From the NCBI GenBank assembly GCA_947625935.1, contig CANQQE010000022.1, positions 1 through 54,194 of the forward strand: a DNA stretch of 54,194 nucleotides. Direction: 5' to 3'. Shown piece by piece: positions 1 through 54,194 of the stretch. Made by a program: the position numbers and the translations under genes. A model generated the notes under the pieces. That model was not told where the DNA came from, did no database searches, and saw only the letters and a list, made by a program, of their open reading frames with translations. Each line of letters begins with the position of its first letter. Position 1 is the stretch's first letter. Source of the DNA: an uncultured Muribaculaceae bacterium. GTDB taxonomy: Bacteria > Bacteroidota > Bacteroidia > Bacteroidales > Muribaculaceae.

Positions 1-645
1 GCGGCTTGCCCGTGGGCAAGCCCTACCCGATGCGGCGGGGAGCGGCATGAGCGCAACCTCGGCGAGGTAGCGTTGGTGGGGGTGAGGAGTCCGCGGCCCC
101 ATGTAGTCGCGCCATGCGCTCCAACATGGGGTTATCCAACTATGGCATTCCGCGGACGGCGGGGAGGGCGGCCAGCCCATGGGCTGGCCCTACCAGAGGC
201 GGCGGGGAGCAGCATGAGCGCAACCTCGGCGAGGTAGCGTTGGTGGGGGTGAGGAGTCCGCGGCCCCATGTAGTCGCGCCACGCGCTCCAACATGGGGTC
301 ATCCAACGATGGCAATCCGCGGACGGCGAGAAGGGCGGCCAGCCCATGGGCGGCCCTACTAGATGCGGCGGCAACGGAGCAAGTGGGGCGGCTTGCCCGT
401 GGGCAAGCCCTACCCGATGCGGCGGGGAGCGGCATGAGCGCAACCTCGGCGAGGTAGCGTTGGTTGGAGGAGGATTCCGTGGCCCCATGGAGTCGCGCCA
501 CGCGCTCCAACATGGGGTTATCCAACGATGGCATTCCGCGGACGGCGGGGACGGCGGCCAGGCCGTGGGCGGGCCCTACCAGAGGCGGCGGCAACGGAGC
601 AAGTGGGGCGAGGGGCGGCTTGCACATGGGCGGGCCCTACCAGAG
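1..645. repeat. GC-rich imperfect repeat array with conserved hairpins
   Basis: Three related units run through this stretch, with the marker ATGAGCGCAACC at 47, 214 and 434 (spacings 167 and 220). Six copies of a short palindromic motif lie at 3-22, 170-189, 337-355, 390-409, 556-575 and 617-636. Each is followed by GCCCTAC and a GCGGCGG tract. Between palindromes every unit has a nested fold. In unit 1, 89-96 pairs with 150-157 and 97-104 pairs with 124-131. In unit 2, 256-263 pairs with 317-324 and 264-271 with 291-298. In unit 3, 476-482 pairs with 536-542 and 483-489 with 511-517. Open frames exist on both strands, but they simply follow the repeats and lack credible protein composition. 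I take it as a non-coding structured repeat; its left edge lies outside the window. Confidence 0.8.
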
Positions 646-656
646 GCGGCGGGGGG

Positions 657-695
657 GAAAAAGCGGACGCCCCGGGGCGGGGGCCTCGGGGCGTC
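657..695 (-). terminator. Rho-independent terminator after tonB
   Basis: On the minus strand a GC-rich stem (688-695 pairing with 666-673, GACGCCCC type) is followed within a few bases by a run of five T (plus-strand A run at 658-662). It lies just downstream of the tonB stop and would end the exbB-exbD-exbD-tonB transcript. Confidence 0.7.
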
Positions 696-718
696 GGTTT
701 AGTATAGGGGTATCGGGA

Positions 719-1567
719 TTATACGCCTGTGAGCTTGAAGTTGATGGGGAGGGTGTACCACACGTTCACCGACTGGCCGTTCATTTTGCCGGGGATGAAT
801 TTGGGGAGACTCTTAACCACACGCATTGCTTCTTTGTCGAGATCGGGGTCTTTTCCGCGGAGGACTTTCACTTCGCCGATTGAACCGGTCTTGGTCACGA
901 CGAACTGAACGACCACGCGTCCCTGAATGTTGTTCTCGGCAGCCATAGGAGGATAACGGAGGTTCTTGCCGATGTATTCGTAGAGAGCGCCTTCGCCACC
1001 AGGGAACTGGGGCATCTGCTCAACGGCTGTGAACACTTTGTTGTCTTCCACAGGTTTCTTTTCCTCAACAACCACTTCGTCTTTGTATTCGCGAACGACG
1101 TTGAGGTCGTCGGTACCTTTGTCGAAGTTGGTTGTTCCGACAGCAGTCTGTGTTTCCTTGATTTCATCCTGGCTCTTGATTTCTTCCTGGACTTCGTTGT
1201 CGGCGGCAATCGCGAGCTCGGTTACTTTCACGGTGTTAAGGACTTCTTCGGGAAGGACCTCGGGTTTCTGCTCTTCGACGCGTTCCTGAATTTCTTCCTC
1301 TTCTTCTTGCTCTTCAGCTTCTTCGGCTGCGAGTGAAGCGAGCGACTGTTCAATCTGGTCTTCGGGCTTTGCCTCGGGTTTAGGGAGTTTGTCGATAACG
1401 AAAACTACCGCCAGAATCGCTGCGATAACGATTATTACCGCAATCATTGCTTTATTGTGACGCTTGTCGGAGTTTTTGCGCATCTCATATGCGCCGAACT
1501 CCTTGTTTTTCCCCTCGAAAATGAGGTCGCGCCATTCTTTTGATGAAAGATCTACATCTTTTGCCAT
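719..1567 (-). CDS. tonB: Energy transducer TonB
   Basis: TonB couples the inner-membrane proton-motive force to outer-membrane TonB-dependent receptors by spanning the periplasm. The 282-residue protein has a short cytoplasmic N-terminus, one membrane anchor at about residues 41-60, a long acidic linker rich in Glu and Pro (about 65-190), and a C-terminal TonB domain (about 195-282) with the typical FPGGEGAL and YPPMAAENNIQGRVVVQFVV segments. The very acidic linker replaces the Pro-Lys/Pro-Glu repeats of enterobacterial TonB, as is usual in Bacteroidota. It is the last gene of the exbB-exbD-exbD-tonB operon and is followed by a terminator. The family call is secure; which receptors it serves cannot be told. 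Confidence 0.95.
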   Translation of the reverse strand: MAKDVDLSSKEWRDLIFEGKNKEFGAYEMRKNSDKRHNKAMIAVIIVIAAILAVVFVIDKLPKPEAKPEDQIEQSLASLAAEEAEEQEEEEEIQERVEEQKPEVLPEEVLNTVKVTELAIAADNEVQEEIKSQDEIKETQTAVGTTNFDKGTDDLNVVREYKDEVVVEEKKPVEDNKVFTAVEQMPQFPGGEGALYEYIGKNLRYPPMAAENNIQGRVVVQFVVTKTGSIGEVKVLRGKDPDLDKEAMRVVKSLPKFIPGKMNGQSVNVWYTLPINFKLTGV

Positions 1568-1612
1568 TTTCTTGTCGATTGATAAGTTAATAAATATAGT
1601 CGATCATCACGT

Positions 1613-2341
1613 TTATTTACGGTTCTTAGCAAGATAGTCGAGAATCAGTACAGAGTCGACCTGATTTATGTTATCAATCTGATAACGTGAAATCTGGTTA
1701 ATCTGCATTTCGTCGAGAGCAGTTATCACGCTTTCCCAAGAGGCTTCGGGTGTAGCTTTGATAATTACGACGGGTCGGCTAAGAGTTGAGTCGTTACGGA
1801 TTTTCTTGGCGAGAGCCTGATATTCTTCCTCGCTGATCTCTTTGTTGCGCCAACGCGCTTTCTGCTCGTCGATTTTTTCGAGAACTTTCTTGTTCTTGTT
1901 GTGGAGAATGCGACGTATACCTTGAACTTCATTACCTTCGTTTCCTACGAAGTGCTCCACTTTGAGGTTTGAGTTGTCGATGAGTCCGTCTTTGTCGGCG
2001 TCGTCAACGACGGGTTTACCCTCGTAGTAGTATATGGTGTTCATCGGTTTACCGTCGGGACCGTTTTTCACGTTACCCTGGCTGTCGCGGTCGGTAGCGA
2101 GGATTAGCGTGATCGCTTCGGATTCTTTGGCTTTGTTCTGCTCTGCCTGCTCAACTTTCTCGTTTGAAGGGAGTGATATGTTGAGGGTCTGCGACTTGAT
2201 CATCGTGGTACAAAGCATGAAGAAAGTGATCAGAAGCATGTTCATATCCACCATGGGGGTGAAGTCCACGTGGATTGCCATTTTTTTCTGGGCGCCTTTT
2301 TTCTTTTTGCCGTCGCCGCCACCTTGTTCTATTTGTGCCAT
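1613..2341 (-). CDS. exbD: ExbD/TolR-type biopolymer transport protein (second copy)
   Basis: This is the second of two adjacent ExbD-family proteins, 242 residues. The N-terminus has a Lys-rich stretch, then the family signature with an Asp-containing membrane helix (VDFTPMVDMNMLLITFFML, about residues 25-43); that Asp is the proton-conducting residue of the family. The rest is a periplasmic domain longer than the E. coli protein (about 141 residues), rich in charged residues. It probably sits in the ExbB channel and passes energy to TonB. It starts 6 bases after the first exbD copy and lies 45 bases before tonB. Paired, unequal ExbD proteins are a regular feature of Bacteroidota Ton operons. 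Confidence 0.93.
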   Translation of the reverse strand: MAQIEQGGGDGKKKKGAQKKMAIHVDFTPMVDMNMLLITFFMLCTTMIKSQTLNISLPSNEKVEQAEQNKAKESEAITLILATDRDSQGNVKNGPDGKPMNTIYYYEGKPVVDDADKDGLIDNSNLKVEHFVGNEGNEVQGIRRILHNKNKKVLEKIDEQKARWRNKEISEEEYQALAKKIRNDSTLSRPVVIIKATPEASWESVITALDEMQINQISRYQIDNINQVDSVLILDYLAKNRK

Positions 2342-2347
2342 AATGAA

Positions 2348-3082
2348 TTAGTCTTTTTCAGTTTTAAGAGCAGTCATGACGCTGAAACGGTTCATCTTCA
2401 TAGTCTGGAGGTTGTCGAGCACCTGATGCACTGTGGTGTAGGGGGTGCCTCGGTCGGCCTTCACAGCGATACCTTCGCCGGATTTCATAGCTGACTGGAG
2501 GTTATCGTTGCCAGAGTTGTAGATTGCGCGCATCCAGATCTGGAATTCATTGGTAGTGACTTTATTTCCATCCTGGTCGGTGTAGGTGATATCTTTCAAT
2601 GGTATCCCGACCTGAGGATTGTTCATGTCGCCGATGAATTCGTCTTGCTTAGTCTGCGAGAGTTCGAGGAATGAGTGCATAACGTCCAAGGGAACTCCAA
2701 ACATATTGATTTTGGAGAACTTGACGATGTCACCTTCTGTAATACCTGTTTTCTTTCCGGTGTATTTCTCGTAGGTCTGAACGGCTTTACGCAACACTTC
2801 GGCGCGGATAGGCTCTGAAGCCCATTCACCACCGGCGACGTTGGGGTCGGCCTCACCGGCTACTGAGAGGAACACTTTGCCTTCAGGGCTAACAAGGACC
2901 GAGGCTACGTTGGCCGTGGGGACCTTGATTTCAGAGACTGAGGACGGGGTGATAACCGTCGTGGGCTCTTTCTGAAGGAAAGTAGAAGTCAACATGAAGA
3001 AAGTAAGCAAAAGAACGGTGACGTCACTCATCGCGGTCATGTCGATGAGCGTACTCTTTCTTTTAATTTTTACTTTTCCCAT
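2348..3082 (-). CDS. exbD: ExbD/TolR-type biopolymer transport protein (first copy)
   Basis: 244-residue ExbD-family protein. The N-terminus is MGKVKIKRKSTLIDMTAMSD, placing the conserved membrane Asp at the mouth of a single helix (about residues 14-36). A large periplasmic domain follows. The two ExbD copies share layout but little sequence, which suggests distinct partners in the complex and not a recent duplication. The gene lies 50 bases downstream of exbB and 6 bases upstream of the next exbD, so all four genes are almost certainly one transcript. The product acts with ExbB to harvest the proton-motive force for TonB. Confidence 0.93.
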   Translation of the reverse strand: MGKVKIKRKSTLIDMTAMSDVTVLLLTFFMLTSTFLQKEPTTVITPSSVSEIKVPTANVASVLVSPEGKVFLSVAGEADPNVAGGEWASEPIRAEVLRKAVQTYEKYTGKKTGITEGDIVKFSKINMFGVPLDVMHSFLELSQTKQDEFIGDMNNPQVGIPLKDITYTDQDGNKVTTNEFQIWMRAIYNSGNDNLQSAMKSGEGIAVKADRGTPYTTVHQVLDNLQTMKMNRFSVMTALKTEKD

Positions 3083-3132
3083 ATTTACCTTTTAAATTTA
3101 TTGATTAGAAAATCTATTTGGAAAATAAGGGA

Positions 3133-3993
3133 TTAGTGGGTAGCTGCGAACGATTGAACGATAGAGAAGCCGATTTCGTCGATAGCGTAGGTGAGGTTAT
3201 CGATCTTGTTGGTGTAGAAGTTGTAAGAGATAACAGCGAACGCACCAGTAGCGATACCGAAGGCGGTGTTGATAAGTGCCTCAGAGATACCGGTCGAGAG
3301 CTCGGTAGAGTCGGGAGCACCAGAAGCTGACAGAGCCTGGAATGATTTGATCATACCGATCACAGTACCGAGAAGACCGACGAGGGTACCGAGGGTTGTG
3401 AGGGTAGCGACGATGGGGAGGTTCTGCTGGAGAGCGGGCATCTCGATAGCGGTGGCTTCTTCAACCTCTTTCTGGAGAGTAGCGATTTTCTGCTCTTTGG
3501 TGAGGGTTGTGTTAGCGTCCATCTCTTTGTAGCGAACGAGAGCGGCAGCGACAACAGCGGCTACGCTACCTTTCTGGTCTTTGCAAAGTTTCTGAGCGCC
3601 GTCGATGTCGTTTTTAGCGAGGCAAGCTTTCACGCCGGCGACAAATTTGGTGATGCTGCCTTTACCTTTAGCGCTTGAGAGGGCGATCCAACGCTCAACA
3701 GAGAGAACGATCACGGTCAAAAGGAGGGTCTGGAGGACAGGCACGATGACACCGCCCTTGAAGATAGTGCCCACGAGGTCGTTGGGGTGAGCGTTGATGT
3801 CGCTGAAGAACATCGAAGCGGGAACGGCAGAGGGATCAACACCTTCGAGGTTGAAGTGAGAGGGGTGACCAAACACAAACAAGAACAGACATACTGCAAC
3901 GACAAAGCAAGCGATAATGACCAAGAATGCGTTCTTGATACCGCGAACATTGCTGCCAGAGTTGGGCTTTTGAGCTTTCTTTGTAGCTTCCAT
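3133..3993 (-). CDS. exbB: ExbB/MotA/TolQ proton channel protein
   Basis: 286-residue inner-membrane channel subunit. There is an N-terminal helix at about 21-43, a second near 80-100, a cytoplasmic stretch with many Lys and Glu (about 105-190), and a C-terminal pair of helices. These include the MotA/TolQ/ExbB signature (LPIVATLTTLGTLVGLLGTV, about 198-217) and the helix ending GISEALINTAFGIATGAFAV. It forms the pore in which ExbD works. It is the first gene of the Ton operon. The start ATG at 3993 has no Shine-Dalgarno sequence, as usual for this phylum. A well-formed promoter lies about 250 bases upstream, implying a long leader. Confidence 0.95.
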   Translation of the reverse strand: MEATKKAQKPNSGSNVRGIKNAFLVIIACFVVAVCLFLFVFGHPSHFNLEGVDPSAVPASMFFSDINAHPNDLVGTIFKGGVIVPVLQTLLLTVIVLSVERWIALSSAKGKGSITKFVAGVKACLAKNDIDGAQKLCKDQKGSVAAVVAAALVRYKEMDANTTLTKEQKIATLQKEVEEATAIEMPALQQNLPIVATLTTLGTLVGLLGTVIGMIKSFQALSASGAPDSTELSTGISEALINTAFGIATGAFAVISYNFYTNKIDNLTYAIDEIGFSIVQSFAATH

Positions 3994-4241
3994 TTTGAAT
4001 GAATTACTTTTTAAAGTTATTAATATGATTAGTTTAAATTGATTATTTAACTCGGTTATGTTTTGTCAAAAAAACGGGCACGGTCGCGGAGGGGTGGTAT
4101 GCGGCATCAGAACAGTGGATTATTCTTCATGGCATCACAGCCCGCCGTCGGCGGCCAGGAAATTCAACATCGGCGCGAAATCGTCGTCGGGAATGGCCGG
4201 GCAGGGTGTCCATCGGCTTCACGGCTTAGAAAACGCTCATG

Positions 4242-4272
4242 CAAATTTATAGTCATATTTTCAATTATCAAA
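4242..4272 (-). promoter_or_regulatory. Bacteroidota-type promoter, exbB operon
   Basis: On the minus strand TTTG (4272-4269), a 19-base spacer and TAAATTTG (4249-4242) match the Bacteroidota -33/-7 consensus exactly. Transcription would begin near 4235, giving exbB a leader of about 240 bases. A second -7 match at 4284-4291 lacks a -33 partner. Confidence 0.6.
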
Positions 4273-4403
4273 ATTTTAGGCGTCAAATTTAACAAACGTC
4301 ATTTGGAATAAAGAACGGAAAGAAATTGAAAATCGTATTTATCGCGACAGATATTGGGGATAAGTGGTGAACTTTGACACATTTTCTCACATTTATATAA
4401 TAG

Positions 4404-4438
4404 TTTGTCGATTATTTCTTAATTATTGGGTAACTTTG
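4404..4438 (+). promoter_or_regulatory. Probable promoter, nqr operon
   Basis: TAACTTTG at 4431-4438 is a perfect -7 element, 28 bases before the nqrA ATG. A TTTG at 4404-4407 could be the -33 element, but the 23-base spacer is longer than the usual 19-20. The start point would be near 4445. Confidence 0.5.
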
Positions 4439-4465
4439 CAGCCGTTAAAAATCAATAATTCCTTC

Positions 4466-5806
4466 ATGAGCATAAAAATATCTCTCAAAAAAGGATTGGA
4501 CCTCGATATTCTGGGTGGAGTCAGCGACCTGACTCTGACTGCCGTCGCACCATCGACGGTGGCGATCGTCCCTGACGATTATCCGGGATTCACGCCGAAA
4601 CCGGCGGTGAAAGAGGGCGACCGCGTGGAGTCGGGTCAGCCGTTACTCTACGACAAATTCAACCAACAAATCAAGTTAGTGTCACCCGCGGCCGGGACTG
4701 TCAAGGCGGTCGTGCGCGGGGAGCGTCGCAAAATCGAGCGGGTAGTCGTGGAGATAGACAGCCATGCCAAAGAGCCGTCGGCCGCAAAGCCGTCGGCGGG
4801 CAACGCCGATGACGCGCGCGCATTGCTGATGGAGTCGGGGCTGTGGGCAATGATGCGCCAACGTCCTTATGACATAGTCCCCGACCCTGACGCGAAGCCG
4901 CGCGACATATTCGTTACGGGTTTTGACTCGGCGCCGCTGGCGGCTCCGTCGACGGTGTATCTCGCGGGTAAAGAGCGTGAGCTTGCCGCCGGAGTGGAAC
5001 TGCTGTCGAAACTCACAGAGGGGAAGGTCTATGTGTCGCGCCATGACGGGGAGGCACTGAAAGATATCCCGGGAGCCGAGATGGTCGATGTGAGCGGCCC
5101 CCACCCGGCAGGAAACGCGAGTGTGCTTATAGCCAACGTCGCCCCGGTGAACAAGGGTGAGACCGTGTGGTGTCTTGACATCGTGACGCTCGCCCGCATA
5201 GGCGCGACCGTCATGACCGGCAAAATTCCAGCCGACACGATAGTAGCCGTGACGGGGTCGGAGGTGGAGCACCCGCGATTAGTCTCGACCCTGATCGGAG
5301 CGGAGCTGTCGGCACTTTTGGCGGGTAATCTGAAGAAGGAGACCCATCATGTGCGCATAATATCGGGGAACCCGCTGACCGGCCACCGCGCCAGCATGGA
5401 TGGGTATCTCCGCTATCCTTATACGCAAATCACCGTCATACCCGAGGGAGACGACGTGGCCGAGTTCATGGGATGGGCCGCGCTCTCGCCGAAGAAGTCG
5501 AGCGTCAGCCGGTCGTTCCCGGGTCACTTCCTGCGCCACAAGCTCAACCCTGACGCCCGCCTGATGGGTGGCCGCAGGGCTATAATCATGTCGGGGGAAT
5601 ATGACAAGGTGATACCGATGGATATCATGGCGGAGTATCTGATAAAAGCCATCATAGCGCGCGACATAGACCGGATGGAAGCCTTGGGCATCTATGAGGT
5701 GGCACCTGAGGATTTCGCACTGGCCGAGTATGTCGACACGTCGAAGCTCCCGCTGCAACAAATAGTGCGCGACGGTCTCGACTATCTGAGAAAGGAACTT
5801 AAATAG
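4466..5806 (+). CDS. nqrA: Na+-translocating NADH:quinone reductase subunit A
   Basis: Subunit A of Na+-NQR, a peripheral cytoplasmic subunit linked to quinone interaction. The protein opens with the family N-terminus MSIKISLKKGLDLDILGG, which fixes the start at 4466; an upstream in-frame ATG at 4364 would add 34 residues of hydrophobic sequence not seen in the family and would overlap the -33/-7 region. From 4466 the protein has 446 residues, the normal NqrA length. It resembles RnfC in fold but lacks the 4Fe-4S Cys motifs of RnfC, and the next five genes are NQR, not RNF, subunits. First gene of the six-gene operon; nqrB follows after 25 bases. Confidence 0.95.
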   Translation: MSIKISLKKGLDLDILGGVSDLTLTAVAPSTVAIVPDDYPGFTPKPAVKEGDRVESGQPLLYDKFNQQIKLVSPAAGTVKAVVRGERRKIERVVVEIDSHAKEPSAAKPSAGNADDARALLMESGLWAMMRQRPYDIVPDPDAKPRDIFVTGFDSAPLAAPSTVYLAGKERELAAGVELLSKLTEGKVYVSRHDGEALKDIPGAEMVDVSGPHPAGNASVLIANVAPVNKGETVWCLDIVTLARIGATVMTGKIPADTIVAVTGSEVEHPRLVSTLIGAELSALLAGNLKKETHHVRIISGNPLTGHRASMDGYLRYPYTQITVIPEGDDVAEFMGWAALSPKKSSVSRSFPGHFLRHKLNPDARLMGGRRAIIMSGEYDKVIPMDIMAEYLIKAIIARDIDRMEALGIYEVAPEDFALAEYVDTSKLPLQQIVRDGLDYLRKELK

Positions 5807-5831
5807 AACAATTCACTTCAACCGATATATT

Positions 5832-7043
5832 TTGAAATCATTAAGAAATTTTCTCGACCGCGTGAAGCCCAATTTCGAGCCGGGGGGGAAGCTGCACGCC
5901 TTCCACTCGGTGTTCGACGGGTTTGAGACGTTCCTTTTCACCCCCCAGACCACATCGAGCTCGGGGGTGCACATACATGACCGAATGGACTCGAAGCGCA
6001 CCATGATCATCGTGGTGTCGGCGTTGATACCGTGTCTGCTTTTCGGGATGTACAACACCGGTTACCAACACTGGCTCGCCTGCGGCGAAAGCCATTTCCC
6101 GTTCTGGGAACTGATGCTATACGGTTTTCTTGCGGTATTACCCCGCATCGTAGTCTCGTATGTCGTGGGGCTTGGGATAGAGTTTGCAGTGGCTCAGTGG
6201 CGCAAAGAGGAAATCCAGGAGGGATTTTTGGTCACGGGTATACTGATACCGCTCATCTGCCCGGTGGAGACTCCGCTGTGGATGCTTGCGGTGGCTACGG
6301 CGTTTGCCGTGATATTCGCCAAGGAGGTGTTCGGCGGCACGGGCTACAACATATTCAACGTTGCGATAGTCACGCGCGTGTTCCTATTTTTTGCCTATCC
6401 GGCCCAAATGAGCGGCGACAAGGTGTTTGTGGCCACCGAACCGATATTAGGCATCGGGGGTACCGCTCCCGACAGTTTCACCGGGGCCACTCCGCTTGGT
6501 GAAGTGGCAACCTCGGACGCTGCATCGGGGCTGAATATCACCGGCATCACCGGGGATCCCATCAGCCTATGGGACGCGTTCTTAGGTCTGATCCCCGGCT
6601 CATTCGGGGAGACATCGACCTTGTGCATACTCATCGGCGCGGCAATATTGCTGGCAACGGGGATAGCGAGCTGGCGCATAATGCTGTCGGTATTCGCCGG
6701 GGGCACAGTGATGTCGCTCATAGCCAACTGGTGCGCAAGCCCGCTCTATCCGGCGTCGTATCTGACGGTCGGCCAGCAACTTTGCTTAGGGGGGTTTGCT
6801 TTCGCGGCGGTGTTCATGGCCACTGACCCGGTCACAGCCGCCCGCACCAACACAGGCAAATATATTTACGGATTTCTAATCGGCGTGATCGCCATCGTAA
6901 TCAGGGTGTATAACAACGGTTATCCCGAGGGTGCGATGCTTGCCGTGCTGCTGATGAACGCTTTCGCGCCGCTCATTGACTATTGCGTGGTGCAGGCCAA
7001 CATCAACCGCCGTATGCGCCGCCTAAAAACCAAAGAATCATGA
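5832..7043 (+). CDS. nqrB: Na+-translocating NADH:quinone reductase subunit B
   Basis: Large membrane subunit of Na+-NQR, 403 residues with many hydrophobic helices. It carries a covalently bound FMN: the attachment motif is seen as SFTGATPLG, with the acceptor Thr at about residue 220. The N-terminus (MKSLRNFLDRVKPNFEPGGK) matches the usual NqrB start, and the first codon is TTG at 5832-5834. No in-frame ATG lies nearby upstream, and the first downstream ATG (about residue 53) would remove conserved sequence. NqrB takes part in Na+ translocation and ubi- or menaquinone reduction. The stop overlaps the nqrC start (ATGA), suggesting translational coupling. Confidence 0.95.
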   Translation: MKSLRNFLDRVKPNFEPGGKLHAFHSVFDGFETFLFTPQTTSSSGVHIHDRMDSKRTMIIVVSALIPCLLFGMYNTGYQHWLACGESHFPFWELMLYGFLAVLPRIVVSYVVGLGIEFAVAQWRKEEIQEGFLVTGILIPLICPVETPLWMLAVATAFAVIFAKEVFGGTGYNIFNVAIVTRVFLFFAYPAQMSGDKVFVATEPILGIGGTAPDSFTGATPLGEVATSDAASGLNITGITGDPISLWDAFLGLIPGSFGETSTLCILIGAAILLATGIASWRIMLSVFAGGTVMSLIANWCASPLYPASYLTVGQQLCLGGFAFAAVFMATDPVTAARTNTGKYIYGFLIGVIAIVIRVYNNGYPEGAMLAVLLMNAFAPLIDYCVVQANINRRMRRLKTKES

Positions 7044-7747
7044 ACAAGCAGAGCAATATCTATACAATAGTCTACATCATAGTGATGGTGGCGGCGGTAG
7101 GAACGGCATTGGCATTCACGGCGATGTCGCTGCGCCCCAAGCAGGTGGATAACGCCAACGCCGACAAGATGAAGCAGATACTCGCCTCGGTGAGAATCAC
7201 CCCGACTCCCGGGGAGGTCACCACTGACTTCGAGAAATATATCACGGCCCAGTTCATAGTCAACGAGGCGGGCGAGAAGGTGGGCGACAACGCTTTCGGA
7301 GTTGACGTCGCCGCGGAGAGCAAAATCAAGGACGCGGCGGACAGAAAGCTACCCGTATATGAGTGCCGCATAGCGGAGAATGACGTTAAGTATATCATCC
7401 CTGTCTACGGCGCGGGGCTTTGGGGCCCTATCTGGGGGTATGTTTCGTTTGACAGCGACGGCTCGACCATCTACGGCGCATATTTCGCCCATCAGGGTGA
7501 GACCCCGGGACTTGGCGCGGAGATAGAGAAAGCGGCGTTCTCAGACCAATTTGTCGGCAAACAGGTGTTCAAGGGTGGAGCGTTCTACCCAATCGAGGTT
7601 GTCAAGGCGGGTCAGAAGCCCGCTGATGAGTCGGACTATGTGGACGGCATCTCGGGCGGCACCATCACCAGCAAAGGCGTCGGGTCGATGCTGGACAACT
7701 GCCTCACTCCCTATAAAGCATTCCTACAAACTCTTAGCGAAAAATAA
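7040..7747 (+). CDS. nqrC: Na+-translocating NADH:quinone reductase subunit C
   Basis: NqrC is the second flavinylated subunit, anchored by one N-terminal helix (about residues 9-29) with a periplasmic FMN-binding domain. 235 residues. The flavin attachment site is DGISGGTITS near residues 202-211, with Thr at about 208; most NqrC proteins have SGAT, here SGGT, which still presents the acceptor Thr. The start at 7040 overlaps the nqrB stop by four bases; a longer frame from 6983 would extend into nqrB and is not supported. FMN attachment would need ApbE, not encoded in this window. Confidence 0.95.
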   Translation: MNKQSNIYTIVYIIVMVAAVGTALAFTAMSLRPKQVDNANADKMKQILASVRITPTPGEVTTDFEKYITAQFIVNEAGEKVGDNAFGVDVAAESKIKDAADRKLPVYECRIAENDVKYIIPVYGAGLWGPIWGYVSFDSDGSTIYGAYFAHQGETPGLGAEIEKAAFSDQFVGKQVFKGGAFYPIEVVKAGQKPADESDYVDGISGGTITSKGVGSMLDNCLTPYKAFLQTLSEK

Positions 7748-7749
7748 CC

Positions 7750-8376
7750 ATGGCAGACAAGATAAACTACAAGAGCGTATTTTTCAATCCTTTCTCCAAG
7801 GATAACCCGGTGGTGGTGCAGATATTGGGTATCTGCTCGGTGCTCGCCGTCACGGCGAAGCTGGAGCCGGCGCTGGTGATGGGTATGTCGGTAATCGCCG
7901 TGCTTGCCTTCGCCAATGTCATCATCTCGCTGATACGCAACACCATCCCGACCAATATCCGTATCATAGTGCAGCTCGTTGTCGTGGCGGGATTGGTCGT
8001 TATAGTGGACCAGTTGCTGAAGGCTTACGCCTATGACGTGTCGAAGCAACTGTCGGTGTTCATCGGCCTAATCATCACCAACTGCATATTGATGGGGCGT
8101 CTTGAGGCGTTCGCAATGGGCAACAAGCCGTGGCCGGCGTTTCTCGACGGAGTGGGCAACGGCATCGGCTATGCCATCATCTTGGTGATCGTGGGCTTTT
8201 TCCGCGAACTGTTTGGCAGCGGGACGCTGATGGGGTATCAGGTGGTTCCACAATCATTTTATGAAGCGGGCTATGTTAACAACGGCCTGATGATACTCCC
8301 CCCGATGGCGCTGATCGTCGTGGCCTGCGTCATCTGGGTACACCGCAGCCGCAACAAAGAGTTGCAGGAGGAGTGA
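7750..8376 (+). CDS. nqrD: Na+-translocating NADH:quinone reductase subunit D
   Basis: Integral membrane subunit of Na+-NQR, 208 residues and about six hydrophobic helices, with conserved family segments such as ITNCILMGRLEAFAMGNKPW and FFRELFGSGTLMGY. NqrD and NqrE are inverted-topology homologues that hold an iron centre between them and form part of the sodium path. The conserved Cys in ITNC is present. The gene begins two bases after the nqrC stop, tight operon spacing. Confidence 0.95.
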   Translation: MADKINYKSVFFNPFSKDNPVVVQILGICSVLAVTAKLEPALVMGMSVIAVLAFANVIISLIRNTIPTNIRIIVQLVVVAGLVVIVDQLLKAYAYDVSKQLSVFIGLIITNCILMGRLEAFAMGNKPWPAFLDGVGNGIGYAIILVIVGFFRELFGSGTLMGYQVVPQSFYEAGYVNNGLMILPPMALIVVACVIWVHRSRNKELQEE

Positions 8377-8419
8377 CCCCCCTGCCCCATTAATTCATGA
8401 CCATAAGAAAAGGTAATAT

Positions 8420-9037
8420 ATGGAAAATCTAAATCTATTCATACGGTCGATATTTATCGACAACATGATATTCGCCTACTTTCTGGGTATGTGTTCGTTT
8501 CTGGCGGTCTCAAAGAACGTTAAAACGGCACTCGGGCTTGGCGTCGCGGTCACTTTCATGCTCGTCATAACGCTTCCGATCAACTACCTGCTGCAGACTT
8601 ATGTGCTGAGCGCGGGGGCTTTGAGCTGGTTAGGAGCGGAATATGCAGATGTAGACCTGAGCTTCCTGTCGCTAATCATGTTCATAGCGGTCATCGCGTC
8701 GATGACGCAGCTCGTGGAGATGGCTGTCGAGAAGTTCAGCCCGGCCCTATACTCGTCATTGGGAATCTTCCTTCCGCTCATAGCCGTCAACTGCGCCATA
8801 CTCGGCGGATCGCTGTTCATGCAGCAGCGCGACTTCGGCAGCGTGTGGACGGCGGTTTGCGCCGGCGGAGGCTGGGGCTTAGGGTGGCTTCTGGCGATAG
8901 TGGCCATAGCAGCGATAAGGGAGCGAGTGGCAAGCTACTCGAAAGTGCCGAAGCCGCTGAGGGGCATCGGTATAACGTTTATCATCACCGCTCTGATGGG
9001 CCTGGCGTTCATGAGCTTCCTCGGCATTAAAATATAA
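8420..9037 (+). CDS. nqrE: Na+-translocating NADH:quinone reductase subunit E
   Basis: Membrane subunit E, 205 residues with about six helices. Family features are the N-terminal segment IRSIFIDNMIFAYFLGMCSF, with a conserved Cys, and VNCAILGGSLFMQQRDF, with the second conserved Cys. These correspond to the Cys residues that, with NqrD, bind the intramembrane iron. It is separated from nqrD by 43 bases and from nqrF by 29. A TAATATATGG start context, with no strong ribosome binding site, is normal for Bacteroidota. Confidence 0.95.
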   Translation: MENLNLFIRSIFIDNMIFAYFLGMCSFLAVSKNVKTALGLGVAVTFMLVITLPINYLLQTYVLSAGALSWLGAEYADVDLSFLSLIMFIAVIASMTQLVEMAVEKFSPALYSSLGIFLPLIAVNCAILGGSLFMQQRDFGSVWTAVCAGGGWGLGWLLAIVAIAAIRERVASYSKVPKPLRGIGITFIITALMGLAFMSFLGIKI

Positions 9038-9066
9038 GACAATCCTCTCTAATCAATTAGTAGAGC

Positions 9067-10371
9067 ATGACAACAACGACAATATTACTACAATCGTCGG
9101 CGATGGGTCCGACAATACTGGCGGGAGTGGGATTTTTCCTTGCAATAACCCTCCTGTTGGTGGCCGTGCTGCTGATAGCCAAGCGTTTTCTGGTACACTC
9201 AGGCAAGGTTAAGATAACGCTCAACGACAGCAAAGAGATAATCGCCGACTCGGGCAAAAGCCTTCTGTCGACATTCGCAGACCAAAACATATTCCTTCCG
9301 TCGGCCTGCGGCGGCAAGGGTAGCTGCGCACAGTGCCGCTGCCAGGTTTTTGAGGGCGGCGGTGACATACTCCCCACCGAAACAGTGCACTTCTCTCGCA
9401 AGGAAATCAAAGACCACTGGCGATTGGGCTGCCAGGTCAAAGTGAAGGAGGATATGAAAGTGGGCGTACCCGAATCAATCCTCGATATCAAGGAATGGGA
9501 GTGTGAGGTCATATCGAACAAGAATGTGGCCACGTTCATCAAGGAGTTTATCGTGGCACTGCCGCCCGGGGAGCATATGAACTTCATCCCCGGCTCTTAC
9601 GCGCAAATCAAAATCCCGCCCTATGAGATGGACTATGACAAGGATATAGACAAGTCGCTGATAGGTCCGGAATATCTGCCTGCATGGGAGAAATTCGGGC
9701 TGTTCTCGCTCAAATGCAAAAACACGGAGACGACGGTGCGCGCCTACTCGATGGCCAATTACCCGGCGGAGGGCGACCGCATAATGCTGACGGTGCGCAT
9801 AGCGACACCGCCTTTCAAGCCAAAACCACAGACGGGTTTCATGGATGTCATGCCGGGTATAGCATCAAGCTATATCTTCACGCTCAAACCTGGTGACAAG
9901 GTGATGATGAGCGGCCCGTACGGGGATTTCCACCCCATCTTCGACTCGAAGAACGAGATGATGTGGATAGGCGGCGGCGCTGGTATGGCTCCGCTGCGCG
10001 CCCAAATCATGCACATGACCAAGACGCTGAAGACAACGGACAGAAAGATGAACTACTTCTATGGTGCGCGCGCTCTTAACGAGGTGTTCTATCTTGATGA
10101 TTTCCTTCAGCTTGAGAAGGAGTTCCCCAACTTCAAGTTCCATCTGGCACTCGACCGCCCCGACCCCGCAGCCGACGCAGCGGGAGTGAGCTACACGCCG
10201 GGGTTTGTGCATCAGGTGATTTATGACACATATCTCAAAGACCATCCGGCTCCTGAGGATATAGAGTACTATATGTGCGGCCCGGGCCCGATGAGCAACG
10301 CTGTCAACAAGATGCTTGACTCGCTTGGCGTGGACAAGGAGAATATCCACTATGACAACTTCGGTGGCTGA
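9067..10371 (+). CDS. nqrF: Na+-translocating NADH:quinone reductase subunit F
   Basis: NADH-oxidising entry subunit, 434 residues. There is an N-terminal membrane helix (about 15-38) and a 2Fe-2S ferredoxin domain with Cys at about 81, 87, 90 and 122 (CGGKGSCAQC ... GC). A ferredoxin-reductase module follows, with the FAD motif RAYSMANYP, the NADH-binding glycine loop GGGAGMAPLR and the C-terminal CGPGPM. Electrons pass from NADH to FAD to 2Fe-2S and on to the membrane subunits, with sodium export. All catalytic residues I can check are present. Last core gene of the nqr operon. Confidence 0.96.
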   Translation: MTTTTILLQSSAMGPTILAGVGFFLAITLLLVAVLLIAKRFLVHSGKVKITLNDSKEIIADSGKSLLSTFADQNIFLPSACGGKGSCAQCRCQVFEGGGDILPTETVHFSRKEIKDHWRLGCQVKVKEDMKVGVPESILDIKEWECEVISNKNVATFIKEFIVALPPGEHMNFIPGSYAQIKIPPYEMDYDKDIDKSLIGPEYLPAWEKFGLFSLKCKNTETTVRAYSMANYPAEGDRIMLTVRIATPPFKPKPQTGFMDVMPGIASSYIFTLKPGDKVMMSGPYGDFHPIFDSKNEMMWIGGGAGMAPLRAQIMHMTKTLKTTDRKMNYFYGARALNEVFYLDDFLQLEKEFPNFKFHLALDRPDPAADAAGVSYTPGFVHQVIYDTYLKDHPAPEDIEYYMCGPGPMSNAVNKMLDSLGVDKENIHYDNFGG

Positions 10372-10408
10372 CGCCGAACGCTCAAAACGACAATAAACCG
10401 TATTGACA

Positions 10409-10852
10409 ATGATAAAGAAACTGTTTCAATATCTGATAGTTACAATAATGGCCTCTGTCGCGTTGCCATCGTGTAACAAGGACAGTAAAGATGAGCCTAA
10501 CGACGTCATCAGCAAGGAGCAATTGGCCGGAACATGGGAGTCGAGGCAGGTTCTGGCCGGGGGCCAGTGGGTAGACACTTCGACCGACAGCTCCCTGGCT
10601 TTCACGGCTACGTTCTATGCCGACGGACGTTACCACGGGTCGGGTTCGGTGGCCGAGGGCTGGGGCACCTATGTCATCAAGGGTGATCAGGTGAACGTGC
10701 TGTATGAGGGGGCGGTGTTGCTCACCTACAAGATACAGTCGCTCAACGGCAACAACGCCCAAGTGTCGATAACCAAGGGCGCAACAGTGACGACAGCCGT
10801 CATCACCAAGACGAGCGGCTCGACGATAGTTCCCGGCAAGCCTGAAGCGTAG
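10409..10852 (+). CDS. Small lipoprotein, lipocalin-like
   Basis: 147-residue predicted lipoprotein. The N-terminus has a Lys pair, a hydrophobic stretch and a lipobox-like ALPSC with the lipidated Cys at residue 22, then a Ser/Asp/Asn-rich linker. The rest looks like a small beta-barrel of the kind found in Bacteroidota lipocalin-like proteins (LAGTWESRQV near the start, alternating hydrophobic strands). A TTG six bases upstream is in frame, but ATG at 10409 is the better start. It begins 38 bases after nqrF and precedes the operon terminator, so it is probably co-transcribed with nqr. I know of no role in NQR; function unknown. Confidence 0.75.
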   Translation: MIKKLFQYLIVTIMASVALPSCNKDSKDEPNDVISKEQLAGTWESRQVLAGGQWVDTSTDSSLAFTATFYADGRYHGSGSVAEGWGTYVIKGDQVNVLYEGAVLLTYKIQSLNGNNAQVSITKGATVTTAVITKTSGSTIVPGKPEA

Positions 10853-10875
10853 GCAGAACGGAGAGAGATAAGCAT

Positions 10876-10936
10876 AGCAATCCCGGAAGTACAGGCAGTT
10901 TAAAACGCTTCGCTTCCGGGATCGCTTTATTATTTC
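10876..10936 (+). terminator. Rho-independent terminator of the nqr operon
   Basis: A strong stem of 14 pairs, with one mismatch, joins 10876-10889 (AGCAATCCCGGAAG) to 10913-10926, with a loop of about 23 bases and then the T-rich tail TTTATTATTT. It sits between the lipoprotein stop and the convergent phosphorylase stop, and may also limit read-through from the other side. Confidence 0.75.
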
Positions 10937-10946
10937 AGGATGCGTA

Positions 10947-11822
10947 TCAGATGCGGTCGAGCACCGTTGCCACGAGGTCGCGCATGGCGGTCTTGTAGTT
11001 GGGAGTCACATCGTGGCGCATACGGTTGGCAATGATGGAGCAGACGGTCATGGCCCGATGTCCGAGCAAGCGGCTCAATCCTTGCAACGGGGCAGATTCC
11101 ATCTCGTAGTTTGTGATGCGGCGACCGAGATGGGTGAATGTCTCGATGCGGCTGTTGAGGTCGGGGTTGGCCAACGGGAGCCGCAGCTCTCGCCCCTGTG
11201 GGCCGTAGAATCCGACGGCTGATATGGTGTTGCCGCGAACCATGTCGCTGCCGCCAATACGGCTTACAAGCTCCTCGTCGGCATTCACGACGTAGGGTTT
11301 GGCCCAGAGCGGGTTCCAACCGGTGTGCTCGCACAGGGCTTTTTCAAAATCGAGGTCGGCCACAGAGTCGCGGCCGGCATAGTAGTTAAGCACGCCGTCG
11401 AATCCGATGGCTTTCTCGGCGATGACGGGCGTGCCGACAATCAGCTCGGGTTGCAGCGCACCCGATGTGCCGATGCGCACCATAGAGAGAGTGCGGTGGG
11501 CATCCTTGACCTCGCGGGTGGAGAAATCAATGTTGGCGAGCGCGTCAAGCTCGTTGATGACTATGTCGATGTTGTCGGGGCCGATTCCGTGACTGAGGCA
11601 CATTATGGGTTTCCCTTTGTAGGTGCCGCCAATGGTGTGGAACTCGCGCGACTGCACCTCAAAATCGCGTGTGTCGAAAAATGAAGCCACCATGTCCACT
11701 CGGCCCGGGTCGCCAACGAGAATTATGCGGTCGGTCAATTGTTCGGGGAGCAGATGCAGGTGGAATATCGAACCGTCGGGGTTGATTATCATTTCGGACG
11801 GGGCTATCACTTTTTTAATCAT
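10947..11822 (-). CDS. Nucleoside phosphorylase (uridine phosphorylase-like)
   Basis: Belongs to the nucleoside phosphorylase family that splits nucleosides with phosphate to base and ribose-1-phosphate (pyrimidine or purine salvage). 291 residues. Visible motifs are the phosphate-binding GDPGR near residues 38-42, the RIGTSGAL segment, and the NYEMESAPL segment whose Met-Glu pair contacts ribose. It is longer than E. coli Udp (253 residues), as are most Bacteroidota members. Uridine is the likely substrate from the MES region, but purine specificity cannot be excluded. Monocistronic or at the end of the dprA transcript (85-base gap); no clear promoter seen. Confidence 0.85.
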   Translation of the reverse strand: MIKKVIAPSEMIINPDGSIFHLHLLPEQLTDRIILVGDPGRVDMVASFFDTRDFEVQSREFHTIGGTYKGKPIMCLSHGIGPDNIDIVINELDALANIDFSTREVKDAHRTLSMVRIGTSGALQPELIVGTPVIAEKAIGFDGVLNYYAGRDSVADLDFEKALCEHTGWNPLWAKPYVVNADEELVSRIGGSDMVRGNTISAVGFYGPQGRELRLPLANPDLNSRIETFTHLGRRITNYEMESAPLQGLSRLLGHRAMTVCSIIANRMRHDVTPNYKTAMRDLVATVLDRI

Positions 11823-11906
11823 AGCGGAATAGTTTTAATGGTATTAATAGATTGTTTCTAAGTATTCAACAAAAAGGGTTGACGGATTGTTGCGGCCACG
11901 GGGCTT

Positions 11907-13016
11907 TCAGGCTAAACGATAGCGACCACCGGGGAGGTTTATAATCAGACCGCTGAACTCCATGTCGACCAGCAAGGCCATCAGTTTCGCAATGGGACGG
12001 TCGAGGTCGACCGACATACGGTTAATGACGGCATCGTCGTGAAGTGTGAGATAGTCGACGACGGCTTTCTGCTCAGGAGTAAGGTCGATGGGGAGGTCGA
12101 GCTGTTCACCCTCAACTTCCCTGCGGGGCCATCGCATGGCATCAATCAGATCGGAGGCCGAGGTAATCATGGCCGCGGTGTTGTCGATTATAAGCCGGTT
12201 GCATCCTTGGCTGTAGATGTCGCCCGTGCGGCCGGGGACAGCAAAAACGTCGCGGTCGTAGCCAGAGGCTATGCGCGCCGTGACGAGCGCCCCACCCTTC
12301 CGCGCCGACTCGACCACGACAAGTGCGTCGCATAGGCCAGCCACAATGCGGTTGCGCGCGAGGAAATTCCCTTTGTGGACGGGTGCGTCAGAGCGATATT
12401 CGGTAAGGAGCATACCGCCGTTGCGTGTCATATCGACAGCAACGTTGCGATGAACGGCGGGATAAATCGTGGTAAGCCCATGCGCCAGAACTCCGACAGT
12501 CGGGACCCCGCAGGCAAGGGCTTCGCGATGCGCCGCCACATCAATCCCATAGGCCAGTCCGCTGACGACGACGAGGTCGTCGACCTGCGCTTTAAGCTCG
12601 CTGACGAAATCGCGGATGAACGACAGGCCGTAGGGGGTGGCATGGCGCGTGCCAACTATACTGACAACGCGGCTGCCGTTGAGATCGGTGTCGCCCAGAG
12701 CATAGAGCATCACCGGGGCGTCGTCGCAACCGTCGAGCCGTGCGGGATAGTCGCTGTCGGTGAAGTAGAGCGGCCTGACATTGCCTGCGGCAAGGAAGTC
12801 GGCTTCACGCTCGCCCAACGCCAGGGCGTCGCGGCGAAGCGCATTGTCGAACAGACGGCTCTTGCAACCCATGACGGCTGACAACTGCCGCTCGCTCATG
12901 TCGAAGAAACGCTGCTCGTCGCCTACCCGCGCAAGGATTTCACGGGCGAGCGCAACTGTCAATCCCCTCAGAGAGGAGAAGGCTATGCGGAGTTTCAGGG
13001 ATTGGCTGTCGGCCAT
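11907..13016 (-). CDS. dprA: DNA-processing protein DprA
   Basis: DprA binds incoming single-stranded DNA and loads RecA during natural transformation; it is also widespread in bacteria not known to be competent. 369 residues. There is an N-terminal SAM-like region, then the Rossmann-like core with SIVGTRHATPYG (about 115-126), VSGLAYGIDVAAH (about 155-167) and GGMLLTEYRS, and a C-terminal winged-helix domain (about 305-369). It starts 25 bases downstream of the thioesterase gene and is probably co-transcribed with it. Confidence 0.93.
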   Translation of the reverse strand: MADSQSLKLRIAFSSLRGLTVALAREILARVGDEQRFFDMSERQLSAVMGCKSRLFDNALRRDALALGEREADFLAAGNVRPLYFTDSDYPARLDGCDDAPVMLYALGDTDLNGSRVVSIVGTRHATPYGLSFIRDFVSELKAQVDDLVVVSGLAYGIDVAAHREALACGVPTVGVLAHGLTTIYPAVHRNVAVDMTRNGGMLLTEYRSDAPVHKGNFLARNRIVAGLCDALVVVESARKGGALVTARIASGYDRDVFAVPGRTGDIYSQGCNRLIIDNTAAMITSASDLIDAMRWPRREVEGEQLDLPIDLTPEQKAVVDYLTLHDDAVINRMSVDLDRPIAKLMALLVDMEFSGLIINLPGGRYRLA

Positions 13017-13041
13017 CGCGAACGTAATTTTTACCTATTGT

Positions 13042-13449
13042 TCAATCAAGATAATCACGGAATGTCTCGGCGAGGATTTCACCACGACTCGCGCGTCCAT
13101 TGACCACAGAGACGACTGTGACGGTCGCGGTGACGATGTGAAGTCCCTCGGGGGTGAAAATGTCTTGATGAAATATGAAACGAGGGCCTTTGCGCTCAAG
13201 CCACAGCTTGCTGACCATGGACTCGCCCATATGCAGCGAGTTGATGTACTCAATCTCAACCTTTCTCACAACAGGCATCAGGCCCATCTCGTTCATACGC
13301 CGCCAAGTCAGTCCGACGTGTTCACAGAACTCATGGCGGGTGTGCTCGAGGTAGTGCAGATAGTTGGCGTTGTTGACAATCCCCTGTCCATCAACCTCGT
13401 AGTCGCGGACTTTCATGGGAAATTCAAAGATGTAGGGATGTTGGCTCAT
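13042..13449 (-). CDS. Acyl-CoA thioesterase, hotdog fold (YbgC/4-HBT type)
   Basis: 135-residue hotdog-fold thioesterase. The signature VRDYEVDGQGIVNNANYLHY (about 11-30) is the 4-hydroxybenzoyl-CoA thioesterase family motif, with the catalytic Asp at the position after GQG replaced by the usual Bacteroidota variant GQGIVNN. It probably hydrolyses acyl-CoA or acyl-ACP in the cytoplasm. The substrate is unknown. It lies between nrdG (75 bases upstream) and dprA. Start ATG at 13449; a longer start is not available. Confidence 0.85.
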   Translation of the reverse strand: MSQHPYIFEFPMKVRDYEVDGQGIVNNANYLHYLEHTRHEFCEHVGLTWRRMNEMGLMPVVRKVEIEYINSLHMGESMVSKLWLERKGPRFIFHQDIFTPEGLHIVTATVTVVSVVNGRASRGEILAETFRDYLD

Positions 13450-13523
13450 AACGTTGTTAATTCTTGAATTGTAAAATTAACAAATTTCTCAGAGCTGACC
13501 AACAAATAACTCTAAGAGATTGT

Positions 13524-14024
13524 CTAAAAAGCGGGACGCCACTCCTGCACAGCACCGGGGAGCGATCTGGGGACATCGACAAGACGCTGGTTGGCCGAGC
13601 CGCGAAACAGGAGGTCGGTGTCGCGCAACGACTCGACATAAGGGCCGTCGACGAGGACATCGACACAGCACAACAGGGGGGCCAACCTTTGGTCGGCGGC
13701 AACCTGCTCGTAGGTGAACCCGGTGTAGCACCAAACGGTCTTGCCTATCGACCGGATCCGACTCGCAAGCTCAATGACGGCATCAATCTGATAGAGGGGG
13801 TCGCCGCCCGACAAAGTGACATCAAAATCGTTTTCGGTTATCCGCTTCATCAGGTCATCGACCGACACAGATTCACCGCCGTCAAAATCCCAAGATGAGG
13901 GATTGTGGCAACCGGGACATCGGTGAGCGCAACCCGCGAGGTAGACTGAGGTGCGCAACCCCGGGCCGTCGACACTGGTACCGTCGATGATTCTCAATAC
14001 TCTTAACTTTGTCGCAGACATCAT
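13524..14024 (-). CDS. nrdG: Anaerobic ribonucleotide reductase activating protein
   Basis: Radical SAM activase that makes the glycyl radical on NrdD. 166 residues. The 4Fe-4S motif is CAHRCPGC at residues 32-39 (CxxxCxxC), with the SAM-binding GGDPLY segment further on. The start overlaps the nrdD stop (ATGA at 14021-14024), so the two are translationally coupled, as is standard for nrdDG. The strain can thus make deoxynucleotides without oxygen. Confidence 0.95.
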   Translation of the reverse strand: MMSATKLRVLRIIDGTSVDGPGLRTSVYLAGCAHRCPGCHNPSSWDFDGGESVSVDDLMKRITENDFDVTLSGGDPLYQIDAVIELASRIRSIGKTVWCYTGFTYEQVAADQRLAPLLCCVDVLVDGPYVESLRDTDLLFRGSANQRLVDVPRSLPGAVQEWRPAF

Positions 14025-16228
14025 TTATGAACCACGCGGTCGTTAAGCTCGGCAAGTTTGGCACTGTTCCAACGGTCGGTCGTCCCGACAAGATAGCCGG
14101 TGATGCGCTGCAGCTTGTCGATGACACGGCTACCGCATTTGGGACAGACCTCCATCAGGTCGTCGGCATTCTCATAGCCGCAGTCCATACACCGATTGCG
14201 GTTGTGGTTGACCGAGCAGTAGCCTATATTGTATTTGTCCATCAAGTCTACGATGTCGGCGATAGCCTGCGGGTTGTGGGTGGCGTCGCCATCAATCTCG
14301 ACATAGAAAATGTGGCCTCCGCCAGTCAATTCATGATAAGGGGCCTCAATCTTAGCCTTGTGGCGCGGCGAGCAATGGTAGTAGACCGGGACGTGATTGG
14401 AGTTGGTGTAGTAGGTCTTATCGGTGACGCCTGGGATTATTCCGAATGTCTTACGGTCTTTAGCCGTAAACTTTCCCGACAGCCCTTCGGCTGGTGTCGC
14501 GAGGACGGAGAAATTGTGGTTGTAACGACCGGAGAACTCGTTGACACGGCTGCGCATATGGGAGATAATGCGGAGTCCGAGTTTCTGGGCCTCGTCGCTT
14601 TCGCCGTGATGTTTGCCGGTCAAAGCTATCAGGCACTCGGCGAGACCGATGAACCCTATGCCGAGAGTACCTTGATTTATAACGGACTCGATGGTGTCGT
14701 CGGGTCTGAGGGATTCAGAGCCATTCCACAGGCGGGACATCAGCAGGGGGAACTGCTTTGCCATGGCTGTTTTCTGGAAATCGAACCTGTCGCAGAGCTG
14801 ACGAGCGGTTATCTCAAGGATTTCGTCGAGCTTAGAGAAGAAGCGGGCGATGCGTTCGTCACTGTCTTTTATAGACATACATTCGATTGCGATACGCACG
14901 ATGTTGATTGTCGAAAAGCTGAGGTTGCCGCGGCCAATCGACGTTTTCTCGCCAAAACGGTTTTCAAACACACGGGTGCGGCAACCCATGGTGGCTACCT
15001 CGTAGTTATAGCGCAGCGGGTCATCGGCTTTCCACTTTTCGTGGTGATTGAAAGTGGCGTCGAGGTTGACGAAATTAGGGAAAAATCGGCGTGCCGTCAC
15101 CTTGCAAGCAAGCTGATAGAGGTCGTAGTTGCGGTCGCCGGGGAGATAGCTGACCCCACGTTTCTTTTTCCATATCTGAATGGGGAAAATCGCGGTTGCC
15201 CCGTTGCCGACACCCTCATAGGTTGACGCCAGCAGCTCGCGGATGATGCAACGGCCCTCGGCTGAGGTGTCGGTTCCGTAGTTGATGGAGCTGAACACCA
15301 CTTGGTTCCCTCCGCGGGAGTGGATGGTGTTCATGTTGTGGATAAACGCCTCCATGGCCTGGTGAACACGTCCGACAGTCTTGTTGACGGCGTGTTGCAA
15401 AGCGCGCTCCCGACCTTTCAAGCCATCAAGAGGACGCTTTATGAAATCGTCAAGCTCAATTTCATAAAGGTCAGAATAGTCCTCGCCGGAAAGGGCCTCG
15501 ACATTTTTGACCTCCTCGACAAAGGAAGAACGCACGAATGGAGCGAGATAGAAGTCAAACGCGGGAATGGCCTGACCTCCGTGCATCTCGTTTTGCGCAG
15601 TCTCGAGCGATATGCAGCCAATGATACTGGCGGTCTCGATGCGCTTGGCAGGTCGGGACTCGCCGTGGCCCGCGTTGAAACCGTATTTCAATATCCGGTC
15701 AAGCGGGTGCTGCACGCAGGTGAGACTCTTTGTGGGATAGTAGTCTTTATCGTGAATGTGGAGGTAGCCGTTGCGCACGGCCTCGCGCGCCTCGGGCGAC
15801 AGGAGATAGTCGTCGACAAAAGGCTTGGTAGTCTCGCTGGCAAATTTCATCATCATCCCGGCGGGGGAATCGGTGTTCATGTTGGCGTTCTCGCGGGTGA
15901 CGTCGTTGTTTTTCGCCTCGATTATCTCAAGGAACATATCGCGCGTTTTGGCTCGACGGGCTATGTTGCGCTGATCACGGTAGGCGATGTAGCGTTTCGC
16001 TACTTCCTTGCGGGGGCTTTTCATCAATTCAAGCTCAACACGATCCTGAATCTCCTCGACCGTCATTTTTTCTTTGCCAGTCATGCCGATGCGGTCGGTG
16101 ATTTTGTGAATCAGAGCCTCGTCCTCGCCCATTTCGGTCTGAATCATCGCTTTGCGGATAGCCGCCTTGATTTTCTCCTCGTTATACCCGACGACACGGC
16201 CGTCGCGCTTGACTACCACTTGTATCAT
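14021..16228 (-). CDS. nrdD: Anaerobic ribonucleoside-triphosphate reductase
   Basis: Class III ribonucleotide reductase, reducing ribonucleoside triphosphates to deoxy forms in anaerobic cells. 735 residues. An ATP-cone domain occupies about the first 90 residues (VVVKRDGRVVGYNEEKI). The core carries the usual NrdD segments. The C-terminal zinc site has Cys pairs (CMDCGYEN and CPKCGS), and the glycyl radical site RITGY puts the radical Gly at about residue 711. nrdG follows with a four-base overlap. A near-perfect Bacteroidota promoter lies about 70 bases upstream. Confidence 0.97.
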   Translation of the reverse strand: MIQVVVKRDGRVVGYNEEKIKAAIRKAMIQTEMGEDEALIHKITDRIGMTGKEKMTVEEIQDRVELELMKSPRKEVAKRYIAYRDQRNIARRAKTRDMFLEIIEAKNNDVTRENANMNTDSPAGMMMKFASETTKPFVDDYLLSPEAREAVRNGYLHIHDKDYYPTKSLTCVQHPLDRILKYGFNAGHGESRPAKRIETASIIGCISLETAQNEMHGGQAIPAFDFYLAPFVRSSFVEEVKNVEALSGEDYSDLYEIELDDFIKRPLDGLKGRERALQHAVNKTVGRVHQAMEAFIHNMNTIHSRGGNQVVFSSINYGTDTSAEGRCIIRELLASTYEGVGNGATAIFPIQIWKKKRGVSYLPGDRNYDLYQLACKVTARRFFPNFVNLDATFNHHEKWKADDPLRYNYEVATMGCRTRVFENRFGEKTSIGRGNLSFSTINIVRIAIECMSIKDSDERIARFFSKLDEILEITARQLCDRFDFQKTAMAKQFPLLMSRLWNGSESLRPDDTIESVINQGTLGIGFIGLAECLIALTGKHHGESDEAQKLGLRIISHMRSRVNEFSGRYNHNFSVLATPAEGLSGKFTAKDRKTFGIIPGVTDKTYYTNSNHVPVYYHCSPRHKAKIEAPYHELTGGGHIFYVEIDGDATHNPQAIADIVDLMDKYNIGYCSVNHNRNRCMDCGYENADDLMEVCPKCGSRVIDKLQRITGYLVGTTDRWNSAKLAELNDRVVHK

Positions 16229-16295
16229 GATTTGTGATTTTGTTATTCCGGTTAGATAAATTTAAGTTAGCTGAGAGCCCACAGTTTGGACTTCA

Positions 16296-16326
16296 CAAAG
16301 CTACTAAGATTTACCGAAACAGCAAA
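16296..16326 (-). promoter_or_regulatory. Promoter of nrdDG
   Basis: Minus strand: TTTG (16326-16323), a 19-base spacer, TAGCTTTG (16303-16296). This is an exact match to the Bacteroidota consensus at ideal spacing. Start near 16289, leader about 60 bases. No obvious NrdR-box pair was recognised by eye. Confidence 0.75.
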
Positions 16327-16463
16327 TTAATCACGAGGAAAAATGAAAACAAATTTTCATTTTGGGAAACTTTCACCATATACCGACACAATCAATACTC
16401 TGATATATAGAATATTACATAATTATTTCGGGAAACTTTAGAGAATATACAATATGAAGCGGT

Positions 16464-18143
16464 TTACAGAATGTGTTTCTTTTTCAGCGTTTCAATATCC
16501 AAAGGTTTCAATCCGAAGTGTTCCAGGACCACCTTTTCGTTGCGATCTGTAAGATAGCATTTAGCCGGCTCGGAATAGGAGCCGGAGGCCAATGAGAGAG
16601 TAGAATCGCGTCGGCTGAAATCAATGCCGGCGAGATCGACAATGGTGTGAAAAAGGCTCACAGACGGCGACACATAGCACTCACGGTTACCGATGAGGTT
16701 TTCGAGCTTGCCGGGATGGCGGTCCGTATAGGCTGAGGAGAGCCACACGAGCGCAGGGACATGGAGCTGTGAGGCAGTGGGCACCGGCGACGCATGGAGG
16801 AAACGATTGCGCTCGTCATCGAAAATATCCTCGCCATGGTCGGAGGCGTAGACCACCGCCCCACTCCATCGACCGGACTCAACCGCGACCATCAAGTCGG
16901 CGAGATAGCTGTCGATATACCTGACAGTGTTGTCGAACGCGTTAATAAGCTCGGCCCGGTGGGAGGAGTTGGCATCGACCGTGCGGTCGGGAAGGAAGTG
17001 GCTGAAACGGTCGTCGTAGCGATCGCGGTAGTTGAAATGGGAGCCATAGGTGTGTAGCACAATAAACTGTTTGCGCTTTGACGTGTCGGCAAGGCATCTG
17101 TCGACAATACTGACAAGCTCGCCATCGAAATGCTCGCGGCCATCGTCCTTCAGGAAAACGACAGAATCGGCCTCAAGCCCGAAATAGTCGATGTAGGAGC
17201 CATTGCGACGCTGGTTGGAAAGGAACACCGTGTGGAATCCGGCTTCTTTAAACGCCGAAATCACACTCTTGCGGCTGTTGATGGAGTCGAAGTCGGCAGC
17301 AGTGAGGTCGGACAGCATCATCGGTACACTTTTGTGGGTGGTGTTGGACTGGGTGAGAGCTTTGGGAAAAGCCACGAGCCGCTCCATGGCCGAAAGCCGG
17401 GGGTTGGTCTCACGGTCATAGCCCAACAACTGCCAGTTGTCAGCCCGCGAGGTCTCCCCAACGACGAGCAGATAGACCTCACGCTCGGCATCGGGGTGTG
17501 TGGGCCGGGAACCGAATGTGAAACCGGCACTGGTCACAGGGTAGTCGGCCGCATCAGCAGCACGGCTGATCGCCGTGACAAGATTGTGAATCACATTAAC
17601 TGGAAAAATGTCTTTATCGACAGAAAAGCGGCCGACAAAGGCGACCGAGAGCAACAGAAGCACCACCCCGACAATGAAAAGCGCGGCCGAAACCTTGCGA
17701 TAAGCCTTTTGAAACCTATCGGAGAGGTTGCGTCGGCGGCATAGGTCGACGATAGCCCACACAATCATGGGGAGATATAACGCGACGACCGTGCCGATGG
17801 CCACCAGCAGGTTGCCAAGCAGCTCGGACACTTCGCGGGGGTTGGTGGTGGCGACGTTCAGGAACATATCGACGGCTATGATCGACTCGCCATAGAGATA
17901 GAGCAACACTATCTGGAAGGCTGAAAATATCATGAACGGGAGGCAGCAAAGCACCGATAGCCCAATGCGCCGTGTCAACGATAAAATCAATCCGTAGAAA
18001 CCGAGAGGCAAGAACAGATTGGTCGCGGCCGACAGAAATGGAAGATTTTCGGTGTGATTAAGAACCACATTGGGTATGAGCAACAACAACGGAAATATAA
18101 CGGCAAGCCACTCGGCCTGCGCAAAAGATTTAAAAAGCTTCAT
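16464..18143 (-). CDS. Phosphoethanolamine transferase (EptA-like)
   Basis: 559-residue inner-membrane enzyme of the alkaline-phosphatase/sulfatase superfamily. Five hydrophobic helices fill the first 170 residues, followed by a periplasmic catalytic domain. Metal and nucleophile motifs are visible: VVGETSRADNW (Glu at 230), SNTTHKSVPM (nucleophile Thr at 268 or 269), HTYGSHFNYR, and SDHGEDIFDD near the C-terminus. Such enzymes move phosphoethanolamine from phosphatidylethanolamine to lipid A or other glycans, which lowers surface negative charge and can reduce cationic-peptide binding. The start overlaps the end of the upstream Omp85-like gene by 14 bases, so the two are one transcript. The acceptor is inferred, not shown. 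Confidence 0.88.
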   Translation of the reverse strand: MKLFKSFAQAEWLAVIFPLLLLIPNVVLNHTENLPFLSAATNLFLPLGFYGLILSLTRRIGLSVLCCLPFMIFSAFQIVLLYLYGESIIAVDMFLNVATTNPREVSELLGNLLVAIGTVVALYLPMIVWAIVDLCRRRNLSDRFQKAYRKVSAALFIVGVVLLLLSVAFVGRFSVDKDIFPVNVIHNLVTAISRAADAADYPVTSAGFTFGSRPTHPDAEREVYLLVVGETSRADNWQLLGYDRETNPRLSAMERLVAFPKALTQSNTTHKSVPMMLSDLTAADFDSINSRKSVISAFKEAGFHTVFLSNQRRNGSYIDYFGLEADSVVFLKDDGREHFDGELVSIVDRCLADTSKRKQFIVLHTYGSHFNYRDRYDDRFSHFLPDRTVDANSSHRAELINAFDNTVRYIDSYLADLMVAVESGRWSGAVVYASDHGEDIFDDERNRFLHASPVPTASQLHVPALVWLSSAYTDRHPGKLENLIGNRECYVSPSVSLFHTIVDLAGIDFSRRDSTLSLASGSYSEPAKCYLTDRNEKVVLEHFGLKPLDIETLKKKHIL

Positions 18144-19353
18144 TTATACTGAATAAGAATCCCGACTCATGCTTGCCAAAGCCGTAATCAAGCCGGACAT
18201 TAACACGTTTTTTAAATTCCCAGCGATATCCGATGCCAAAGTTAGGGAGAGCCATGCGCCAGCGCAAGGCGTCGAACCGCGGGAAAACCGCGCCAAGGCC
18301 GGCCCACAACACAATGCCGTTGCGCCTCCAGATGTGCTGACGCAGCTCGACAGTGACGTCGGCTTCGTTTTTATCGCGGTATCGTCCTTCATAATAGCCT
18401 CGGAGGGTGTTGCTTCCGCCAACAGTTGCCATCATTCCCCAGGGGACATCGCCATAGTTGATCAGAGCGTGAATCTGGGTAGCTATGACACCTCCGCGCC
18501 AGACGCTGTGGTAGGAGTTGGCAGACAGCTCGGTGCTGCTGAAAGCGTAGTCGTTGCCCATGAAACGGGCGAAGAAACGCTGACCGAGTTCGAGGAAGAT
18601 GCCGCTGTAGGCATTGGTGAGGTGGTCGCGGGTATCGTACTGGACCTTAAATCCGGGGCCGATGTTGAAGGTGTGCATACGCTGCCCCATCCACAATGCG
18701 GGATTGTCGGCGTGGCGGCCTATGACGTAATTAAATTGCGCCAACGGGCCGATATAGAGGTTGGGAATAGCGCGGGCGAGAAATTCGACCGAAATCTTAG
18801 ACTGATAGCGGTCATAGTCGGTCTCGTTGCGGTCGTCGGCACCCATATCGTAGCCCATACCCCAGAATTTGCTCGGGAATGAGAAGAAATAGAGATTGTA
18901 GTTCAGTCGGTAGCGATCGCGGGGGAAGATATGGTTGCCTCGTATGCCGAGCAGGTAGAACCCGGATGTCGACAGGTCGCCATAGAGCGAGACGTTGGAT
19001 TTCGGAGTCAATGAGTCACTGCGGGCTGATGAGTAGATTCCTGCGGCAACAAGGCCGAGACCGAGCTTTGTGTCGGAGGAGTAGTGGGGTCCGCCGATGA
19101 AACTGACATCAAACCGCTTGTCGGAACGCTCGCTGTTGGAGTCGTCGAAATAGTCGAGGATTTTCCGAAATATGTTGCGATTGGCTGAGCTTGACAGCGT
19201 GTCGACAGTGTCGGCGGGAACAGGACGCTGCCCGTGGATGGTGATACCGGGGGAGTTGGCTGAGTGGCTGTGACGCAACGGAGCTTGTGCCGACGCGGCC
19301 AGCGGCAATAACACCACCGTTATCATCAATAGCGCAATCTTGAGCATCCTCAT
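18130..19353 (-). CDS. Omp85-family outer-membrane barrel (surface antigen domain)
   Basis: 407-residue outer-membrane protein with a signal peptide (about 1-22, ending ASAQA). A short Ser/Asp-rich region leads into a C-terminal beta-barrel of the bacterial surface antigen (Omp85/BamA barrel) family: many aromatic-rich alternating strands, the segment GGSNTLRGYYEGRYRDKNEA (the RGY motif of the lid loop), and a final strand ending in an aromatic residue (SINEAF). No POTRA repeats are visible, so it resembles the small PNPLA-less or TamA-like barrels of Bacteroidota and not BamA. Its end overlaps the EptA-like gene, hinting at a shared role in the outer membrane. Precise function unknown. Confidence 0.85.
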   Translation of the reverse strand: MRMLKIALLMITVVLLPLAASAQAPLRHSHSANSPGITIHGQRPVPADTVDTLSSSANRNIFRKILDYFDDSNSERSDKRFDVSFIGGPHYSSDTKLGLGLVAAGIYSSARSDSLTPKSNVSLYGDLSTSGFYLLGIRGNHIFPRDRYRLNYNLYFFSFPSKFWGMGYDMGADDRNETDYDRYQSKISVEFLARAIPNLYIGPLAQFNYVIGRHADNPALWMGQRMHTFNIGPGFKVQYDTRDHLTNAYSGIFLELGQRFFARFMGNDYAFSSTELSANSYHSVWRGGVIATQIHALINYGDVPWGMMATVGGSNTLRGYYEGRYRDKNEADVTVELRQHIWRRNGIVLWAGLGAVFPRFDALRWRMALPNFGIGYRWEFKKRVNVRLDYGFGKHESGFLFSINEAF

Positions 19354-19387
19354 TTATCCGATTAATATAAGAACTGGTTTCAAGATG

Positions 19388-19395
19388 CAAAGATA
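19388..19395 (-). promoter_or_regulatory. Possible -7 element, Omp85-eptA transcript
   Basis: Minus strand TATCTTTG matches the TAnnTTTG consensus about 35 bases before the Omp85-like start. No clear TTTG partner lies at the expected distance, so support is limited. Confidence 0.4.
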
Positions 19396-19479
19396 CAACA
19401 ATACCATCAATCTCGCACACTTTGAAGATGAACGCGATTGTCAAAATAAGCGGTTAAGTTGTGAAAAACTTCGCAGCAA

Positions 19480-21210
19480 CTATTTTATGTCAAATCGTTT
19501 CATGGCCGCAAGCAAAGCAATAAGCTTATTGTGATCGTAAACATCTCCATTTTGCATCAATTCGGCAGAATCAGCCCGAAGTTCAGGATTATCGATAACC
19601 TCCAAGGTATTATCCATGTAATTTAACAGTGACCTGCGCAAAATTTCATTACGCTTCAAAGACCACCCAATAGGAGTCATCTGGAATGCATAATCAGCCC
19701 CACCTTGTTGACGTAGTATTTTTCGCTTTATAACATCAGGGATGTTGCTTACCGCAACCGTTCGACCTAAAATAGAGATTGTCGGCTCATTAATACGAGC
19801 TCTGATTCTTTCCCAACGATACTTAGCTGCATCGGGGTGTTTAGATAGAATCCATTTTTTATATAAATTGTGATTCCAACGATATTTCAAAGGAATCTTA
19901 AGCATAGCATCGAAAAACGGGCGGAAAATAAAAGGAGCAAATGTCTCCAATTGTTGTTGAACCAACGTATGGGCGGCAAAAAGCATACCATTAATGCCAC
20001 GATTATAGAAAATACCTATTTCTTCATTGGCATAATCTAATTTCGTAAAGTGCACTTTTGATAATAATTTATTGGGATAGAAAGCGCCACACCCAAGATT
20101 AAACTTACGATCTGGATTGACTCCATTATAATACGTTCCGATAATCACGTCGCCCAACATACCACTATGCACAATACCAAAATGAGATAAATCAATCATG
20201 CTAATCAGAGATTGGACATGAGCTGTACCATAGTATAATTCATATCCCCCAGTATACTCTATTATATTTTCAAAATCTAACAAATAAGATCCAGTATCCA
20301 ATGACTTGAAAACCCAGTCATGATTATAATCACAAGCAATTTCTTGAGCGATTGACTGATCTAAATATCCGCTTTTTGACACTGTATAATTCAATTGAGA
20401 AGTATAGCCAAGCTCATGGGCTACCAATGAGGTCATTCTGGAATCTAAACCGCCGGAAAGAGCAACGAGATGAGTATTTACCCTCCCCCTTAAATCACTG
20501 TCATACTGAGCCTTAACAGCCCTTTTAAACAAAGAATCCACCAACTCAACCGCATCGAGTTCAGACAAAGTATAATCAGGGGTATTATCAATAATATAAT
20601 ACGGTGATTCTTTAAAGCCATCGTCTATAACAATCACATTGCCGGGCAACATTCGTTTTACCTCATCAACCAATGTGGAATTTCCGAACATATACCCATT
20701 ACCCAGCAAAGAATATGCCGAACTAACGTCAAGCGTTTTACTTAATCCTTGGGTTTCGATGTTATCGTATATTGACGCTATGTCTGACGAAAATATGATG
20801 CAATCCTTATATTTAGCATAAAATACAGCTTTGCTTCCTATATGATCAGAAAAAACGACTACTCTGTTTCTTATTTTGTCAATAATAAAGCCAGAGAAAC
20901 TTCCATTAATTTTATCGGGGAAAGTATCGCCATATTCGCTGTACAATTTTGAAATAGCAGAATGGACATCTTCTCCATAATTGACAAGCTGATTTTTCTC
21001 AAAAATCACACCGTCAAAAAGTATTATCAATCCATCAGTGTCTTTAAAAGATTTGTCATCAGTGAAAGTTCCGTTTGGAGAATAGTCCACCGCATAACTC
21101 CATTTACTCCCCAATAGAGCAACCTGACAGTTTGTGTCTTTTTTAAGGGAAAGAATCCAACCTTTATGGTTATTTGTGAGTGTTATTTTGTTTTTATCCA
21201 TATTACTCAA
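19480..21210 (-). CDS. Asparagine synthase-related protein of the glycan locus
   Basis: 576 residues, with a glutamine-amidotransferase-like N-terminal part (about 1-190) and an asparagine-synthetase C-terminal part containing the ATP pyrophosphatase loop LSGGLDSR at 251-258. The second residue is Ser, not the Cys nucleophile of true glutamine-dependent AsnB, so the N-domain is probably inactive as glutaminase and ammonia would come from elsewhere. Members of this class in polysaccharide loci are thought to amidate sugars or other precursors; here that is inference from context. The gene is AT-rich compared with rfbFGH and is the last of the locus. The start may also be the Met at residue 4. 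Confidence 0.8.
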   Translation of the reverse strand: MSNMDKNKITLTNNHKGWILSLKKDTNCQVALLGSKWSYAVDYSPNGTFTDDKSFKDTDGLIILFDGVIFEKNQLVNYGEDVHSAISKLYSEYGDTFPDKINGSFSGFIIDKIRNRVVVFSDHIGSKAVFYAKYKDCIIFSSDIASIYDNIETQGLSKTLDVSSAYSLLGNGYMFGNSTLVDEVKRMLPGNVIVIDDGFKESPYYIIDNTPDYTLSELDAVELVDSLFKRAVKAQYDSDLRGRVNTHLVALSGGLDSRMTSLVAHELGYTSQLNYTVSKSGYLDQSIAQEIACDYNHDWVFKSLDTGSYLLDFENIIEYTGGYELYYGTAHVQSLISMIDLSHFGIVHSGMLGDVIIGTYYNGVNPDRKFNLGCGAFYPNKLLSKVHFTKLDYANEEIGIFYNRGINGMLFAAHTLVQQQLETFAPFIFRPFFDAMLKIPLKYRWNHNLYKKWILSKHPDAAKYRWERIRARINEPTISILGRTVAVSNIPDVIKRKILRQQGGADYAFQMTPIGWSLKRNEILRRSLLNYMDNTLEVIDNPELRADSAELMQNGDVYDHNKLIALLAAMKRFDIK

Positions 21211-21271
21211 TTAATTAAACAGGAAGTCCTGATTTCGCGATTCAGTTTCAAATGAATTATTTAAAGGACAA

Positions 21272-22225
21272 TTATTTTGATTTCGAAAGTTTATATTTAA
21301 GGAGTAAAAAAAATTCTCTAATCCAAATGGGGGCTATGACGAACGGCAACATAATACGCCCATAACTTGAAGTGTTTTTATGAGTCATAATGGCCAGAAA
21401 TATTTTCAGTTGTTTAACGGGATTGGTCAAACATAGAACACGGCTTGATTGTATTGTTACAATCCGACGCTCAGCTTTATATCGAAGTTTTTCAGAAATT
21501 GGTAATTTTTTGTAATTCTCATATATCTCACCCATCAACCCAATGCAATCATAAGACCATGCCTTATTTGTTGTCTGCGTAACAAGTATAGGATAGTCCG
21601 GGAGATGTAGGGTGTCGTATTTCAGACATCTATCAGCGACCCAATATATTTGCACATATAAGTTTGACAGACCACGGGTTATGCACTCTTCATATAGCCC
21701 CTCCCTTTTAACAACAATACCCGACATCTGGTGGGCTCTAAAATTGTTTATGAGGAAGTTGTCAACACCGGCTCTGTACAGTCTTCTTTTCGCATTTAAA
21801 TCTCGTCCACCCTGAATGGCCACACCTTGTACATCAATAGCTTTAAATGATGGCAAGACACAACCAACGCCAAGATTTTCAATTGCATTGATAACTTCCT
21901 TAACGTATTCCTTAGAGCAATAATCATCATCGCCCATCAACATAACGTAATCAGCGTCAGACACTTCCAAGCAATATAAGAAATTCTTAAACATTCCAAT
22001 ATTTTCAACTTGCTTAGTGTACTTGACCACAGTTGACGGATGTGCCGCACAATAATCAATTATAGCCACCTCAGTTCCATCAGAGGATGCATTATCCGAA
22101 ACGATTATTTTCACATAATCATTAATTTTCAAATCAGTAATAATGCCATCGAGCAAATTAAGATTCTTCAGAAGATGCTCTTTTCTGTTATATGTAGGTA
22201 TTAATATGTCTAATGAGAACTTCAT
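21272..22225 (-). CDS. Family 2 glycosyltransferase
   Basis: 317-residue GT-A fold glycosyltransferase. It opens with DILIPTYNRKEHLLKN, followed by VSDNASSDGT (nucleotide-binding) and the metal-binding acidic motif MGDDDY. No membrane helix; the C-terminus has basic and hydrophobic patches suited to membrane association. It would transfer an activated sugar to the growing repeat unit. As the only glycosyltransferase in the locus it is a candidate for adding the dideoxyhexose made by the upstream genes, but the donor cannot be read from the sequence. AT-rich like its two neighbours. Confidence 0.9.
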   Translation of the reverse strand: MKFSLDILIPTYNRKEHLLKNLNLLDGIITDLKINDYVKIIVSDNASSDGTEVAIIDYCAAHPSTVVKYTKQVENIGMFKNFLYCLEVSDADYVMLMGDDDYCSKEYVKEVINAIENLGVGCVLPSFKAIDVQGVAIQGGRDLNAKRRLYRAGVDNFLINNFRAHQMSGIVVKREGLYEECITRGLSNLYVQIYWVADRCLKYDTLHLPDYPILVTQTTNKAWSYDCIGLMGEIYENYKKLPISEKLRYKAERRIVTIQSSRVLCLTNPVKQLKIFLAIMTHKNTSSYGRIMLPFVIAPIWIREFFLLLKYKLSKSK

Positions 22226-22332
22226 AGTCTTAGCCCGACCTCTTTTAAAATTTTACCTGATTAAAATATATAATAGTTCAACTTCATTATCATATCAAGA
22301 CAATAGTTGGGATAATGTCAATAGGTTTAATT

Positions 22333-23223
22333 TTAAGACTCGTTAAATCTCATAAATCCCATTTTTAAGCTAACAATAGCTTCCCAATTCGGGAGTTTTG
22401 GGTATGAACGAATCGGATGCATAACTTCTCTATCTCTATATGGTCGATTCCCCCATAATGGATTTATAGTACATTTCAATTCCTCAGACATGACATCAAC
22501 CGCCCTTCTAAGTGTTACCAACGTCCCTGATGAAACACCGTACATAGCATATTTCTCAATCGAAGATAGGAGCATAGTGCAAGCCCTCTCATAAGCAATG
22601 CTGACGTCATCGATATGGACTAAGTCAATTTCCTGTTCGCCAGGAGACATTTCGATGGTCTCCCCAGTAAGCGCACAATTTCTCAATTTATTCCAGATTT
22701 TTGGGCGAGAATCATCTTCGCCATAAACATCAAAAAGCCGAAGTGTTATCACTCTGAAATTTTTTGCGTCAACAAAATATTGGATTATTTTTTCAAAAGC
22801 TTCCTTGGTCGACGCATAGAAATCAACCGGGTTGTATTCTTCAGAATTATAATTTTGCCAGTATGTACCGGTGTTTACCATTGCCTTGACTCCACTTTGA
22901 TTCATAGCCTCAAGTAATTCCGCACCAAATTCCAAATTCGAGCGTACAATCGTCCTAATATCTTTAGGAGAAGGGTTGGCAATTACAGCAGCGGCTAAAT
23001 GAACCACAACATCAGGCTGGAAATTTGACATAAAATCAATCATTGCATCAATATCACTATTGTAGCAGAATATCTTTATTTTGTCAATTATACCATCCAA
23101 AAGGCTGAAGTTGCTCGATGGGCGAGCTATGATACCGACCTGCCAACCCGATTCAAGCATATGTCTCGCTACATGAGAGCCAATATAGCCAGTAGCACCA
23201 GTTATCAAAACCTTTTTTTTCAT
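22333..23223 (-). CDS. NAD-dependent epimerase/reductase (CDP-dideoxyhexose type)
   Basis: 296-residue extended short-chain dehydrogenase. The nucleotide-binding loop is GATGYIGSHV (about 8-17) and the catalytic pair YASTK lies in the middle. The later segment GEQEIDLVHIDDV resembles that of the abequose and paratose synthases (RfbJ, RfbS). Placed directly after rfbF, rfbH and rfbG, it is the natural candidate for the 4-keto reduction that finishes CDP-paratose or CDP-abequose; which isomer cannot be decided. Its start overlaps the rfbG stop by four bases (ATGA), yet its base composition is clearly more AT-rich than rfbG. Confidence 0.83.
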   Translation of the reverse strand: MKKKVLITGATGYIGSHVARHMLESGWQVGIIARPSSNFSLLDGIIDKIKIFCYNSDIDAMIDFMSNFQPDVVVHLAAAVIANPSPKDIRTIVRSNLEFGAELLEAMNQSGVKAMVNTGTYWQNYNSEEYNPVDFYASTKEAFEKIIQYFVDAKNFRVITLRLFDVYGEDDSRPKIWNKLRNCALTGETIEMSPGEQEIDLVHIDDVSIAYERACTMLLSSIEKYAMYGVSSGTLVTLRRAVDVMSEELKCTINPLWGNRPYRDREVMHPIRSYPKLPNWEAIVSLKMGFMRFNES

Positions 23224-24308
23224 TGGGAGAGGAATTGGTGGATTTGGGTTAGACAGAGGGTGTGGACGTCGGGGGAGGCGGCGAGGTAGTTTTTGTACCA
23301 GTCGACGGTGAGTCGGACGGTGGCTGCGAGGTCGAGGCGGGGTTGCCAGCCGAGACGCAGACGGGCTTTGCTGATGTCGAGCATCAGGAGCTTGGCTTCA
23401 TGGAGGGCATGGGGGTCGGAGACATCGCGGAGTGTGCCGCTTCCGTAGCGGTCGATCACTTCGGTGGCAACGTCCCATACGGTGGCGACGCTCTCGAGAT
23501 TGGGCCCGAAGTTCCACCCTTCGCAGTAGCCGACGGGGTCGTCCCACATTTTCTTAGCAAGTAGCATATAACCGCTGAGAGGCTCAAGGACGTGCTGCCA
23601 GGGGCGTATGGACTTGGGCGACCTTATGTCGATGGGATCGCCTGCCTCAAGGGCGCGGATGCAATCGGGGATTATGCGGTCAGATGCCCAGTCGCCACCG
23701 CCGATGACGTTGCCGGCGCGGACGCTCGCAATTGATTTGCGGTGGTCGCCGTAATGCTCGGGGTTGAAGAAGCTGCGCCGCCATGATGAGATGGCAATTT
23801 CGGCCGCACCTTTGCTTGATGAGTACGGGTCGTAGCCTCCCATAGGCTCGTCTTCGCGATAGCCCCACAGTTGCTCTTTGTTTTCGTAGCATTTGTCGGT
23901 GGTAATCATCACACCGACCCTGACGCTATCGGTGGCGCGTATGGCTTCGAGTATGTTTATTGTGCCCATGACATTAGTCTGCCAGGTCTCGACGGGACAT
24001 TGGTAGCTGAGTCTCACAAGGGGCTGCGCGGCGAGGTGGAATACGATTTGGGGCTTATAGCGGGCAAAAATGCGCTTCATTTCCTTGCCGTCGCGGATGT
24101 CGGCCCGGATGTCGGCTTTAATTTTGTCTCCGATACCTGACATGAGGAAGTTGTCGCGGCGGGTGAGCGGGTCGAGACCGACGCCGACGATTTCTGCACC
24201 GAGGCTTTGGAGCCAAATCGCGAGCCAGCTTCCTTTGAATCCGGTGTGTCCTGTTATAAGTACCCGCTTGCCGGCATAAAAGTTGTCGAATATATCCAGA
24301 TTGGTCAT
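23220..24308 (-). CDS. rfbG: CDP-glucose 4,6-dehydratase
   Basis: Converts CDP-glucose to CDP-4-keto-6-deoxyglucose, the second step to CDP-3,6-dideoxyhexoses. 362 residues from the Met at 24308; a longer frame to 24404 adds 32 residues that fall inside the rfbH 3' end and lack family similarity, so I reject it. Motifs: GHTGFKGSWLA (NAD loop), ITTDKCYEN, and YDPYSSSKGAAE with the catalytic Tyr-xxx-Lys. The upstream rfbH stop lies 11 bases away, and the next gene overlaps by four. Confidence 0.95.
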   Translation of the reverse strand: MTNLDIFDNFYAGKRVLITGHTGFKGSWLAIWLQSLGAEIVGVGLDPLTRRDNFLMSGIGDKIKADIRADIRDGKEMKRIFARYKPQIVFHLAAQPLVRLSYQCPVETWQTNVMGTINILEAIRATDSVRVGVMITTDKCYENKEQLWGYREDEPMGGYDPYSSSKGAAEIAISSWRRSFFNPEHYGDHRKSIASVRAGNVIGGGDWASDRIIPDCIRALEAGDPIDIRSPKSIRPWQHVLEPLSGYMLLAKKMWDDPVGYCEGWNFGPNLESVATVWDVATEVIDRYGSGTLRDVSDPHALHEAKLLMLDISKARLRLGWQPRLDLAATVRLTVDWYKNYLAASPDVHTLCLTQIHQFLSQ

Positions 24309-24319
24309 CGTCAGCTCAA

Positions 24320-25660
24320 TCAATAGCGTGAAACAAATTCCTTGACGCTCGCAATCATGTGGGCGAGCATCGGGGGTGTCATGCCGGGATATACTCCGAT
24401 CCACAAGGTGTTGTTCATTATGAAATCGGTGTTCTCAAGCGATCCGACCACGCGATAAGAGCCGGGTTGCTGCCGCAGTTGGTCGAAAGCGGGATGTCTG
24501 AGCAGGTTTCCGGCAAAAAGATTGCGTGTCTGGATTTTGCAATCTTCAAGATGACGTGCGAGGTCGTTGCGTGAGAATGGGGCATCGGGTGAAACCGATA
24601 TAAGGAACCCGAACCATGAGGGATCGGAACCGGGTTGCGGCTCGGGGAGGATGAGCCACGGGGTGCCTTGAAGTCCATCGCGCAAGACCTTGAAGTTGCG
24701 TCGGCGGGCATCGACAATGGAGTCGAGTTTTTCCAACTGGGCACATCCGATGGCGGCTTGCATATCGGTCACTTTGAGGTTGTAGCCGAAATGGGAATAG
24801 ACGTATTTGTGATCATACCCGACGGGCAATTGTCCGAATTGTTTGGTGAAGCGGCAACCGCAAGTGTTGTCGACCCCACCCATGCACCAGCAGTCGCGGC
24901 CCCAGTCGCGGAATGAGTTGACGAGGCGGTGAAGCAGAGGGTTGTCGGTGTAGACCGCTCCACCCTCGCCCATTGTCATGTGATGAGGGGGATAGAATGA
25001 ACTGGTGCCTATATCACCGACTGTGCCGGTCTTGCGTATCACCCCGTCGATTTCAACCGTTGAGCCGAGGGCATCGCAGTTATCCTCGACAAGCCACAAG
25101 TTGTGTTTGTCGCAGAATTGTTTCACTGCGTTCAAATCGAATGGATTGCCGAGCGAGTGGGCAATCATCACGGCTTTGGTTTTGTCGGACAAAGCGTTTT
25201 CCAGTTGACTGACATCAATATTATACTGAGGCACGGTGACATCGACAAAGACCGGAATGGCACCGTATTGGATACATGGGGTGACCGTCGTTGGGAAACC
25301 GCAGGCTACGGTTATGACCTCGTCGCCGCGCTTAATCTGACGTTCACCAAGCTCGGGAGCGGTCAGGGCAGAAAAAGCGAGCAGATTGGCCGATGAGCCT
25401 GAATTAGTCAGCGAGCAATATCTCACGCCCAGCCACCCGGCAAACGCCTTTTCAAACTTAGTGGCCCACGGCCCTGCCGTAAGCCAAAAATCGAGAGATG
25501 AGTCAACGAGGTTAACCATCTCGCGTTCATCGAAATAGCGTCCGCCATAGTTGACAAAAGTGTCGCCCGCGACAAATTGACGCGGCGCGCCATGGGTTTC
25601 GGCATAATATTCCTTAGTGAGTTGAAGTATCTGATTTTTAAGTTGTTCCTTTCGGCTCAT
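24320..25660 (-). CDS. rfbH: CDP-4-keto-6-deoxyglucose 3-dehydratase (E1)
   Basis: 446-residue enzyme of the aminotransferase-fold family that removes the 3-hydroxyl in 3,6-dideoxyhexose synthesis. The usual PLP-binding Lys is replaced by His (HHMTMGEGG, His 226-227), the hallmark that makes it bind PMP and act as a dehydratase. The 2Fe-2S cysteines unique to this family are also seen: C257-x-C259-x7-C267, with an upstream Cys near 195. It needs a reductase partner (E3-type) not encoded here. Between rfbF (27 bases upstream) and rfbG (11 bases downstream). Confidence 0.96.
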
Positions 25661-25687
25661 TTTATATCGTATTACCTGTTAGTCGCG

Positions 25688-26485
25688 TTACCATACTTTC
25701 CAAGGGGCATCGCCTGAATCCCACATCTGGTTAAGCTCGACGTTGTCGCGCAGTGTGTCCATCGGTTTCCAGAAGCCTCGATGGCGGAAAGCGTGCATCT
25801 TACCGGCACGGGCTATGTCTTCGAGTGGTCCCCGCTCGAAGATGACAGAATCATCGCCATCGGGAATGAAATCGAACACTTCGGGTTCACAAACGAAGTA
25901 ACCGGCGTTAACCCAGTTTTTGTCGCCCGATGGTTTTTCCTGAAATGAGAGCACGGTGTCGGTTTCGGTGTCGATCTGAAGCGAGCCGAACTTACCACGC
26001 GGACTGTAGGCCGTGAGGGATACCAACGCTCCAGACCGCTCATGAGCGGCGATGGAGTCGCGGATGTTTATGTCGGCTACCCCGTCACCGTAAGTGAGCA
26101 GGAAGCGATTGCGGTCTACATATTTCTGTATGCGTTTGATGCGTCCGCCGGTCATGGTGTTCAATCCAGTATCAATCATCGTGACCCGCCATTTTTCGGA
26201 ATGGTTGTCGAGGATTTTGACCGAGTCGTCGGAGAGGTCAACTTCCATGTCGCAGTTGTGGCGGAAATAGTTCGCGAAATATTCCTTGATGATATATTGT
26301 TTGTAACCGCAGCATATTATGAAATCATTAATTCCATAATGGCTGTAGGTTTTCATTATATGCCACAATATAGGTTTCCCACCAATCTCGACCATCGGTT
26401 TCGGAATCAGGTTTGTCGCCTCGCTCAATCGGGTTCCAAATCCGCCAGCGAGAATCACCGCTTTCAGCATATTATTGTCGGCCAT
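25688..26485 (-). CDS. rfbF: Glucose-1-phosphate cytidylyltransferase
   Basis: Makes CDP-glucose from CTP and glucose-1-phosphate, the entry to the dideoxyhexose branch. Nucleotidyltransferase signature AVILAGGFGTRLSEATN close to the N-terminus, then PKPMVEIGGKPILWHIM. The start is taken as ATG at 26485 (265 residues); ATG at 26470 is also possible, and the frame to 26548 would run through the inverted repeat and is unlikely. First gene of the surface-glycan operon. Its leader includes the left inverted repeat of the putative switch. Confidence 0.95.
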   Translation of the reverse strand: MADNNMLKAVILAGGFGTRLSEATNLIPKPMVEIGGKPILWHIMKTYSHYGINDFIICCGYKQYIIKEYFANYFRHNCDMEVDLSDDSVKILDNHSEKWRVTMIDTGLNTMTGGRIKRIQKYVDRNRFLLTYGDGVADINIRDSIAAHERSGALVSLTAYSPRGKFGSLQIDTETDTVLSFQEKPSGDKNWVNAGYFVCEPEVFDFIPDGDDSVIFERGPLEDIARAGKMHAFRHRGFWKPMDTLRDNVELNQMWDSGDAPWKVW

Positions 26486-26523
26486 AAAAAATCGTCGGTT
26501 GTAGTTAACATAATTACCAATCT

Positions 26524-26708
26524 CTTGGCAAGAGATACTTGTTGGCAACGCAAAGATACATATTTAATTGCGTTTCAACAATATAATAGCAGAATATAAT
26601 TGTAAGGTTACATTAGGTTTCTGATATTTGTTAAAAAACTCGAATAACTAAAGCAAGGCATCTGTCTGATTTACACCCCCATAAATGTAGTCACAATCTC
26701 TTGCCAAG
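26524..26708. promoter_or_regulatory. Putative invertible promoter segment
   Basis: Two 13-base sequences, CTTGGCAAGAGAT at 26524-26536 and its exact reverse complement at 26696-26708, enclose 159 bases. The segment holds the only good promoter for rfbF. Each repeat is itself nearly palindromic around CTTG-n-CAAG; the central base is G on the left and C on the right, so the two sites have opposite polarity. Size, contents and position in front of a glycan operon match the invertible promoters known in Bacteroides capsule loci, and a tyrosine recombinase gene lies about 1 kb away. Inversion itself is inferred. Confidence 0.6.
26551..26582 (-). promoter_or_regulatory. Promoter of the rfb glycan operon
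   Basis: Minus strand TATCTTTG (26558-26551) is a perfect -7 element; ATTG (26582-26579) at a 20-base spacing is an acceptable -33. Start near 26544, giving rfbF a leader of about 60 bases that carries the left inverted repeat. In the inverted state it would face the tupA-like gene. Confidence 0.6.
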
Positions 26709-26765
26709 CGACTATGACTATTCCAACAACTCATATATGATAATAACTAAATCAAGACACCGCCA

Positions 26766-27665
26766 ATGATTACGCATATCAAAAGGGGGGCGTGCTACTG
26801 CATCAAGCATCTCACGCCTAAATAATGGGCATTTTTATTATACAGGCATACATACGGCTATTTCCCTAATTTATCAAATCCGAGAGACCTGAACGAATGG
26901 ATTATCAGGTTAATGCTAAAAGAAGACACTTCGGATTGGACGAGATTGGCCGACAAATACGCTGTCAGAAAATATGTCTCGGATTGTGGATATGGCGAAA
27001 TGCTTATACCTTTGTTAGGAGTATGGGATAAAGCCGATGATATTGACTTCAATTCATTAACACCCCCATACGTATTAAAGAACAACAACGGATCGGGCAC
27101 CAATATCTTCATAAGGGACTCAGAAGCGACTGATTTTGAGAAAATAAGGGCTGCTTTATCTTCATTGCTCAAAAGAAGATTCGGATATGATTCGGGCGAA
27201 ATCCATTATTTCAAAATCCCGCGCAAAATCATAGCGGAAAAAATGCTTGATGCAAAGAAACAGGATTTCGAATCCTCTTCTTTAATTGATTACAAAATAT
27301 GGTGCATAAACGGAAAGCCGGAAATGATTGTGATATATTATGACCGCGGCGCAGACCACCATCAGACTAAAGTGGAAATCAGGGGAACCGATTGGTCTAA
27401 TAAAAATAGCCTGTTCAACCCTACAGCAGCTTTCACCATCGGAGATGGACGCATTAAAGCACCCGCTTGTCTACAGTATATGTTAAACGCTGCAAGCGCG
27501 CTTTCCAAAGGATTTCCACAAGTAAGGGTTGATTTTTATGTAGTTGACAATAAACCCTATTTTGGAGAGTTAACTTTTTCGAGTGCCGCAGGCCATGTCG
27601 CTACATTTTCTCGTGAAGCTTTAGTGGAACTGGGCGCAAAAATATCAAAGGCCCAATCTCAGTAA
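26766..27665 (+). pseudogene. TupA-like ATP-grasp gene with in-frame stop
   Basis: The frame from ATG 26766 to 27665 would encode about 299 residues, the normal length for TupA-like ATP-grasp proteins of capsule and teichuronopeptide loci. Codon 20 is TAA (26823-26825). Reading on after it gives the family N-terminus YFPNLSNPRDLNEW, then DKYAVRKYV, IPLLGVWD and VLKNNNGSG (the ATP-grasp loop). The first ATG after the stop is at 26913 (codon 50) and gives only 250 residues, losing conserved sequence. So the gene is either broken, restarted internally, or carries a sequencing error. The intact family ligates amino acids or similar groups to glycans. Its 3' end lies 12 bases from the convergent recombinase. 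Confidence 0.75.
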
Positions 27666-27676
27666 ATTCTACAGCC

Positions 27677-28879
27677 TCAAAGCGATGACAGTATAAGACT
27701 ATTGGCCTCGTCAACTATGGAGGTGTCAAGACTGGCGAGATAGATTCGGGTGGTCGCCTCACTATCGTGTCCTAATCCTTCGGATATTACCGAAAGCGGA
27801 ATGCCTTTAACTTTAGCGGCGGAAGCCCAACTATGGCGTGCGACATAGAGGGTCAGCGGGATGGCTACCCCAGCCATATCAGCTATACATTTGAGGCTAT
27901 GATTGATATTATAGCTTGCGTTGAGGTAGGCACATCTTTCATTGGTGTCTGTATTTCGGATGACGGGAAGCAGGTAATCGCTATTGTTTTCAGGATACTT
28001 GTCGAGTATCATTTGCATTTCTTTTGTCCATTCAATGATCAGTAGCTGCCCGGTTTTGCGGCGGCGGTAAGTGACATAACCGTTTTTGAGGTCACTCTTT
28101 TTAAGAAATGCCATGTCTATGAAGCTCATACCGCGAAGATAAAAGCTCATTAGAAACATATTACGGGCGAAGTCGAGAGCCGGTGCGAGTGTCAGATCCA
28201 ACGCCTTGATTTTTTTGATTACAGCCAACGGCAAAGCCCGTTTCACGGTCTTGTCAACTCCCGTATAGACATGACGGAACGGATTGCGGCTCTCAATGAC
28301 TCCATCCTCAACCGCACGGTTGTAGACGGCCCTCAAAATGCGAAAATAAAACGATATGGTGTTAGGAGCGACTCCCCGGGCCTTGTGCCACGCCTCATAC
28401 CCTTTCATCGTTTCCGAGCTGATACAATCCAGCATTATGTCTTCGTCCGCTCTATACTTCTTGAAACTGTTGAGGGTGGACTTGTATGTTTCTGACGTTC
28501 TGATTTTTCCGTTCTGTCTCAATTTGGCGATAATTCCCTCCATAAAATAGAATAGAGAGTAATCATGAGTATAACGGTTAAATTCGTTGATAATGTCGTC
28601 AACAGTGTATGAAAAACAGGTTGCATTGAATTTACGGACAATCTTGGACAGCCGCTCAAAATCCCACCGGACACGCTCATTTATTGAGTGGACTAACGAT
28701 ATGCGGTCGCTTTCCTGAGTCATCTTAATCATTGAGCGGTTCTCGTCCCATTCGTATGGGAACACTTTGTATCCGGTCAGAAGCTGTCGCACCTTTCTCT
28801 CATGGATAATCTGATAGTAGATTGTGCCCTGGTGTCCAGCGACAGTAGAAGGACGGAATTTCACTTTTATTGAAGCCAT
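27677..28879 (-). CDS. Tyrosine recombinase (integrase/invertase)
   Basis: 400-residue site-specific tyrosine recombinase with the three-part layout common in Bacteroidota: arm-binding N-terminal domain (about 1-90), SAM-like core-binding domain (about 105-205) and catalytic domain (about 215-400). Catalytic residues are visible: Arg249 (YLRGMS), Lys275, Arg348 (VARHSW), His371 (GLGHDS) and Tyr380 (TRIYLAS). No other mobile-element genes are nearby, so it does not look like part of a phage or conjugative element. In Bacteroides, such recombinases beside surface loci invert local promoters; its position next to the inverted repeats at 26.5-26.7 kb suggests that role, by inference. Confidence 0.9.
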   Translation of the reverse strand: MASIKVKFRPSTVAGHQGTIYYQIIHERKVRQLLTGYKVFPYEWDENRSMIKMTQESDRISLVHSINERVRWDFERLSKIVRKFNATCFSYTVDDIINEFNRYTHDYSLFYFMEGIIAKLRQNGKIRTSETYKSTLNSFKKYRADEDIMLDCISSETMKGYEAWHKARGVAPNTISFYFRILRAVYNRAVEDGVIESRNPFRHVYTGVDKTVKRALPLAVIKKIKALDLTLAPALDFARNMFLMSFYLRGMSFIDMAFLKKSDLKNGYVTYRRRKTGQLLIIEWTKEMQMILDKYPENNSDYLLPVIRNTDTNERCAYLNASYNINHSLKCIADMAGVAIPLTLYVARHSWASAAKVKGIPLSVISEGLGHDSEATTRIYLASLDTSIVDEANSLILSSL

Positions 28880-29040
28880 TTGATTTCGGTTTTATTTATC
28901 TGCAAGATACAGCAGGGACTGTTTAATTTGCAGAAATCGGCTCTTTTTCGGTCAATTTTGAATTTTCCCGAAAATCAAATACAACCGATGAGATAAAGTA
29001 GCCATATAAGGGGACAGCAATGACAACATATAATATCAAG

Positions 29041-29077
29041 GTTAAAGAAAAGAGCCCGATATAATACCGGACTCTTT
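29041..29077 (-). terminator. Rho-independent terminator of mutAB
   Basis: Minus strand: a 10-pair stem (29077-29068 with 29058-29049, AAAGAGTCCG type with one G-U pair) followed by TTTTCTTTAA. It lies 40 bases after the mutB stop. The rest of the 28880-29116 gap holds nothing I can name beyond AT-rich sequence. Confidence 0.65.
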
Positions 29078-29116
29078 CTATAACTGGGTGATAACCCGCC
29101 TAATTTTTATTGTGGT

Positions 29117-31249
<2,133 letters not shown>

Positions 31250-31258
31250 ATTTAGATT

Positions 31259-33118
31259 TTATTTTAAAAGCCGGGCGTTGAACGCCTGAAGAGTTTCAAG
31301 AACATTGCTGCGCACATGGATGAAGTTGTTGATTCCCTTGGCTTGCAGCTCCTCGGTGCAAGCGGGGGCACCGGCAACCACAAACTCGGCGCGGCCGTTG
31401 AGGAGCTCGAAGGCTTCGGGAGCAAGGGCTGCATACTCATCGTCGGAAGAGCAGAGGACTACGATGTCGGCAGCTTTTTCCATAGCCGCGTTAATGCCGG
31501 CCTCAACCGTATCGAATCCGATATTGTCGATTATCTCATAACCGGCGCAACCGAAGAAGTTGGCTGAGAACTGGGCGCGCGCGAGTCTCATGGCGAGGTT
31601 GCCTATGGTGAGCATGAACACTTTAGGACGGTTGGCGGCACGCTCAGTGGCGAGACGGAGCTTCTCGAAGTCGCTTGCCTGACGGGATGCGTTGAGAGCC
31701 TTCTCGGGATTGTTGGCATCGTTGCAGCCGCATCCGCAGCCACAACCGTCTTTCTCGATTTTCTCAGCGGCCATCTCATTGAAGTTGGGGAACTGGTTGG
31801 TGCCAAGCAGAATTTCCTTGCGGCGCGCCATATCGGTGTGACGTTTTTTGTTTGACTCATTGACAGCGGCCTGAATCAATCCTTGATTTACCGCAGCAAA
31901 GAATCCACCCTTTTCCTCAACCTCAAGGAAGAGTTTCCAAGCCTCGTTAGCGAGGGAGACAGTCAACGTCTCGACATAGTAGGAACCACCAGCGGGGTCA
32001 ACCACTTTATCGAGATGGCTTTCTTCTTTGAGAAGGAACTGCTGATTGCGCGCTATTCGCTCAGAAAACGCATCGGGAGTCTTATAGGGAGTATCGAACG
32101 GCACCACGGTAATCGAGTCTACACCGGCAAGAGCCGCTGACATGGTCTCGGTCTGGCTGCGCAGTAGATTTACATGAGCGTCGTAGATTGTCTGGTTGAA
32201 GCGTGAAGTTGAAGCGTGGACGTGCATCTTGCAAGCGCAACGGCATGAGGGTTTGTATTGTTCCACTATCTGCGCCCAAAGCATACGGGCGGCGCGGAAT
32301 TTGGCAAGTTCCATGAAATAGTTGGAAGAAACGCCCATGTTGAATTTTATGCGGCATCCTACCTCAGTAGCGTCCATACCGGCATCAGTGAGAAGTGTCA
32401 TCCAAGCCGCACCCCAAGCGAGAGCATAGCCCATTTCCTGATAGATGTAGGCACCGACATTGGTCAGCATATCTGAATCGACAGCGAGCACTCTGAGATG
32501 TTTGACATCCTTGACCGCTTCGATGATTTCACGAGCCTGCGCAGCAATGGCCACAGTATCTATATCACGGCCATGTTTCAATGCGCCCCGCAACGGGTTG
32601 TAATCGACAGATCCGCGGAAAGTTTCGGCAGCACCCGCCTCAACCACAACAGCCGCGAGATTGCGAGCCAACTCGACGCAATGATTGTGGCAGGTCGAGA
32701 GGTTCACTTCGATTTTTGTCAGGTCTATGCCTTTCAGCAGTTTTTTAATGTCGTCGATCCCCACGCTATTTTTGGGGAGACGATATCCGATTGAGTTAAC
32801 GCCCTTAGAAATCGCGTCGAGAGCCTTCTCGTTGGCTTTCTCGATGGAGTCGGCGATAATTTCCTGACGAGTCAGCCACTCGTTATCGGTGCGTGTTCCA
32901 CGGATGTAGGGAAACTCGCCGGGGAGCGAGTCGGTAGTTTTAAGGTCGGCAATATCCTCAGCGCGGTACATCGGCTGGACATTAAAGCCTTCGTTTGTTC
33001 TCCATACCAGTTTTTTCTCAAAAGGCACGCCTTTGAGATCAGCGTCCACCTTAGCTCTCCACTCCTCAGTGGTGACAGGCGGGAACTGGTCGAACAATTT
33101 TTCTTTCTTTTCTGCCAT
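31259..33118 (-). CDS. mutA: Methylmalonyl-CoA mutase small subunit
   Basis: Non-catalytic partner of MutB, 619 residues. It has the same TIM-barrel and B12-like layout, but the C-terminal domain lacks DxHxxG, so it does not bind cobalamin. Recognisable features are FPYIRGTRTDNEWLTRQEII and the barrel segments shared with MutB. Between the two domains is an odd Cys-Gly alternating run at about 457-466 (four Cys at 459, 461, 463 and 465), not a feature I know from the family. First gene of the mut operon, with a promoter in the dnaG-mutA gap. Confidence 0.95.
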   Translation of the reverse strand: MAEKKEKLFDQFPPVTTEEWRAKVDADLKGVPFEKKLVWRTNEGFNVQPMYRAEDIADLKTTDSLPGEFPYIRGTRTDNEWLTRQEIIADSIEKANEKALDAISKGVNSIGYRLPKNSVGIDDIKKLLKGIDLTKIEVNLSTCHNHCVELARNLAAVVVEAGAAETFRGSVDYNPLRGALKHGRDIDTVAIAAQAREIIEAVKDVKHLRVLAVDSDMLTNVGAYIYQEMGYALAWGAAWMTLLTDAGMDATEVGCRIKFNMGVSSNYFMELAKFRAARMLWAQIVEQYKPSCRCACKMHVHASTSRFNQTIYDAHVNLLRSQTETMSAALAGVDSITVVPFDTPYKTPDAFSERIARNQQFLLKEESHLDKVVDPAGGSYYVETLTVSLANEAWKLFLEVEEKGGFFAAVNQGLIQAAVNESNKKRHTDMARRKEILLGTNQFPNFNEMAAEKIEKDGCGCGCGCNDANNPEKALNASRQASDFEKLRLATERAANRPKVFMLTIGNLAMRLARAQFSANFFGCAGYEIIDNIGFDTVEAGINAAMEKAADIVVLCSSDDEYAALAPEAFELLNGRAEFVVAGAPACTEELQAKGINNFIHVRSNVLETLQAFNARLLK

Positions 33119-33211
33119 GATTAGGTTCTAAATGATTAGATTTATTGCTTTCAATGATTTATAATCAGTCAAACTACGGCACCATCCGTACAGACGGATT
33201 TATGCACATGG

Positions 33212-33246
33212 CAAAGTTAGTAAACTTTTGGAAATGTGTAAACAAA
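33212..33246 (-). promoter_or_regulatory. Probable promoter of mutAB
   Basis: Minus strand TAACTTTG (33219-33212) is a perfect -7 element. Upstream, TTTG at 33246-33243 gives a 23-base spacer, or TTTA at 33242-33239 gives 19. Start near 33206, leader about 90 bases. No cobalamin riboswitch is recognisable in that leader. Confidence 0.5.
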
Positions 33247-33255
33247 TTTGCTCAG

Positions 33256-35454
33256 TTATTTGCGCGGGGCGATTATGCGCTCACCAAGATACTTGGCAAA
33301 CTGAGACCTGAGTTGGGTCAACTCGATGTTACGCTCCATCAATCTCGCCACTTCGGCAGAATCGGGAGCCTGCGAGCGGCAAACACGGCGTATCTCATCG
33401 CGCAAATCGCGCGTACGGCATTCAAGAATCGCATCTTTAAGCTCATAAACCGCACGCTCGACGAGTACATCGAGACGGTCGACCTCGGTCTCTATCTTGG
33501 TGAATTTAGTGTGTACTTTGCTCAAGTGGTATTTCTCGCTGACCAAGTCGGTGGTAAGCCGCCTTAACTCGTCGTCGGGTGACGACGCCAAGATTTTCTC
33601 TATATAACAGATAGTAAATTGCTTGAGATCTTCGTAATAACGCTCGTCGCAGTTGGCCTGAAGCGCTTGCTCGCGGGCTGTTATCTCACTAAGGTCTACG
33701 GCGGATGAACGTATAGCCGCCACCCCTTCGTCCCATTGCCGCTTACGCTGCGCGTCAAGCCGCTGCTCATGGCGACGGAGGTCGTCGTCCCATGACTGCT
33801 CACGCAATTTCATCGCCTCGGCGAATGCTTTGGCATAAAGCGGGTTGGTAAAAGAGATGTCGTCGCTTTCCATCTCATCGCGTATATAGTCTATGATTCT
33901 GACCGACATTTTATTACCGTCATCGTCCCAAGCATCACCGACCTCCATCATGCCATATTTCAGGGCATAGCGCAACACACCTTTCTCGTATTTAGAGAGG
34001 TATGCAAGATGGTCGGCGGGGGCTACCGAATCATCGGCCGAGGATTGCCGCGGATTCTCGACAACCGTGTTTTTTTCGGATTCAAGGCCTTCAAGCGAAC
34101 GGCGCGCCTGCTCTTTGGCTTGTTTCAGGGCCTCGCTATCGCGGCGGGCATGGTAGAACTTATCGACCTGTAGAGTCAACACCCTCTCCCCTATGCCCAA
34201 TGAGTGGCTGCATTCCTTTATATATACCGAGCGGGTGATAGGATCGGGAATCACAGATATCGATTGCACTATGTCGGTTATGACCTTTGACCGGGCAATC
34301 GGGTCGGACTCCACACCCTGCAACAGAATTTTGGTTTTGAACGATATGAAATCCTGCTCATTGGCAGCGAGATATTCCTCGACTTCGGATGATGAATGGT
34401 TCTGGGCGAATGAATCGGGGTCGTCACCGTCGGGAAGCAGCAACACCTTAATGTTCATACCCTCGGCAAGCAGCATATCAATTCCTCTCAACGAAGCCTT
34501 AATCCCGGCGGGGTCACTGTCGTAGATCACGGTCACATTTTCGGTGAAACGGTGAATCAGACGTATCTGTCCCTCAGTCAACGAAGTGCCGGAGGAAGCG
34601 ACCACGTTCTCGATGCCGCTCTGGTGCATGGATATGACATCCATGTATCCTTCGACGAGTATGCACTTGTCTTTTTTCACTATGGCCTGTTTAGCCTGGT
34701 GTAGACCATAAAGCTCATAGCTCTTGCGATAAATAGGCGACTCAGGGGAGTTGACATATTTAGCGACATCTTTGTCTTTGCGCAATGTGCGTCCACCGAA
34801 ACCGACCACTTTGCCGGAGAGGGTGAAAATAGGATACATTACCCTTCCGCGGAAACGGTCGCGAAATTCGCCGTGCTCGTCTTCCATGCACAGGCCGGAC
34901 TGCACCAGGAATTTATCGCCGAATCCCTTGGCTTTCGCAGCTTTGTAAAGCTCGGCCCGACCCGGGAGGGAATACCCAAGCCTGAAACGCTTTACAGCCC
35001 AGTCGTTGATGCCGCGCTCACGGAAATAGGTCAATCCAATCTCTTGACCGTCGGGTGTGTCGGTCAGATTATGCTCGAAATGCTCGATGGCCATCTCATT
35101 GACGGCAAAAAGGCTTTCGCGCTCAGAAGCTATGCGACGTTCCTCGTCGGTCATCTCATGCTCCTTAATTTCGATGTTGTATTTTTTCGCAAGGTAACGC
35201 AACGCCTCCTGATAGGAAATCTGTTCCAGCTCCATCAGAAAGTTGACGGCACTACCACCCTTGCCGCAACTGAAACATTTGCAGATACCTTTAGATTTAG
35301 AAACAGAAAAAGAGGGTGTGCGCTCGTTGTGGAACGGGCACAGACCTATATAATTGGCGCCCCTGCGTTTAAGACTCACAAAGTCGCTCACCACATCGAC
35401 AATATCGGCGGTGTCGAGTATACGCTGGGCTGTTTCCCTGTCGATTTTTTTCAT
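33256..35454 (-). CDS. dnaG: DNA primase DnaG
   Basis: Makes the RNA primers for DNA replication. 732 residues. The CHC2 zinc ribbon is complete (C39, H42, C60, C63). A TOPRIM core follows, with LVEGYMDV and VIYDSDPAG, and a long, charged C-terminal part that would contact the replicative helicase DnaB. It is slightly longer than E. coli DnaG (581 residues), mainly in the C-terminal region, as in other Bacteroidota. Last of the trmN6-CPBP-dnaG group (26 bases after the CPBP gene). Confidence 0.97.
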   Translation of the reverse strand: MKKIDRETAQRILDTADIVDVVSDFVSLKRRGANYIGLCPFHNERTPSFSVSKSKGICKCFSCGKGGSAVNFLMELEQISYQEALRYLAKKYNIEIKEHEMTDEERRIASERESLFAVNEMAIEHFEHNLTDTPDGQEIGLTYFRERGINDWAVKRFRLGYSLPGRAELYKAAKAKGFGDKFLVQSGLCMEDEHGEFRDRFRGRVMYPIFTLSGKVVGFGGRTLRKDKDVAKYVNSPESPIYRKSYELYGLHQAKQAIVKKDKCILVEGYMDVISMHQSGIENVVASSGTSLTEGQIRLIHRFTENVTVIYDSDPAGIKASLRGIDMLLAEGMNIKVLLLPDGDDPDSFAQNHSSSEVEEYLAANEQDFISFKTKILLQGVESDPIARSKVITDIVQSISVIPDPITRSVYIKECSHSLGIGERVLTLQVDKFYHARRDSEALKQAKEQARRSLEGLESEKNTVVENPRQSSADDSVAPADHLAYLSKYEKGVLRYALKYGMMEVGDAWDDDGNKMSVRIIDYIRDEMESDDISFTNPLYAKAFAEAMKLREQSWDDDLRRHEQRLDAQRKRQWDEGVAAIRSSAVDLSEITAREQALQANCDERYYEDLKQFTICYIEKILASSPDDELRRLTTDLVSEKYHLSKVHTKFTKIETEVDRLDVLVERAVYELKDAILECRTRDLRDEIRRVCRSQAPDSAEVARLMERNIELTQLRSQFAKYLGERIIAPRK

Positions 35455-35480
35455 CTCAACGCAAAATTAGCTAACCGTTC

Positions 35481-36368
35481 TCATCCGCGCAAGCAAAGGC
35501 GACGCAAGGCGACAATCATAACCGCAGTGAGCGTGACGCTGACAATAATTAAAATCACAGATTCGACCGATGAAGCTGTCCCTATCGCATCGATGTCGGG
35601 AGCAGCCTCAAACCATTCCTTGGCCCAACGGCCGGCGACAACCACCATGTTGTTGAAAGCGTGAGCTATGACGGCTAACCAGAGCGATCCGCTCCACCAC
35701 ATCAAATATCCAAAAAACGCACCCAAAAGCACTCTCGGCACGAACCCAAGCACCTGCATATGGAACAAGCTGAAAATCACAGCAGCAATCCATATGGCCA
35801 AATGTGGGTTCATGCGGGTGCATAACAATAATTTCTGCACCCCGCCACGGAAAAACAATTCCTCGGCAAATCCCGTGAGACAACCTACAATCAGAAGCGA
35901 CATAACCAGATTGCCGGCCGTCGTCGCACCCATGAGCCTCTCAAGCGTTGCCTGAGCATTTTCTTCGGCAACCCTCATCCATTCAAGGCTTTCGGGGAGG
36001 CAAACAGAGGCATTCCAAGATATTATGAGGTTCATCGCAGGGACAGCAAGCAGCATGGCAACAACTGCAAGAAGAACCGCCGTCAATCTCGGCGGCTTCA
36101 TAACCTCGAGGAACTCAGCCGGCAGCCTTGTCATCATCAGAGCGGTTACCGTTGGCGGCAAAATAAAAACCAGCAAGTCCTGAACTATAGTGACTATCCT
36201 CAAAGCGGCCGTCGAATCGCCCCATTTGCTCAAGACGAGTTGCAGCAGCATCGATGCCACGACAAGCATAAACAGGAACAAACAGAAGAAAAGTCCAAGG
36301 CCAAGCCCCGGTTTCAAGGCTGTCGAATAACGGCGTTGGGCCGCGTCAAACAGATGGTTGTCGGTCAT
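35481..36368 (-). CDS. CPBP-family intramembrane metalloprotease
   Basis: 295-residue membrane protein with about seven to eight hydrophobic helices. The abortive-infection/CPBP motifs are present: FAEELFFRGG (EExxxR), then FSLFHMQ and HAFNN, which supply the metal-binding His residues. Members cleave prenylated or other membrane peptides, or act in peptide self-immunity; the substrate is unknown here. Tightly packed: 6 bases after trmN6 and 26 before dnaG, so co-transcribed, though no functional link is evident. Confidence 0.9.
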   Translation of the reverse strand: MTDNHLFDAAQRRYSTALKPGLGLGLFFCLFLFMLVVASMLLQLVLSKWGDSTAALRIVTIVQDLLVFILPPTVTALMMTRLPAEFLEVMKPPRLTAVLLAVVAMLLAVPAMNLIISWNASVCLPESLEWMRVAEENAQATLERLMGATTAGNLVMSLLIVGCLTGFAEELFFRGGVQKLLLCTRMNPHLAIWIAAVIFSLFHMQVLGFVPRVLLGAFFGYLMWWSGSLWLAVIAHAFNNMVVVAGRWAKEWFEAAPDIDAIGTASSVESVILIIVSVTLTAVMIVALRRLCLRG

Positions 36369-36374
36369 TTCAAT

Positions 36375-37100
36375 TTAAATATTTAAGTAGAAATCAGATG
36401 TCAGCTCCCGGTATCGCTCGCTGAACTTAGATGTCTCGTCGTATATATATATAGTGTCGATTGCCGCCGCCCGATTGAACCGCGACAACTCCACGAGCAC
36501 TCTTTTCGGCGGTTTACCCATTTTGGAAACCACCCTCGTGAGCCTGTTGATGTATAGCCCGGCTCCAGCCGCGAGCAAAGCAATCTCGCTCTCGCGCGAA
36601 GCGGGAGCTACCAAGGCCAAACGCCCCCGTTCATTCAGCACCATAACCGACGCCGACATAAGGGAAGCTATGCCAAGAGAGCCTTCGTGGCGAGCCACCG
36701 CACGGCGGTCGTCGCCGGAACGCAAAGTCTCGGTAAAGAACGGAGGATTGCACACCACCAAATCAACCGAATCGGCCCCGGAGGACACCCAATCGACAAA
36801 GTCGGCGCAATACAGCCCGACAGCATCGGGCCAAGGCGAGGCCGCGACATTAAGGGAAGCCTCACGAACAGCCACGGAATCAATATCGACGGCATCGACC
36901 GAACCGACCCCGCGCTGGGCAAGCATCAAAGCAATCAGCCCCGTGCCACACCCGGCGTCGACGGCACGGGCCACTCCATCGACCGAAACCCACGCACCAA
37001 GCAACACACCGTCGGTGCCTACCTTCATGGCACTGTCGCGGTTGACGATGTCAAACCGTTTGAAACGGAACGTCGATTCACGGAGGGGATTTCGGGGCAT
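36375..37100 (-). CDS. trmN6: tRNA1(Val) (adenine-37-N6)-methyltransferase
   Basis: Class I SAM-dependent N6-adenine methyltransferase, 241 residues, of the YfiC/TrmN6 type. N-terminal segment FRFKRFDIVNRDSAMKVGTDGVLLGAW, shown here only in part by its KVGTDG core, then the SAM loop DAGCGTGLIALMLAQ and the catalytic NPPFF motif. It would methylate A37 of tRNA1(Val). A related enzyme with different RNA target cannot be ruled out. First gene of the trmN6-CPBP-dnaG transcript. Confidence 0.88.
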   Translation of the reverse strand: MPRNPLRESTFRFKRFDIVNRDSAMKVGTDGVLLGAWVSVDGVARAVDAGCGTGLIALMLAQRGVGSVDAVDIDSVAVREASLNVAASPWPDAVGLYCADFVDWVSSGADSVDLVVCNPPFFTETLRSGDDRRAVARHEGSLGIASLMSASVMVLNERGRLALVAPASRESEIALLAAGAGLYINRLTRVVSKMGKPPKRVLVELSRFNRAAAIDTIYIYDETSKFSERYRELTSDFYLNI

Positions 37101-37119
37101 AATCGAGCTTAATTTTCCG

Positions 37120-37127
37120 CAAAGTTA
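37120..37127 (-). promoter_or_regulatory. -7 element for trmN6-dnaG transcript
   Basis: Minus strand TAACTTTG, 20 bases before the trmN6 ATG. The -33 element is weak (no clear TTTG at 19-20 bases). It lies close to the divergent engB promoter. Confidence 0.4.
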
Positions 37128-37158
37128 CTACATTAGTCGCCAACAATCACGAAAAGCA

Positions 37159-37190
37159 GTTGTTAATTCAAAGGTAAAATTTTAAATTTG
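37159..37190 (+). promoter_or_regulatory. Promoter of engB
   Basis: GTTG (37159-37162), a 20-base spacer, TAAATTTG (37183-37190): a good match to the Bacteroidota promoter. Start near 37197, leader about 80 bases. Confidence 0.6.
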
Positions 37191-37277
37191 CACAGTTCCA
37201 TCAGATTTATCCGAGGAACTCGCTATAAATAATCTCAAGACCGCACCGCGTCAAATCAGTTCATAAAGAATAAACGT

Positions 37278-37880
37278 ATGATTGTAAATTCCGCCCGATT
37301 TGTCATGAGCAACACCGATGTCAACAAGTGCCCGAACGAACAGCGCCATGAGTATGCGTTCATAGGCCGCTCCAACGTCGGTAAGTCGTCGCTCATCAAT
37401 ATGCTGACCAATAACAAAAACCTTGCCATGACATCACAAACGCCCGGCAAGACCTTGTTGATAAACCATTTCCTTGTCAATGACAGTTGGTATATCGTCG
37501 ATCTGCCCGGTTACGGCTACGCCCAACGCGGCAAAGAGACGCGCGCCTCGCTCCAGAAAATCATCAAGGGGTATATTCTCGGCCGCCATCAGATGACAAA
37601 CCTGTTTCTGCTCATCGACTCGCGCCACAAGCCACAGAAAATCGACATGGAGTTCATGGAATGGCTCGGTGAGAACCAGGTGCCGTTCAGCATAGTGTTC
37701 ACCAAACTCGACAAGATGTCGGCCTCGGAGGGCAAAAAGAACGTGGAGGCCTATTGCGCCGAACTGCTGAACACATGGGAGGAACTGCCACCTGTGTTTG
37801 TTACGTCGAGCATTGACCGCAGAGGCCGCGAGGCTCTTCTCGACTACATAGAGCAGCTCAACAAACTTCCGATAGAATAA
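37278..37880 (+). CDS. engB: Ribosome biogenesis GTPase EngB (YihA/YsxC)
   Basis: 200-residue TRAFAC-class GTPase needed for large ribosomal subunit assembly. All G motifs are visible: [10 protein letters not shown] (P-loop), the switch [15 protein letters not shown] (G4) and TSSIDRRG (G5 region). Length is normal. Own promoter upstream; a short ORF follows after about 70 bases and may be co-transcribed up to the terminator at 38139. Confidence 0.96.
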
Positions 37881-37919
37881 TCCCCGACATTTTAAACAAG
37901 GCACACGCGAACGTTGTTG

Positions 37920-37952
37920 TAGTTTCAGTAATCCCAAATATATCTGAAACTA
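37920..37952 (+). promoter_or_regulatory. Hairpin touching the start codon of the small ORF
   Basis: TAGTTTCAG at 37920-37928 pairs perfectly with CTGAAACTA at 37944-37952, the last A being the A of the ATG. The loop is 15 bases. In RNA this would fold directly at the ribosome entry site; as DNA it could be a dyad operator. Confidence 0.5.
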
Positions 37953-38128
37953 TGTCAACCGAAAAAGCGAAAAAAGGGAAATGCGCTTGCCCAAAATCCA
38001 AAGAAGGAAGCGTGAATGACTTGCCGGGAGCGGCCATAAATGTCGCTGACGACTGCAAAGTCACCAAAGAGCTAATCAAAGAGCGCACAGCGACACTCGA
38101 CAACAATCCCCACTCTGAGGGACTATGA
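37952..38128 (+). CDS. Small hypothetical protein, 58 residues
   Basis: A short ORF encoding a 58-residue soluble, charged protein that begins MSTEKAKKGKCACPKSKEG and ends LDNNPHSEGL. It has three Cys (two as CAC near residue 11-13, one near 35), no signal peptide and no membrane helix. Composition is protein-like (Lys/Glu-rich N-terminus, ELIKERTATL helix) and a strong terminator follows directly. I cannot assign a family. Support comes from its placement between engB and a terminator and from the perfect hairpin at its start. Confidence 0.55.
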   Translation: MSTEKAKKGKCACPKSKEGSVNDLPGAAINVADDCKVTKELIKERTATLDNNPHSEGL

Positions 38129-38138
38129 ATTTAGAACA

Positions 38139-38185
38139 ACATGAGAAATTGCCCACAAAGAGTCCAATTTCTCATGTTTTTATAT
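38139..38185 (+). terminator. Rho-independent terminator after engB and the small ORF
   Basis: A perfect 13-pair stem, 38139-38151 with 38165-38177 (ACATGAGAAATTG type), has a 13-base loop and is followed by TTTTTATA. It lies ten bases after the stop of the small ORF. Confidence 0.85.
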
Positions 38186-38192
38186 ACCTTTG
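38185..38192 (+). promoter_or_regulatory. Possible -7 element for the RelA-type gene
   Basis: TACCTTTG matches TAnnTTTG just after the terminator. A -33 partner is not clear because the terminator stem occupies that place. It would give a leader of about 115 bases that contains the large palindrome at 38221-38277. Confidence 0.4.
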
Positions 38193-38220
38193 CATTGACT
38201 CTGAGTAAACATCATCACAA

Positions 38221-38277
38221 TGAACTGGTTTTAACTTATTTCAAAATGACATTTTGCAATAAATTTAAACCAGTTCA
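38221..38277 (+). promoter_or_regulatory. 57-base imperfect palindrome in the relA leader
   Basis: The 28 bases 38221-38248 are the reverse complement of 38250-38277 except for three mismatches; the centre is the single base 38249. It ends 29 bases before the ATG of the RelA-type gene. The sequence is AT-rich with TGAACTGGTTT at the outer ends. It could be an mRNA hairpin controlling translation, a dyad operator, or the remnant of a small inserted palindrome. Confidence 0.65.
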
Positions 38278-38306
38278 AAATCGAGCTTACAACTCCAAAC
38301 GCAGTT

Positions 38307-40511
38307 ATGACCGAAAGATATTTTACCGACAACGAAAAAGCGAGACTGCCACAGATGTGTCTGAATCTGTGGCACTCGGTAAAGGATTTGGCCATCGGCG
38401 GGGAAGCCGCCAAAATCAGACGGGTGATAACAGAATGCGCCAAAGAAGGCAACTATCGCCGCGACCGTTACGGAATCAACCCGGTTATACGCCATCTTGA
38501 AACAGCGACAGCATTGTGCCAAAGCGTCAGTCCCGACCGCAACATGGTCATCGCCATACTTCTGTACGGGCTATGCCAAAAAGAGTTTCTCAATATAGAG
38601 CAGATCGCCAAGGAGTGGGATGAGGATATAGCCAAACTCGTCAGAGGTCTGCTTAAAGTCTCGGCACTCTATCAGAAACGCCCGTCGGTCGAAAGCGACA
38701 ATTTCAGGAATCTGCTGCTGACTTTCGCAGAAGATATAAGGGTTATCATAATAATGATTGTCGACAGGCTCGCCCTGATGCGCGCCATCAACCACCATCC
38801 GAACGAGAAATTCGTGAGAGACGTGGCCTATGAGTCGAGCTATCTGTACGCTCCACTTGCCCACAGGCTCGGGCTATACGCCATCAAGTCGGAGCTTGAG
38901 GATATGTCGCTCAAATACACGATGCGCGACACCTACACGTCGATAGCCCACAAGCTCAACGAGACCAAACTTCACCGGGACGCCTATATCGCAGACTTCA
39001 TAAAGCCCATAAAGGAGAAGCTACAGTCGCTCGGACTGAAATTTGACATCAAGGGGCGCACCAAATCCATCTATTCCATCTGGAACAAGATGAAAAAGCA
39101 GCACAATGATATAGACCAGATATATGACCTATTTGCCATCCGCGTCATACTTGACTCACCCTTTGAACGGGAGAAAAACGATTGCTGGCTTGTCTATTCG
39201 GTGATTACCGATATGTACCAACCCAATCCGTCGCGAATGAAGGATTGGCTCAGCATACCCAAGAGCAACGGCTATGAGTCGCTTCACATCACGGTCAACG
39301 GCCCAGAATCGAAGTGGGTGGAGGTGCAGATACGCACCCGGCGCATGGACGAGATAGCCGAGAAGGGCCTTGCGGCCCATTGGAAATACAAAGGGATAAA
39401 AAGCGAGAACAACCTTGACGCGTGGATGAACAATGTGCGCGACATATTAGAAGCCGCCGAATCGGGTCCCATGGAGCTGATGAAGAACTTCAGAATGGAT
39501 GTGTATGACAAGGAGGTCTTCGTGTTCACCCCCAAGGGGGACCTGTACAAACTGCCATTGGGAGCGAGTGTGCTCGACTTCGCTTTCAACATCCACTCCC
39601 GCATAGGCTGCCAATGCACGGGGGCGAGAGTCAACGGCAAAAACCAGAAAATAAACTATAAGCTGCAAAGCGGCGATACTGTAGAAATCATAACCAACTC
39701 ATCGCAGACGCCCAAGCAAGACTGGCTCAACTTTGTAGTCACCTCGAAAGCCCGCAACAAAATCAAGCAGACCATCAAGGAGCAGGGTAACAAGTTGGCC
39801 GAACTCGGGAAAGAGCTGTTGACCCGGCGGTTCAAGAACCGGAAAATAGATATAGAGGAGGCGAAACTGATGAAACTCATAAAAAAGATGGGCTTCAAGA
39901 CAGTCACAGATTTTTTCAGCCAAATCTCCTCGGAACAGCTCGACATAAACGACATAATAGACCGCTATGCGGCCTTAGACCAAAAGGGTGCCGAAAGCCA
40001 AACCGAGCAACGGTCGGCAGAAGAATTTGTCGCTCAACCTCAGGAGGATTCGCAACCACAGACCGATGTGCTCGTCATAGGCGACAACGTGAAGGGGCTA
40101 AACTACCGCATGGCGCGCTGCTGCAACCCCATCTACGGAGACCCGGTATTCGGGTTCGTGTCGGCCGAAGGAGTTATCAAGATACATCGCACCGACTGCC
40201 CCAACGCGTCTAATATCCGCGACAAATACCCCTACCGCATAATCACGACCAAATGGTCGGGGCGTATCGGGGAACAATTCGGAGCGACACTGCGGGTTGT
40301 GGGACATGACGACATAGGCATAGTCACTAATATCACGTCGATCATCAACAAGGAGAAATCGACCTCTCTACGCAGCATATCAATCGACTCACACGACGGC
40401 CTGTTCCAAGGTTTTCTTGTGGTCGGCGTGGCAGACACAGTTTCACTCAATAACCTTATTAAAAAAATTAAAACCGTGAAAGGAGTTAAAGATGTACAGC
40501 GCAGCAAGTAA
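38307..40511 (+). CDS. RelA/SpoT-family (p)ppGpp synthetase
   Basis: 734-residue alarmone enzyme. Order: N-terminal hydrolase-type region (about 1-190), synthetase domain (about 215-375, with DLFAIRVIL, DWLSIPKSNGYESLHITV and VEVQIRTRRMD), TGS domain (about 395-460, EVFVFTPKGDLYKLP), helical region, and a C-terminal ACT domain (about 660-734). In the hydrolase part His63 is kept, but the diagnostic HD pair is Tyr87-Gly88 (AILLYGLCQ in place of LLHDVxEDT), so hydrolysis is probably lost and the enzyme is RelA-like. It would make (p)ppGpp on ribosomes during starvation. The downstream lipoprotein gene starts inside its 3' end. Confidence 0.93.
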   Translation: MTERYFTDNEKARLPQMCLNLWHSVKDLAIGGEAAKIRRVITECAKEGNYRRDRYGINPVIRHLETATALCQSVSPDRNMVIAILLYGLCQKEFLNIEQIAKEWDEDIAKLVRGLLKVSALYQKRPSVESDNFRNLLLTFAEDIRVIIIMIVDRLALMRAINHHPNEKFVRDVAYESSYLYAPLAHRLGLYAIKSELEDMSLKYTMRDTYTSIAHKLNETKLHRDAYIADFIKPIKEKLQSLGLKFDIKGRTKSIYSIWNKMKKQHNDIDQIYDLFAIRVILDSPFEREKNDCWLVYSVITDMYQPNPSRMKDWLSIPKSNGYESLHITVNGPESKWVEVQIRTRRMDEIAEKGLAAHWKYKGIKSENNLDAWMNNVRDILEAAESGPMELMKNFRMDVYDKEVFVFTPKGDLYKLPLGASVLDFAFNIHSRIGCQCTGARVNGKNQKINYKLQSGDTVEIITNSSQTPKQDWLNFVVTSKARNKIKQTIKEQGNKLAELGKELLTRRFKNRKIDIEEAKLMKLIKKMGFKTVTDFFSQISSEQLDINDIIDRYAALDQKGAESQTEQRSAEEFVAQPQEDSQPQTDVLVIGDNVKGLNYRMARCCNPIYGDPVFGFVSAEGVIKIHRTDCPNASNIRDKYPYRIITTKWSGRIGEQFGATLRVVGHDDIGIVTNITSIINKEKSTSLRSISIDSHDGLFQGFLVVGVADTVSLNNLIKKIKTVKGVKDVQRSK

Positions 40512-41358
40512 GAGTGTGATAGCGATAGCAGCGGCAACAGCTATATTGTCGTCGTGCGGAGAAAAAGAATCGACAAAAAACGCGAAAATGTTGCTAACCG
40601 AGGCACAGACCGCCCTCACGGCTAAGGAATATGACCGCGCCGTAGCCCTGATTGACTCGGTTTCAATGGCGTATCCTGAAGAAATAGACATACGCAAGGA
40701 AGCCATGAGACTGCGCCCCGACGCAACCGAAGGTCTCACGATGGCCAAACTGAGCCACGCCGACAGCCTGACCGCCACTCTGCAAAGCCGGTATGACTCT
40801 ATCGCCAGGCTGATGGTCAAGGTGGACAACCCGGAGTTTGTCGAGGGATATTGGGTGGCAACGCAAGGGCGCACCCCCAATCCCATGTCGACCGACATCA
40901 TAGAGGGAAGGGTTACAGGTAACGGAGAATTTTATATAGTCTCATCGCTCAATCCCTCGTCGCTACACCATCATTCTTTCTCTCTGACGAGCAATGGGGG
41001 CGAAAAAGCCTCGACAGCCTCGGTGGCATATGACGGAGAGATGAATTACCGCATAAACGGCGGTGAAGTTGTCACCTATATGTCGGACGGCTGCAAAGAA
41101 ATCGGCCCGTTCGCAGCAGCTCACCGCACCGAACCGCTCACAGTTACGTTCCACGGCGACGGAGACAAACGTATCAGGCTATCGGCGTCACAAACATCGG
41201 GACTCGCCACAGCGTGGGAGTTTGCCAAAACTTTTGTGGAGTTCCGACACTGGAGCATAGAACGGGAACGCCTCAACCGCCAGCTCGCCATAGCGCGCGA
41301 CCAAAGGGCTCGCCTCATTCCCGGCAACTCGTCGGGCGGAAACCTATCTGACAGATAA
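40492..41358 (+). CDS. Predicted lipoprotein of unknown function
   Basis: 288 residues with an N-terminal signal and the lipobox ILSSC (Cys at 22). A TPR-like helical stretch follows (about 30-110: LLTEAQTALTAKEYDRAVALIDSV, quoted only for its repeat-like pattern AKEYDRAVALID), then a beta-rich C-terminal part. The start lies 20 bases inside the RelA-type gene, so the two are translationally linked. The last 44 bases overlap the convergent hydrolase gene. No family recognised. Probably anchored in the outer membrane or the periplasmic face. Confidence 0.8.
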   Translation: MYSAASKSVIAIAAATAILSSCGEKESTKNAKMLLTEAQTALTAKEYDRAVALIDSVSMAYPEEIDIRKEAMRLRPDATEGLTMAKLSHADSLTATLQSRYDSIARLMVKVDNPEFVEGYWVATQGRTPNPMSTDIIEGRVTGNGEFYIVSSLNPSSLHHHSFSLTSNGGEKASTASVAYDGEMNYRINGGEVVTYMSDGCKEIGPFAAAHRTEPLTVTFHGDGDKRIRLSASQTSGLATAWEFAKTFVEFRHWSIERERLNRQLAIARDQRARLIPGNSSGGNLSDR

Positions 41359-42334
41359 ACCGCAGCATCGTGTCGTAGACCGCCTGCGTAACCTTCGGTT
41401 CGGAAAGGACGAGGTCGTGCAATCCACCTTTGACCGTGGCTTCGGTCACAGATGGGCCGAGCGCGCGCCCATAGCGGGATATGTCTTTCACGTCAAGAAC
41501 CGCATCGCCGTGATTGAACGCTTCGCTCCATTCCGAGCCTGTCACCGAATTGTCGGAGTGCATCAGCAAAATAGGTATGTTTACGCGGGCTCCATGCTGC
41601 AACTTCCACTGGGCATTGTCGATGGCCCTCACCCACCCCGCATCGACATCGGGCGACACTTTCAATTTTTTTGATGTGTCGTAGCTCCAACGGCCATGTT
41701 CCCCGGCAAGGAGGCTTTCGCTGTAACCGGTCCCACCGCCTTGGGGAATGGTCAATCCGGGCGCCAACGCGGCCACCGTTGTCACCGCAGGCACCAGCAC
41801 GCGTTCAGTGAACCGTCCGAGGTTCCAGTCAAGGAATGGGCTGTTAAGAATCAGACCTTTGACATCGACAGGTTGCCGCTTCGACAGGAAATAGGAGGTT
41901 ATAAGACCGCCGGTGGAATGCCCCATCAATATAATATCCTTTATGCCGTCGGTTCTCATGGCCACCAATGCTGAATCAATATCGGGAAAATATTCCTTGA
42001 GATCACGCACTTGAAACCGTTTTTGTCCGGGCAACAGCGAACGCCCGTACTTGCGCAAATCGACGGCATAGAAATCAATGCCATGGCCGACAAAGAAATC
42101 GCCCATCTCTGTCTGGAAAAAATAATCGTTGAAGCCGTGCACATATAGCACTCCAATATTGGAACCGCAGGGGGAATCCTTACGCACGACGGTTGATCTT
42201 ACCGGGCCGGAATAGTCGCGGCCCTGATCGACATAACGGAAACTATACCCGTCGCCTATGCTGTCGGGCATCCAATCACCGGCAGACAAGGCCAACGGCA
42301 ACAGCATCAAAAAGTGTAAAAAAACTTTCATCAT
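41315..42334 (-). CDS. Alpha/beta hydrolase (lysophospholipase-like), exported
   Basis: 339-residue serine hydrolase with a signal peptide (about 1-18). The fold markers are VLYVHGFNDYFFQ (oxyanion region), the nucleophile elbow GHSTGG (Ser near residue 144), a late Asp in LLMHSDNSVTG and the catalytic His in GGLHDLVLS. The family hydrolyses monoacylglycerols, lysophospholipids or similar esters. It stands alone on the minus strand, tail to tail with the lipoprotein gene, whose 3' end it overlaps by 44 bases. The substrate is unknown. Confidence 0.9.
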   Translation of the reverse strand: MMKVFLHFLMLLPLALSAGDWMPDSIGDGYSFRYVDQGRDYSGPVRSTVVRKDSPCGSNIGVLYVHGFNDYFFQTEMGDFFVGHGIDFYAVDLRKYGRSLLPGQKRFQVRDLKEYFPDIDSALVAMRTDGIKDIILMGHSTGGLITSYFLSKRQPVDVKGLILNSPFLDWNLGRFTERVLVPAVTTVAALAPGLTIPQGGGTGYSESLLAGEHGRWSYDTSKKLKVSPDVDAGWVRAIDNAQWKLQHGARVNIPILLMHSDNSVTGSEWSEAFNHGDAVLDVKDISRYGRALGPSVTEATVKGGLHDLVLSEPKVTQAVYDTMLRFICQIGFRPTSCRE

Positions 42335-42402
42335 ACTCGTAAATTACATTGATATTAAAACGATCGGACGGGGATAGATGTTGTATAGGGAAAGAACAGC
42401 GG

Positions 42403-42434
42403 TTTGCATTATCGATTATTAATTACTATTTTTG
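42403..42434 (+). promoter_or_regulatory. Bacteroidota promoter of the unknown gene at 42454
   Basis: TTTG (42403-42406), a 20-base spacer and TATTTTTG (42427-42434) form an excellent match. The start point near 42441 would leave only about 12 leader bases, containing AAGGAG at 42441-42446. Confidence 0.7.
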
Positions 42435-42453
42435 CCGAGAAAGGAGTCAGTTT

Positions 42454-42933
42454 ATGGTTTTTTCCACCGCTTCGGAACATAAAACAATCATACGCATAAT
42501 GGAGCAGTTTTTAGATGAAGACAGCCCCAAAGTGGGCATATTCTGGTATGACAAGGATAATAATGAACTGTTTGGAGTAGAATCATGTGATGCCGACTCC
42601 GTGAAACTTTCCAACGGGATAGGCACCATCGGTAAACTCCACCAAAGCTATTGGAAGAAACAGCATTACAGAGCCATAGCCAAGAACGAGACGGATTCCA
42701 TCTACTATACCGAGACCAATTACACGATGATTCCCCGCGGGCGTGTGTTTATCGACAACGGCCATTTCAAGGTGTATGTGGGAAATTGGATAAATGATGT
42801 CGCTGACAAGCTGCGACAGCTCATAGCCGAGGAGTTTTCGCTCACTGATAATTTCGAGTTTATCATCGACTCCCATTGGAATCTGGGCAACGGCTGGAGC
42901 GAACATAATTTCAGTTTCGATGCCGAACCGTAA
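42454..42933 (+). CDS. Hypothetical protein, 159 residues
   Basis: Soluble protein without signal peptide or membrane helix. The start is set at ATG 42454 because the promoter ends at 42434 and an AAGGAG lies eight bases upstream of this ATG; the frame open from 42349 runs back through the promoter and is not used. Another ATG at codon 15 (42496) is possible. The segments FWYDKDNNELFGVES, YTMIPRGRVFIDNGHFKVY and FEFIIDSHWNLGNGWSEH look like a compact alpha/beta domain. No family recognised; single-gene unit before metF. Confidence 0.7.
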   Translation: MVFSTASEHKTIIRIMEQFLDEDSPKVGIFWYDKDNNELFGVESCDADSVKLSNGIGTIGKLHQSYWKKQHYRAIAKNETDSIYYTETNYTMIPRGRVFIDNGHFKVYVGNWINDVADKLRQLIAEEFSLTDNFEFIIDSHWNLGNGWSEHNFSFDAEP

Positions 42934-43054
42934 CGGCAAACCTATCTATTCCTCTTGTTTTCACGCTTTTGGATTCTTGCAGTCTCACAATCGCTTAAAA
43001 CTCCTCTTTGGAATATTTTGAGGGTTTGAGCGGGAATTTGTCATGAAAAAGTCG

Positions 43055-43062
43055 TAAATTTG
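43055..43062 (+). promoter_or_regulatory. -7 element for metF
   Basis: TAAATTTG, 25 bases before the metF ATG, is a perfect -7 element; TTTG copies upstream at 43025 and 43037 lie at 26 and 14 bases, neither ideal. Confidence 0.45.
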
Positions 43063-43087
43063 TGAATCAGTTTAATTTTCATAAATA

Positions 43088-44044
43088 ATGACAATTCCCG
43101 AGATAATAGCGGCTCGACAGTCAGCGGGTTTCTCACTTGAGGTGCTACCACCGCTAAAAGGTCGCGGCATATCGCAACTGTTCAAAAATATCGACGCCCT
43201 GACGGAGTTCAATCCCCTCTACATAAACATCACGACCCACCGCAGCGAGATGGTTTTTAAAACCACCTCTGAAGGACTTTATCGGAAGATGAGCGAGCGT
43301 TCGCGCCCCGGCACTGTCGCCGTGGCGGCCGCCATACAACAGCGATACGGACTGCCGGCGGTGCCACACATCATCTGCAGCGGATATTCAAAGGCGGAGA
43401 CGGAATACGCCCTGATTGACCTGAGTTTTCTCGGAATCACCAATCTGCTGGTGCTACGCGGTGACAAAGCCAAACATGAGAGCCGATTCATACCGAACGC
43501 CGACGGACACGCCCACGCCTGTGACCTGCAGTGCCAAATCAATGATTTCAACGGCGGGTTGTTTCTTGACGGGACACAGATGGACATCACACCATCCACG
43601 CCGTTCAGCTACGGAGTGGCAGGCTACCCAGAAAAACATGAGGAGGCTCCAAATCTTGAAATGGACATAGCTTGGCTGAAAAACAAGGTGGACCTCGGGG
43701 CAGAGTATATAGTCACACAGATGTTTTTCGACAACCAACGCTTTTTTGACTTTGTGGAGCGATGTCGCAAAGCGGGAATCGACGTGCCTATAATCCCCGG
43801 AATCAAACCAATCATAAATCTCAATCAGATAACCATGCTGCCTAAGGTTTTCAAGGTAGACCTTCCGACCGACTTAGCGAAGGAACTGATGGCCTGCAAG
43901 AGCGACGATGATGCCAAGCAGGTTGGTGTGGAATGGTGCCTTAGCCAAAGCCGCGAGCTGATAGCAAACGGCGTACCATCTATACACTACTATACCCTGA
44001 ACGCCACCGCAAGCGTCAAGAAGGTCGTCAAAGAGATTTTCTAA
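43088..44044 (+). CDS. metF: Methylenetetrahydrofolate reductase
   Basis: FAD enzyme reducing 5,10-methylene-THF to 5-methyl-THF for methionine synthesis. 318 residues, one TIM barrel. Family features: FSLEVLPPLKGRG near the N-terminus (a Bacteroidota variant of FEFFPP), ITTHRS, LVLRGD, and YIVTQMFFD for the folate/FAD site. No signal or extra domain. The next gene (holB) begins 25 bases later, so it may share the transcript. Confidence 0.94.
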   Translation: MTIPEIIAARQSAGFSLEVLPPLKGRGISQLFKNIDALTEFNPLYINITTHRSEMVFKTTSEGLYRKMSERSRPGTVAVAAAIQQRYGLPAVPHIICSGYSKAETEYALIDLSFLGITNLLVLRGDKAKHESRFIPNADGHAHACDLQCQINDFNGGLFLDGTQMDITPSTPFSYGVAGYPEKHEEAPNLEMDIAWLKNKVDLGAEYIVTQMFFDNQRFFDFVERCRKAGIDVPIIPGIKPIINLNQITMLPKVFKVDLPTDLAKELMACKSDDDAKQVGVEWCLSQSRELIANGVPSIHYYTLNATASVKKVVKEIF

Positions 44045-44069
44045 CCAAGAGCATACAGAGCTAATCTCC

Positions 44070-45191
44070 ATGAAATTCAGCGACATACTCGGTCATGAGA
44101 ATGTGAAAGAACGCCTGAGGGCTATGGTCGATGACGACCGGCTACCGCACGCCTTGTTGCTGCAAGGTCCGGCAGGAGTGGGAAAATTCGCGATGGCCAG
44201 GGCGTTAACCCAATATATCCATTGCGAGAACCGCCATAACGGTGACAGTTGCGGCCACTGCCCAGCGTGCATACAACAGCAGTCGTTCAACCATATTGAC
44301 ACTATCTTCTCATTTCCTGTGATAAAAGGGAAAAACCGGGAGGCGACATCAGACGATTATATCACCGACTGGAAAGATTTCCTTAGGGAAAACCCATATA
44401 TGGATTTTTCACGCTGGCTCGCCGCTCTCGGCAACGCCAACGCACAACCCGTGATGTATGTAGAGGAAAGCGCGGCTCTTATCCACAAATTGAATTTCAC
44501 CGCCCATAAGGCCCGTTACAAGACAGTGGTTATGTGGCTCCCGGAGCGGATGAACAGCGAATGCGCCAACAAACTGCTGAAACTCGTCGAGGAACCGTAT
44601 GCGGACACGGTGTTTATCATGGTGTCGAACACACCACAGGATATACTGCCCACCATATATTCGCGCACTCAGCGGATAGAGATGAAACGCTTGCCTGATG
44701 ATACGGTTGCGTCTTATCTGATTGACAACATGGGTGTTGACCCGACAGACGCCATGGCGGTGGCGCATCTTTCGGAAGGGAGTCTGATTGAAGCGATGCG
44801 GCAGGTGTCGCTGGGGAACCAGCAGAGAGAATCGCTTGAACTGTTCATGCGCCTGATGCGCGAAGCCTATAAGCGCGACATACGCGCACTGAGACAATGG
44901 AGCGTAGATGTGTCGGCATTAGGTCGGGAGGGTGAGATAGCTTTCTTGACATACTGCGAACGCATGGTACGCGAGAATTTCATCTATAATCTGCATACTC
45001 AGGCACTTAATTACCTGAATCGCGATGAGGCCGGATTCAGCTCCAAGTTCGCTCGTTTTATCACGGAGCGCAATGTCGTCAAACTGATTGACGAATTAGA
45101 CTCGGCAATAACAGACATAGCCGGAAACGCAAACGCGAAGATGGTGCTTTTTGATCTTGCGATAAAGGTAATTATGCTAATAAAAGCCTGA
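44070..45191 (+). CDS. holB: DNA polymerase III delta-prime subunit (clamp loader)
   Basis: 373-residue clamp-loader subunit. Walker-A-like loop GPAGVGKFA at 33-41 (Phe where active ATPases have Thr/Ser, as expected for non-hydrolysing delta-prime) and a zinc module with Cys 52, 61, 64 and 67. NKLLKLVEEP and the sensor region follow. Works with DnaX and HolA to load the beta clamp. Stops one base before the AddB-like gene, so they are very probably co-translated. Confidence 0.92.
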   Translation: MKFSDILGHENVKERLRAMVDDDRLPHALLLQGPAGVGKFAMARALTQYIHCENRHNGDSCGHCPACIQQQSFNHIDTIFSFPVIKGKNREATSDDYITDWKDFLRENPYMDFSRWLAALGNANAQPVMYVEESAALIHKLNFTAHKARYKTVVMWLPERMNSECANKLLKLVEEPYADTVFIMVSNTPQDILPTIYSRTQRIEMKRLPDDTVASYLIDNMGVDPTDAMAVAHLSEGSLIEAMRQVSLGNQQRESLELFMRLMREAYKRDIRALRQWSVDVSALGREGEIAFLTYCERMVRENFIYNLHTQALNYLNRDEAGFSSKFARFITERNVVKLIDELDSAITDIAGNANAKMVLFDLAIKVIMLIKA

Positions 45192-45192
45192 T

Positions 45193-48174
45193 ATGGACCC
45201 GTTTCTCAGTCAAATAGCAAAAATCTACATCGAGCGTGAAGGAGAAAATATGCTCGACTATTGCTTTGTGTTTCCGAACAAACGAAGCGGGATGTTTTTT
45301 TCAAAATATCTCAGCGAGAACAACAACGAGATAGCTTTTCAGCCGGCAATCACCACCATATCGGATCTCGTGCTTGACTTCACCGATGGCGTCGAGGCAT
45401 CGCGAATGGAGCAACTGTTCATACTCTACACGCTCTATCAACGCATCGTCAAACGCCGTGACAGCGGAAGCGACGGTGTTGACTTTGACAGATTCCAATA
45501 TTGGGGAGATGTGATACTCAGCGACTTCAGCGATGTGGACCGCTACATGGCAGACCCGTCGCAATTGTTCAAAAACATAAAAGACCTGAGGGAGATAAGC
45601 TCAAATTTTCTGACCGAGGAACAGGTTGAAGTCATCAAGGAGTATTGGGAGGAAGGCGGCTCTATGAACGCCATAGAGGAATTTTGGAACCATACCCCCG
45701 CCGGCGACAATGATGACGACAGAGTATCGACAGGGTTCATCAGGCTCTGGCAAGTGCTACATGAGCTATATTTTGAGTTCAGAAAGCAACTGCGACAGCT
45801 CGGACTAACATACAGCGGCATGGCCTACCGTGACGCAGCCGACGCCCTGAAGGAGGCGGAACGATCCGACCTGCCCTATTCGCGATATGTGTTTATCGGG
45901 TTTAACCTGCTGTCGACCTCTGAAATAAAAATATTCGAGAGGCTGCAACGTATAGGATGCGCCGACTTTTACTGGGACTCAGCCTCACCGGCATTCAAGT
46001 ATAAGGGGCACCGCGCCACCCGGTTCCTTCTCAAAAATCTTACACGCTTCAAGTCGTTGTATGATTTGCCGGAACCGAGCGTGAGCGGTTATCCAAGCTC
46101 CGACATCATAGGTGTGCCGTCGAACATCGGTCAGGTGAAAATGGCGGGAGAAATCATCAAAAAGCTAAAAGATGGAGGATGGCTTGATTCAGAGGAACAG
46201 GCACTGAAAACAGCGATAGTGCTCCCCGACGAGGAATTGTTTATCCCCCTGCTCCACTCCATTCCGCCAGACGTAGACAACGTCAACATCACGATGGGCT
46301 ATCCGCTCAGACATACCCCTGTGGCCGCATTAATTTCCAATATCGTCTCGATGCAAATGAGAGCCCGCAGGCTTCACGGAGAGATTCATTTCTATTTCGA
46401 GGATATTTTCACCGTGCTGTCCCATCCGCTCATCAGAAGCATAGCACCCGATGACGCGCTTGCGATAGTCGATGACATCAACAAGAACCGACGATACAAT
46501 ATCGCAGCCAAAGAGATAGCCCAAACTCACCCTGAACTCGCATCGATATTCACGCCGGTGCGCGACGCCAAGAACGCCAACGAGGTTTTTGACTACACCA
46601 TCAATCTGCTAAACAAGCTCAAAAGCGGTCTCGAATCAATAGGCAATGACGTTGTCGAGACAGGTTTCGCATCGCGTTACATCGAGGCAGTACAGACTCT
46701 GCAAGATTTGAGCGAAAGATATGACGTGACAATGAGCGACACGACGTTTTTCCATCTGATGGAGAAACTCGTAGGGACGGAATCGGTAAGTTTTATAGGT
46801 GAGCCACTTAAAGGGGTGCAGATAATGGGAGTGCTTGAAACACGCGCTCTCGACTTCGACAATGTCATAATGCTGTCGATGAACGAGCGAGTGTTTCCCC
46901 GCAAGCATTACACCAAGACATTCATTCCCAATGCCTTGCGTCATGGATACGGGATGTCGACAATCGACTATCAAGAGAGCATCTATTCCTATTATTTTTA
47001 CCGACTGATCACGAGAGCCAAAAACGTCTATCTGATTTATGACACCCGTACCGGCGGCTTAAAGGGTGGCGAAATGTCGCGCTATCTTTATCAACTGCTG
47101 CACCTGTTCCCGCACGACAATCTGCGCCAGCATTTTCTCAGCTATGACATGAAGTCGGTGGAACCAAGAGTTGTCGAGGCTGTGAAAACGCCGGAAATCA
47201 TGGATATTCTGAACCGATACAGAGACCCGCGGTTTATAGATGAAAAGTATTTCTCACCTACATCAATCGACCACTATATACAATGCCCTTTGCAATTTTA
47301 TCTCGCTTACATCAGGCAGTATAACATTGACGATGAGCTGAAGATTTATATGGACGAGGGGACGTACGGCACCATCATCCATGAGGTGGCACAAAACATC
47401 TATGAAACCATACGCCGCGAAAAAAACGGCACCGAAAGCACAGATAAGGTAAGAGTTACGGCTACCGACCTTGACCGTTTCGTCGATGAGGAGCATCTGC
47501 TGCAACGGATGGTCACACAGTCAATCAATAAGAATTACTCCAAGGAAAAAGACCTCGACACACCGCTGACAGGCGAAAACAAAATCATCGGTATCATGAT
47601 GGTTACGTTTATAAAACGGCTGATCGAGCATGACAAGAAGTTCACACCGTTTAATTTCATCGCCGCCGAGAAGCGGTTTAAAGCGGTGTTGCCACTCACT
47701 GAAACGCTGTCAATCAACATTAAAGGGTCGATTGACCGCATCGATGAAATCAACATTGATGACGACAGCCCAAACGTGACGCGTCTTATAGATTACAAAA
47801 CCGGCTCGGACAATCCCATCATTTCAAAATGGGAGCAAATTTTTGACACAGGCAACAGCAACCACCAGAAATCGGTGTTACAGCTCATGCTCTATGCCAA
47901 CGCATATCAATCAGACCCGGAAATCCCCGATGACGATAATCCTATAATGCCGGTGGTTTATAAGCTGAAAGATATAGGTAAGGGAGACAGGCCATGCGGC
48001 CCTGTGACCATAGCGAAATGCAGCGTCAATGATTACCGCGACTTCAACGAGGAGTTCATAGAAGGTCTCGGCAAGAGAATGGAGGAATTGTTTGACCCCA
48101 ATATCCCATTCAAAGCCACCCCCGACAAGAACGCCTGCCGCTATTGTAAATTCACTCAAATCTGCGCGCGCTGA
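45193..48174 (+). CDS. PD-(D/E)XK nuclease, AddB-like
   Basis: 993 residues. The C-terminal nuclease has DYK at 867-869 and the four Cys of an AddB-type iron-sulphur staple (C698, then C982, C985 and C991 in ACRYCKFTQIC). The long N-terminal part has the AddB-like helicase layout, but the region where a Walker A loop should be (FPNKRSGMFF) has no GKT/S, so it is probably not an ATPase. By family it would pair with an AddA-type helicase-nuclease for double-strand break resection; no addA lies in this window. It begins one base after holB. Confidence 0.88.
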   Translation: MDPFLSQIAKIYIEREGENMLDYCFVFPNKRSGMFFSKYLSENNNEIAFQPAITTISDLVLDFTDGVEASRMEQLFILYTLYQRIVKRRDSGSDGVDFDRFQYWGDVILSDFSDVDRYMADPSQLFKNIKDLREISSNFLTEEQVEVIKEYWEEGGSMNAIEEFWNHTPAGDNDDDRVSTGFIRLWQVLHELYFEFRKQLRQLGLTYSGMAYRDAADALKEAERSDLPYSRYVFIGFNLLSTSEIKIFERLQRIGCADFYWDSASPAFKYKGHRATRFLLKNLTRFKSLYDLPEPSVSGYPSSDIIGVPSNIGQVKMAGEIIKKLKDGGWLDSEEQALKTAIVLPDEELFIPLLHSIPPDVDNVNITMGYPLRHTPVAALISNIVSMQMRARRLHGEIHFYFEDIFTVLSHPLIRSIAPDDALAIVDDINKNRRYNIAAKEIAQTHPELASIFTPVRDAKNANEVFDYTINLLNKLKSGLESIGNDVVETGFASRYIEAVQTLQDLSERYDVTMSDTTFFHLMEKLVGTESVSFIGEPLKGVQIMGVLETRALDFDNVIMLSMNERVFPRKHYTKTFIPNALRHGYGMSTIDYQESIYSYYFYRLITRAKNVYLIYDTRTGGLKGGEMSRYLYQLLHLFPHDNLRQHFLSYDMKSVEPRVVEAVKTPEIMDILNRYRDPRFIDEKYFSPTSIDHYIQCPLQFYLAYIRQYNIDDELKIYMDEGTYGTIIHEVAQNIYETIRREKNGTESTDKVRVTATDLDRFVDEEHLLQRMVTQSINKNYSKEKDLDTPLTGENKIIGIMMVTFIKRLIEHDKKFTPFNFIAAEKRFKAVLPLTETLSINIKGSIDRIDEINIDDDSPNVTRLIDYKTGSDNPIISKWEQIFDTGNSNHQKSVLQLMLYANAYQSDPEIPDDDNPIMPVVYKLKDIGKGDRPCGPVTIAKCSVNDYRDFNEEFIEGLGKRMEELFDPNIPFKATPDKNACRYCKFTQICAR

Positions 48175-48185
48175 CAAATCAGATT

Positions 48186-49301
48186 ATGGCCGGGTTATAT
48201 ATACACATACCGTTCTGTCACAGCAAATGCTCTTACTGCGACTTTTTTTCCACACCAAAAACAGATTCTCTCACCAATTACATAAGTGGGTTGGAGCGTG
48301 AGTGGGATTTGCGCAAAAGTGAGATTGATGAACCGATATCGACTATTTATATAGGCGGAGGCACCCCGTCGATAATCAAACCCGATATGCTTGCGAGACT
48401 CATAAAGCATATAAAACCCACATCGTTGGAAGAGATGACCATAGAGGCCAACCCAGAAGATGTGACCCCGCAATGGGTAGAAGCCATGGCATATATAGGG
48501 TTTGACCGCATCAGTATGGGTGTGCAAAGTTTCGATGACGAGCAACTCGCAATAATTGGCCGCCGCCACACGGGGCAACAAGCATTGACTGCGGCAAGAT
48601 TAATCAACTCCGCCGGGATGAAGTTCAATCTCGATCTGATTTATGGTCTGCCGGGACAAGACACCAATAGCTGGAAACAGAATCTTGACATCGCATTGGA
48701 AATAATGCCCGGGCACTTATCGGCCTACCTTCTATCGTATGAACGAGGCACCCGACTCTGGGCTATGCGTGAAAGCGGTAAATTAACGGAGGCCGATGAC
48801 GACACGGTATTCAAGATGTATGATATTCTGATGTCAGCGACCCGCTCCTGCGGTTACAGGCATTATGAAATATCCAATTTCGCACAACCGGGTCACGAGG
48901 CAATACACAACACCAACTACTGGCTCGGAATACCATACATAGGGCTGGGGGTCTCTGCCCACAGTTTTGACGGAAAACAACGGCGCATAAACCCTATCTC
49001 TATTAATAGATATATCGACTCACTGTCGCACGACGAGACGATATTCGAGATAGATGAGGAGGATGACACCGACCGCCTAAATGACATGATTATAACCCGA
49101 TTGCGTACCGACACGGGCTTATCGATAACTGAAATAAGAGACCGATTCGGGGAGACCGTCGCGGAAACGCTGCTCAAAGCGTCAAAACCATTGCTTGAAA
49201 GCGGTAAATTATTGCAACCCTCGCCCGATATGATAGCCATTCCGGAAAGTGAGTACCTGCGTTCCGACGCTATCATGCGGGAACTGATTTTTGTCCATTA
49301 A
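48186..49301 (+). CDS. hemW: Radical SAM heme chaperone HemW
   Basis: 371-residue radical SAM protein. The iron-sulphur motif is CHSKCSYCDF (Cys 11, 15, 18), with Phe at the place where true coproporphyrinogen dehydrogenase HemN has a fourth Cys; this is the HemW signature. GGGTPS and the EANPE segment follow. HemW binds heme and inserts it into respiratory enzymes; it does not make heme. It starts 11 bases after the nuclease gene. Confidence 0.93.
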   Translation: MAGLYIHIPFCHSKCSYCDFFSTPKTDSLTNYISGLEREWDLRKSEIDEPISTIYIGGGTPSIIKPDMLARLIKHIKPTSLEEMTIEANPEDVTPQWVEAMAYIGFDRISMGVQSFDDEQLAIIGRRHTGQQALTAARLINSAGMKFNLDLIYGLPGQDTNSWKQNLDIALEIMPGHLSAYLLSYERGTRLWAMRESGKLTEADDDTVFKMYDILMSATRSCGYRHYEISNFAQPGHEAIHNTNYWLGIPYIGLGVSAHSFDGKQRRINPISINRYIDSLSHDETIFEIDEEDDTDRLNDMIITRLRTDTGLSITEIRDRFGETVAETLLKASKPLLESGKLLQPSPDMIAIPESEYLRSDAIMRELIFVH

Positions 49302-49329
49302 CCGATTTTTGGGTAATTTCGCATCAATT

Positions 49330-50559
49330 ATGAACACTGATATAAACGCAACTGAAACAAAAAACATAAGGATAGAGGATTTTGACTATCCCCTACCCGA
49401 CGACCGCATCGCAAAGCATCCGCTCGCGCAGCGCGACAAGTGCCAGCTCCTCGTACGAACTCCCGACGGTTCAATCACCGACCGCCGTTTTGACGAGCTG
49501 CCCACCCTGCTACCCTCAGACTCGATGCTCGTCTACAACAACACCCGCGTGATAAACGCGCGATTGCGTTTCCGCAAAAGCCAGGGCGCACTGATTGAGG
49601 TGTTCTGCCTTGAACCGACTGAACCGCGCGACTACGCAGTCAACTTCGCTTCGACAGGGCCGGTGACATGGCAATGTTTCGTGGGCAACTCCAAGCGATG
49701 GAAAGATGGCACAAAATTGAGTCTGAAGGTCAACATAAAAGGCATAGATGTCACATTGGAAGCTGACAGAACGGGACGCACCGGGAACGCATCAATAGTC
49801 AGATTCTCGTGGGACAATCGGGAAGTGACATGGTCGGACATCATATCATGCGCAGGTGAAATACCAATCCCTCCCTACCTCAACCGCAACACCGAACAAA
49901 GCGACAGCGATGACTATCAGACGGTCTACAGCGACATTGATGGCTCGGTAGCCGCCCCCACCGCAGGTCTCCACTTCACCGACACTCTGCTCGACAAGAT
50001 TTCATCGCTCGGCATACCCCGCCGGCAGTTGACGCTCCATGTAGGAGCCGGCACATTCCAACCGGTCAAAAGCGAATCAATCGGTGAACATGAGATGCAC
50101 AGCGAGTTTATAGCCGTGGAACGCGGACTGATTGACGAGCTATCGAAAACCGAAAAACGAGTCATCGCAGTCGGCACCACCTCGGTGCGCACGCTTGAAA
50201 GCCTGTATCACGCAGGGGTTATGATGCTCCAGGGTCGATGGGAGGGGGAAGTGCCTCAATGGGCACCCTATGACAACATCCCCGACCAACCCGACACAGC
50301 GGAAGCCCTCAAAGCCATTGTGGATTACTTGGACGCAAACGGGATGTCAACTTTTGTCGCCTCGACCCGAATAATAATCGCCCCCGGCTACAAATTCAAG
50401 GTTGTCAAGGGGATGGTCACCAATTTCCATCAGCCCCAATCGACGCTTCTTCTCCTCGTATCGGCTTTTACCGCCGGAGACTGGCGACCGATGTATGACC
50501 ATGCACTGGAGGGAAATTATCGCTTTCTGAGCTATGGTGACGCAATGCTGCTACTGTAG
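49330..50559 (+). CDS. queA: S-adenosylmethionine:tRNA ribosyltransferase-isomerase
   Basis: Builds epoxyqueuosine on tRNA from preQ1 and SAM. 409 residues from ATG 49330, where the family N-terminus (IRIEDFDYPLPDDRIAKHP) begins soon after; a start at 49291 would lie within the hemW 3' end. Motifs include YNNTRVINARL, GAGTFQPV and the late GMVTNFHQPQSTL. Expected length is about 340-350 residues; this one is longer, mostly in mid-protein and near the C-terminal FVASTRIII region, as in other Bacteroidales. Confidence 0.94.
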   Translation: MNTDINATETKNIRIEDFDYPLPDDRIAKHPLAQRDKCQLLVRTPDGSITDRRFDELPTLLPSDSMLVYNNTRVINARLRFRKSQGALIEVFCLEPTEPRDYAVNFASTGPVTWQCFVGNSKRWKDGTKLSLKVNIKGIDVTLEADRTGRTGNASIVRFSWDNREVTWSDIISCAGEIPIPPYLNRNTEQSDSDDYQTVYSDIDGSVAAPTAGLHFTDTLLDKISSLGIPRRQLTLHVGAGTFQPVKSESIGEHEMHSEFIAVERGLIDELSKTEKRVIAVGTTSVRTLESLYHAGVMMLQGRWEGEVPQWAPYDNIPDQPDTAEALKAIVDYLDANGMSTFVASTRIIIAPGYKFKVVKGMVTNFHQPQSTLLLLVSAFTAGDWRPMYDHALEGNYRFLSYGDAMLLL

Positions 50560-50621
50560 GGAGGGCGAGAACCTTTCTATATATCAAATTGTTATAGATA
50601 CAATAAATGTAACAAACCGTA

Positions 50622-51131
50622 ATGTATATGACACGCAAATTCAGATTGATCGCTGCAATAGCAGTGGCATTGACCGCAGCAACGCCCATAGTATCAGCCC
50701 AACAACTAAATAATGTGAACGGTGGACCCGGTATCGCCATATCAGGTTCAGTCGATACAGCCCAACTCCCCAAACCCGCTAAGGATTTCATCAAAAAGCA
50801 TTTCCCGGGAATCGCAATCAAAGAGACTGACCGCAGTTTCCTTTCGGGAGAATATGATGTGGATCTCGTTGACGGAACTGACCTTGAGTTTAACTCAAAG
50901 GGGGAAATAATCGAGGTTGAAGCCGGCCGCAACAGAGTGCTGTCGAGCCGTCTACTGAAAGAACTTCTTCCTGATAAAGCCTACAAAGAACTTGAACGCC
51001 GCGGCAACATCAACAATGTCGAGACTGTGAAAAAGGATTCCAGAAAAGGTTATAAAGTTGAACTGAGGAATGTAGACCTCGACGATTACAGATTTGACAT
51101 CGAAGGAGTGCTAATCTCAATTGACGATTGA
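50622..51131 (+). CDS. Exported PepSY-like domain protein
   Basis: 169 residues with a signal peptide (about 1-27, ending VSAQQ). The mature part carries two copies of a PepSY-like beta-lactamase-inhibitor type unit: LPKPAKDFIKKHFPG ... GTDLEFNSKGEIIEVEAG and a second, weaker LLPDKAYKELERRG ... YKVELRN unit. Such proteins are common secreted proteins of Bacteroidota and their role is unknown. The start could also be Met3 (50628). A terminator follows. Confidence 0.82.
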   Translation: MYMTRKFRLIAAIAVALTAATPIVSAQQLNNVNGGPGIAISGSVDTAQLPKPAKDFIKKHFPGIAIKETDRSFLSGEYDVDLVDGTDLEFNSKGEIIEVEAGRNRVLSSRLLKELLPDKAYKELERRGNINNVETVKKDSRKGYKVELRNVDLDDYRFDIEGVLISIDD

Positions 51132-51154
51132 CAATCGCAACATACACATCCATC

Positions 51155-51205
51155 AATGGCGGAGGAAGATTTTAACGAATCTTTTCCCGCCATTTCTGCT
51201 TTTTA
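51155..51205 (+). terminator. Rho-independent terminator after the PepSY-like gene
   Basis: AATGGCGG at 51155-51162 and CCGCCATT at 51187-51194 form the base of a long, slightly bulged stem, continued by GGAAGATT pairing with AATCTTTTCC. A T-rich tail (TCTGCTTTTTA) follows. Confidence 0.7.
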
Positions 51206-51282
51206 TGGCAATTAATACTCAGAATCTAAGTCGCACAGGGCTTTAATAGGGGTTTTATATGTAAAATAATCTGAAAATTCAT

Positions 51283-51290
51283 TATATTTG
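51283..51290 (+). promoter_or_regulatory. -7 element for nfo
   Basis: TATATTTG, 27 bases before the nfo ATG, matches TAnnTTTG. The -33 element is not clear. Confidence 0.45.
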
Positions 51291-51317
51291 TAGACTTTTT
51301 AAGATTCTACAAAAGGC

Positions 51318-52163
51318 ATGAAATACATCGGAGCTCACGTTTCGGCAAAAAACGGCGTCAACGACACCCCATTGCGCGCGAAAGAAATCGGGGCGAAGGC
51401 ATTCGCACTATTCACACGCAACCCGTCGAGATGGACGTCAAAACCACTCACCGACAAAGAGATTGACAGTTTTAAAACGAACTGCCAAATAACCGGCTAT
51501 ACTCCCGATGTCATATTGCCCCACGACAGTTTCCTGATAAATCTCGGCTCTCCCGACAGCCAAAAGCTGCACCTGTCGCGGGTGGCATTTCTCGACGAGC
51601 TACACCGCTGCGAGCAATTGGGACTTACGATGCTCAACTTCCATCCGGGAAGCCATGTCAACCAGATAGAGACCGATGACTGTCTGGACCTGATAGCCGA
51701 CTCCATCAATGACGCACTCGATCAAACATCGGGAGTGAAGGCTGTCATAGAAAACACCGCAGGTCAAGGGAGCAATCTCGGTTACGCATTTGAACAGATA
51801 GCCCGCATCATTTCCCGCATTGAAGACAAGAGCCGAATCGGCGTGTGTGTCGATACCTGCCACGCTTATGCGGCGGGATATGACATAGCCACTCCCGAAG
51901 GGTATGAATCTACATGGAAAACTTTTGACGACACCATAGGGCTTAAATATCTGAGCGGTATGCACATCAATGATTCCCGCAAAGGGCTTGGCAGCAAGAT
52001 TGACCGACATGAACCACTCGGAAAAGGGACATTGGGTGAAGGATTTTTCTCCATGCTGATGAATGACCCGCGAATGGACAACATACCATTGATACTTGAA
52101 ACTCCCGACGAAACAATATGGGCAGAAGAGATAGCGTGGCTCTACTCCTTAGCCAAAGCATAA
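51318..52163 (+). CDS. nfo: Endonuclease IV
   Basis: AP endonuclease that cuts DNA 5' to abasic sites in base-excision repair. 281 residues, TIM barrel with three metals. The conserved segments are all present: [40 protein letters not shown] and [20 protein letters not shown]. Full length and intact metal ligands. Own promoter after the terminator at 51155. Confidence 0.96.
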
Positions 52164-52247
52164 TCAAAGACCATTCACACGATTGACAGAATATCCAATG
52201 GGAAAAAATAAAACATCAATAAATTAACCATATCACAAACAAAGAAC

Positions 52248-54086
52248 ATGAAAACTAAACCTGATCTAAGTTTTTGGAAACTTTGGAATTTAAGTTTCGG
52301 CTTCTTTGGGGTTCAAATCGCCTACGCGCTGCAAAGCGCCAATGTGTCGCGTATATTCGCCACTCTCGGCGCGGATCCCCATGATTTAAGCTATTTTTGG
52401 ATTTTACCACCACTTATGGGTTTGATTGTGCAACCCATAGTAGGAACCATGAGCGACAAGACATGGAACCGTTTCGGACGCCGTCTACCCTATCTGATTC
52501 TTGGAGCTATAGTTGCCGTAATCGTGATGTGCCTGCTTCCCAACGCCGGAAGTTTCGGCCTGACAGTGTCATCGGCAATTCTTGTGGGACTGTTTGCCCT
52601 TATGCTCCTCGACACATCAATCAACATGGCCATGCAGCCATTCAAGATGCTTGTCGGTGATATGGTCAATGAAAAACAGAAAGGACTCGCCTACTCTATC
52701 CAGAGCTTCCTGTGCAACGCAGGGTCAATAGTGGGTTATGTATTCCCGTTCATACTTACATGGATCGGATTCCAGAACACCGCCGCCGAGGGCGTCATCC
52801 CTGAAACCGTAATCTATTCATTCTACATCGGCGCAGCGATATTGCTGTTGTGTGTGGTCTATTCGTTAGCTAAAATCAAAGAGTGGCCTCCGCACGTCTA
52901 CGCTGAATATAACGGCGGTGTAGACACCTCAAAAGCTGACGCTAAAAAGGAGAAGACAAACGTAATAAAGCTGTTGGTCAACGCACCCAAGACCTTCTGG
53001 ACGGTGGGTCTCGTACAGTTCTTCTGCTGGTTCGCATTCCTGTTCATGTGGACTTATACCAACGGAACTATAGCCAAGAACGCGTTTGACACCCCCGAAA
53101 CAGTGTCAAAATATGGCATAACCGACGCAAACGGCGAGGTTTTCCAAGCAAAATATATCCTCATCAATGACACGACCGTCATTCTTGAACACGGGAAAGC
53201 CACCGTGGCCGGTTTCATGGCACCCGACGGTAGTCTGACCAAAGTCAACAAGCTCTCGATCGAGCGGGTCAACGCTCCCTCAATAGCAGTGGTAGAGAAC
53301 GGCCTTATAGCATCGAAAGAGGGGGTTGCCGCTTTTGATTTCAACGAAAGCATAGACACCCGCGACGCCAAGCTGTCAATCAACGGCGGTCTACCGGTTG
53401 ACGCGCCTGCATCTATCAAATTAGTGGATTACCTCACTCTCATACAGCAAGAGAGCAAGCCGGTGGAACTTACCCTTGCCGGAATCGTCACTCACGATCC
53501 ACGCAGCGGAGAACTGTTTATCGACGAAGCTGAGGTGCGTACACTCAATGATCCCGCCAAGGCTCAATTTGCCACTCACATAGTGCTCAACACCGAATCA
53601 AAACAATATAACGACGCCGGCAACTGGGTAGGCATTCTTTTCGCCATCCAGGCAATCGGTTCGGTGCTTTGGGCTGTAGTTCTGCCGATGTTCCGCAACC
53701 GTAAGTTCTCATATGCGTTGAGTTTGTTGCTTGGTGCCGCCGGATTTATCTCAGCGGGCTACATCACCAATCCTTACCTGCTGTTCCTGTCGTTCGCATT
53801 AATCGGATGCGCATGGGCCGCAATGCTCGCATGGCCGTTCACCATTCTGACCAATTCGCTCAAGGGTGGCAACATCGGCGCATATCTCGGTCTGTTCAAC
53901 TGCTCTATCTGCATTCCACAGATTATCGGCGCACTTGCCGGAGGATGGATTCTCGCAGCTATCGGCTCGCCCGACGCCCTCGCTCCCCAATGGATGATGA
54001 TGGTTATCGCAGGTGTGTCTCTCGCCGTCGGCGCACTTTGCGTAGGGTTTATCAAGGAGCATCAGCCCGAGGCCGTAAAAGAATGA
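52248..54086 (+). CDS. MFS sugar transporter (SLC45/GPH type) with periplasmic insert
   Basis: 612-residue membrane transporter. The N-half has WNLSFGFFGVQIAYALQSAN and GTMSDKTWNRFGRRLPYL (the DxxxxRxGRR loop after TM2), and six helices. TM7 (FFCWFAFLFMWTYTNG, about 255-270) is followed by about 180 hydrophilic residues (272-453) before NDAGNWVGILF, where TM8 starts. Close relatives go from TM7 to TM8 with a short loop. The insert is beta-rich in character and would face the periplasm. Substrate is likely an oligosaccharide such as maltose or sucrose, by family only. Terminator directly after. Confidence 0.88.
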   Translation: MKTKPDLSFWKLWNLSFGFFGVQIAYALQSANVSRIFATLGADPHDLSYFWILPPLMGLIVQPIVGTMSDKTWNRFGRRLPYLILGAIVAVIVMCLLPNAGSFGLTVSSAILVGLFALMLLDTSINMAMQPFKMLVGDMVNEKQKGLAYSIQSFLCNAGSIVGYVFPFILTWIGFQNTAAEGVIPETVIYSFYIGAAILLLCVVYSLAKIKEWPPHVYAEYNGGVDTSKADAKKEKTNVIKLLVNAPKTFWTVGLVQFFCWFAFLFMWTYTNGTIAKNAFDTPETVSKYGITDANGEVFQAKYILINDTTVILEHGKATVAGFMAPDGSLTKVNKLSIERVNAPSIAVVENGLIASKEGVAAFDFNESIDTRDAKLSINGGLPVDAPASIKLVDYLTLIQQESKPVELTLAGIVTHDPRSGELFIDEAEVRTLNDPAKAQFATHIVLNTESKQYNDAGNWVGILFAIQAIGSVLWAVVLPMFRNRKFSYALSLLLGAAGFISAGYITNPYLLFLSFALIGCAWAAMLAWPFTILTNSLKGGNIGAYLGLFNCSICIPQIIGALAGGWILAAIGSPDALAPQWMMMVIAGVSLAVGALCVGFIKEHQPEAVKE

Positions 54087-54120
54087 TTGCAAGCCCCCAG
54101 ACTCAAGCCTATATAATCAA

Positions 54121-54160
54121 GAGGCTGTCTAACAACCAAAGTTAGGCAGTCTCTATTTTA
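54121..54160 (+). terminator. Rho-independent terminator after the transporter gene
   Basis: GAGGCTGTCTAAC (54121-54133) pairs with GTTAGGCAGTCTC (54141-54153) through two G-U pairs, loop of seven bases, then TATTTTAT. The remaining bases to the window end show nothing more. Confidence 0.8.
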
Positions 54161-54194
54161 TAGACAAAATCTGAAGATTCAGGCTGCATTTGCC

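Follow-up and report, generated by a model that had tools for sequence, protein, structure and literature searches.

What does the inverted repeat upstream of a dideoxysugar-type glycan operon in this uncultured Muribaculaceae bacterium do: does it bound a promoter that recombination can turn round, or does it mark two fixed binding sites? In the window (the whole stretch of 54,194 nucleotides analysed here), CTTGGCAAGAGAT at 26524–26536 and its exact reverse complement at 26696–26708 were both found as the original prediction had it, and the match continues beyond these 13 nt, the inverted alignment (I1) reaching 15/16. The prediction did not mention that the arms are themselves palindromes, ATCTC-TTGGCAA-GAGAT; the pair is a direct repeat as well (D1, 16/18). 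Palindromic arms make a fixed pair of operators a serious alternative, one that had to be excluded.

The evidence points to 26520–26712 being, very probably, an invertible promoter (inverton), with the recombinase encoded at 27677–28879 as the most likely invertase and the present orientation ON. Support for the invertible promoter originally proposed comes from the matched inverted cores, a common internal architecture, the adjacent recombinase and the occurrence of both orientations in relatives. If true, surface glycans, outer-membrane receptors and some defence-like genes would be switched ON and OFF in Muribaculaceae, one of the dominant families of the mouse gut, by elements recognisable from their sequence; no relevant account of invertible promoters or phase variation in this family was found in the open-licence literature.

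Sites, interior and flanking genes

Aligned with the family described below, the putative recombination site at the promoter end (26520–26536, in the rfbF leader) is a perfect palindrome of 8+1+8 (ATCTCTTG G CAAGAGAT). The site at the non-promoter end (26696–26712) reads ATCTC-TTGCCAA-GCGAC: its core and the left core are reverse complements, giving matched, inverted crossover cores (TTGGCAA/TTGCCAA), and its outer half carries two changes, GCGAC where the family has GAGAT. Start to start, the segment measures 176 bp, within the 100–400 bp range of intergenic invertons. A scan of the window for ATCTCTTGNCAAGAGAT at ≤3 mismatches recovered solely the two arms (0 and 2 mismatches), compared with a mean of 0.20 matches in shuffled windows, two or more being found in 1/100 shuffles. 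Across the 3.69-Mb genome the arms were the sole matches at ≤2 mismatches, with 16 further at 3 mismatches; the backward control gave 8 matches in all.

The putatively invertible interior (26537–26695, minus strand, 159 bp), which would hold the promoter in its present ON orientation, was compared with matrices built from 70 relatives, the window left out. Its two ends scored z values of 4.1 and 3.7, which 0/2000 dinucleotide shuffles reached at either end, and the reversed interior scored much lower. The minus-strand promoter first described, TTG-N20-TATCTTTG facing rfbF, was recovered as a predicted element: the -7 element TATCTTTG (26551–26558, minus) lies 22 nt from the site, a position typical for the family, and a -33-type TTG seen on inspection (26579–26581, minus) stands 20 nt upstream of it, as the Bacteroidota spacing rule for these two elements has it. 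Towards the other end is an IHF-like element, AATCAGACAGATG (26659–26671, minus), with 2 mismatches to the E. coli consensus WATCAANNNNTTR and an offset of 24 from the non-promoter site, which is also the modal offset in the relatives (26/70). With that E. coli consensus, 34/70 relatives had a match at offset 20–30, compared with a mean of 11.6 and a largest value of 21 in 20 shuffled sets. An AACAA box (26628–26632, minus) at offset 63 is in register with an AAACAA box found at offset 62 in 15/70 relatives. The IHF-like element is also palindromic, with a reverse match at offset 12 in 29/70 relatives. This weakens a simple IHF reading, since the binder may be another protein or the recombinase itself.

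The operon that the promoter faces is of the CDP-dideoxyhexose type, in line with the dideoxysugar operon first proposed, its first three genes exceeding curated cut-offs: rfbF, glucose-1-phosphate cytidylyltransferase (25688–26485; TIGR02623, 381 bits, cut-off 300), rfbH, lipopolysaccharide biosynthesis protein RfbH (24320–25660; NF011936, 713 bits, cut-off 423) and rfbG, CDP-glucose 4,6-dehydratase (23220–24404, its start probably near 24308; TIGR02622, 488 bits, cut-off 278). Together these make up what we take to be the CDP-3,6-dideoxyhexose route. Also on the minus strand follow a member of the NAD-dependent sugar epimerase/dehydratase family (22333–23223; PF01370), a family 2 glycosyltransferase (21272–22225; PF00535) and an asparagine-synthase-like protein (19480–21210; PF13537 above and PF00733 below cut-off), probably the last gene of the operon. 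A phosphoethanolamine-transferase-like (EptA-type) gene lies downstream of the operon at 16464–18143, above the Pfam and below the listed NCBIfam cut-offs. On the other side of the segment is a TupA-like ATP-grasp frame (26826–27665, plus; PF14305), seemingly without its 5′ start: it opens directly after a stop (26823–26825), and its first ATG, GTG or TTG is at 26913. Lacking a common start before that position, the flipped side is probably OFF.

Paired sites among relatives

At ≤2 mismatches the palindrome recurs as pairs in relatives. An exact pair pattern (CTCTTNNNAAGAG twice, 145–175 nt between) was present in 84/398 genomes of the family, compared with 1 for the pattern read backwards, and in 12/393 genomes drawn across the order; among the genomes sampled, CTC-N7-GAG sites were present in the family of the window and also in eight further families of the order. 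A search for further inverted copies upstream of glycan loci in the window's own genome had been suggested at the outset, and it gave none: no partner with a matching core was found at any of the 18 other candidate sites examined, out of 19 (all but C21:15594), the candidates being the 21 genome matches at ≤2 mismatches in the arms minus the window's two (backward control, 7). A partner match at L004 (309 bp, 14/20 arm letters) was weak and was taken as chance. A relaxed form of the exact-pair pattern likewise had no match in this genome, and the window's own pair is itself outside that pattern.

The centres of the paired sites are reverse-complementary in 98/100 pairs among the matches listed (73/75 from the family, 25/25 from the order), as read by eye. 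Both exceptions are direct pairs, at loci L132 and L133, each of which has a third, inverted site. Moreover, the centres vary between loci, 23/32 possible kinds being represented, and among the more variable sites covariation extends over all 7 bp of the core (TAAATAA/TTATTTA, for example). Unmatched centres were seen in 13 two-site combinations (jointly ≤3 mismatches), of which eight join sites of neighbouring segments and five use a weak third site. Matched, asymmetric, locus-specific centres argue for crossover sites, because crossover demands matching and operators do not; a rule of this kind detects switches without reads and tells them from palindromic operators. The two cores of one locus can also change jointly (GGC in G070, GGG in G138), which would be expected were strands of the two sites mixed at every flip.

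The segments also have a common layout. In 83 segments (inverted pairs ≤300 bp apart, the window and a few loci with overlapping pairs included), a Bacteroidota -7 element (TA-nn-TTTG or TA-nnn-TTTG within 60 nt of a site) was found near one site only in 76, near both in four and near neither in three. Set against the strand of the neighbouring ORF, these 76 one-ended promoters face a gene start in 45 cases and do not in 26, with five lacking an assignment. The plan of the family appears to set a promoter at one end, starting mostly 20–23 nt inside the site; measured from the opposite site, a palindromic IHF-like element and an AAACAA box each have a favoured offset. Lengths of the 100 pairs among the matches listed cluster near 165, 175 and 186 bp, a clustering reached in 0/5000 uniform draws (resultant 0.66 at 10.5 bp, 0.69 at 11.5 bp), the pattern restricting lengths to 158–188 and related loci not being independent; a search with a wider length range added segments of 193–197. 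Segment lengths thus seem to step by about one helical turn.

Both orientations at one locus were observed in relatives. One clear case is L096/L097 (G070 versus G138), where identity over 1 kb is 94.3% in one flank and 99.6% in the other and the interior is 93.7% identical when reversed and 53.1% when direct; a 551-aa gene (DUF6377) has the promoter pointing away from it in one genome and towards it in the other. A second clear comparison of orthologues, the recombinase-adjacent L194/L212, was also opposite (96% over 168 bp, one flank compared), and the three-site locus L132/L133 provided a partial opposite case (80 bp at 81%). L108/L109, L211/L212 and L101/L102 shared one orientation, as did L098/L099, L112/L162 and L114/L115 on short or patchy matches (an interior match of 35–56 bp in two of them). 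Inversion was seen on Bacteroides plasmids also: exactly the second segment is reversed between NZ_CP072238.1 (L251, 1623–2492) and NZ_CP072253.1, whose recombinases are identical over all 407 codons, stop included. Among pMMCAT plasmid records of at least 99% identity covering both segments, 16/17 were unflipped and colinear, as was one at 87.5%. No orthologue of the window's locus was among the matches listed in 199 family genomes, nearly all of which were to the recombinase gene; the window's genome (G000) aside, none spans the intergenic stretch.

A wider reading, held tentatively and put somewhat short of even, is that these elements form a CTC-N7-GAG recombinase and site family in which the core would be free to evolve as long as it is matched pairwise, with one segment plan, relatives on plasmids, and a synaptic complex that is ordered and bent and includes an accessory protein. 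If the single plan holds, such an ordered, bent complex would follow; to our knowledge, none has been described for Bacteroidota switches.

Among 20 scanned genes that lie beside other segments, matches include NusG-like, TonB receptor, TerD, FHA, DUF4007, DUF3575, DUF6377 and WG-repeat proteins and a further two with integrase domains; no match was found for four of the genes. The TerD-domain and DUF4007 genes (L105:6918–7478, L108:5286–5846 and L145:6283–7128) adjoin such segments, which suggests that switches of this family are not confined to surface glycans.

Several loci hold more than one segment. Tandem invertons were seen at L105, L106, L108, L109, L188, L191, L203, L212, L250, L251 and L253, and neighbouring cores differ in 11/11, even at L106 (ATT/ACT), where the two interiors are 95.6% identical. 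The idea that invertons of one genome avoid shared cores as private addresses was not supported, 5/63 within-genome pairs sharing a centre where 3.8 were expected; at that base rate the 11 tandem loci are too few to judge. Three-site loci with two direct copies and one inverted (L132, L133, L175 and L171) could permit deletions or nested inversions.

The recombinase and the competing readings

A gene overlooked in the original prediction, as was the TupA-like ORF in between, lies near the segment. It encodes a tyrosine recombinase of 400 aa (27677–28879, minus; Phage_int_SAM_5, Phage_integrase and Arm-DNA-bind_5), the presumed invertase, with its 3′ end towards the segment. When 19 segment-adjacent recombinases (the window's included) are aligned, R249, K275, R348, H371 and Y380 show no variation. 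Tyrosine recombinases usually have His three residues before the second Arg; here Y345, three before R348, takes its place, and the protein scores under the XerC/XerD model cut-offs. The gene is thus full length with its catalytic residues present, and its product would be expected to act on the window's sites. Close relatives of the recombinase are in records titled Muribaculaceae, Muribaculum and Paramuribaculum. Three contigs that also carry recombinases of this type bear the names Eggerthellaceae, Staphylococcus and Oscillibacter (L187, L209 and L212) and are probably mis-binned.

Of the 81 sequences retrieved around pairs, among them the window and three that yielded no pair by the script's rule, 21 contained a homologue. 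All 20 scoring above 200 bits, the window's among them, have the 3′ end towards the segment, 15–968 bp away, and the one weak match (143 bits) does not. Tandem segments after a recombinase occur in relatives. In the portion of PMC11892184 available, invertases near invertons are described as generally non-regulatable, a description that the 3′-facing arrangement fits. The contigs of L192, L202 and L210 stop 77–81 bp past the recombinase match, a frequent position of the first site, perhaps as breaks from mixed orientations.

Under the favoured reading, the recombinase would most likely bind both ATCTC...GAGAT sites, and strand exchange within the matched 7-bp cores would turn the 159-bp interior, perhaps bent during the reaction by an IHF/HU-like protein. 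In the sequenced orientation the promoter would read rfbF-rfbH-rfbG and then the glycan genes behind them (ON); after inversion, it would read towards the seemingly truncated TupA-like gene (OFF). The switch is presumably still turning in the sequenced strain.

The last of these points is where an alternative bears most directly. The segment might be a former inverton locked ON, inversion having ended through the degenerate right outer half or through the separation of recombinase and segment, so that the promoter is now fixed. The two changes that turn GAGAT into GCGAC place the window's pair outside the exact family pattern (0 for G000), and the TupA-like ORF holds the recombinase 968 bp from the site, compared with less than 100 bp in 14/19 relatives; the right site may accordingly turn slowly or be locked. 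However, both sites of a recombinase-adjacent pair in L249 have a GTCGC half-site, and L168 has ATCGC at one of its sites, so the window's right site need not be dead, provided that those loci can turn. Together with the intact recombinase and the retention of interior elements and matched core, this makes a locked state unlikely.

Rather less probable is that the recombinase served a decayed island as its integrase and has nothing to do with the repeats, the segment being turned by another recombinase encoded elsewhere. For some pairs such remote action is likely, since 60/81 of the sequences around pairs had no homologue, and the window's genome holds seven other matches to the recombinase. 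Against this, close homologues (64–84% identity) had a pair within 2.5 kb downstream at 16/28 named loci when the 3′ side was examined, or at 16/24 when loci with less than 350 bp of downstream DNA (4/12 misses) are set aside, and when both sides were examined the segment was on the 3′ side for 20/21 homologues.

A model with the palindromes as operators of a dimeric repressor or activator of rfbF, looping between one copy just downstream of the promoter, where a repressor operator is expected, and another about 150 bp upstream, orientation being fixed, was considered first given the palindromic arms and is now highly improbable: it has no need of the inverted, matching, locus-specific centres that constrain site orientation, the genome has no other copy at ≤2 mismatches, and interiors opposite to their flanks occur in orthologues and between two near-identical plasmids.

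Relation to known switches

IHF has a role in the inversion of E. coli fimS. In the partial descriptions available, fimS with FimB resembles the window in its tyrosine recombinase, promoter segment and internal IHF-like element (of presumed IHF function in the window), and differs in its longer segment (314 bp) and other targets. The Mpi-type capsule promoters excerpted in PMC8375218, which have the repeat ARACGTTCGTN or, in the 183–186 bp promoters of B. intestinalis, GTTCGTTTAA, match the window in segment size and capsule or glycan target; their repeats are unrelated to the window site ATCTCTTGGCAAGAGAT, and they are turned by a serine recombinase, whereas the enzyme local to the window is a tyrosine recombinase. 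The suggestion of a distinct switch family is therefore upheld in part: the site is unlike the Mpi-type repeats quoted in that source, but it may match a published Bacteroidota repeat logo.

Closer parallels are found among tyrosine recombinases. Tsr19 (BF2766) and Tsr0667 of B. fragilis invert promoters that drive polysaccharide or outer-membrane genes, Tsr19 both locally and at a distance, according to the sections available of PMC4747536 and PMC3090145; their likeness to the window, at the level of description, is that of site-specific recombinases acting on promoters. In Bacteroidales ICEs (class IP-ARG-2; glycan cluster of ICE14), the excerpted text of PMC8748976 places two invertible regions directly 3′ of an invertase gene, with glycan-synthesis genes downstream of the invertible promoters. 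The window has the same order of local invertase, adjoining invertible promoter and glycan genes, the comparison being one of arrangement, not repeat sequence; unlike those regions, which are on mobile elements, it has a single recognisable segment, 968 bp from the recombinase. On the strength of these regions beside a local invertase, as that source describes them, the window's segment and recombinase are filed under Bacteroidales invertible promoters with a local tyrosine recombinase, of which the pair is, by its sequence features, a further member.

The pMMCAT plasmids of Bacteroides and Parabacteroides carry, by annotation, a site-specific integrase, two segments, an UpxY-family antiterminator and a MraY-family glycosyltransferase. 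Their recombinase is 49.5% identical to that of the window, and they share with it palindromic sites of the CTC...GAG kind and downstream polysaccharide genes, with promoter motifs in both segments and the inversion described above; they differ in having two tandem segments, other arms and cores, an UpxY-type first gene and a plasmid location. Two records of Parabacteroides plasmids (OY725773.1 and OY725776.1) end where the first pMMCAT segment has its borders, perhaps as assembly breaks caused by mixed orientations.
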